Of a DNA stretch of 35,276 nt, positions 1-35,276 are shown in pieces. Each line of letters opens with the position of its first letter. Within the stretch, counting starts at the first letter, position 1. The notes under the pieces are model-generated. The model saw only the letters and a program-made list of their open reading frames with translations. It was not told the DNA's origin and ran no database searches. Source of the DNA: Paracoccaceae bacterium (GTDB lineage: Bacteria > Pseudomonadota > Alphaproteobacteria > Rhodobacterales > Rhodobacteraceae); the NCBI GenBank assembly GCA_011620265.1, contig WOZM01000222.1, forward strand, positions 1 to 35,276, read 5' to 3'. A program made the translations under genes and the position numbers.

Positions 1-50
1 CAGAAAAAGAACAGGCTCTACTTACGAGTGGCCCTCAAAAAGGGGGCAGG

Positions 51-905
51 TCAGCTGAGCAGGAAGTAGGGCGAGACACGAATCGGCCGGTCGAGGCGCA
101 GCGTCACGAACCCGGCGCTGACCGGCGCACTGACCAGAAGCTGCACGACCTCTTCCGAAACCGGGGCGATCGCGTCCGTCCGCGACAGATAGGCGATCAT
201 CAGGAGCAGCGAGGAGCTGTTGACGATATTGCCGGGCGCGCTGAGCCCCGCCGATCCGAACGCATTGTTCATCGCCTCGCGGATCGGCGCGCCACTTTCC
301 TGCATCACCCATTCGTAGCCGGCGAGGGCCGACAGCGCGACCGACGGCGCGGCGCGCAGCGGATGGTCGCGCCGGACCAGCAGCGACACCTTCTCGTCCC
401 GCACCGGCTCGACATCGAAGTCGCGGCTGTCGAATTCCGGCAGGAACCGCGCCAGCGCGAAATCGAGCCGGCCCGAGGCGAGGTCGCGCAGAAGCTGGCG
501 CGACGGGGCGACATCGACGGTGATGTCGGCCCCGGACGCGTTCGCCTTGATGCTCTGGATCGCGGGAACCAGATAGCCGACCGCCGGGCCGGTGACCGCG
601 CCGACATGGACCGAACCGCCGCGCCCGGCGCGCAGGATCGCCACCTCGTGTCCGAGATCGCGCATCTCGCGCAGCATCGCCCGCGCCCGCTTGGCGACCG
701 CCAGACCCACCGCCGTCGGCTCCATCCCCTTCGGATGCCGGAGAAAGAGCGCCGCACCGACTGCCCGTTCGATCTGCGCCAGCATTCGCGACGCCGCCGG
801 TTGGGTCACCGCGATCTCGGCCGCGGCAAGCTGAAGCTGGCCGTGCTCGGCAATCTCGGCCACCAGCCGCAACTGGGCGGGCTTGAGACTCAGTTCGGCC
901 TGCAT
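51..905 (-). CDS. LysR-family regulator, GbpR-like (probable sugar-responsive regulator)
   Basis: This 284-residue protein has a LysR-type winged helix-turn-helix at about residues 5-65 (core AAAEIAVTQPAASRMLAQIE) and a periplasmic-binding-like effector domain from about residue 90. It lies divergent from a chvE remnant. That is the arrangement of Agrobacterium GbpR, which controls chvE-gguABC in response to arabinose or galactose, so the same role is inferred. The ATG at 905-903 leaves a 152-base shared promoter region. The protein ends at PYFLLS. From my memory of the family, relatives continue for roughly 20 residues past this point, so the C-terminal tail may be lost. That would fit the damage in the neighbouring genes, but it has not been tested by alignment. 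The LysR assignment is firm; the effector is inferred from context. Confidence 0.85.
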   Translation of the reverse strand: MQAELSLKPAQLRLVAEIAEHGQLQLAAAEIAVTQPAASRMLAQIERAVGAALFLRHPKGMEPTAVGLAVAKRARAMLREMRDLGHEVAILRAGRGGSVHVGAVTGPAVGYLVPAIQSIKANASGADITVDVAPSRQLLRDLASGRLDFALARFLPEFDSRDFDVEPVRDEKVSLLVRRDHPLRAAPSVALSALAGYEWVMQESGAPIREAMNNAFGSAGLSAPGNIVNSSSLLLMIAYLSRTDAIAPVSEEVVQLLVSAPVSAGFVTLRLDRPIRVSPYFLLS

Positions 906-908
906 TGC

Positions 909-924
909 ATACCACTTTCGCTAT
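909..924. promoter_or_regulatory. Candidate LysR-type half-palindrome upstream of the regulator
   Basis: The sequence ATACCACTTTCGCTAT has ATA and TAT ends 10 bases apart. It begins only four bases upstream of the regulator's ATG. LysR proteins often bind such imperfect palindromes between divergent genes. The spacing does not fit the classical T-N11-A box exactly, so this is only a candidate autoregulatory site. An AT-rich tract follows at about 938-950. Confidence 0.25.
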
Positions 925-984
925 CCCAATCAGCCTCAATGTAATTTTTTGCGGATATGTCGGCGCAATCTAGAAATCCCCCAC

Positions 985-997
985 AGTCGAATCGACT
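985..997. promoter_or_regulatory. 13-base perfect palindrome in the regulator/chvE intergenic region
   Basis: AGTCGAATCGACT is a perfect inverted repeat (AGTCGA, one central A, TCGACT). It lies 60 bases upstream of the chvE start and 80 bases from the LysR start. It could be an operator for the divergent regulator or a small hairpin in the chvE leader. The palindrome is seen directly; its role is inferred. Confidence 0.35.
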
Positions 998-1057
998 TGC
1001 CAACAGGAGGAGCGGGGCCTGACCAAACATGGCGAGCCCCCAACGAGGAAGAGAGCC

Positions 1058-1846
1058 ATGACATTCAGACCTTTCGCCATCGCGATGGCGATGTGCGCCT
1101 CGGTATTCGCCTTCGAGGCCGCCGCAGAGGGCACCGTGGGCATTTCCATGCCGACGAAATCCTCGGCCCGCTGGATCTCGGACGGAAACTCGATGGTGGA
1201 GCAATTCACCGCCGCCGGTTACGAGACCGATCTGCAATATGCCGAAGACGACATTCCGAACCAGCTTGCCCAGATCGAGAACATGATCACCAAGGGCGTC
1301 GACGTGCTGGTGATCGCCGCCGCCTCCGGCATCAAGGTCATCGCCTATGACCGGCTGATCCGCGACAGCGGCAACGTCGACTATTACGCGACCTTCGACA
1401 ACTTCAAGGTCGGCGTCCAGCAGGCGACGAGCCTCGTGAACGGCCTCAAGGAGCGCTTCGGCGGCTCGCCCGACGACAACAACGCCTATTTCTTCTAAGA
1501 CGGCGCGATGAGCGTGCTTCAGCCCTTGATCGACGCGGGCACCGTCGTCATAGGCTCGGGCCAGACGGGCATGGATACCGTGGGCACGCTGCGCTGGGAC
1601 GGTGCGGTCGCGCAGTCGCGGATGGACAACCTTCTGTCGGCCAACTACACCGACAAGCCGGTGCACGGCGTCCTCAGCCCCTATGACGGACTTTCCATCG
1701 GCATCCTGTCGTCGCTGAAGGGCGTCGGCTACGGTTCGGGCGATCTCAAGATGCCGATCGTCTCGGGCCAGGACGCAGAAGTGCCGTCGGTGAAGTCGAT
1801 CCTTGCCGGCGAGCAGTATTCCACCGTCTTCAAGGACACCCGCGAG
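1058..1846 (+). pseudogene. chvE: chvE remnant: periplasmic sugar-binding protein, stop-interrupted and 3'-truncated
   Basis: ChvE binds monosaccharides such as arabinose, galactose and glucose in the periplasm for the GguAB transporter. The ATG at 1058 has a GAGGAAGAG ribosome site upstream, and a signal peptide ends near AFEAAA. Matching stretches include [53 protein letters not shown] and [14 protein letters not shown]. Compared with Agrobacterium ChvE as I recall it, about 14 residues are missing near 1318-1332 and about 10 near 1441-1462, both in frame. A TAA at 1496-1498 falls where family members have Tyr (FFYDGAMSV); the reading resumes in the same frame with DGAMSV. The last 80 or so residues are gone: at 1844-1847 the text passes directly into the middle of an ABC ATPase. 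A translation restart at ATG 1508 would give a fusion without a signal peptide. No functional binding protein is expected. Confidence 0.88.
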
Positions 1847-3285
1847 ATCCACGCGCTCCTGGGCGAAAACGGCGCCGGCAAATCGACGCTGATGAAGGTC
1901 CTCTCGGGGGTCTATCCCGCCGGCAGCTACGAGGGCGAGATCCTCTTCGACGGAAGGCCCGCCGCCTTTTCCGGCATCGCCGACAGCGAGGCGAAGGGCA
2001 TCATCATCATCCACCAGGAACTGGCGCTGGTGCCGCTCCTGTCGATCGCCGAGAACCTCTTTCTCGGCAACGAGCGCGCGAAAGGCGGCGTCATCGACTG
2101 GCGCGACACGTTCCGGCGCGCGGAAGGCCTCCTGAAGAAGGTCGGCCTTGCCGAAACGCCCGCGACGCTCGTCGACAGCCTCGGGGTGGGCAAGCAGCAG
2201 CTCGTGGAGATCGCGAAGGCGCTCTCCAAGGACGTGCGGCTCCTGATCCTCGACGAGCCGACCGCCGCCCTCTCCGAGGCCGACAGCCAGGCGCTGCTCG
2301 ACCTGCTTCTCGACCTGAAGGCGCAAGGCGTGACCTCGATCATCATCAGCCACAAGCTGAACGAGGTGCGCCGCGTCGCCGACACGGTGACGGTGATCCG
2401 CGACGGCGCCACCGTCTCGACCATGGACGCGCGGACCGAGGACATCACCGAGGGCCGCATCGTCCGCGACATGGTCGGCCGCGACATGGCGCATCGCTAT
2501 CCGGAACGCGACCGCCGCGCCGGCGAGGTGATCCTGGAACTCCGTGACTGGAACGTCTGGCATCCGGAGCATTCCGGCCGGCAGGTGATCAAGGCCGCGA
2601 ACCTGACCGTGCGCAAGGGAGAGGTCGTGGGCATCGCCGGGCTGATGGGATCGGGCCGCACCGAACTGGCGATGAGCCTTTTCGGCCGGAGCTATGGTCG
2701 CCACATCTCCGGCGAGGTCAGCATCAACGGCCGCCCGGCCGATGTCTCGACCGTGCCGAAGGCGATCGCCGCAGGCCTCGCCTACGTGACCGAGGACCGC
2801 AAGTCGCTGGGCCTCATCCTCGACGAGACGATCCAGCGCAACATCACCCTGACGAATCTGCCGGCGGTGTCGTCGCGGGGCGTCATCACCGAGGCGAAGG
2901 AAACCCGGGTCGCCGAGAAGTACCGCGCCGCGATGAATATCCGCACGCCGTCGGTCTTCCAGAAGGTGATGAACCTCTCGGGCGGCAACCAGCAGAAGGT
3001 CGTCCTGTCGAAATGGCTCTTCGCCGGACCGGAGGTTCTGATCCTCGACGAGCCGACGCGCGGCATTGATGCGGCGCGAAGTTCGAGATCTACGGGATCA
3101 TCAACACGCTCAGCGCCGAAGGCAAAGGGGTGATCATGATCTCCTCGGAAATGCCGGAACTGCTGGGCATGTGCGACCGCATCTACGTGATGAACGAAGG
3201 CGCGCTTGTCGGCGAACTGACGGCCGCCGAGGCGAGCCAGGAGCGGATCATGTCGCTCATCGTGACGGATCAGGAGGGGACGGGA
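1847..3285 (+). pseudogene. gguA: gguA/mmsA remnant: sugar ABC transporter ATPase, 5'-truncated and frameshifted
   Basis: This is a tandem-domain sugar ABC ATPase of the MmsA/GguA class, the energy subunit for ChvE-dependent uptake. Roughly the first 33 residues are missing. It begins at [20 protein letters not shown] (first Walker A), in frame with the chvE remnant. The first Walker B is [15 protein letters not shown]. The second domain carries the degenerate GLMGSGRTE site usual for these transporters, then LSGGNQQKV and [12 protein letters not shown]. At about 3071 the reading shifts: GATGCGGCGCGAAG is seen where GATGTCGGCGCGAAG would keep VGAKFEIYG in frame, so one base appears lost. The C-terminal end ([20 protein letters not shown]) continues in another frame from about 3072 to about 3285. 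The frameshift removes the switch-histidine end of domain 2. The permease gene gguB that should follow is absent. Confidence 0.88.
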
Positions 3286-3333
3286 ATGGCGCGAGCGGAA
3301 CGCGGCGAAGCGGGCACGGCGGGCGGGATCGGC

Positions 3334-4200
3334 CGGGGCGAGAGCCTTGCGGACGCGGTCGCGTCCCACGGGATCGGCGCGCCGGTCGATCCGGCGGCGG
3401 CCTATGCCGAGGGGCGGATGCTGCTGCCCGTCGATCACCCCGACCCCGCGCATCTGCATCTGACCGGGACCGGCCTTACCCATCTAGGCAGTGCCGCGAC
3501 CCGCGACGCGATGCATGCCAAGGCCGATCCGGCCGAGATGACCGACAGCATGAAGATGTTCCGCATGGGTCTTGAGGGCGGCAGGCCGGCGGCGGGCAAG
3601 GTCGGGGCCGAGCCGGAATGGTTCTACAAGGGCAACGTCCATGCCGCCACGGCCCCCGGCCAACCGCTCCTCTCGCCCGGCTTCGCCAAGGATGCGGGCG
3701 AGGAGCCGGAGATCGCCGGCCTCTACCTCATCGGCCCCGACGGCACGCCCTTCCGCCTCGGCTTCGCGCTCGGCAACGAATTCTCCGATCACGTGACCGA
3801 GCGGGGCAACTACCTCTGGCTCGCGCATTCCAAGCTCCGCCCCGCCGCCTTCGGGCCGGAGCTTCTGGTCGGCGACCTGCCCGCCGATATCCGGGGCCAG
3901 AGCCGCATCCTGCGCGGCGGCAAGGCGTTGTGGCAAAAGCCGTTCCTGTCGGGCGAGGCGAACATGTCGCACAGCCTTGCCAACCTCGAGCATCACCATT
4001 TCAAATACGACATCTTCCGCCAGCCCGGCGATCTGCACGTCCACTTCTTCGGCACCGCGACGCTGTCCTTCGCCGACGGGATCAGGGCGGAGGCCGGCGA
4101 TGTGTTCGAGATCGAGGCGCCCGGCTTCGGCCTGCCCTTGCGCAACCCCCTTGCCATCGCCGTGCCGGACGCGCACGCGGTGGCCGTGCAACCCCTCTGA
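3334..4200 (+). pseudogene. gguC: gguC remnant (AraD1/FAH-superfamily), N-terminally truncated and fused to the gguA tail
   Basis: From about GESLADAV to the stop at 4198-4200 there are about 288 residues typical of GguC, a fumarylacetoacetate-hydrolase-superfamily protein also named AraD1. Recognisable stretches are [60 protein letters not shown] and [13 protein letters not shown]. GguC is usually about 330 residues; around 45 N-terminal residues are missing. The open frame runs continuously from the shifted gguA tail (ATG at 3130), so the only possible product is a GguA-tail/GguC hybrid. The joining segment at about 3285-3333 ([17 protein letters not shown]) resembles neither family. GguC-type proteins are proposed to act on 2-keto-3-deoxy sugar acids, a role I infer from context. 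The core domain looks intact, so residual activity cannot be excluded. Confidence 0.82.
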
Positions 4201-4209
4201 GGTTCTCCG

Positions 4210-5952
4210 ATGACCTTCAAACCCGCGAAATGGCCCCGGAAACTCCGCTCCCAGCAATGGTTCGGCGGCACCTCGCGCGACGCGATCTACCATCGCGGCT
4301 GGATGAAGAACCAGGGCCTGCCGCATGACCTCTTCGACGGTCGCCCGGTGATCGGCATCCTCAACACCTGGTCGGAGCTGACCCCCTGCAACGCGCATCT
4401 CAATGACCTCGCCCAGCGCGTGAAGCATGGCATCTACGAGGCCGGCGGCCTGCCGGTCGAAGTGCCGGTCTTCTCGGCCTCCGAATCCGGCTTCCGCCCG
4501 ACCGCGATGATGTTCCGCAACCTCGCCGCGATGGCGGTCGAGGAGGCGATGCGTGGCCAGCCGATGGATGGCTGCGTCCTCATGGTCGGCTGCGACAAGA
4601 CCACGCCGTCCTTGCTGATGGCTGCCGCCTCCACCGACCTGCCGTCGATCGTCGTCACCGGCGGGCCGATGCTGAACGGCTACTTCCGGGGCGAACGCGT
4701 CGGCTCCGGCACGCATCTGTGGAAGTTCTCCGAGGCGGTGAAGGCGGGCGAGATGACGGCCGGGGACTTTCTCGATGCCGAAGCCTCCATGTCCCGCTCG
4801 CCGGGGTCGTGCAACACGATGGGAACCGCTTCCACGATGGCGTCGATGGCCGAGGCGCTCGGCATGGCGCTTTCGGGCAATGCCGCGATCCCGGCGGTGG
4901 ATTCGCGCCGCCGCGTCATGGCGCAACTCACGGGCCGGCGCATCGTGCAGATGGTCAAGGACGACCTGAAGCCCTCGGACGTGCTGACGAGGCAAGCCTT
5001 CGAGAACGCTATCCGCACCAACGGCGCCATCGGCGGCTCCACCAATGCCGTCGTCCACCTTCTGGCCATCGCCGGCCGCGTCGGGGTCGACCTGACGCTC
5101 GACGACTGGGACGCCTTGGGGCGCAACGTGGCGACCATTGTCAACCTCATGCCCTCGGGAAAATACCTGATGGAGGAGTTCTTCTATGCCGGCGGCCTGC
5201 CGGTCGTGCTGAAGCGGCTCGGCGAGGCGGGGCTGCTCAACAAGAACGCGCTGACCGTCGCGGGCGAGACGATCTGGGACCAGGTCAGGGACGTCGTGAA
5301 CTACAACGAGGACGTGATCCTGCCGGTCGAAAAGGCGCTGACCCGGCAGGGCGGCATCGCGGTCCTGAAAGGCAACCTCGCGCCGAAGGGGGCGGTGCTG
5401 AAACCCTCCGCCGCGAGCCCGCACCTTCTGAAGCATCGCGGCCGCGCGGTCGTCTTCGAGGATATCGACGACTACAAGCGCCGCATCGCCGACGAGGCGC
5501 TCGACATCGACGAGACCTGCGTGATGGTCCTGAAGAACTGCGGGCCGAAGGGCTATCCCGGCATGGCCGAGGTCGGCAATATGGGTCTGCCGGCGAAGGT
5601 TCTTCGCAAGGGGATCACCGACATGGTGCGGATCTCGGACGCGCGCATGTCGGGCACCGCCTATGGCACCGTCGTCCTCCACACCTCGCCCGAAGCCGCC
5701 GCCGGCGGGCCGCTCGCCGTGGTGCGCGACGGCGACATGATCGAGCTCGACGTGCCGAACCGGCGCCTGCATCTCGACATTTCCGAGGCCGAACTGGCCG
5801 CGCGGCTCGCCGCCTGGACGCCGCCGCAGGACAAGCCCGCGTCGGGCTACGCCTGGCTGCACCAGACCCATGTCGAGGGGGCCGATACCGGCGCCGATCT
5901 CGACTTCCTGAAAGGCTGCCGCGGCGCACCGGTCGGCAAGGAGTCGCACTGA
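4210..5952 (+). CDS. L-arabinonate / D-galactonate-type dehydratase (IlvD/Edd family)
   Basis: The product is 580 residues long, the length of the Rhizobium leguminosarum L-arabinonate dehydratase, and is very similar to it throughout as I recall that sequence. It removes water from L-arabinonate, D-galactonate or D-fuconate to give the 2-keto-3-deoxy acid. The three [2Fe-2S] ligands of this subclass are present: Cys60 (LTPCNAHL), Cys128 (VGCDKTTPS) and Cys201 (SCNTMGTAST). Lys130 directly after the second Cys is the expected carbamylated magnesium ligand. The C-terminal HLDISEAELAARLAAW and GADTGADLDFLKGCRG blocks are intact. The ATG follows GAGG by seven bases, nine bases after gguC stops, and the next gene overlaps the stop by one base. 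Both its neighbours on the damaged side are broken, but this gene shows no lesion. Confidence 0.93.
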   Translation: MTFKPAKWPRKLRSQQWFGGTSRDAIYHRGWMKNQGLPHDLFDGRPVIGILNTWSELTPCNAHLNDLAQRVKHGIYEAGGLPVEVPVFSASESGFRPTAMMFRNLAAMAVEEAMRGQPMDGCVLMVGCDKTTPSLLMAAASTDLPSIVVTGGPMLNGYFRGERVGSGTHLWKFSEAVKAGEMTAGDFLDAEASMSRSPGSCNTMGTASTMASMAEALGMALSGNAAIPAVDSRRRVMAQLTGRRIVQMVKDDLKPSDVLTRQAFENAIRTNGAIGGSTNAVVHLLAIAGRVGVDLTLDDWDALGRNVATIVNLMPSGKYLMEEFFYAGGLPVVLKRLGEAGLLNKNALTVAGETIWDQVRDVVNYNEDVILPVEKALTRQGGIAVLKGNLAPKGAVLKPSAASPHLLKHRGRAVVFEDIDDYKRRIADEALDIDETCVMVLKNCGPKGYPGMAEVGNMGLPAKVLRKGITDMVRISDARMSGTAYGTVVLHTSPEAAAGGPLAVVRDGDMIELDVPNRRLHLDISEAELAARLAAWTPPQDKPASGYAWLHQTHVEGADTGADLDFLKGCRGAPVGKESH

Positions 5953-6887
5953 TGAAGATCGCCCTCGTCGGCATCGGCAAGATCGCCCGCGACCAGCATG
6001 TCCCCGCCATCGCCTCCTCGCGCGATTGGGAACTCGCGGCCGCCGTCTCGCGCCACGGCGGAGTGGAGGGGGTGGAGACCTTCCCCGACCTCGCCACGAT
6101 GCTGGCCGAGCGACCCGGGATCCAGGTCGTCTCGCTCTGCCTGCCGCCGGTGCCGCGCTTCGCCCATGCGGCGGCGGCCTTGCGCGCGGGCCGGCACGTG
6201 ATGCTGGAAAAGCCGCCCGGCGCGACGCTCTCTGAATGCCACGCACTGGCGGCGATGGCCCGCGACATGGGCCTCACGCTCTACGCCACCTGGCATTCGC
6301 GCGAAGCGGCGCAGGTCGCCCCGGCGAAGGCCTGGCTCGAGGGCAAGACCATCCGCCGCGTGACCGTCACCTGGAAGGAGGATGTCCGGCGCTGGCATCC
6401 CGGCCAGGACTGGATCTGGCGGCCGGGCGGGCTCGGCGTCTTCGATCCGGGCATCAACGCGCTCTCGATCCTGACCGAGATCCTGCCGGAGCCGATCCAC
6501 CTCACCCGTGCCCGGCTGACCTGTCCGGCCAACCGCCAGACCCCGATCGCCGCCGATCTCGAATTCGCCCATCCCGGCGGCGCCGAGGTCTCCGCTGCCT
6601 TCGACTGGCGGCAGGAGGGCAACCAGATCTGGACCATCGAGGTCGCGACCGATACCGGCGCGCTGCTTCTCGCCGATGGCGGCGCGCGGCTTGCGCTCGA
6701 CGGCAAGGAGCAGCCGGCGCCGGCCGGGGAAGGCGTGCCACTTGGCGGCGAATATCCCCGGCTCTATGCGAAGATGGCGGCTCTCGTCGCGCGGGCCGGC
6801 ATCGACATGGACCTTGCGCCGATGACACATGTGGCCGATGCCTTTACACTCGGCGAACGCATCGTCACCACCCCCTTCCACGACTGA
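5952..6887 (+). CDS. D-galactose / L-arabinose 1-dehydrogenase (Gfo/Idh/MocA family)
   Basis: This 311-residue NAD(P)-dependent enzyme oxidises the anomeric carbon of D-galactose or L-arabinose to the lactone, the first step of the non-phosphorylating pathway. An N-terminal Rossmann motif (LVGIGKIARDQHVPAI) is followed by EKPP at residues 86-89. The signature WKEDVRRWHPGQDWIW-RPGG and VFDPGINALS is nearly the same as in the Pseudomonas galactose 1-dehydrogenase and Azospirillum L-arabinose dehydrogenase. The start codon overlaps the dehydratase stop by one base (TGATG), so the two are translationally coupled. Full length and no lesion. Its product would go to the lactonase encoded at 9423. 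Galactose versus arabinose preference cannot be read from the sequence; homologues take both. Confidence 0.9.
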   Translation: MKIALVGIGKIARDQHVPAIASSRDWELAAAVSRHGGVEGVETFPDLATMLAERPGIQVVSLCLPPVPRFAHAAAALRAGRHVMLEKPPGATLSECHALAAMARDMGLTLYATWHSREAAQVAPAKAWLEGKTIRRVTVTWKEDVRRWHPGQDWIWRPGGLGVFDPGINALSILTEILPEPIHLTRARLTCPANRQTPIAADLEFAHPGGAEVSAAFDWRQEGNQIWTIEVATDTGALLLADGGARLALDGKEQPAPAGEGVPLGGEYPRLYAKMAALVARAGIDMDLAPMTHVADAFTLGERIVTTPFHD

Positions 6888-6902
6888 ACGGACCCGGATT
6901 CC

Positions 6903-7898
6903 ATGCCAGACAAGACCGACCTCGCCCTTCGTGGCCAGCACCTGATCGCGGGCACCCGGACCGGGGGGACGGAGACCTTCGTCCCCGCCCACGGCCCGGC
7001 CCGCGACTTCGCCGTCGGCACGCCGGCGCTCGTCGGGCAGGCCTGCGCTGCGGCCGAGGAGGCGTTCTGGTCCTATGGCTACGCGACCCGCGCCGAGCGT
7101 GCCGCCTTCCTCGACACCATCGCCGACGAGATCGAGGCGCGGCCCGACCCGATCCCCTTCTTCGGCGAGTTGGGCAGCGTCAACCCGATGTTCCTCCTGC
7201 CCGGGGCTGTTCGGGCGCGCGGGGCGGAGATCGCCGGGGGCTGGGCCGGATCGCTGACGATGGGGGCCGGGCAGTTCTGCACCAATCCCGGCATCGCCAT
7301 CCTGATCGACGGCCCCGACGCCGATGCCTTCACCGACGCCGCGACCGAGGCGCTGAAACCGGTCGGCGCGCAGGTCATGCCGACCGGCGGCATTGCCGTC
7401 GCCTACCGTGCCGGTCGCGACCGGGTGGCCGGAACGAGGGGCGTGCGGGAGGTGCTGGCCTCGATGTGCGACCGTCGCGATGCCACCCCCTATCTCTTCG
7501 CGACGACGGGTCGCGAGTGGCTCGCCAACCACGCGCTCGGCGCAGAGGTCTTCGGCCCCCCCGGCCTCATCGTGCGCGTCGCGGACGCGGCCGAGATGGA
7601 GGCCGTCGCCCGCAGCCTTCGGGGCCAGCTGACCTGCACGCTTCACCTCGACGCGGGCGACACGGCGCTCGGGCAGCGGTTGATGCCGATCCTTGAACGC
7701 AAGGCGGGGCGGGTGCCCGCCCACGGCTTCCCGACCGGGGTCGAGGTCCGTGACGCGATGGTGCATGGCGGCCCCTACCCCGCCTCGACCAATTTCGGCG
7801 CGACATCGGTCGGCACGCTGCCGATCCGGCGGTTCCTGCGCCCGGTCTCGTACCAGAACCTGCCGGGGGCGCTCCTGCCCGAGGATCTGCGCGGGTGA
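6903..7898 (+). pseudogene. Gutted alpha-ketoglutarate-semialdehyde-type aldehyde dehydrogenase (internal in-frame deletion)
   Basis: The 331-residue open frame starts and ends like an alpha-ketoglutarate semialdehyde dehydrogenase, which is normally about 500 residues. N-terminal matches are LIAG, PAHGPARDFAVGTPALV and AEEAFWSYG. C-terminal matches are EVFGPPGLIVRV and MVHGGPYPASTNFGATSVGT. Between residues 80 and 81 (about nucleotide 7143) the text jumps from DEIEAR directly to PIPFFGELGSVNP. About 165 residues that carry most of the NAD-binding fold are missing, including the GFTGS glycine motif. The catalytic Glu89 (FGELGS) and Cys126 (GAGQFCTNPG) remain, so the frame is open but the cofactor site is gone. 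The TGA overlaps the next gene's GTG by four bases, so the frame may be kept for coupling. I call it non-functional as a dehydrogenase; a reading error is less likely because the frame is preserved. Confidence 0.85.
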
Positions 7899-8818
7899 GC
7901 GAAGCGATGCCCCGCCCCGACTGGATCGCCGCCGACTGGGGCACCAGCAGGCTCCGCGTCTGGGCGATGGCGCCGGACGGCACCCCGCTTGCCGGGGCGC
8001 GATCGGACGATGGCATGGCGCGGCTCGCCCCCGAGGCGTTCGAGCCGGCCCTTCTGGGCCTCGTCTCGCCCTGGCTTGCCGGGCCTGCGACGATTCCGGT
8101 GGTGATCTCGGGCATGGCCGGCGCCCGGCAGGGCTGGCGCGAGGCGCCTTACCGGCCGGTGCCTTGCACCCCTCTCGGGCCGGAGATGCTGACGTTCGAC
8201 GGCATCGACCCGCGCCTTGCCGTCGCCATCGTCCCCGGCCTCAGCCAGGCCAGACCCGCCGACGTGATGCGCGGCGAGGAGACGCAGATCGCCGGCCTCC
8301 TCGCCGCCGCCCCGGGCTTCGACGGCATCGCCTGCCTGCCCGGCACCCATACCAAATGGGCGCAGATCAGCGCCGACGAGGTCGTCGGCTTCCAGACCTG
8401 CATGACGGGCGAGTTGTTCGCGCTGCTCAGCGGCCAGTCGGTTCTGCGCCATTCGGTCGGGGCCACCGGCTGGAACGCCGCGGGCTTCGCCGAGGCGGTG
8501 GACGACGCCATCGGATCGCCCCAGAAGATCGCCGCGCGGCTCTTCGGACTCCGGGCCGAGGCGCTGCTCTCCGGCCTTGCGCCGGATGTGGCGCGGGCGC
8601 GGCTCTCGGGGCTTCTCATCGGGCTCGATCTTGCGGCGAGCCGGCCCTACTGGCTTGGCCAGGAGATCGTGCTGATCGGCGAGGGTCGGCTGGCCGGCCA
8701 CTACGCCGAAGCCCTCGCGGCGCAGGGGGCTGCGGTGCGCGAGGCCGATGCCACCGAAATCACGCTCGCCGGCCTGCGCGCCGCGCGGGCGCTCCTTGCA
8801 AGGAAGGGCTGGCCATGA
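7895..8818 (+). CDS. dgoK: 2-dehydro-3-deoxygalactonokinase (DgoK)
   Basis: DgoK phosphorylates 2-keto-3-deoxy-D-galactonate with ATP to give KDPGal, in the cytoplasm, in the De Ley-Doudoroff pathway. The 307-residue protein has the family's N-terminal phosphate loop IAADWGTSRLRVW, the ISGMAGARQGW block, RGEETQIAG, LPGTHTKWAQI and FQTCMTGELFALL, and a C-terminal half (LLIGLDLAASR, IVLIGEGRLAGHYAEAL) of normal length. It starts with GTG at 7895 inside GTGA, overlapping the aldehyde dehydrogenase stop by four bases, and ends with a four-base ATGA overlap with dgoA. It looks intact. Together with the dehydratase and dgoA it gives a complete galactonate branch. Confidence 0.92.
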   Translation: MSEAMPRPDWIAADWGTSRLRVWAMAPDGTPLAGARSDDGMARLAPEAFEPALLGLVSPWLAGPATIPVVISGMAGARQGWREAPYRPVPCTPLGPEMLTFDGIDPRLAVAIVPGLSQARPADVMRGEETQIAGLLAAAPGFDGIACLPGTHTKWAQISADEVVGFQTCMTGELFALLSGQSVLRHSVGATGWNAAGFAEAVDDAIGSPQKIAARLFGLRAEALLSGLAPDVARARLSGLLIGLDLAASRPYWLGQEIVLIGEGRLAGHYAEALAAQGAAVREADATEITLAGLRAARALLARKGWP

Positions 8819-9426
8819 GCGGGCGAAACATCGTCGCGATCCTGCGCGGCATCCGCCCCGAAGAGTGCGAGGCCGTCACCGAAGCCCTGATCGCGGCCGG
8901 GATCGCGAAGATCGAGGTGCCGCTCAATTCGCCCGCGCCCTTCGTCAGCATCGAGCGCGTGGCCCGCCGGTTCGGCGACGCGGCGCTGATCGGCGCTGGC
9001 ACGGTGCTTTCGCCCGAGGATGTCGGCCGGGTGAAGGATGCGGGCGGCGCGCTCATCGTCTCGCCCGACTGCAACCCCGACGTCATCGCGGCGGCGAAGA
9101 CGCTCGGCCTCCTGTCCTATCCCGGGGTGATGACGCCGACGGAATGCTTCGCGGCGCTGCGCGCCGGGGCCGACGGGCTGAAGATCTTTCCCGCCGAGCT
9201 TGTCGGGCCGACCGGCCTCAGGGCGGTCCGCGCGGTGCTGCCGGCGGAGACGGACGTGCTCGCCGTCGGCGGCGTGAGTGCCGCGAACCTGGCCGAGTGG
9301 CGGGCGGCGGGGGCGACGGGGTTCGGCATCGGCACCGCGATCTTCCGCCCGGGCGACGGCGCGGCGGAGGTCGCCGCGAAGGCCGCCCGCATCGTCGCCG
9401 CCTACGACACGGTGTTCGCGCCGTGA
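8815..9426 (+). CDS. dgoA: 2-dehydro-3-deoxy-6-phosphogalactonate aldolase (DgoA)
   Basis: This 203-residue class I aldolase of the KDPG/KDPGal family cleaves KDPGal into pyruvate and glyceraldehyde 3-phosphate. The Schiff-base lysine is Lys123 in GADGLKIFPAE and the general acid/base Glu34 lies in KIEVPLNSP. IVAILRGI at the N-terminus, GAGTVL, SPDCNPDVI and VLAVGGVSAANLAEW match DgoA rather than Eda. The ATG overlaps the dgoK stop (ATGA) and the stop overlaps the lactonase GTG (GTGA), so dgoK, dgoA and the lactonase form a tightly coupled unit. The length is normal and the active site complete. Confidence 0.92.
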   Translation: MSGRNIVAILRGIRPEECEAVTEALIAAGIAKIEVPLNSPAPFVSIERVARRFGDAALIGAGTVLSPEDVGRVKDAGGALIVSPDCNPDVIAAAKTLGLLSYPGVMTPTECFAALRAGADGLKIFPAELVGPTGLRAVRAVLPAETDVLAVGGVSAANLAEWRAAGATGFGIGTAIFRPGDGAAEVAAKAARIVAAYDTVFAP

Positions 9427-10286
9427 CGGCTGCGCTCTTCGACCCCCGGCCCTGCGCCCTCGGCGAAGGCGCCTTCTGGCATCCCGAACGCGGCCAGCTT
9501 TTCTGGTTCGACATCCTCGGGCAGAGGCTTTTCAGCGTTGACGAGACCGGCCCGCGCCAATGGGTCCTTGACGAATGCGCCTCGGCCGCCGGCTGGATCG
9601 ACCGCGACACGCTCGTGATCGCCTCCGAGACCGGACTTTTCCGGTTTTCGCCGGAGACCGGCGCGCGGGCGTTGCTGGCGCCCCTGGAGGCGGACAATCC
9701 CGCGACACGCTCGAACGACGGCCGCGCCGATCCCTTCGGCGGGTTCTGGATCGGCACGATGGGCAAGCGGGCGGAAGCCGGGGCGGGTGCCATCTACCGC
9801 TACTTCGGCGGCAGGATCGAAGCGCTTTATCGTGGCATCACCATCCCCAACGCGATCGCGTTCGCCCCCGACGGGCGGCGCGCCTATTTCGCCGATACCG
9901 CGACGCAGCGGATCATGGTGCAGGCGCTCGATACCGAAGGCTGGCCGACGGGCGGGGCGGAGGTCTTCGTCGACCTGGAACCCGAAGGGCTTCACCCGGA
10001 CGGCGCGGTCGTGGACGGCGAAGGCTTTCTCTGGAACGCGCAATGGGGCGCGGGACGGGTCGCCCGCTATGCGCCGGACGGGCGCTTCGACCGGGCGATC
10101 GCGGTGCCTGCGCGCCTCGTCACCTGCCCGGCCTTCGGTGGTGAGAAGCTCGACCGGCTCTACCTCACGACGGCGCGGCAGGGGCTGGACGCGGAGGCGC
10201 TTCGCGCCGACCCGCTGGCCGGGCAGACCTTCGTCGCCGATCCCGGCGTCGCGGGACGGCCGGAGCCGCGCGTGCGGCCCGGCTGA
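9423..10286 (+). CDS. SMP-30/gluconolactonase-family sugar lactonase
   Basis: The 287-residue six-bladed propeller of the SMP-30/LRE family most likely hydrolyses D-galactono- or L-arabino-lactone made by the dehydrogenase at 5952. The predicted metal ligands are all present: Glu15 (LGEGAFWHP), Asn98 (SNDGRADPFGGFWIGTM), Asn143 (TIPNAIAFAPD) and Asp193 (LHPDGAVVDGEGFLW). The GTG start at 9423 overlaps the dgoA stop in GTGA. The gene ends three bases before the stop codon of the convergent kinase gene, leaving no room for a terminator between them. The C-terminus (VAGRPEPRVRPG) is as expected for the family. Confidence 0.88.
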   Translation: MTAALFDPRPCALGEGAFWHPERGQLFWFDILGQRLFSVDETGPRQWVLDECASAAGWIDRDTLVIASETGLFRFSPETGARALLAPLEADNPATRSNDGRADPFGGFWIGTMGKRAEAGAGAIYRYFGGRIEALYRGITIPNAIAFAPDGRRAYFADTATQRIMVQALDTEGWPTGGAEVFVDLEPEGLHPDGAVVDGEGFLWNAQWGAGRVARYAPDGRFDRAIAVPARLVTCPAFGGEKLDRLYLTTARQGLDAEALRADPLAGQTFVADPGVAGRPEPRVRPG

Positions 10287-10289
10287 GCT

Positions 10290-11912
10290 TCAGCCCGCCG
10301 CGAGCTTCTCGAAAAGCCGCGCCACCGCCTCGGCGCCCGGATCGTTGTGCCCGGCGAGCTTCGATGCGGCGATATAGCTCGCCCGCCCCGCCTTGGCCCG
10401 GGTGATCGTCGCGGTCAGCTCGGCGCCCGCGCGCGCCGCCTTCGCCGCCGCCGGCAGCCCGCCCGAAAGCGCCTCCAACGCCGGGACGAGCGCGTCGATC
10501 ATCGTCCGGTCGCCCGGCCGCGCGCCGCCGACCTGCTGCACCCGGTCGAGGCCGGATTTGAGCGCGCCGAGCGCGTCCTCGCCGCTCGCCGAGGCGTCGC
10601 CCGCAGCGGCGAAGAAGATCGCGAGCAGCACCCCCGAGGAGCCGCCCATCGTCTGGCTGAGCTCCTGCCCGATGGCGCGGTAAAGCTGGGTGAGATCGGC
10701 GAGCGGCAGCCGGTCGAGCGCGTCGATGAGCGCGCGGGACGCGGTGGCGAGCGTACTGCCGGTATCGCCGTCGCCGGATTTCGCGTCGAGCGCATTCAGA
10801 TCCGCCTCGGCCGCAATGAGGATACGGCAGCAGCGTTCGATGAAAGCCCGCGTCGCATCGTGCTTCGAGGGCATCGGCTGGATCGGCGTCAGCCCGTCCG
10901 GCAAGGGCAGCACCGCGACCGGCCCGACGGCGAGGCAGCCCGGCCAGGCCCAGGGCGCGACGGGCGCGGACAAGGCCGCCTCGTCCGCCTTGCCCACGGG
11001 CAGGAGCGAGACCGAAAAGCCCTGCATGTCGAGCGAGGTCATCAGAGGCGCCGGCCCGACGAGCCAGCGGATCTGCGCGCCGATGCGCGACGTCACCAGT
11101 TCCTCGGCCAGCACCGCCATCTCGAGGGGCGTCGCGCCACCGAGATTGTTCAGAAGCGCCGCATGGGGCCCGGGCGCGATATTCGGCGCGAGGCGGTCGA
11201 CGACCATCTCCATCGCCTCGCGGGCGGAGCGGAAATCGACCTGCTCGATCCCCGCCTCGCCGTGGATGCCAAGCCCGAGCTCGGCCTTGCCGGGTTCGAT
11301 CCGGTCTTCCTTGGGCGAACCGGGCACCGTGCAGGTATCGAGCGACATGCCGATGGAGACGACGCCGGCGATCACCCGCTCCGCGGCCTGCGTGACCGCG
11401 TCGAGATCGGCGCCCTGATCGGCGAGGGCACCGGCGATCTTGTGGACGAAGAGCGTGCCGGCCACGCCGCGCGCCTGTGGCAGGTCGGGCAAGGCCACGT
11501 CATCATCGACGATCACCATGTTGACCTTGAGCCCGAAGGCACGCGCCCGTTCGGCCGCAAGCCCGAAATTCAGCCGGTCGCCGGTGTAGTTCTTGACGAT
11601 CAGGAGGCACCCCGCCCTGCCCGTCACCGCGAGGATGCCGGCGAGGACCGCGTCGACCGAGGGCGAGGCGAAGACGTCGCCGCAGACCGCCGCCGTCAGC
11701 ATCCCCTGGCCGACGAAGCCGGCATGGGACGGCTCGTGCCCCGAGCCGCCGCCCGAGACCAGCGCGACCTTCGACTTGTCCCAGTCGGCGCGCACCACCA
11801 CCTTGACATGCGGATAGCCGTCGAGCCGCGCGAGCCGCCCCCCCGCCGTCCGGAGCGTGCCGTCGATGGCTTCGGTGACCAGCGTTTCCTTGGTATTGAT
11901 GAATTGCTTCAT
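10290..11912 (-). CDS. Fused dihydroxyacetone-type kinase (DhaK-DhaL)
   Basis: The 540-residue protein joins a DhaK domain (about 1-330) to a DhaL domain (about 350-540), the arrangement of ATP-dependent dihydroxyacetone kinases. DhaK has SGGGSGHEPSHAGFVGQGML and the substrate-binding His217 in GLGIHGEAGIEQ. DhaL has the nucleotide/magnesium loop DAKSGDGDTGSTL (Asp376, Asp381, Asp383) and TMGGSSGVLL. It would phosphorylate dihydroxyacetone or a related short ketose; relatives in polyol pathways act on erythrulose. It is the last gene of the transporter operon, 11 bases after the preceding ATPase, with AGGAGACGTGCC before its ATG. The kinase class is certain; the substrate is not. Confidence 0.88.
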   Translation of the reverse strand: MKQFINTKETLVTEAIDGTLRTAGGRLARLDGYPHVKVVVRADWDKSKVALVSGGGSGHEPSHAGFVGQGMLTAAVCGDVFASPSVDAVLAGILAVTGRAGCLLIVKNYTGDRLNFGLAAERARAFGLKVNMVIVDDDVALPDLPQARGVAGTLFVHKIAGALADQGADLDAVTQAAERVIAGVVSIGMSLDTCTVPGSPKEDRIEPGKAELGLGIHGEAGIEQVDFRSAREAMEMVVDRLAPNIAPGPHAALLNNLGGATPLEMAVLAEELVTSRIGAQIRWLVGPAPLMTSLDMQGFSVSLLPVGKADEAALSAPVAPWAWPGCLAVGPVAVLPLPDGLTPIQPMPSKHDATRAFIERCCRILIAAEADLNALDAKSGDGDTGSTLATASRALIDALDRLPLADLTQLYRAIGQELSQTMGGSSGVLLAIFFAAAGDASASGEDALGALKSGLDRVQQVGGARPGDRTMIDALVPALEALSGGLPAAAKAARAGAELTATITRAKAGRASYIAASKLAGHNDPGAEAVARLFEKLAAG

Positions 11913-11923
11913 GGCACGTCTCC

Positions 11924-12919
11924 TCAGGCGATGCGGGCGCCGTTTGCAGCGAAAAAGAGCGGGTTGCGCGGCGCGATGGCGACACTGTCGCCGGGCTCGA
12001 TCCCGCTATGGGCATCGGTCAGCGTGACGATGTCGTGGCCGTCGAGCTTCAGATGCAGCCGGGTCTGGTCGCCGAGATGCTCGACCCGGATCACCTGCGA
12101 CGGCCGGCCCTCGCCTTGCGCGATATGTTCGGGGCGCAGCCCGATGGTCGCGGCCCCCGACGGCGCGCCGGGGAAGAGCCCGGCCGGCAGCGCGTTGATG
12201 CGCGGCAGGCCGAGGCGGCCCGCGACATAGAGGCTGACCGGGTCTTCGTAGATCTCGCGCGGAGAGCCGAACTGCACCAGCCGCCCGTGGTCGAGCACAC
12301 CCACATGGGTCGCCATCGTCATCGCCTCGATCTGGTCGTGGGTGACGTAGAGAAGCGTGGCGCCGAGGTCGGCCTGGATGCGCTTCAGCTCGATCCTGAG
12401 ATCGGCGCGAAGCTTGGCGTCGAGCGAGCTCAAGGGTTCGTCCATGAGATGTATCGCCGGATCGCGGACCAGCGCCCTTCCGATCGAGACGCGCTGCATC
12501 TCGCCGCCCGAAAGCGCCGTCGCGCGGTTGTCGAGCTTGTGGCTGATGCGCAGCACCTCGGCCACCTCGGCGACCTTGCGGGCGATCTCCCCCTCGGGCG
12601 TCCTCAGGATCGGCGAGCGCAAGGGAAAGGCGAGGTTCTCGCGCACCGTCATGTGCGGGTAGAGCGAGTATTGCTGGAAGACCATCGCCACGTTGCGCTG
12701 CGCCGGCGTCTCGTCCACGACCGGGCGACCGTCGATGAGGATCTCCCCCTTGTCAGGCCGTTCCAGCCCCGAGATGAGGCGCAGGGTCGTGGTCTTGCCG
12801 GCGCCGGTCGGGCCCAGAAGCACCACGAAGGCGCCGTCGGGAATGGTCATGGTCACATCGTCGACCGCGACCTCGCGGCCGAAGCGTTTCGAGACGCCGT
12901 GGAGGGCCACCTCAGCCAT
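11924..12919 (-). CDS. ABC transporter ATPase, MalK/UgpC type (second of two)
   Basis: This 331-residue ATPase powers a carbohydrate ABC importer from the cytoplasmic face. Walker A is GPTGAGKTT (36-44), the signature is LSGGEMQ (134-140), Walker B ends in MDEP (157-160), and the switch His lies in YVTHDQIEAM. A C-terminal regulatory OB-type domain contains IGLRPEH. It overlaps the other ATPase gene by eight bases. The two ATPases differ clearly in sequence, so the transporter probably uses a heterodimer, as in the rhizobial glycerol transporter GlpST. It has no lesions. Confidence 0.9.
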   Translation of the reverse strand: MAEVALHGVSKRFGREVAVDDVTMTIPDGAFVVLLGPTGAGKTTTLRLISGLERPDKGEILIDGRPVVDETPAQRNVAMVFQQYSLYPHMTVRENLAFPLRSPILRTPEGEIARKVAEVAEVLRISHKLDNRATALSGGEMQRVSIGRALVRDPAIHLMDEPLSSLDAKLRADLRIELKRIQADLGATLLYVTHDQIEAMTMATHVGVLDHGRLVQFGSPREIYEDPVSLYVAGRLGLPRINALPAGLFPGAPSGAATIGLRPEHIAQGEGRPSQVIRVEHLGDQTRLHLKLDGHDIVTLTDAHSGIEPGDSVAIAPRNPLFFAANGARIA

Positions 12920-14009
12920 GCGCCAGCACCCCCTCGTTGAGGTCGGAGCGGAGCGCCCGGCCGCTCTGGTTGTCGAAGAGCGTCACCGTCGCGCCGTTGA
13001 AGTCGAGACCGACGGTCTCGCCCGGCCGCGCCGGCTGATCGGAGGCGATGCGCGCCTTCAGCTCTCCGTTCGGCGTGGCGAGCGTGACGATCTGGGTCGT
13101 GCCGAGATATTCGGCCGCCAGAACCCTTCCGCGATAGGGCGCGGCGTCCGAAAGGCGCAGATGTTCGGGGCGGACCCCGTAGACCAGATCGCCGTCGAAG
13201 GGTTCGCGCGCCTCGGGCATCGGCAGCGCCTGATGGTGCAGCGTCACCGAGGTCGCGCCCTGCTCCACCGCGCCGTGAAAGCGCAGGAAATTCATCGAGG
13301 GCGAGCCGATGAAGTCGGCCACGAACATCGTCGCGGGCTTGTCGTAGATGTCCTGCGGGGTGCCGAACTGTTCGATCACCCCGTGGTTCATCACGACGAT
13401 CTTGTCGCCCATCTGCATCGCCTCGAGCTGGTCATGGGTGACATAGACCGTCGTCGCCCCCATCCGGTCGTGCAGCGCGCGCAGCTCCTCGGCCATGTGC
13501 TCGCGGAACTCGGCGTCGAGCGCGCCCAGGGGTTCGTCCATCATGAAGGCCTTCGGGTCGCGGACGATGGCGCGACCCAAGGCCACGCGCTGGCGGTCGC
13601 CGCCCGAAAGCCCGCCCACCGGCCGGTCGAGGATATCCTCGATCCCGAGGATCCTCGCGACCTCGGCCACCTTCGCGCGCACCGCCGCGCGCGCCATGCC
13701 CTGGCTGACCAGCGGATAGGAGATGTTCTTGCGCACGTTCATGTGCGGATAAAGCGCGAACATCTGGAAGACGAAGGCGATGTCGCGCTCCGATGCGGGC
13801 TTCCGGCTCACCTCCTCGCCGTCGATGTAGATCTCGCCGCTCGTCGGCAGTTCCAGCCCGGCGATCATCCGCAGCGTCGTCGTCTTGCCGCAGCCCGAGG
13901 GGCCGAGGAGCATGAAGAACTCGCCATCCTCGATCTTGAAGGACGAGGACCGGACGGCGGTGAAGCTGCCGAATTCCTTGCGCAGGTTGTTGATGACGAT
14001 CTCGGCCAT
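12912..14009 (-). CDS. ABC transporter ATPase, MalK/UgpC type (first of two)
   Basis: The 365-residue partner ATPase has Walker A GPSGCGKTT (36-44), signature LSGGDRQ (134-140), Walker B MMDEP and YVTHDQLEAM, with the C-terminal domain YGVRPEHLRL. The ATG at 14009-14007 is preferred because GGAG lies five bases upstream. A GTG at 14015 inside GTGA would couple it more closely to the small membrane gene and is the alternative. Pairing of two unlike MalK-type ATPases in one operon points to a polyol or glycerol-like substrate by analogy; this is inference. Confidence 0.9.
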   Translation of the reverse strand: MAEIVINNLRKEFGSFTAVRSSSFKIEDGEFFMLLGPSGCGKTTTLRMIAGLELPTSGEIYIDGEEVSRKPASERDIAFVFQMFALYPHMNVRKNISYPLVSQGMARAAVRAKVAEVARILGIEDILDRPVGGLSGGDRQRVALGRAIVRDPKAFMMDEPLGALDAEFREHMAEELRALHDRMGATTVYVTHDQLEAMQMGDKIVVMNHGVIEQFGTPQDIYDKPATMFVADFIGSPSMNFLRFHGAVEQGATSVTLHHQALPMPEAREPFDGDLVYGVRPEHLRLSDAAPYRGRVLAAEYLGTTQIVTLATPNGELKARIASDQPARPGETVGLDFNGATVTLFDNQSGRALRSDLNEGVLAHG

Positions 14010-14011
14010 GC

Positions 14012-14200
14012 TCACTCCGGGAAATGGCTGACGACGATGAACATGACGGTGCCGACCAGCGTCACGACGAAGGACCAGGTGTAGAGCCAGAGCAGATAGG
14101 GCTGCATCAGCATCGCCACGCCGAGCGCGATGAGAAGCGAGGCGACAAGTTCCCAGGGCCCGCGGCGGAGGTGGAGAAGGCCGTTGATGAACCGGGTCAT
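14012..14200 (-). CDS. 62-residue two-helix membrane protein in the ABC operon
   Basis: This short gene encodes a hydrophobic protein with two predicted transmembrane helices (about WELVASLLIALGVAMLM and WSFVVTLVGTVMFIVVSHF) separated by a short loop. Its ATG overlaps the permease stop by four bases (ATGA) and its stop lies two bases before the ATPase ATG, so it is clearly a translated operon member. Position and size recall GlpU, the small membrane protein of the rhizobial glycerol ABC transporter, but I do not recognise the same sequence family. A stabilising or assembly role for the permease is a guess. Confidence 0.75.
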   Translation of the reverse strand: MTRFINGLLHLRRGPWELVASLLIALGVAMLMQPYLLWLYTWSFVVTLVGTVMFIVVSHFPE

Positions 14201-15138
14201 TTCCGAACCGCTCCGAAGGTGATGCCGCGCAGGAGGTGCTTCCTGAGCAGGATTGTGAAGATCATCACCGGCAGGAGGAAGAGCGTCGCCCCCGCCGCGA
14301 CGGCGGGCCAGTCCTGACCGCCGACGCCGATGATCGTCGGGATGAAGGGCGGCGCGGTCTGCGCGGTGCCGGAGGTGAGAAGAACCGCGAAGGCGTATTC
14401 GTTCCAGGCGAAGATCAGGCAGAAGATCGCGGTGGAGGCGATGCCGGTCGCCGCCTGCGGCAGCACGACCTTCCGGAAGGCCTGGAACCGCGTGTAGCCG
14501 TCGATCAGCGCCGCCTCCTCGTATTCGCGCGGGATCTCGTCGATGAAGCCCTTCAGCAGCCAGACCGCGAGCGAGATGTTCACCGCCGTGTAGAGGAGGA
14601 TCATGCCCAGATGGGTGTCCGACAGCCCCAGTGTGCGGAACATCAGGAAGATCGGGATCGCGACGGCGATGGGCGGCATCATCCGGGTCGAGAGGATGAA
14701 GAAAAGAAGATCGTCCTTCAGCGGCACCTTGAAGCGCGAGAACGCATAGGCCGCCAGCGTGCCGAGGAAGATCGAGAGGAAGGTCGAGCCGAAGCCGATG
14801 ATGATCGAGTTGAGGAAGCGTTCGCCATAGCGGCTCGGCCCGGCGATCACCATGTCGCGGTTGCGGACGATCTCCTCGTACCAGGTCGCGGGCGGGGGCA
14901 GGGCGGCGAGCGCCTCGGGCGAGACGCGGGTGCGGGTGGTGAAGAGGTTCACATAGCCTTCGAGCGAGGGCTCGAAGATCACCTTCGGCGGATAGGAGAT
15001 CGCGTCGGTCGGGCTCTTGAAGCCGGTCGTCAGGATCCAGATCAGCGGCAGGATCGTGATCAGCGCATAGGCGACGACGAGCGTGCCGGCGACCCATTTC
15101 TGCCGGAGCGAGGGTTCGGTGATCGAATAGCCGCTCAT
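14197..15138 (-). CDS. ABC sugar permease, MalG type
   Basis: The 313-residue inner-membrane permease has about six transmembrane segments and the cytoplasmic EAA loop EYEEAALIDGYTRFQAFRKV, which docks on the ATPases. The C-terminal AWNEYAFAVLLTSG is typical of MalG/UgpE-like subunits. The start at MSGYSITEP (15138) is chosen; an ATG 24 bases upstream (15162) is possible because GGGA lies better spaced to the later one. A long periplasmic insert (about residues 45-105, including TTRTRVSPEALAALPPP) sits before the conserved core. Its partner permease is encoded upstream across a hairpin-rich spacer. Confidence 0.9.
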   Translation of the reverse strand: MSGYSITEPSLRQKWVAGTLVVAYALITILPLIWILTTGFKSPTDAISYPPKVIFEPSLEGYVNLFTTRTRVSPEALAALPPPATWYEEIVRNRDMVIAGPSRYGERFLNSIIIGFGSTFLSIFLGTLAAYAFSRFKVPLKDDLLFFILSTRMMPPIAVAIPIFLMFRTLGLSDTHLGMILLYTAVNISLAVWLLKGFIDEIPREYEEAALIDGYTRFQAFRKVVLPQAATGIASTAIFCLIFAWNEYAFAVLLTSGTAQTAPPFIPTIIGVGGQDWPAVAAGATLFLLPVMIFTILLRKHLLRGITFGAVRK

Positions 15139-15193
15139 CTCCGGTATCCCTTTTCGGTGCATCCTGACCGTCTGTCCCGCCCGGCGGCACGCC

Positions 15194-15258
15194 GGGCAGC
15201 GCCCGACCCGCCCCCCGGGGCGGGCGCTTCTCGCCCACCCTCGGGTCGGGCGCTGCCC
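15194..15258 (-). repeat. 17-bp perfect inverted repeat between the two permease genes
   Basis: GGGCAGCGCCCGACCCG at 15194-15210 is the exact reverse complement of 15242-15258. The 31-base loop holds a further GGGCG/CGCCC stem. It lies in the 157-base spacer between the MalF-type stop and the MalG-type start. Such intercistronic stem-loops usually protect the upstream mRNA from 3' exonucleases and lower expression of later genes. No T-run follows on the transcribed strand, so a classical terminator is unlikely. Confidence 0.75.
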
Positions 15259-15295
15259 TTGTCGCTTCTGCGCTGAACGTGCCGGACCATGTCTC

Positions 15296-16243
15296 TCATC
15301 TCTCTTTCACCTTGTTCAGCGCCTTCACGTAGATCGAGGCGAGGCCGAAGACCGTGACGAAGAGGATGATCGCATAGGCCGAGGCGTAGCCGGTGCGCCA
15401 CTTCTCGAACGCCTCGCGCTTGAGGTTGATCGAGGTAAGCTCGGTCACCGATCCCGGCCCGCCGCCGGTCAGTTGCACGACGAGGTCGAACATCTTGAAA
15501 TTCTCGATGCCGCGGAAAAGGACCGCGAGCATCAGGAACGGCAGCACCATCGGGATGGTGATGGTCCAGAACTGCCGCCATTTCGAGGCGCGGTCGATGG
15601 CGGCGGCCTCGTAGATGTAGTCGGGGATCGACCTGAGGCCCGCAAGGCAGATCAGCATCACGAAGGGCGTCCACATCCAGGTATCGACGATGACGATGGA
15701 CCAGGGCGCCAGCGCCACGTCGCCGATCATCTGGAAGGACGAGGCCGGGATGCCGGTGAAGAACTCCACCACGTAATTGAAGAGACCGATCTGCGGCTGA
15801 TAGAGGAAGGTCCAGAAATTGCCGACGACGGCCGGCGACAGCATCATCGGCAGCACGATGATCGTGGTCCAGAGGTCGTTGCCGCGGAATTTCCGGTTGA
15901 TGAGCCAGGCGAGCGTGAAGCCGATCAGCACCTGGAAGAAGAGCGTCCAGAAGAGGAAATGCGCCGTGGCCTGCATCGTCAGCCAGATATCGCCGTCGGT
16001 CAGGATGCGTTCGTAATTCTGCAGGCCGACATATTCGACCTCCTTGTTCGGCCGGTTGGCGCGGAAATTGGTGAAGCTGAGGTTCACCGTCCAGATCAGC
16101 GGAAAGATGTTGATCGCAAGCAGGAGAAAGATCGTCGGCGCCACGAAGAGCCAGGCGATGGTCCGGTCGGAGAGACCCCGGATCCGCCGCGCGACGGTGG
16201 GCGGCGTGGCCTTGGCGACGCGCTCTATCGGAGTGTCGGACAT
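15296..16243 (-). CDS. ABC sugar permease, MalF type
   Basis: This 315-residue permease has about six membrane segments beginning with IAWLFVAPTIFLLLAINIFPLIW, the EAA loop EAAAIDRASKWRQFWTITIP and the SFTNF motif common in UgpA/MalF-like subunits. It forms the translocation channel with the MalG-type protein. It follows the solute-binding gene after a 102-base spacer with two stem-loops. Length and motifs are normal. Confidence 0.9.
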   Translation of the reverse strand: MSDTPIERVAKATPPTVARRIRGLSDRTIAWLFVAPTIFLLLAINIFPLIWTVNLSFTNFRANRPNKEVEYVGLQNYERILTDGDIWLTMQATAHFLFWTLFFQVLIGFTLAWLINRKFRGNDLWTTIIVLPMMLSPAVVGNFWTFLYQPQIGLFNYVVEFFTGIPASSFQMIGDVALAPWSIVIVDTWMWTPFVMLICLAGLRSIPDYIYEAAAIDRASKWRQFWTITIPMVLPFLMLAVLFRGIENFKMFDLVVQLTGGGPGSVTELTSINLKREAFEKWRTGYASAYAIILFVTVFGLASIYVKALNKVKER

Positions 16244-16271
16244 GGGGTTCCCCGCGACGGCGTGGCGAATG

Positions 16272-16336
16272 CGCGGGGGGCGGGCCGGGACCCGGCCCCC
16301 GCGGGGTTCAGCGGCCCGCCCGGCGAGGGGCGGGCC
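16272..16336 (-). repeat. Two strong stem-loops between solute-binding and permease genes
   Basis: The first pairs CGCGGGGG (16272-16279) with CCCCCGCG (16296-16303), with an inner CCGGG-A-CCCGG stem. The second pairs GGCCCGCCC (16313-16321) with GGGCGGGCC (16328-16336) across a six-base loop. Stem-loops directly after the binding-protein gene are a familiar way to keep its mRNA more abundant than that of the permeases. The stems are seen directly; the effect is inferred. Confidence 0.7.
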
Positions 16337-16345
16337 AGAGCGAGA

Positions 16346-17665
16346 TCAGAGCTTGCCTTCGTCCTCGAAGGTTTCGGTCCAGTCCTCGATGAGGAGGTCG
16401 AGCGCCTCCTGCGCGGTGCCCTGATCGGCGACGACGTAGTCATGCAGCCGCTTCTGCATGGCAAGCAGCAGTTCGGCATAGGCCGGTTCCTGCCAGAAGT
16501 CCTGGACATGGCCCATCGCACTCAGGAAGTCGGCCGCGAAGGGCTGGCTGTCCTTGAAACCGGGATCGTTCAGCACCGAATTATGGCAGGAATAGCCGCC
16601 GAGCGCCCACCATTTCGCCTGCACCTCCGGTTGGGCGAACCACTTGATGTAGTCGAGCGCCGCCTCCTTGTGATCGGAATAGCTGACGACCGAGATCCCC
16701 TGCCCGCCCAAGGTCGAGGCCTCGACATTCTGGCCCGGATTGGGGAAGAAGCCGATCTTGTCGCCGCCGGTATCGGGGTCGGCATAGAGGCCGGGGAAGA
16801 AGGCGAACCAGTTCATCGCCATCGCCACCTGTCCCGACTTGAAGGCGTCGAGTCCCTGCTCCATGTAACTGTCGGTATAACCGGGAGGCGTCGCAGTCTT
16901 GTAGAATTCCTTGTAGAATTCAAGGCCTTCCACGGCTTCCGGCGAGTTCACAGCGCCAGCCATATCATAGCTTCCGGGGGTGTTTTCGTATTTGAACCCG
17001 AAAGTATAGAGCGCGCCGGTCGCGCCCATCGTGATGCCTTCGGACCCGCGTTCGGTGAAGATCGCGGCGCCGTAGCGGGTCTGTCCGTCGATCTCGCGGC
17101 CCTGGAAGAACTGGGCGATCTGCAGCAGCTCCTTCTGGGTCTCGGGCTCGCGCAGGTCCTGTCCGGTGGCCTCCTTGTAGGCGGCCATGATCTCGGGGTT
17201 CTCGAACCAGTCGCGGCGGTAGAACCAGCCGTTCGCATCGCCCATCGCCGGCAGCGCGTAGTAGTTCGGCGTGCCCTTCGGCCAGGTCGAATAGGCATAG
17301 ACGGTCGCGGGCGCGAAATCGTCCATGCTGATGCCTTCGGCATCGAAGAAATCGTTGAGCCTGACGTAGTGGCCGTTCTCCGCGCCGCCGCCGATCCACT
17401 GGCTGTCGCCGATGAGAAGGTCGCAGAGCTTGCCGCCGGAATTCAGCTCGTTCAGCATCCGGTCGGCGAAGTTCGGCCAGGGCACGAACTCGAAATGCAT
17501 GGTGTTGCCGGACTTCGCCTCGTATTCCTTGGAAAGCTCGACGAGCGCATTGGCCGGGTCCCAGGCCGCCCAGCACAGGGTCAGGTCTTCCGCCTGCGCA
17601 CCGGTCACCGCGAAGCCCGACATCGCGACCACGGTCGTGGCCGCCAAGAGTCCCTTGGTCTTCAT
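16346..17665 (-). CDS. ABC transporter extracellular solute-binding protein, family 1
   Basis: The 439-residue periplasmic protein has a signal peptide (MKTKGLLAATTVVAMSGFAV, cleavage near AQA-ED) and the family 1 fold with matches such as LTLCWAAWDPANALVELSKE, GTPNYYALPAMGDANGWFYR, FKSGQVAMAMNWFAFFPGLY and LGGQGISVVSYSDHKEAALD. The ligand is probably a small carbohydrate, polyol or glycoside, but the sequence does not say which. A strong GGGAGGAATGG ribosome site precedes the ATG. It is the first gene after the promoter/operator region at 17743-17793. Confidence 0.9.
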   Translation of the reverse strand: MKTKGLLAATTVVAMSGFAVTGAQAEDLTLCWAAWDPANALVELSKEYEAKSGNTMHFEFVPWPNFADRMLNELNSGGKLCDLLIGDSQWIGGGAENGHYVRLNDFFDAEGISMDDFAPATVYAYSTWPKGTPNYYALPAMGDANGWFYRRDWFENPEIMAAYKEATGQDLREPETQKELLQIAQFFQGREIDGQTRYGAAIFTERGSEGITMGATGALYTFGFKYENTPGSYDMAGAVNSPEAVEGLEFYKEFYKTATPPGYTDSYMEQGLDAFKSGQVAMAMNWFAFFPGLYADPDTGGDKIGFFPNPGQNVEASTLGGQGISVVSYSDHKEAALDYIKWFAQPEVQAKWWALGGYSCHNSVLNDPGFKDSQPFAADFLSAMGHVQDFWQEPAYAELLLAMQKRLHDYVVADQGTAQEALDLLIEDWTETFEDEGKL

Positions 17666-17742
17666 TGGTCCATTCCTCCCTATGGCATTCCCGACCCGCG
17701 GACTCCCTTCCGCCGCTCCGGTCCGGACATGTGGAACACGGT

Positions 17743-17772
17743 ATTTGAGGTGCGTACCTCAAGTAAAGACAA
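17743..17772 (-). promoter_or_regulatory. Candidate sigma-70 promoter for the transporter operon
   Basis: Reading the minus strand, TTGTCT (17772-17767) and TCAAAT (17748-17743) are separated by 18 bases and match the -35 and -10 consensus at four of six positions each. The downstream LacI-type operator covers the spacer and the -10, and the upstream operator ends just before the -35. That is a simple repressor-blocking layout. The assignment rests on weak matches. Confidence 0.4.
17745..17762. promoter_or_regulatory. LacI-type operator 1
   Basis: TTGAGGTGCGTACCTCAA is a near-perfect palindrome (arms TTGAGGT/ACCTCAA), with one mismatch from the symmetric form TGAGGTACGTACCTCA. Its size and central CG are typical of LacI/GalR-family operators. 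It lies 80 bases upstream of the solute-binding gene ATG. The same motif recurs 31 bases away and near lacI. Confidence 0.75.
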
Positions 17773-17775
17773 TAG

Positions 17776-17793
17776 TTGAGGCGCGTACCTCAG
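17776..17793. promoter_or_regulatory. LacI-type operator 2
   Basis: TTGAGGCGCGTACCTCAG repeats operator 1 with two mismatches from the symmetric core. The two sites start 31 bases apart, about three helical turns, so repressor dimers would sit on the same DNA face. The regulator is most likely the LacI protein encoded at 20129-21157. Confidence 0.72.
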
Positions 17794-17870
17794 AGATCCG
17801 GCCGAAACCGCCCCCTGATTGCCGCCAGCATGGCCAAGTCGGCGCGGCCGCCCCCGGCAAGGCGTTGAAT

Positions 17871-19040
17871 TCACAGGGCGAGCCGGACCCAGGCGGCATT
17901 GCGGGCGGAGGAACGGACGCAGGCATCGACGAAGGCGACGCCGACCAGCCCGTCGCGGACCGTGGGAAAGACCACCTCCGCCGGGGTCGCCTCTCCGGCC
18001 CGGCGGGCGCGAATCGCCCGTGCCGCCTCGGCATAGATATTGGCGAACCCTTCGAGATAGCCCTCGGGATGACCGGGCGGAATCCGGCTCATCCGCGCCG
18101 CGGCGGCACCGGTGCCGGCACCGCCCCGGGTGAGCCGCCGCCGGGGCTCGCCGAAGGGCGAATGCCAGAGCGTGTTCGGCTCCTCCTGCGCCCATTCCAG
18201 CCCGCCCTTGCGGCCATAGACCCGAAGCCGCAGCGCGTTCTCGTTTCCGGGCGCCACCTGGCTCGACCAGAGCATGCCCTTCGCGCCGCCGGCGAAGCGC
18301 AGCATCACATGGGCGTTGTCGTCGAGCCGCCGGCCCTCGACGAAACGGTGGAGATCGGCGGCGACCGCCTCCAGCGTCAGCCCGGTCACGAAACTCGCGA
18401 GGTTGAACGCGTGTGTGCCGATATCGCCGACAGAGCCCCCTGCCCCGGACTGTGCCGGATCGGTGCGCCACGCCGCCTGCTTCTGGCCGGTCGCCTCCGT
18501 CGCCTCGGTGAGCCAGTCCTGCGGATATTCGACCTGCACCACACGGATCTCGCCCAGGGCGCCTTCCGCCACCATTTCGCGCGCCTGCCGGACCATCGGG
18601 TAGCCGGTGTAGTTGTGGGTCAGCACGAAAAGCGCCCCGGACCTGTCCGCGAGGGCCGCGAGCTTCTTCGCCTCCGCCAGCGTCGCGGTCAGCGGCTTGT
18701 CGCAAATGACATGAATGCCGCGTTGCAGGAACGGCTTTGCGGCGGCGTAGTGAACATGGTTCGGCGTGACGATGGCCACCGCCTCGACCCCCTCCTTCAA
18801 CCGCGCCTCGCGTTTCGCCATCGCCCCGAAATCGTCATAGACCCGGTCGGGCGCGAGCCCGAGATCGGCGCCCGAGGCGCGGGATTTCTCTGCGGTCGAG
18901 CTGAAGCAGCCTGCGACCAGCTCATACTGATCGTCGAGCCGCGCGGCGATCCGGTGCACCGCGCCGATGAAGGCGTCGCGCCCGCCGCCGACCATGCCGA
19001 GCCGGATGCGGCGGCCGTCCGATTTTCCCTCGATCGCCAT
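17871..19040 (-). CDS. Gfo/Idh/MocA-family oxidoreductase
   Basis: This 389-residue NAD(P)-dependent enzyme probably oxidises a sugar or glycoside hydroxyl. The Rossmann motif is GMVGGGRDAFIGAVHR (15-30). The catalytic set follows the family: Lys115 in CDKPLT, and Asp206 and His210 in GDIGTHAFNL. The start at MAIEGKSDG is chosen because it lies just after the TIM-barrel stop; an in-frame start 42 bases upstream would overlap that gene. Pairing with a TIM-barrel isomerase is common in pathways that make and process 3-keto-glycosides or inositol-like sugars. The substrate is unknown. A 205-base gap with the operators separates it from the transporter genes. Confidence 0.85.
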   Translation of the reverse strand: MAIEGKSDGRRIRLGMVGGGRDAFIGAVHRIAARLDDQYELVAGCFSSTAEKSRASGADLGLAPDRVYDDFGAMAKREARLKEGVEAVAIVTPNHVHYAAAKPFLQRGIHVICDKPLTATLAEAKKLAALADRSGALFVLTHNYTGYPMVRQAREMVAEGALGEIRVVQVEYPQDWLTEATEATGQKQAAWRTDPAQSGAGGSVGDIGTHAFNLASFVTGLTLEAVAADLHRFVEGRRLDDNAHVMLRFAGGAKGMLWSSQVAPGNENALRLRVYGRKGGLEWAQEEPNTLWHSPFGEPRRRLTRGGAGTGAAAARMSRIPPGHPEGYLEGFANIYAEAARAIRARRAGEATPAEVVFPTVRDGLVGVAFVDACVRSSARNAAWVRLAL

Positions 19041-19041
19041 C

Positions 19042-20100
19042 TCAGCCTCCGATCCCGAGCATCCGCCGGTTCGCCGCGTCATCCGCGCCGCTCTCCGCGA
19101 AATCGTCGAAGGCGCGCTCGGTCACGCGGATGATGTGGTCGCGCACGAAGGCCGCGCCCTCCCGCGCGCCATCCTCGGGGTGCTTCATCGCGCATTCCCA
19201 TTCGACCACGGCCCAGCCATCGAAATCGTATTGGGTGAGCTTCGAGAAGACCGCGCTGAAATCGACATGCCCGTCACCGAGCGACCGAAACCGCCCGGCG
19301 CGGTCGATCCACGATTGGTAGCCGCCATAGACCCCCTGCCGCCCGGTCGGATTGAACTCCGCATCCTTGACGTGGAACATGCCGATGCGTTCGTGGTAGA
19401 TGTCTATGTTGTCAAGGTAATCCAGCGCCTGAAGCACGTAGTGCGAGGGGTCGTAGAGCATCTTCGCGCGGGCATGGTTGCCGACGCGGTCGAGGAACAT
19501 CTCATAGGTCACGCCGTCATGCAGATCCTCGCCGGGATGGATCTCGTAGCAGACATCCACGCCCATCTCGCCGGCATGGTCGAGGATCGGCCGCCAGCGC
19601 TTCGCCAACTCGTCGAACGCGGCCTCCACCAGCCCCGCCGGGCGCTGCGGCCAGGGATAGACATAGGGCCAGGCGAGCGCGCCGGAGAAGGTGGCATGGG
19701 CCGTGATCCCGAGATTGCGGCTCGCGGTCAGCGCCATCCTCACCTGCTCCACCGCCCAGTCCTGCCGGGCCCTGGGATTGCCCCGCATCCCGGGCGCCGC
19801 GAAGCCGTCGAAGGCCGCGTCATAGGCGGGATGGACGGCGACGAGCTGGCCTTGAAGATGGGTCGAAAGCTCCGTCACCACGACGCCGTTCTCGGCCGCC
19901 ACGCCCTTGAACGTGTCGCAGTAGTCCTTCGACGACGCGGCGGTGGCGAGGTCGAAGAGCCGCGCGTCCCAGCTTGGCACCTGCACGCCGGCATAGCCGC
20001 AATCGGCGGCCCATCCGGTGATCGATTTCCAGTCGTTGAACGGCGCCGCGTCCCCGGCGAACTGCGCCAGAAACAGCGCCGGTCCCTTGATCGTCCTCAT
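19042..20100 (-). CDS. TIM-barrel sugar isomerase/epimerase (AP-endonuclease-2-like family)
   Basis: The 352-residue protein has the xylose-isomerase-like TIM barrel used by sugar isomerases, epimerases and keto-sugar processing enzymes. Likely metal ligands and acid/base residues are Glu186 (CYEIHPGED), Asp217 and His220 (LYDPSHYVLQ), His243 (FHVKDAEFN) and Glu300 (VVEWECA). The ATG at 20100 follows GAGGGAGGAATGCC. It ends one base before the Gfo/Idh ATG, so the two are coupled and probably act in sequence on one substrate. The family is clear; the exact reaction is not. Confidence 0.85.
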   Translation of the reverse strand: MRTIKGPALFLAQFAGDAAPFNDWKSITGWAADCGYAGVQVPSWDARLFDLATAASSKDYCDTFKGVAAENGVVVTELSTHLQGQLVAVHPAYDAAFDGFAAPGMRGNPRARQDWAVEQVRMALTASRNLGITAHATFSGALAWPYVYPWPQRPAGLVEAAFDELAKRWRPILDHAGEMGVDVCYEIHPGEDLHDGVTYEMFLDRVGNHARAKMLYDPSHYVLQALDYLDNIDIYHERIGMFHVKDAEFNPTGRQGVYGGYQSWIDRAGRFRSLGDGHVDFSAVFSKLTQYDFDGWAVVEWECAMKHPEDGAREGAAFVRDHIIRVTERAFDDFAESGADDAANRRMLGIGG

Positions 20101-20128
20101 GGCATTCCTCCCTCGGTCGCCCCGTGGG

Positions 20129-21157
20129 TCAGGGCAGGTTTTCGCGGATGACGATGTCGATGCGGATGCGTTCCTGCGCCTCGAAGATACCGACACCGTC
20201 GCATTTTGCGCGCAGGACCCGCAGGGCGCTGCGGACGAGGTGACCGACATTCTGGGTGATCACCGCGTCGATCTCTCCGTCCAGCAGCGCCTGCCGGGTC
20301 AGGGGCGTGAGCTCGTGGGCGATGACGGTCAGATCCCGGATCCGGCCGGTCTCGCGCAGGGCCTGCAGGAGGCCGCGATTGCCCGACCCCATCGAATAGA
20401 CCCCGGCGAGGTCGGGATGGGCGGCGACGGCATGGCGGATGACCGCGACCATCCGCTCGGGGTCGTCGCGCGATTCGATCGAGGGCAGCACCGTCAGGCC
20501 GGGGAAGGATGCCGCCATCACCGAGTCGAAGCCGAGGCGCCGCTCGATACTGTCGCGGGCGAGCATGGAGTTGGTGACGACCAGCACCTTGCCATGGGCT
20601 GCGCCGATGAAGCGGCCCATGAGCACGCCGGCGGTGCTGCCGGCGGAGATGTTGTTGATGCCGACGAAATGGTCGCGGCCCGAATTCGGCAGGTCGGAGA
20701 CGAGCGCCACCACCGGCACCCCCGCCGCCTTGAGCCGCGCCACCGCGTCGCGGACCTGCGGCGTCTCGGGCGTCATGATCGCGACCCCGTCGAGCAACGG
20801 CACCGGAAGGGCGTTGAGCGCCCGCACTACCGAATGCGGATCGGACGCGGGCACCGGCACCACCCGGACCGAGACCCGCTCCGCCATCTGCGCCTCGGTC
20901 GCCTCGACAAGCGCCGCCTTCAGCGTGCCGACGAACTGGCTTTCGCCCTCGGGCAGCACGAAGGCGAAGCGGTACTGGCGCTGGCGGGCGAGGTTCGCCG
21001 CGAAAGTGTCGCGCACGTAGCCGAGCCGCTGCACGGCGGCCTGCACCCGCTCCACCGTCTTGTCGCGGACCCCCGGCCGCGCGTTCAGGACCCGGTCCAC
21101 CGTGGCAAGGCTGACGCCGGCTTCCTTGGCGATGTCGTGGACGGTCGGCTTGCCCAT
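20129..21157 (-). CDS. LacI/GalR-family transcriptional regulator
   Basis: This 342-residue regulator has the N-terminal LacI helix-turn-helix and hinge (PTVHDIAKEAGVSLATVDRV, residues 4-23, and VQAAVQRLGYVRDTFAANLA) and a periplasmic-binding-like sensor domain that should bind the inducing sugar. AGGAG precedes the ATG by seven bases. It is the first gene of the minus-strand cluster, and TGAGGTACGT-type sites lie upstream of it and upstream of the solute-binding gene. It therefore probably represses both the transporter promoter and itself. Its C-terminus IRENLP is normal. Confidence 0.9.
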   Translation of the reverse strand: MGKPTVHDIAKEAGVSLATVDRVLNARPGVRDKTVERVQAAVQRLGYVRDTFAANLARQRQYRFAFVLPEGESQFVGTLKAALVEATEAQMAERVSVRVVPVPASDPHSVVRALNALPVPLLDGVAIMTPETPQVRDAVARLKAAGVPVVALVSDLPNSGRDHFVGINNISAGSTAGVLMGRFIGAAHGKVLVVTNSMLARDSIERRLGFDSVMAASFPGLTVLPSIESRDDPERMVAVIRHAVAAHPDLAGVYSMGSGNRGLLQALRETGRIRDLTVIAHELTPLTRQALLDGEIDAVITQNVGHLVRSALRVLRAKCDGVGIFEAQERIRIDIVIRENLP

Positions 21158-21191
21158 GCGTGATCTCCTGACTCACGGTAGGGCAGGTTTC

Positions 21192-21207
21192 TGAGGTACG
21201 TCAATCA
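21192..21207. promoter_or_regulatory. Degenerate LacI-type operator upstream of lacI
   Basis: TGAGGTACGTCAATCA keeps the full left half of the symmetric site TGAGGTACGTACCTCA and diverges at three positions in the right half. It lies 35 bases upstream of the regulator's ATG in the 72-base spacer after urtE. A weaker site at its own gene fits mild autoregulation. Confidence 0.55.
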
Positions 21208-21229
21208 GAATGCCGGGGGCGCGGCCGGG

Positions 21230-21925
21230 TCAGATCGACACGTGGCCGAGAAGCTCCTCGCGCCGCGCCTCGGCCTTGCGGACGTTGAGCGCGACGCGGC
21301 CGGGCTGCATCGCGAAGAATTCGTCGGCGAGGTCATAGGCGAAATCGAAATACTGCTCCACCAGCAGGATCGCCATGCCGCCCTCTTCGCGCAGCCGGGC
21401 GATGACACGGCCGATCTGCTGGATGATGTTGGGCTGGATGCCCTCGGTCGGCTCGTCGAGGAGGAGGAGCTTCGGCCGCAGGATCAGCGCCCGGGCGATG
21501 GCGAGCTGTTGCTGTTGCCCGCCCGAGAGGTCGCCGCCCCGGCGGTGGCGCATCTCGTGCAGCACCGGGAAAAGCTCGAAGATGCGCCCGGGCACCCGAC
21601 GCTCGGCGCGCGGCAGGCAGGCGAAGCCGCATTCGAGGTTCTCGGCCACGGTCAGGAGCGGAAAGATCTCCCGCCCCTGCGGCACATAGGCGATCCCCGC
21701 CCGTGCGGCGGCATGGGCGGAAACATGGCCGAGCGGCCTTCCGTCGAGCGTGATCGTGCCCCTCGCGTAGGGGTGCCGGCCGGCGATGGCCTTCAGGAGG
21801 CTCGTCTTGCCCACGCCGTTGGTGCCCATCACCACCGTCACCTCGCCCGCCCGCGCGCTGAGGTCGATCCCGCGCAGGATCTCGCTCTGGCCGTATTTCA
21901 GCGTCAGTCCCCTGATCTCCAGCAT
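21230..21925 (-). CDS. urtE: Urea ABC transporter ATPase UrtE
   Basis: UrtE is one of the two cytoplasmic ATPases of the high-affinity urea importer and belongs to the LivF class. The 231-residue protein has Walker A GTNGVGKT (34-41), VPQGREIFPLLTVAENL, signature LSGGQQQQ (133-140) and Walker B LLLLDEPTEGIQPNII. The EGIQP motif and C-terminal REELLGHVSI are typical of UrtE rather than of amino-acid LivF. It begins three bases after urtD ends, and it is the last gene of the urea cluster. Confidence 0.92.
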   Translation of the reverse strand: MLEIRGLTLKYGQSEILRGIDLSARAGEVTVVMGTNGVGKTSLLKAIAGRHPYARGTITLDGRPLGHVSAHAAARAGIAYVPQGREIFPLLTVAENLECGFACLPRAERRVPGRIFELFPVLHEMRHRRGGDLSGGQQQQLAIARALILRPKLLLLDEPTEGIQPNIIQQIGRVIARLREEGGMAILLVEQYFDFAYDLADEFFAMQPGRVALNVRKAEARREELLGHVSI

Positions 21926-21928
21926 GGC

Positions 21929-22669
21929 CTACCGTCCGAGATAGACGTCGATGACGTCCTGGTTTTGCGTGACATGGTCGAGGCTGCCCTCGGCGAGGAC
22001 CGACCCTTCGTGGAGGACCGTGACCCGGCAATCGAGGCGGCGGACGAACTCCATGTCGTGCTCCACGACGATCACCGCCCGGGTCTCGGCCGCGCGTTTC
22101 AGAAGCGCGGTCGTATGCGCGCGCTCTGCCGGCGTCATCCCGGCGGCGGGTTCGTCGACTAGCAGAAGCCGCGGGTCCTGCGCGAGAAGCATGCCGATCT
22201 CGAGCCACTGCTTCTGGCCGTGGCTGAGCTCGCCCGCGACGCGCGGCAGGCTGTCGCCGAGGCCGATCTCCACCGCGATCTCCTCGACCCGCGCGATGCC
22301 CTGCCCGGTCTTGCGGGAAAAAAGCACATCAAACGGCCCGCGCCGGTTCCGAAGCGCCAGCGCCAGGTTCTCGCGCACCGTCTGCGCCTCGAACACCGTG
22401 GGGCGCTGGAACTTGCGGCCGATGCCAAGCCGGGCGATGGCGCTTTCGCTCTTGCCGACGAGCGAGGTGCTGTGCTCGCCCCACAGGACATGGCCCGCGT
22501 CAGGTCTTGTCTTGCCGGTGACGATGTCCATGAAGGTGGTTTTCCCCGCCCCGTTCGGCCCGATCACCGCGCGCAGTTCCGGCTCGCCGATGGTCAGCGA
22601 CAGGTTGTTGATGGCGCGGAAGCCGTCGAAGCTGACCGAAACGCCCGAAACCTCGAGAAGTGTCGTCAT
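21929..22669 (-). CDS. urtD: Urea ABC transporter ATPase UrtD
   Basis: UrtD is the LivG-class ATPase partner of UrtE. The 246-residue protein has Walker A IGPNGAGKTT (36-45), signature LSHGQKQWLEIGM (148-160, the UrtD form) and Walker B LLLVDEPAAGMTPAE, followed by VEHDMEFVRRL with the switch His. GIGRKFQRPTVFEAQTVREN is highly characteristic. The ATG overlaps the urtC stop by four bases. Confidence 0.93.
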   Translation of the reverse strand: MTTLLEVSGVSVSFDGFRAINNLSLTIGEPELRAVIGPNGAGKTTFMDIVTGKTRPDAGHVLWGEHSTSLVGKSESAIARLGIGRKFQRPTVFEAQTVRENLALALRNRRGPFDVLFSRKTGQGIARVEEIAVEIGLGDSLPRVAGELSHGQKQWLEIGMLLAQDPRLLLVDEPAAGMTPAERAHTTALLKRAAETRAVIVVEHDMEFVRRLDCRVTVLHEGSVLAEGSLDHVTQNQDVIDVYLGR

Positions 22670-23886
22670 GGCTCGCCCTCCTCGCGCCGCCAGGCGCCGT
22701 CATCGGGGCCGTAATCGCCCTGCCGGTCGGGCACGGGGCGCGGCGCGACAAGGTCGAAGATGCCGCCGATGCCCTTCGGGAAGAAGAGCGTGACGGCGAC
22801 GAAGGACAGGCCCAGCAGCACCAGCCACCAGTCGGTCCAGTGGATCGTGTAGACCCCGAGCGGCACCGAGGGCGCCCCGCCGCCGGTGAACCACGACGAC
22901 AGGAGCGAGACGAAGGCCGCCCCGATCACCGCGCCGTAAAGCCGCCCGCGCCCGCCGATGGCGACCCAGACGGCGAGGTAGATCGAGGCGATGGGCGCGA
23001 TTTCGGCCGGGTTGATGATCCCCGCCTGCGGGTAGTAGAGCGCGCCCGCGACGCCCGCGACCATCGCGGTCACGGTGAAGACGAAAAGCTTGAAGCTCTC
23101 CACATGGTAGCCGAGAAAGCGCACCCGCGCCTCGTCGTCGCGGATCGCGCGGATGACGCTGCCCATCTTGCCCGAGACGATCCAGGCGAAGAAGACATAG
23201 CCCGCGGCGAGGGCCGCCGCGGAGCCCCAGAAGAACCAGATCGAGATCCGGTCCTGCCCGACGCCCCCGAGGCCCGGGATGTTCTGCAACCCGGAGAGGC
23301 CGTTGTTGCCCCGAAGCCCGCTGTCGTTCTGGAAGAGGTAGAGCGACAGCGCCAGCGTCATCGCCTGCGTCAGGATCGAGAGATAGACGCCCGTCACCCG
23401 GCTCCGGAAGGCGAGCCAGCCGAAGACGAGGGCCAGAAGGCCCGGCAGCAGCACGATCATCGGGAATTGCAGCCAGTGCCGGTCGGCGAAGGCCCAGATC
23501 AGCGGGAAATCCGACGCTCCCACGACGCCGAAGATCTGGGTGCCGATGGCGTCGCGGATTTCTCCCACCGTCGGCGGCAGCGCCTGCGCGGCGAGCGAGG
23601 CCGCGACGATCTCCTCCGTGCGGGCATACATCAGCCACATGCCGACGGCGTATCCGCCGATCCCGAAGAAGGCGAAATGGCCGAGGCTTAGGATCCCGCA
23701 ATAGCCCCAGACCACATCCATCGCCACCGCGACGAGGCAAAGGCAGAGCGTCTTGCCGAGCGTCTTGACGAAGGAGGTGGAGATCATCCCCGCCTCGGCC
23801 ATCACCGTCACGCCGAGCGTGACGAGTGCGAGCGCGAGAAGGAACCACAGGACCGAGGGATTGGCGGCGAGGAAGCTGCGGCGCAT
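22666..23886 (-). CDS. urtC: Urea ABC transporter permease UrtC
   Basis: UrtC is a LivM-type inner-membrane subunit that forms the urea channel with UrtB. The 406-residue protein shows eight to ten hydrophobic segments and family motifs VVWGYCGILSLGHFAFFGIG, YLFQNDSGLRGNNGL, IRDDEARVRFLGYHVE and YYPQAGIINPAEIAP. It starts four bases after urtB ends and overlaps urtD by four bases. The soluble C-terminal tail (DRQGDYGPDDGAWRREEGEP) is polar and probably cytoplasmic. Confidence 0.93.
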   Translation of the reverse strand: MRRSFLAANPSVLWFLLALALVTLGVTVMAEAGMISTSFVKTLGKTLCLCLVAVAMDVVWGYCGILSLGHFAFFGIGGYAVGMWLMYARTEEIVAASLAAQALPPTVGEIRDAIGTQIFGVVGASDFPLIWAFADRHWLQFPMIVLLPGLLALVFGWLAFRSRVTGVYLSILTQAMTLALSLYLFQNDSGLRGNNGLSGLQNIPGLGGVGQDRISIWFFWGSAAALAAGYVFFAWIVSGKMGSVIRAIRDDEARVRFLGYHVESFKLFVFTVTAMVAGVAGALYYPQAGIINPAEIAPIASIYLAVWVAIGGRGRLYGAVIGAAFVSLLSSWFTGGGAPSVPLGVYTIHWTDWWLVLLGLSFVAVTLFFPKGIGGIFDLVAPRPVPDRQGDYGPDDGAWRREEGEP

Positions 23887-23890
23887 CGGC

Positions 23891-25837
23891 TCAGTCCCCC
23901 GCCGCGCGGCCCTTGAGGGCGACGATGCCCTTCGGCCGGAACTGGATGAAAAGGATGATGAAGAGGATCATGTAGGTCTGCGCGGCGAGCGTGTTCGACG
24001 GGTTCCCCCATTCGATGAGCTTTTGCAGGAACCCGATCAGCGCCGCCCCGGCGAGCGTGCCCCAGACATTTCCGACCCCGCCGACGACGACGGTCATGAA
24101 GCTTTGCACGATGTAGTCGGCGCCCATCTCCGACGTGACCTTGGCATAAAGCCCGATCGCCACCCCGGCGATCCCGGCGATGCCGGAGCCGAGGCCGAAG
24201 GTCAGCATGTTGATCCGGTCCGGGTTGATCCCGACCGAGGCCGCCATGCCGGGGTTCTGCGTGACCGCCCGCACCTCGAGCCCGATCCGCGTGCGCTTCA
24301 GGATGAAGAGGATGAGCCCGAGGAACAGGAGCGCCAGCACGAAGATCGCGATGCGGATATGGCTGATCGAGACGACGTCGTTGAAGCTCAGCGCCCCGTC
24401 GAGCCAGGCGGGCGAGGTCAGGGGCCGGGCCTGCGTGCCGAAGACGTTCTTGGCCAGTTGCTGCAACCCGATGGAGATGCCGAAGGTCGCGAGCAGCGTC
24501 TCCAGCGGCCGGTGGTAGAGGTGGCGGATCACCAGCCGCTCCATCGCCACGCCGGCGGCGAAGGTGACGGCGAAGGCGGCCGGCAGCGCCAGGATGATCG
24601 ACAGCGTGTAGTCCGGCACGAACTGCTGGACGACATAGCCGGTATAGGCGCCCATCATGATGAACTCGCCATGCGCCATGTTGATGACGCCCATCACCCC
24701 GAAGGTGATCGCAAGGCCGATGGCGGCGAGGAAGTAGATCGAGGCGAGCGACAGCGCGTCGAGGGTGATGTCGGCGACCTGATAGGCGCCGACCCGCGTC
24801 TCGATGGCGCGCAGGGCACCCCGCGCGGCATCGGTGATGACGGGATCGGGCTCGACATATTCCTCGTAGAAGACATGCGCGGCAAGGGCGGCGGCCTGTC
24901 CTTCCGGCGTCAGGGTCGGCGGCACGACGCCCGCTTCGGCCAATGCGGCATAGACGGCGAGCCGGGCCGCGTCGGTGTCGAGGTCGCCGACCGCCACGTC
25001 CCCGACCCGGCCGCCCTCGATATGGGCGGCAAGGGCTGCCTTGATCGCGTCGCGGCCGACGACCGGCGGGGCGAGGCCCGCCGCGACGAGGCGCGCATAG
25101 GCGGCATCGGCGGGCAGCGCCCCGGAACCGGGCGTCAGCTCGCGCGCGATATTCGCGCCCTCGGGCAGCGCCGGGGCGACGGCCGTGGTCGTGGCGAGGA
25201 TCTGGTTCAGCACCGCGCGCACATCGACCGAGAGGTCGTCCGCGAGGTTGCCGATGGCCGCCACCCGCCCCTCCGCCGTCGCGGCGAAGCGCGCCGCGAG
25301 GATATCGGCGAGCCGTTCCTTCGTCGCGCGCAAGACCGGGTCGGGCTCCCCGGGGATCGAGGCGCGCAAGGGTTCAAGCTGATCGGCCGACCCGCTGCGG
25401 GCGATGGCGTCGATGGCAGCCTGCCGGCGGGAGATATCGGGATCGGACAACTGGAATTCCACCAGCGCGCCGGAGATTTCCTTGCGCACCCCGCCATTGG
25501 GGCGCAGTTCCGTCAGGTCGCTTGCGGCGGCGGTGCCCGCCGGGGTTCCATCCCCGATGGCCGAGAGCGAGTATCCCTCCCCCTCCGGTGCGGCGTAATA
25601 AAAGAGACCGTCCGAGGCGCGAAGATAAACGCCCTTGTCCTGCCAGCGTTCGAGAAAGAGCGGCACACCGGGCAGGCCCGAGGCCACAAGCGCATCCAGC
25701 ACCTCGACCACCGACTTGCGCGCGGGTTTCTCGATCTCGGCCCGATAGGTCTGAAGCAGGCTCTGAAGGTCCTGCGCGACCGCGGCGGCGGGCAGCCACA
25801 GCAGGGCCGAGAGCGCAAGGAGGACGGCGCGAAGCAT
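23891..25837 (-). CDS. urtB: Urea ABC transporter permease UrtB, with long N-terminal periplasmic region
   Basis: UrtB is the LivH-type permease subunit. The 648-residue protein has a signal-like N-terminus (MLRAVLLALSALLWLPAAAV), about 320 polar residues without membrane helices, then the permease core from about residue 350 (DALSLASIYFLAAIGLAITF, GVINMAHGEFIMMGAYTGY, GIAGVAIGLYAKVTSEMGAD, FIQFRPKGIVALKG). Extended UrtB proteins are known in proteobacteria, so this is not a fusion error. Two segments of the extension (around residues 180-250 and 270-330) read like helical repeats. The region is probably periplasmic and of unknown function. The hairpin at 25862-25886 lies just upstream. Confidence 0.92.
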   Translation of the reverse strand: MLRAVLLALSALLWLPAAAVAQDLQSLLQTYRAEIEKPARKSVVEVLDALVASGLPGVPLFLERWQDKGVYLRASDGLFYYAAPEGEGYSLSAIGDGTPAGTAAASDLTELRPNGGVRKEISGALVEFQLSDPDISRRQAAIDAIARSGSADQLEPLRASIPGEPDPVLRATKERLADILAARFAATAEGRVAAIGNLADDLSVDVRAVLNQILATTTAVAPALPEGANIARELTPGSGALPADAAYARLVAAGLAPPVVGRDAIKAALAAHIEGGRVGDVAVGDLDTDAARLAVYAALAEAGVVPPTLTPEGQAAALAAHVFYEEYVEPDPVITDAARGALRAIETRVGAYQVADITLDALSLASIYFLAAIGLAITFGVMGVINMAHGEFIMMGAYTGYVVQQFVPDYTLSIILALPAAFAVTFAAGVAMERLVIRHLYHRPLETLLATFGISIGLQQLAKNVFGTQARPLTSPAWLDGALSFNDVVSISHIRIAIFVLALLFLGLILFILKRTRIGLEVRAVTQNPGMAASVGINPDRINMLTFGLGSGIAGIAGVAIGLYAKVTSEMGADYIVQSFMTVVVGGVGNVWGTLAGAALIGFLQKLIEWGNPSNTLAAQTYMILFIILFIQFRPKGIVALKGRAAGD

Positions 25838-25861
25838 CGGGATATCCTGTCAGGGCAAGCA

Positions 25862-25886
25862 CGGCGCGGGGACGATCCCCGCGCCG
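25862..25886 (-). repeat. Stem-loop between urtA and urtB
   Basis: CGGCGCGGGG (25862-25871) pairs perfectly with CCCCGCGCCG (25877-25886) around the loop ACGAT. It starts 10 bases beyond the urtA stop in the 58-base spacer before urtB. As at 16272-16336, it follows a binding-protein gene, where it can protect the upstream mRNA and allow more binding protein than permease. There is no T-run. Confidence 0.7.
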
Positions 25887-25895
25887 CCGGGATCG

Positions 25896-27182
25896 TCAGT
25901 AGTTCGACTTGATCTGCACGCAGGTCTTGGTCTCGGTATTGTACATGCCGCAGCCGAGATCCTTCCAGTCCGAGGTGAGGACCGCGGAGTCCGGCAGGAA
26001 GTCGGTCCAGGCATCGCCCGGCACCGGCTCGGTCTGGCTGATGATGTCGAACTGTCCGTCGGCGCGGATCTCGCCGATGAGCACGGGCTTGGTCAGGTGA
26101 TGGTTGGGCAGCATCTCGGCCGTGCCGCCGGTCAGGTTCGGGAAGGTCTGGCCATACATCGCCGCGCGCACCGCATCGACATCGGTCGTGCCCGCCGCCG
26201 TCGCCGCGTTGACCCACATGTTGAAGCCGATGTAATGCGCCTCCATCGGATCGTTCGTCACCCGCTTCTCATCGCCGATATAGGTGTGCCAGGCCTTGAT
26301 GAAGGCGGCGTTTTCCGGCGTCTCGGCGGACATGAAGTAGTTCCAGGCCGCGAGATGCCCGACGAGGTTCGAGGTGTCGAGGCCCGAGAGTTCCTCCTCG
26401 CCCACCGAGAAGGCGACGACCGGGATGTCGTCTGCCGAAACGCCGGCTGCGGCAAGTTCCTTGTAAAAGCCGATATTGGCGTCGCCGTTGATGGTGGAGA
26501 TCACGCCGACCTGCTTGCCGTCTGCGCCCAGCGCCTTCACGTCGGCGACGATGGTCGCCCAGTCGGAATGGCCGAAGGGGGTGTAGTTGACGAAGATATC
26601 CTCCGCCGCGATGCCCTTCTGCTTCAGATAGGATTCGAGGATGTTGTTCGTGGTGCGCGGGTAGACATAGTCGGTGCCAAGGAGCGCGAATTTCTCGATG
26701 CCCAGTTCTTCGAGGAAATAATCCACCGCCGGGATCGCCTGCTGGTTCGGCGCGGCGCCGGTATAGAAGACGTTCTTCGACGATTCCTCGCCCTCGTACT
26801 GGACCGGATAGAAGAGAAGCCCGTTCAGCTCCTCGATCACCGGCAGGACCGACTTGCGGCTGACGCTGGTCCAGTTGCCGAAGATCACGTCGACCTCATG
26901 CACCGTCAGCAGTTCCCGCGCCTTCTCGGCGAAAAGCGGCCAGTCGGAGGCCGGGTCGACCACGACCGCCTCCAGCTCGCAGCCGAGGAGCCCACCCTTG
27001 GCGTTCTGTTCGGCCACGAGCATCAGCATCGTGTCCTTGAGCGTGGTCTCCGAGATCGCCATCGTGCCGGAGAGGGAGTGCAGCACCCCCACCTTGATCG
27101 GGCAGTCCTGCGCGGTGGCCCCGCCGGCCAAGGCAAGAAGCGCCACGGTCGAGAGCGTGGACACCGAGAGTTTTCTTATCAT
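25896..27182 (-). CDS. urtA: Urea ABC transporter substrate-binding protein UrtA
   Basis: UrtA captures urea in the periplasm. The 428-residue protein has a signal peptide (KLSVSTLSTVALLALAGGAT) and clear UrtA motifs: KVGVLHSLSGTMAISE, VDPASDWPLFAEKARELL, GNWTSVSRKSVLPVIEELNG, LFYPVQYEGEESSKNVFYTG, NPMEAHYIGFNMW-like (NDPMEAHYIGF) and GEIRADGQFDII. The ATG at 27182 has AGGACGA upstream; an in-frame start 72 bases earlier would add a charged leader before the signal peptide and is less likely. It is the first urt gene, following a 428-base gap after ureG, so it probably has its own promoter. Confidence 0.94.
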   Translation of the reverse strand: MIRKLSVSTLSTVALLALAGGATAQDCPIKVGVLHSLSGTMAISETTLKDTMLMLVAEQNAKGGLLGCELEAVVVDPASDWPLFAEKARELLTVHEVDVIFGNWTSVSRKSVLPVIEELNGLLFYPVQYEGEESSKNVFYTGAAPNQQAIPAVDYFLEELGIEKFALLGTDYVYPRTTNNILESYLKQKGIAAEDIFVNYTPFGHSDWATIVADVKALGADGKQVGVISTINGDANIGFYKELAAAGVSADDIPVVAFSVGEEELSGLDTSNLVGHLAAWNYFMSAETPENAAFIKAWHTYIGDEKRVTNDPMEAHYIGFNMWVNAATAAGTTDVDAVRAAMYGQTFPNLTGGTAEMLPNHHLTKPVLIGEIRADGQFDIISQTEPVPGDAWTDFLPDSAVLTSDWKDLGCGMYNTETKTCVQIKSNY

Positions 27183-27235
27183 TCGTCCTGTTCCCCTGTT
27201 CTGCGCCGCAGCGTCCGCGCCCGGCGCCCGCGCGC

Positions 27236-27258
27236 GCATTTGCCGGATGGGCAAATGC
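27236..27258 (-). repeat. 9-bp perfect inverted repeat in the urtA leader
   Basis: GCATTTGCC and GGCAAATGC are exact complements separated by GGATG. The repeat lies 54 bases upstream of the urtA ATG. It is less GC-rich than the intercistronic hairpins and looks more like an operator or a leader hairpin. It could control urea transport in response to nitrogen, but this is a guess. Confidence 0.5.
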
Positions 27259-27415
27259 CGTCGGGGCCGCTACGACAGGGCCGCAGCCTTGTTGCTGCCG
27301 TCGCGCGGGGAAGTCGATCTGCCAGGATTGCGCCCCGCGCGGCGTTCGGTTCGGCCCAGGATTTGGGCACATGCCGATCATTTACGCGCGCCCTCGGATC
27401 GCAACGCCGCGGTGA

Positions 27416-27464
27416 GGTTTCCGCCGCGCTTTCCGCGGTGCAGCGCAAAGCATTGGCGGAAACC
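27416..27464. repeat. 10-bp perfect inverted repeat with an inner stem, upstream of urtA
   Basis: GGTTTCCGCC (27416-27425) is the exact complement of GGCGGAAACC (27455-27464). The 29-base loop contains GCTTT and AAAGC, which can extend the stem. The fold could form as RNA on either strand. It lies 234 bases upstream of urtA. It may be a structured leader, a small RNA element or a protein site. It does not match a riboswitch I can name. Confidence 0.5.
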
Positions 27465-27610
27465 CGGCCGCTGCCCGAATTCTGTGCAGCGCCTGTCTCG
27501 GGCGGCATCCCGGCATCGCGACACAAGGCTTCCGGGGCGAAGGACGCGGCGTCGATTCGTCCCGTCCCCCGAGGACCGGCAAACCGGGCGCCCGAGCCGC
27601 CGCGCGCCGG

Positions 27611-28228
27611 TCAGCGCAGCGTCAGGCCGCCCTCTTTCTCGAGAAAGCCGATCACCTCGGCGATCCCGGTCCCGCGCCGCACCTGTGCCAGTACGAAGGG
27701 CCGCGCCCCCCGTGCCGCCTTCGTGTCGCTCTCCAGCAGGGCCAGATCGACGCCGACATGCGGTGCGAGGTCGGTCTTGTTGACGACGAGAAGGTCGGAC
27801 CGCGTGAGGCCGGGTCCGCGTTTCCTCGGGATATCCTGTCCGGCGGCGGTGTCGATGACATAGATCGTGAGGTCGGCAAGCTCCGGGCTGAAGGTCGCGG
27901 CGAGGTTGTCGCCGCCGCTCTCGATCAGGATCAGGTCGAGATCGGGGAAGGCGGCGCGCAGGTCCGCGACGGCGGCGAGGTTGATCGAGGCATCCTCGCG
28001 GATCGCGGTATGCGGGCAGCCGCCGGTCTCCACCCCCCGGATGCGCGCCTCGGGCAGGACCTGGGCGCGGACGAGGTAGTCGGCATCCTCGCGCGTGTAG
28101 ATGTCGTTGGTGATCACCGCCATCGAACAGCGGGGGGCGAGCGCCCTGGCGAGCGCTTCGGTCAGGCTGGTCTTGCCGGCGCCGACCGGCCCGCCGATGC
28201 CGACGCGCAGGGGGCCGTTGACGCTCAT
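27611..28228 (-). CDS. ureG: Urease accessory GTPase UreG
   Basis: UreG is the SIMIBI-class GTPase that powers nickel insertion into urease. The 205-residue protein has the P-loop [11 protein letters not shown] (12-22), metal-binding Cys71 and His73 in [11 protein letters not shown], the switch region [17 protein letters not shown] and the guanine-specificity motif [10 protein letters not shown]. The ATG overlaps the ureF stop by four bases. Length and motifs are complete. It is the last ure gene before the 428-base gap. Confidence 0.95.
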
Positions 28229-28866
28229 GTCCGGAATAACCTTACGTCCATGGTCTCGTGCCGGAAGGCGGCGAGGTCGGCGCCGAGCGCCGCGCCGCCG
28301 AGGTCGCCTTCCTCCGCCCCGGCCGCCCGCCGGGCAAGGTCGGCAATCGGCCGGTGCAGCCCGTGCAGCACCGCCTGCCCCTCGGTCTGGCCAAGCGGCA
28401 CGAAGCGCGTCGCGACCGAGACGAGGTTGCCGGCGAAGGCGTGAAGATAAAGGCCGATCACCTCGGCGGGGTCGAGCCCGAGCGGCCGCGCCGCCGCGCC
28501 GACCGCGACGGGCAGCGCGCGGGGCGGCAGGTCGCGCCCGGTCAGCGCCGCGACCGTCGCCGCGAAGGCCCTGCCCTGATCGAGCGTCTCGGAAAGCCGC
28601 TCCGCCGAGGGCTGGAGCGCGCGGGCGAGATCGTCGAGCGCGGCGTGATCGGCCCCCGCCCGCAGCGCGAGCGACAGCAGCACCGCGTCCTGCCAGCCCG
28701 CGCCGCAGTCGAGAAGGTCGGCCAGCCACGCGGCCAGCGCACGCGCCGAACCGACCCGCCCGGCCGAGATCGCCCATTCGAGCCCGTGCGAACAGGCGAA
28801 GCCGCCGGTCGGAAAGGCCGGCGACAACCACTGGATCAGCGACAGAAGGGCGGTCGGATCGGGCAT
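28225..28866 (-). CDS. ureF: Urease accessory protein UreF
   Basis: UreF bridges UreD and UreG in the urease activation complex. The 213-residue all-helical protein carries the family motifs [52 protein letters not shown] and [19 protein letters not shown]. The start [10 protein letters not shown] lies two bases after the ureE stop; an in-frame earlier start would read through the His-rich ureE tail and is rejected. It is tightly packed between ureE and ureG. Confidence 0.93.
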
Positions 28867-28867
28867 G

Positions 28868-29383
28868 TCAGACCGGCCCGTGCCCATGCCCGTGCCCATG
28901 ACTGTGCCCATGCCCATGACCCTGCGCCGGCCCGTGGTCGTGCCCCATCGTCCGGCCGTGACCGTATGCCCCGCCTTCGGGACTGAAGGGCAGCACCGCC
29001 CGCTCCACCCCGGCGCCGAGCCGGCGCAGCATCGTCTCCAGCACATGATCCTCGCGGATCAGGAGCCGGCCGGCGCCGATCTGGCAGGGCGTGTGGCGGT
29101 TGCCGATATGCCAGGCGAGGCGCGGCAGGTCGCCGGTCACGGCCAGCACGGTTTCGGGCGCCGCGACGACGCCGACAAGCCGGCCGTCCTCGAGCGCGAG
29201 ACAGTCGCCCTCGTCGAGGCTCACGGTCTCGGCGAGGTCCACGAAGATCGCGAAGCCGTCATCGGTGACGAGCCGCTTCCGCCGCAGCATCCGCGCCTCG
29301 TAGTCGAGGGTGATCGTCGCCTCGGGCGATGCGGAAAAGGTGCCCTTGCGGCGGATCGAGCGGGTGACGGGCAGAGCGGTCAT
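28868..29383 (-). CDS. ureE: Urease nickel metallochaperone UreE with His-rich tail
   Basis: UreE delivers nickel to the UreG complex. The 171-residue protein has the N-terminal peptide-binding domain (about 1-75) and the metal-binding domain with LAWHIGNRHTPCQIG and RIL-type LLIREDHVLETMLRRLGAGV. The C-terminus from about residue 138 is a run of His and Gly (GHGHSHGHGHGHG) preceded by HGRTMGHDHG, typical of nickel-storing UreE proteins such as that of Klebsiella. The tail is coded by near-repeats of GTGCCCATG-type units, prone to slippage. It lies nine bases after ureC. Confidence 0.93.
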   Translation of the reverse strand: MTALPVTRSIRRKGTFSASPEATITLDYEARMLRRKRLVTDDGFAIFVDLAETVSLDEGDCLALEDGRLVGVVAAPETVLAVTGDLPRLAWHIGNRHTPCQIGAGRLLIREDHVLETMLRRLGAGVERAVLPFSPEGGAYGHGRTMGHDHGPAQGHGHGHSHGHGHGHGPV

Positions 29384-29392
29384 CGCGGTCCC

Positions 29393-31090
<1,698 letters not shown>

Positions 31091-31100
31091 GGCGGGCTCT

Positions 31101-31430
31101 TCAATCCTTCTTCGGGCCACGGCCGGTCGGGCCGCGCCGGTGCAGGCGCTTGACGTTGTTGCGGGTGCGCTTGCGGATCGGCTTCAGCGCCGCAAGGGTC
31201 GTGGCGCCGGGCCCTGCACCGCGCCAGAGCGCACGGGAAACCGCATGGCCGGCATCGCTCGCCGCGCCGGCCTTCTCGGCGACCATGCGCAGATGCTCGG
31301 CAGGCCCGAGGTTCCATGCCCCGAAACTGCCCAACGTCCGCATCGCGATCACCATCTGCGCCTCGGCCAGAATTGCGCCGAACATGACCGCGCTTCGCCA
31401 ATAGTCGACCGGCATCCTTGTCTGGAACAT
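31101..31430 (-). CDS. 109-residue protein of unknown function between ureB and ureC
   Basis: The product has a hydrophobic, Ala- and Met-rich N-terminal half ([20 protein letters not shown], then [13 protein letters not shown]) and a basic C-terminus ([20 protein letters not shown]). Similar small proteins with the pattern W-x-x-x-x-x-LAEAQ-VIAMR-G occur in Rhodobacteraceae and are sometimes labelled antifreeze-like or phasin-like; I infer no function from those labels. It starts 13 bases after ureB ends and lies 10 bases before ureC, so it is co-transcribed with urease. A role in granule or membrane association is possible but unsupported. Confidence 0.75.
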
Positions 31431-31443
31431 GGCTCGTCTCCTC

Positions 31444-31758
31444 TCAGGCGCTGTCGAGCGCGCCCATCACGGCCCGGTTGAAGCCGAAGACCCGGCGCGC
31501 GCCGCCATAGGGGATGAGCCGCACCTCGCGGCTTTGCCCCGGCTCGAACCGGATCGCTGTGCCGGCGGCAATGTCGAGCCGCTGGCCGCGCGCCGCGTCG
31601 CGGTCGAAATCGAGGCCGGGATTGACCTCGGCGAAATGATAGTGGCTGCCGACCTGCACCGGCCGGTCGCCGGTATTGGCGACGGTCAGGACCGTGACTT
31701 CCGCGCCTGCGTTCAGCACGATCTCGCCGGGCGCCGGGATGACCTCTCCGGGGATCAT
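31444..31758 (-). CDS. ureB: Urease beta subunit UreB
   Basis: UreB is the small structural beta subunit of the UreABC apoenzyme. The 104-residue sequence has [77 protein letters not shown] and VFGFN, all typical. The ATG overlaps the stop of the upstream mini-protein by four bases. Complete. Confidence 0.95.
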
Positions 31759-31952
31759 CCGCGCCGCCTTGCGACGGCCCAGGCCACGAGCGGCACGGCG
31801 ACGACGACCGCGAGGATCAGCGCGTGGTCAGGTTCCGAAAGGGCATGGGCGACAAGGCTGCCGATCCCCGCCTCGCCGTGATCGCCGGCATGGGCATGGG
31901 CGAGCGTCGGGGTCAGCAGGGCGGCGGTGGCGGCGGTCAGGGCATGTCTCAT
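31755..31952 (-). CDS. 65-residue HupE/UreJ-like mini membrane protein in the urease operon
   Basis: This short protein has a cleavable signal ([20 protein letters not shown]) leaving a His-rich mature end (HAGDHGEAG), then [19 protein letters not shown], one transmembrane helix and a basic end (ARRRG). HupE/UreJ nickel permeases have an H-x-LxxxDH pattern (GLLHPLSGLDHLLA), which the [11 protein letters not shown] stretch resembles, but full-length members have about 190 residues and six helices. It may be a nickel-handling mini-protein or a decayed remnant that stayed coupled: its stop overlaps ureB by four bases. It lies nine bases after the ureA stop. Confidence 0.65.
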
Positions 31953-31961
31953 GGCAATCTC

Positions 31962-32264
31962 CTATCGGATCGGATGGTGGACGGTGACGAGCTTGGTGCC
32001 GTCGGGAAAGGTCGCCTCGGCCTGGATCGTGTGGATCATCTCGGGCACGCCCGTCATGCATTGCCCGGCGGTGACGACATGGGCGCCAGCCTCCATCAGG
32101 TCGGCGACCGAACGGCCGTCGCGTGCGCCCTCGACGACGAAATCGGTGATGAGCGCCACCGCTTCGGGGTGGTTGAGCTTCACCCCCCGCGCCAGCCGCC
32201 CGCGCGCGACCATCGCGGCGAGGCTGATCAAGAGCTTGTCCTTCTCACGCGGGGTCAGGTTCAT
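31962..32264 (-). CDS. ureA: Urease gamma subunit UreA
   Basis: UreA is the 100-residue gamma structural subunit of urease. It carries [54 protein letters not shown] and [20 protein letters not shown], all diagnostic of UreA. Its ATG at 32264 lies 10 bases after the ureD stop. It is intact and first of the structural genes. Confidence 0.96.
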
Positions 32265-32274
32265 GCCATCCTCG

Positions 32275-33093
32275 TCAGTTCTGCCAGACCCGGGGCAGCG
32301 GCCCGTCGCGGAGCGCGCCGAGAAGCCGCACCACCTGCCGGCGCAGGCGGAACCCATCCTGCGCCATCGCCCGGACGACGAGCTTGCCGGCAAAGGCCGA
32401 GGCCGCCCAGTCGACCCCCGGCTCCGCCGCCACGGCGCGGACCGGGCCAAGCCGGTCCTCCGCCCCCCCGGCGACGAGGACGAGCGAGGCGAAGGCCCGC
32501 GCGCCGCCGAGAACCGCCGCGCCCCGGCGCAGCGTCGCGTCCTCGAGCCTCAAGGGCTCCACGAAGACCGGACGACCCTCGCGGGCGATGTGGCGCAGAT
32601 CGTCCAGCGCCACCCGCGCCACCGTCTCGCCCATCGCCGCGCGGCCGAGAATGACGGTCTCGAGCAGCAGGCAGCCGGCGCCGGCGCCGAGCTCGATCCG
32701 CGTCTGCCGCTTCAGCCCTGCGCCGTCGAAGAGGATCGTCTCCTGCGGCAGCCAGTCGAGCCAGCCGCCCGCGCCGATCCGGAACTCCGCCGCGACCTCG
32801 GCCGGGGCGCCCGTCGCGCGGTAAGCCCGTTCGGCGGTCTGCGTCGTCGCCACCGCCCGCACGTCGGGGCCGAGGTCGAGCCGGTAGCAAAGCCGGTCGC
32901 CCGAGGCGAGCCCGCCGGACGTGTTGAGAAACACCACCTCCGGCACGGTGCCGCCGACATGCGGCAGGATCGCCTTGGCCGAGCCTTCCTGGCGCAACGT
33001 CTTCAGCCGGGCCCGCCCGTCGACCTGAATGAACCCCGCCGCGGCGGTGCCGTGGCTGCGCTGGTGGATGATCTGGCGAAGGTCTTCCGGCAC
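32275..33093 (-). CDS. ureD: Urease accessory protein UreD
   Basis: UreD binds the apo-urease and recruits UreF and UreG. Family motifs include [72 protein letters not shown] and [15 protein letters not shown]. The GTG at 33093 is chosen: GGGGA precedes it by five bases and it gives 272 residues, the usual size. The in-frame ATG at 33216 would add 41 residues of Arg/Pro-rich sequence unlike other UreD N-termini. It heads the urease operon, so a promoter should lie in 33094-33253. Confidence 0.9.
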
Positions 33094-33253
33094 ATTCGTC
33101 CCCGGGATGGTTCGGGGCACTGTCCGGCGCGCGGCGGCGGAAAGGCAACCGGGGCGCCGACGCCAGCAAGGCGCCGGGGCCTGGAACCCGGAGAAGCGCC
33201 CAACGGACGGGCGCATCGCTCAATTCCTGGGCGCCAGACGGACGGCGCGGCGC

Positions 33254-33877
33254 TCAGCCGAGCTTGCGCGCCATCCAGTCCTGCATGTGCGGCCGGTAGG
33301 CGGCCATCTCCTCGGCCACGGCGGGCACCGCTTCGACCCGCGCCCGGTAGGCGCGGACCTCCTCGGGCCAGACGACCTCGGCACCCACGGCCGGCGCGAT
33401 GGCGTCGATCCAGGCGAAGCTCACCGGCAGGCCGCAATCGCCGAGCCCGAAGGGCAGGTCCGCCCCCTTGGCCAACTGGCCGACAAAGCGGCCGAGATGC
33501 TTGCTGATCTCCGCCCCCTGCCGGGCAATGACGGCCGGATCGCGGCCCGAAGGTGCCACATGCGGGAAGAGACCGCGCAGGGCCGGTTCCAGCCGGGTGT
33601 CGTGAAAACGCGCGCGTTCGCGCGCCCGCGCCCGCGCCTCGAGCCCTTCGGGCAACAATGCGGGCCCGTCGAACCGCTCCTCCAGATATTCGATGATCGC
33701 CTCTGAATCGCCGAGGATGAACCCGTCATGATCCATCCCCGGCAGGCTGCCCTGCGGCACGATTTCGAGGTAGTTCTCCGGCTTTTCCACCTCGCGGAAG
33801 GCCACGCCCTTGTGGCGAAGGGCGATCCGCACCTTGGCGCAGTAGAGGCTCTCGGCCCAAGTATAGAGCGTGATCAT
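33254..33877 (-). CDS. Glutathione S-transferase-like protein
   Basis: The 207-residue protein has a thioredoxin-like N-terminal domain (MITLYTWAESLYCAKVRIAL to DSEAIIEYLEERF, about 1-70) with the glutathione-contacting GSLPGM and DSEAIIEYL motifs. An all-helical C-terminal domain follows (WIDAIAPAV, YRARVEAVPAVAEEM). A TTG 18 bases upstream is the alternative start, but it would overlap the amino-acid binding-protein stop. The substrate is unknown. It lies seven bases after the solute-binding gene on the same strand, so the two may be co-transcribed. Confidence 0.85.
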   Translation of the reverse strand: MITLYTWAESLYCAKVRIALRHKGVAFREVEKPENYLEIVPQGSLPGMDHDGFILGDSEAIIEYLEERFDGPALLPEGLEARARARERARFHDTRLEPALRGLFPHVAPSGRDPAVIARQGAEISKHLGRFVGQLAKGADLPFGLGDCGLPVSFAWIDAIAPAVGAEVVWPEEVRAYRARVEAVPAVAEEMAAYRPHMQDWMARKLG

Positions 33878-33884
33878 CGCCGGT

Positions 33885-34664
33885 TCAGTTGCCAAGCTTC
33901 CACCTGGCCCCCAGTTCGTCGAAAAAGCCGGCTTCCTTCTTCAGCGTGATCCAGGTGTTGACATAGTTGATCCAGACCTGATCGTCCTGCGGCAGGAGCA
34001 TCGCGACGGGCGTCCGTGCCCGCGCCACCGAAACCGGCACGATCATCAGTTCGGGATATTGCTCCACCAGTTTCTGCGCCTCGACATTCGAGGTGATATG
34101 CGCCTGCGCCCGGCCCGCCAGCACTTCCTGATAGTCGCGCGCCGGGGCCTCGACGATCTTGTGTTCGGCGTTCGGGAAGAACTCCACCACCTGCTTTTCC
34201 TGCGTCGTGCCGAGGGTTGCCGCGACCACCACACCGGGCTTGTCGAGATCGGCCCAGTCCTTGAAGCGGTCGGCATCCTTCCTGTTGATCAGGGGCACGG
34301 TAGCGAGCGTGAAGTAGCTTTGCGAATAGCCCGCCGCCTTCGCGCGCGCGGGCGAGATCGAGGCCGAGCCGGTGATCTGATACTGTCCCGCCGTCACCCC
34401 GCTCACCAGCGTCTTCCAGTCGGTCGGCACGAATTCGACCTCGACCCCGAGATCGGCGGCCAGCGCGGTCATCACGTCGATATCGTATCCGGTATAGGAA
34501 TTGCTCGCCGGATCCTTCATCGACATCGGGTTCCAGTCGCCGGTCGTGCCGACCTTCAGGACCCCGGATGCGAGAATGTCCTGAAGCGCCGACTGCGCCC
34601 CGGCCGTGGTGGTCGCGGCGGCCAGAAGACCGATGGCAGCGACGAACGCCTTCAGAAATCTCAT
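33885..34664 (-). CDS. Polar amino-acid-type solute-binding protein (family 3, PheC-like)
   Basis: The 259-residue periplasmic protein has a signal peptide (MRFLKAFVAAIGLLAAATTT) and the family 3 fold (LQDILASGVLKVGTTGDWNP, YTGYDIDVMTALAADLGVEV, FVPTDWKTLVSGVTAGQYQI). The GVLKVGTTGD and DPASNSYTGYDID segments also resemble cyclohexadienyl dehydratase (PheC), a periplasmic enzyme with this fold, and this remains an alternative. The divergent GlnQ/HisP-type ATPase supports a transport role. No permease is seen in the window. Confidence 0.82.
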   Translation of the reverse strand: MRFLKAFVAAIGLLAAATTTAGAQSALQDILASGVLKVGTTGDWNPMSMKDPASNSYTGYDIDVMTALAADLGVEVEFVPTDWKTLVSGVTAGQYQITGSASISPARAKAAGYSQSYFTLATVPLINRKDADRFKDWADLDKPGVVVAATLGTTQEKQVVEFFPNAEHKIVEAPARDYQEVLAGRAQAHITSNVEAQKLVEQYPELMIVPVSVARARTPVAMLLPQDDQVWINYVNTWITLKKEAGFFDELGARWKLGN

Positions 34665-34700
34665 TGCGCGTCTCCCTGTTGGTCATATTTTGTCATGGGC

Positions 34701-34721
34701 GGAATTCTTCCCTCGAATTCC
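34701..34721. repeat. Inverted repeat between divergent transporter genes
   Basis: GGAATTC (34701-34707) and GAATTCC (34715-34721) form a perfect repeat with a seven-base loop, in the 134-base spacer between the binding protein and the divergent ATPase. Adjacent GTCAT-ATTTT-GTCAT (34682-34696) is a direct repeat. Either could be a regulator site for one or both genes. Confidence 0.4.
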
Positions 34722-34798
34722 CGGGCATAGCAAGTCATGCTGGCGTGAACTGGCGCGCGGAGGGGTTTCTCGCCCCGCGCAGGAACGGGACGGGGCAG

Positions 34799-35276
34799 AT
34801 GACGGGGAACGACGCGGAGCCGATCATCCGCCTTGACGGAGTGTCGAAATTCTTCGGCGATTTCCGGGCGTTGAAGTCCGTCGACTTCGCGGCCGGCAGC
34901 GGCGAGCGGATCGTCGTCTGCGGCCCCTCCGGCTCCGGCAAGTCGACGCTGATCCGCTGCGTCAACGGGCTAGAGAGGCCCGAGGCGGGAACCGTCACCG
35001 TCGATGGCATCCGGCTCGGGCCGGCGACGTTGCGCGCGGTGCGCGACCGGGCGGGGATGGTCTTTCAGCAGTTCAACCTCTTCCCGCATCTGACGGTGCT
35101 GGAGAACCTGACGCTCGGGCCCGTCCGCGCCCGCAAGATGACGGCCGAAGCCGCGCGCGATCTGGCGATGGGGTATCTGGAACGGGTGCGCATCCCCGAA
35201 CAGGCGGACAAGTATCCCCGCCAGCTCTCCGGCGGCCAGCAGCAGCGCGTTGCCATCGCCCGCGCGCTCTGCATGG
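34799..35276 (+). CDS. Polar amino-acid-type ABC ATPase, GlnQ/HisP class (partial, cut by window edge)
   Basis: From the ATG at 34799 the first 159 residues are visible: Walker [10 protein letters not shown] (41-49 approx.), the Q-loop [18 protein letters not shown], then signature [15 protein letters not shown]. The [13 protein letters not shown] form is that of GlnQ/HisP ATPases for polar amino acids. Walker B lies beyond the window. It is transcribed away from the family 3 binding protein and probably shares its transporter. The permeases would be expected downstream outside the window. Confidence 0.88.

Follow-up and report, generated by a model that had tools for sequence, protein, structure and literature searches.

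Probable recent decay of a chvE-gguABC sugar-transport operon by short deletions and point changes in a Paracoccaceae draft genome

Between positions 1058 and 4200 of the window (the whole stretch of 35,276 nucleotides analysed here, contig C205 of a 309-contig, 3.9-Mb draft that is 95.5% complete with 3.3% contamination), the genes of a chvE-gguA-gguB-gguC sugar-transport operon run into one another in interrupted reading frames. Is this an operon decaying in its genome, or a product of library preparation or assembly? The original prediction, made from the sequence alone, had offered erosion by short deletions between small direct repeats or an assembly collapse. We compared the locus with G012 and G014, the nearest relatives carrying the operon (G014 in two contigs), which served as references for lesion calls. 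Our conclusion is that the locus is probably a recently pseudogenised sugar operon that underwent real decay by short deletions and point changes; it is gene decay of the ordinary kind.

Alignment showed that chvE-gguA-gguB-gguC is intact in both G012 and G014 and that the lesions at the locus are derived relative to both. At least five lesions within about 3 kb had been predicted; eight were found between 1058 and 4200, comprising four deletions (42, 30–33, 367–368, and 1276 bp), two one-base indels, a nonsense codon, and the loss of the gguA stop, and a fifth large deletion lies outside this region, at 7139–7142. The N-terminal fragment of chvE (1058..1498, forward strand, 146 codons) matched positions 1–144 of the NCBIfam model NF040907 and ends in a TAA at 1496–1498 (forward strand), a sense codon in both relatives. 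ChvE lacks two internal stretches of 14 and 10–11 residues, corresponding to a 42-bp in-frame deletion (junction 1315..1321, forward strand) and an in-frame deletion of 30 bp relative to G012 or 33 bp relative to G014 (junction 1456..1463, forward strand).

A 541-aa chimeric ORF (1508..3133, forward strand) follows, in which the C-terminal part of ChvE passes in frame into GguA, with NCBIfam coverage of ChvE positions 149–262 and GguA positions 26–437. Two ChvE segments in one frame, split by the TAA, are therefore present as predicted. The predicted in-frame passage into GguA was also found, at 1842–1845, but not into its middle: the entry point is near the N-terminus, at residue 53 of the 528-codon reading of the G012 gene. 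The 367–368-bp deletion at this junction (1842..1845, forward strand) removed the 3' end of chvE, the intergenic space, and the 5' end of gguA. The ORF ends early because it has lost a base near 3071 that both relatives retain, a loss already noted in the original prediction.

The next chimeric ORF (3130..4200, forward strand) joins the C-terminus of GguA (model positions 457–500), about 16 gguB codons (3286–3333), and GguC without its N-terminus, the last as predicted and seen in both the model match and the alignment. Here the gguA stop has become a sense codon (3271–3273), and one base inserted near 3285 brings the gguB start in frame with gguA. A 1276-bp deletion with its junction within 3321..3336 (forward strand) then removed nearly all of gguB together with the 5' end of gguC.

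Scored against the family models, the two ChvE pieces reached 174 and 169 bits, below the cut-off of 460 for a complete binding protein (NF040907), and the GguA pieces reached 709 and 60 bits in two ORFs against a cut-off of 810 for a complete ATPase (NF040905), the first 25 model positions being absent. GguC scored 494 bits against a cut-off of 340 (NF040903) and still belongs to its family by this test, with its native N-terminus replaced. The permease GguB is reduced to its remnant of about 16 codons, and its best other match in the draft had 40% identity. The transporter cannot work as such because the permease gene is gone and no close copy turned up in the draft, and sugar uptake by ChvE-GguAB would thus have been lost.

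The genes around the transporter differ in their state. Upstream and divergent from the operon lies an uninterrupted LysR-type regulator (51..905, reverse strand; Pfam PF00126 and PF03466 over cut-off), positions 1–284 of which aligned to the G014 gene. Downstream, on the forward strand, are an uninterrupted sugar-acid dehydratase (4210..5952; L-arabinonate dehydratase model NF009559, 937 bits, cut-off 882), an uninterrupted Gfo/Idh/MocA-type oxidoreductase (5952..6887; Pfam PF01408), a broken aldehyde dehydrogenase (6903..7898), an uninterrupted 2-keto-3-deoxygalactonokinase (DgoK, 7895..8818; Pfam PF05035, model positions 1–280 of 281), an uninterrupted 2-dehydro-3-deoxy-6-phosphogalactonate aldolase (DgoA, 8815..9426; NF006600 over cut-off), and an SMP-30/gluconolactonase-type gene (9423..10286; tblastn 1–287 of 287 against G012), the last covered by a longer ORF (8748–10286) that carries the Pfam PF08450 match. 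The fifth large deletion, an internal in-frame loss of 528 bp (176 codons) relative to the relatives, lies in the aldehyde dehydrogenase of this same gene run. The intact G012 homologue has 509 aa and matches the solved NADP+ aldehyde dehydrogenase 3v4c over residues 10–509; NCBIfam matches of the window gene, including 2,5-dioxovalerate dehydrogenase, were far below cut-off.

The transporter, the GguC/AraD1-type gene, and the aldehyde dehydrogenase are thus broken, and the dehydratase, oxidoreductase, DgoK, DgoA, and lactonase-type genes are open. In the non-phosphorylative pentose route, as outlined in the consulted excerpt of PMC7374468, 2-keto-3-deoxypentonate dehydratase yields alpha-ketoglutaric semialdehyde, which is then oxidised. 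The broken aldehyde dehydrogenase may have served this oxidation step. With enzyme roles read from family names, the lineage would have lost a pentose branch and one uptake system and kept the kinase and aldolase of a galactose-type route.

Further along the window, about 150–190 bases at 15142–15290 and 19292–19481 have no counterpart at the corresponding sites of G012. We considered a 33-bp difference at 30974 as a lesion and rejected it: it falls within the urease alpha subunit, and the window matches the Pfam N-terminal model of that protein over positions 2–121 of 121. The relatives carry 11 extra codons there, and we take the shorter form in the window to be the usual one.

Among other genomes of the same genus, a long gguA match was found in 11 of 21, and the distribution of the operon across the genus is patchy. 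With G012 proteins as queries and G012 itself counted, gguA and gguB each gave one stop-free match in all 12 loci, frame changes in chvE occurred in a single draft (G004), and only G012, G014, and G021 (3 of 12 loci) had a GguC match above the 50% identity filter. Since the operon is intact in both G012 and G014, the shared ancestor of these two most likely carried an intact operon with a linked sugar-acid pathway. The window differs from its relatives by about 10–17% in the HSPs around the operon. No indel longer than 9 bp separates G012 from G014 over 12.3 kb of the operon region, so the lesions in the window exceed ordinary divergence.

To characterise the deletion junctions, we compared the runs shared between their two sides. 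Against the better-matching relative, the runs at the 42-, 30–33-, 367–368-, 1276-, and 528-bp deletions were 7, 7, 4, 5, and 4 bp, and against the other relative they were 0, 4, 4, 3, and 0 bp; the 42-bp and 528-bp junctions share their runs with G012 and none with G014, and the 4-bp run at 1842..1845 is common with both. The runs at the 30- and 1276-bp deletions were read from the displayed junctions, for which alternative placements score equally, and all are blurred by the 10–17% or so of divergence noted above. A random junction in the operon would show a run of 4 bp or more with a probability of 0.036.

Collapse of a repeated copy during assembly, the other reading originally offered, was rejected. 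The 95.5% complete draft yielded neither a second chvE nor a second gguB, the best other match to chvE having 34% identity, so a second complete chvE copy does not explain the locus. Assemblers use word lengths far longer than runs of 4–7 bp. Repeat collapse is therefore unlikely given such short runs and no second copy, and it does not explain the point lesions.

The deletions also had to be set against the rest of the draft, and stretches of C40, C208, C133, C251, C19, and C232 were compared with the relatives (C133 with G014 only, C251 with G012 only). Four deletions, one of them not clean, were found in about 181 kb, compared with five in 6.8 kb at the operon (Poisson P about 6e-7, a value that is descriptive only, as the locus was picked for its lesions); the 181 kb is an upper bound made of summed lengths, in which unaligned positions and some 15 kb known mostly from search hits are included. 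The deletions cluster at the operon. Left out of the count were intergenic or unclean differences, among them 34 bp in C133, 41 bp in C40 (relative to G012), and unequal unaligned stretches in C19, C133, and C232.

Elsewhere, C40 near 50840 (L124:10838-10844) showed a 1317-bp in-frame deletion in a trimethylamine methyltransferase-type gene, leaving a 94-codon remnant, with an N run beginning about 95 bases on. C208:7020-7029 showed a 411-bp in-frame deletion in a 246-codon gene without a Pfam or NCBIfam match, and C133:41042-41053 a 1266-bp in-frame deletion in an amidase gene with short ends left (relative to G014 only). Near 32260 of C133, the 3' part of bluB (5,6-dimethylbenzimidazole synthase) is replaced, 21 unaligned bases facing 454 in G014, and the junction is not clean. 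Exact shared runs were 1–3 bp in C208 and 4 bp in C133; apparent runs of 10–12 bp at these two sites were rejected as BLAST overlaps. Two families of dispersed repeats (L124:11121-11303 and L124:15202-15320), one of about 165 bp and the other of about 95 bp, occur in many copies in the draft and were seen as short high-identity matches; G012 and G014 both lack the copy at L124 15214-15323 at the corresponding site.

A gene-level scan covered 166 mapped genes (window, 31; C40, 27; C208, 22; C133, 48; C251, 20; C19, 18), with G012 as the reference except for C133, where G014 was used. A nonsense or frameshift change was confirmed only in chvE and gguA, in a scan that short frameshifts near gene ends could escape. 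Flags set aside were a C40 gene broken by a stretch join and an N run, contig-edge genes, genes below 70% identity, and the urease gene.

To estimate when constraint was lost, codon changes were counted by branch with G014 as the outgroup, gguA being treated in separate in-frame segments. For chvE, gguA, and gguC, nonsynonymous to synonymous counts were 20/64 on the window branch and 15/96 on the G012 branch (Fisher P 0.089), and with the aldehyde dehydrogenase added they were 37/93 and 22/121 (Fisher P 0.012). Against the genome baseline, P was 0.08 with the aldehyde dehydrogenase and 0.59 without it, neither being significant, and the intact dehydratase next door shifts in the same way (8/32 vs 7/65). 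The unconstrained fraction of the branch was about 6% (0–14%) without and 8% (2–16%) with the aldehyde dehydrogenase under the G012 ratio, and 1% without and 5% (0–12%) with it under the genome baseline. A gguA count of 20/37 (P 0.003 against baseline) was rejected, since the tblastn alignment had run into an out-of-frame stretch. Depending on the yardstick, the substitutions are consistent with constraint having ended within roughly the final tenth of the lineage, or they show no such loss. From the small unconstrained fraction, decay appears recent relative to the split from G012, a substitution signal that alone would also fit an artefact.

That most lesions would preserve the frame had also been predicted. 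All eight scorable large deletions in the sample did so (six internal and two gene-fusing; bluB was not scorable), but this is largely expected in codon-periodic DNA: identical 4–8-mers at suitable distances in intact genes lie in the same codon phase in 45–100% of pairs (the 100% comes from 3 pairs). The product of the per-gene chances that all joins fall in frame was 0.008, 0.02, 0.04, 0.09, and 0.05 for 4- to 8-mers; these values replaced an earlier, cruder null of 0.41–0.55 for the operon and 0.58–1.0 for part of the dehydratase gene. With so high an expectation, we rejected the kept frame as a strong sign of selection, and because such pairs often share codon phase, in-frame joins do not require strong selection. 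Real decay combined with selection for in-frame deletions, on the grounds that out-of-frame ones would silence the intact downstream genes by polarity, is the alternative that survives best, and we regard it as unlikely. The eight in-frame deletions, with chances of 0.008 and 0.02 for 4- and 5-bp repeats, and the uninterrupted dehydratase, oxidoreductase, kinase, and aldolase downstream agree with it, but the chances rise to 0.04, 0.09, and 0.05 with 6-, 7-, and 8-bp repeats, the nonsense codon and the one-base loss were kept nonetheless, and in-frame scars occur elsewhere in the draft too. A modest contribution of polarity is possible.

It is improbable, more so than selection by polarity, that chimeric molecules in the library, such as whole-genome amplification can generate, or faulty assembly produced the deletions and that the organism's operon is intact. 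Such an origin would accord with the division of the draft into 309 contigs, with the 100-base N runs in two of the nine other stretches inspected, with the C40 deletion lying about 95 bases from one of them, and with the four further deletions (three clean, one less so) in about 181 kb of the rest of the draft, which could have a genome-wide technical cause. It would also accord with a constraint in the remnants close to the genome baseline. Two of the five junctions (42 and 528 bp) share nothing with G014, which speaks against the decay reading. Against an artefact, the genes that hold five deletions within 6.8 kb also show a nonsense codon, the loss of a stop, and two one-base indels, no such small lesion was confirmed in other mapped genes, no duplicate chvE or gguB copy was found in the draft, and the 4–7-bp runs are too short for graph collapse, given the word sizes that assemblers use. 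In addition, about 15 kb of ribosomal-region matches contained no clean internal deletion, a small sample in which C16 and C228 were seen as search hits only. In the same sample, 101 bases of C228 stand opposite 1128 bases of G014.

That the fused frames are functional new proteins (binding-protein–ATPase and ATPase–dehydratase fusions) kept by selection is hardly credible: three long ORFs are left, one starting 9 bases past the TAA and one overlapping the prior stop by 4 bases, and all large joins are in frame, but there is no permease, ChvE is missing internal residues as well as its C-terminal part, and in-frame joins are expected from codon periodicity.

Erosion of the operon by deletions between small direct repeats, as first proposed, is thus well supported by the 4–7-bp runs, the derived state of the lesions, and their clustering with nonsense and one-base changes. 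In the course of events that we propose, the function would have become dispensable before lesions accumulated. Five segments would then have been lost as the DNA was replicated or repaired, probably through RecA-independent slippage or annealing between short repeats. The decay would also include the nonsense codon, the changed gguA stop, and the pair of one-base indels. That the joins lie mostly in frame would be due mainly to codon periodicity, these genes being rich in G+C. A search of three genomes for a Ku gene found none (0 of 3), which makes Ku-dependent end joining unlikely and favours slippage or annealing.

More tentatively, codon periodicity in G+C-rich bacteria may place short repeats in one phase and channel slippage deletions in frame, with genes of this lineage being lost genome-wide as in-frame scars that keep the ends and lack the middle; we consider this generalisation possible and rather doubtful. 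If true, it would offer a general way for decaying genes to yield truncated or fused proteins and not frameshifted pseudogenes. Frame preservation at such loci should be judged against the codon-phase expectation (0.45 to 1.0 here) and not against one third, a point of consequence for anyone who interprets fused ORFs in G+C-rich drafts as functional fusions. The operon appears to have been caught shortly after its loss, with lesions that can still be counted and an intact form readable in relatives.

Among known systems, the locus matches the chvE-gguABC (mmsAB-araD1) multiple-monosaccharide ABC transporter operon in gene order and families, gguABC having been named mmsAB-araD1 in the title of a 2011 paper, as it stands in the reference list of PMC4285021. 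The ChvE of G012 matches the solved chain named ChvE (PDB 3urm) over residues 24–350. Unlike that operon, the locus has lost its permease, and its three remaining genes are shortened and joined to one another. The locus also resembles the De Ley-Doudoroff and non-phosphorylative pentose clusters of Rhodobacterales, in which relatives of the dehydratase, DgoK, and DgoA stand beside a galactose/arabinose-type transporter. In Roseobacter litoralis, the part of PMC3141670 consulted places similar genes in two clusters, discussed for the use of D-galactose and L-arabinose, whereas they form one run here, in which the candidates for the pentose branch (GguC/AraD1 and an aldehyde dehydrogenase) are broken and DgoK and DgoA are uninterrupted. 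For the mechanism, RecA-independent deletion between short direct repeats was reported in E. coli K12 (PMC5426353, in the portion consulted), to which the several independent short-run junctions and the nonsense and frameshift changes seen here are alike. Compared with operon pseudogenisation at short repeats, the present locus differs in its many lesions within 6.8 kb, its few substitutions, and its large joins, all of which are in frame.
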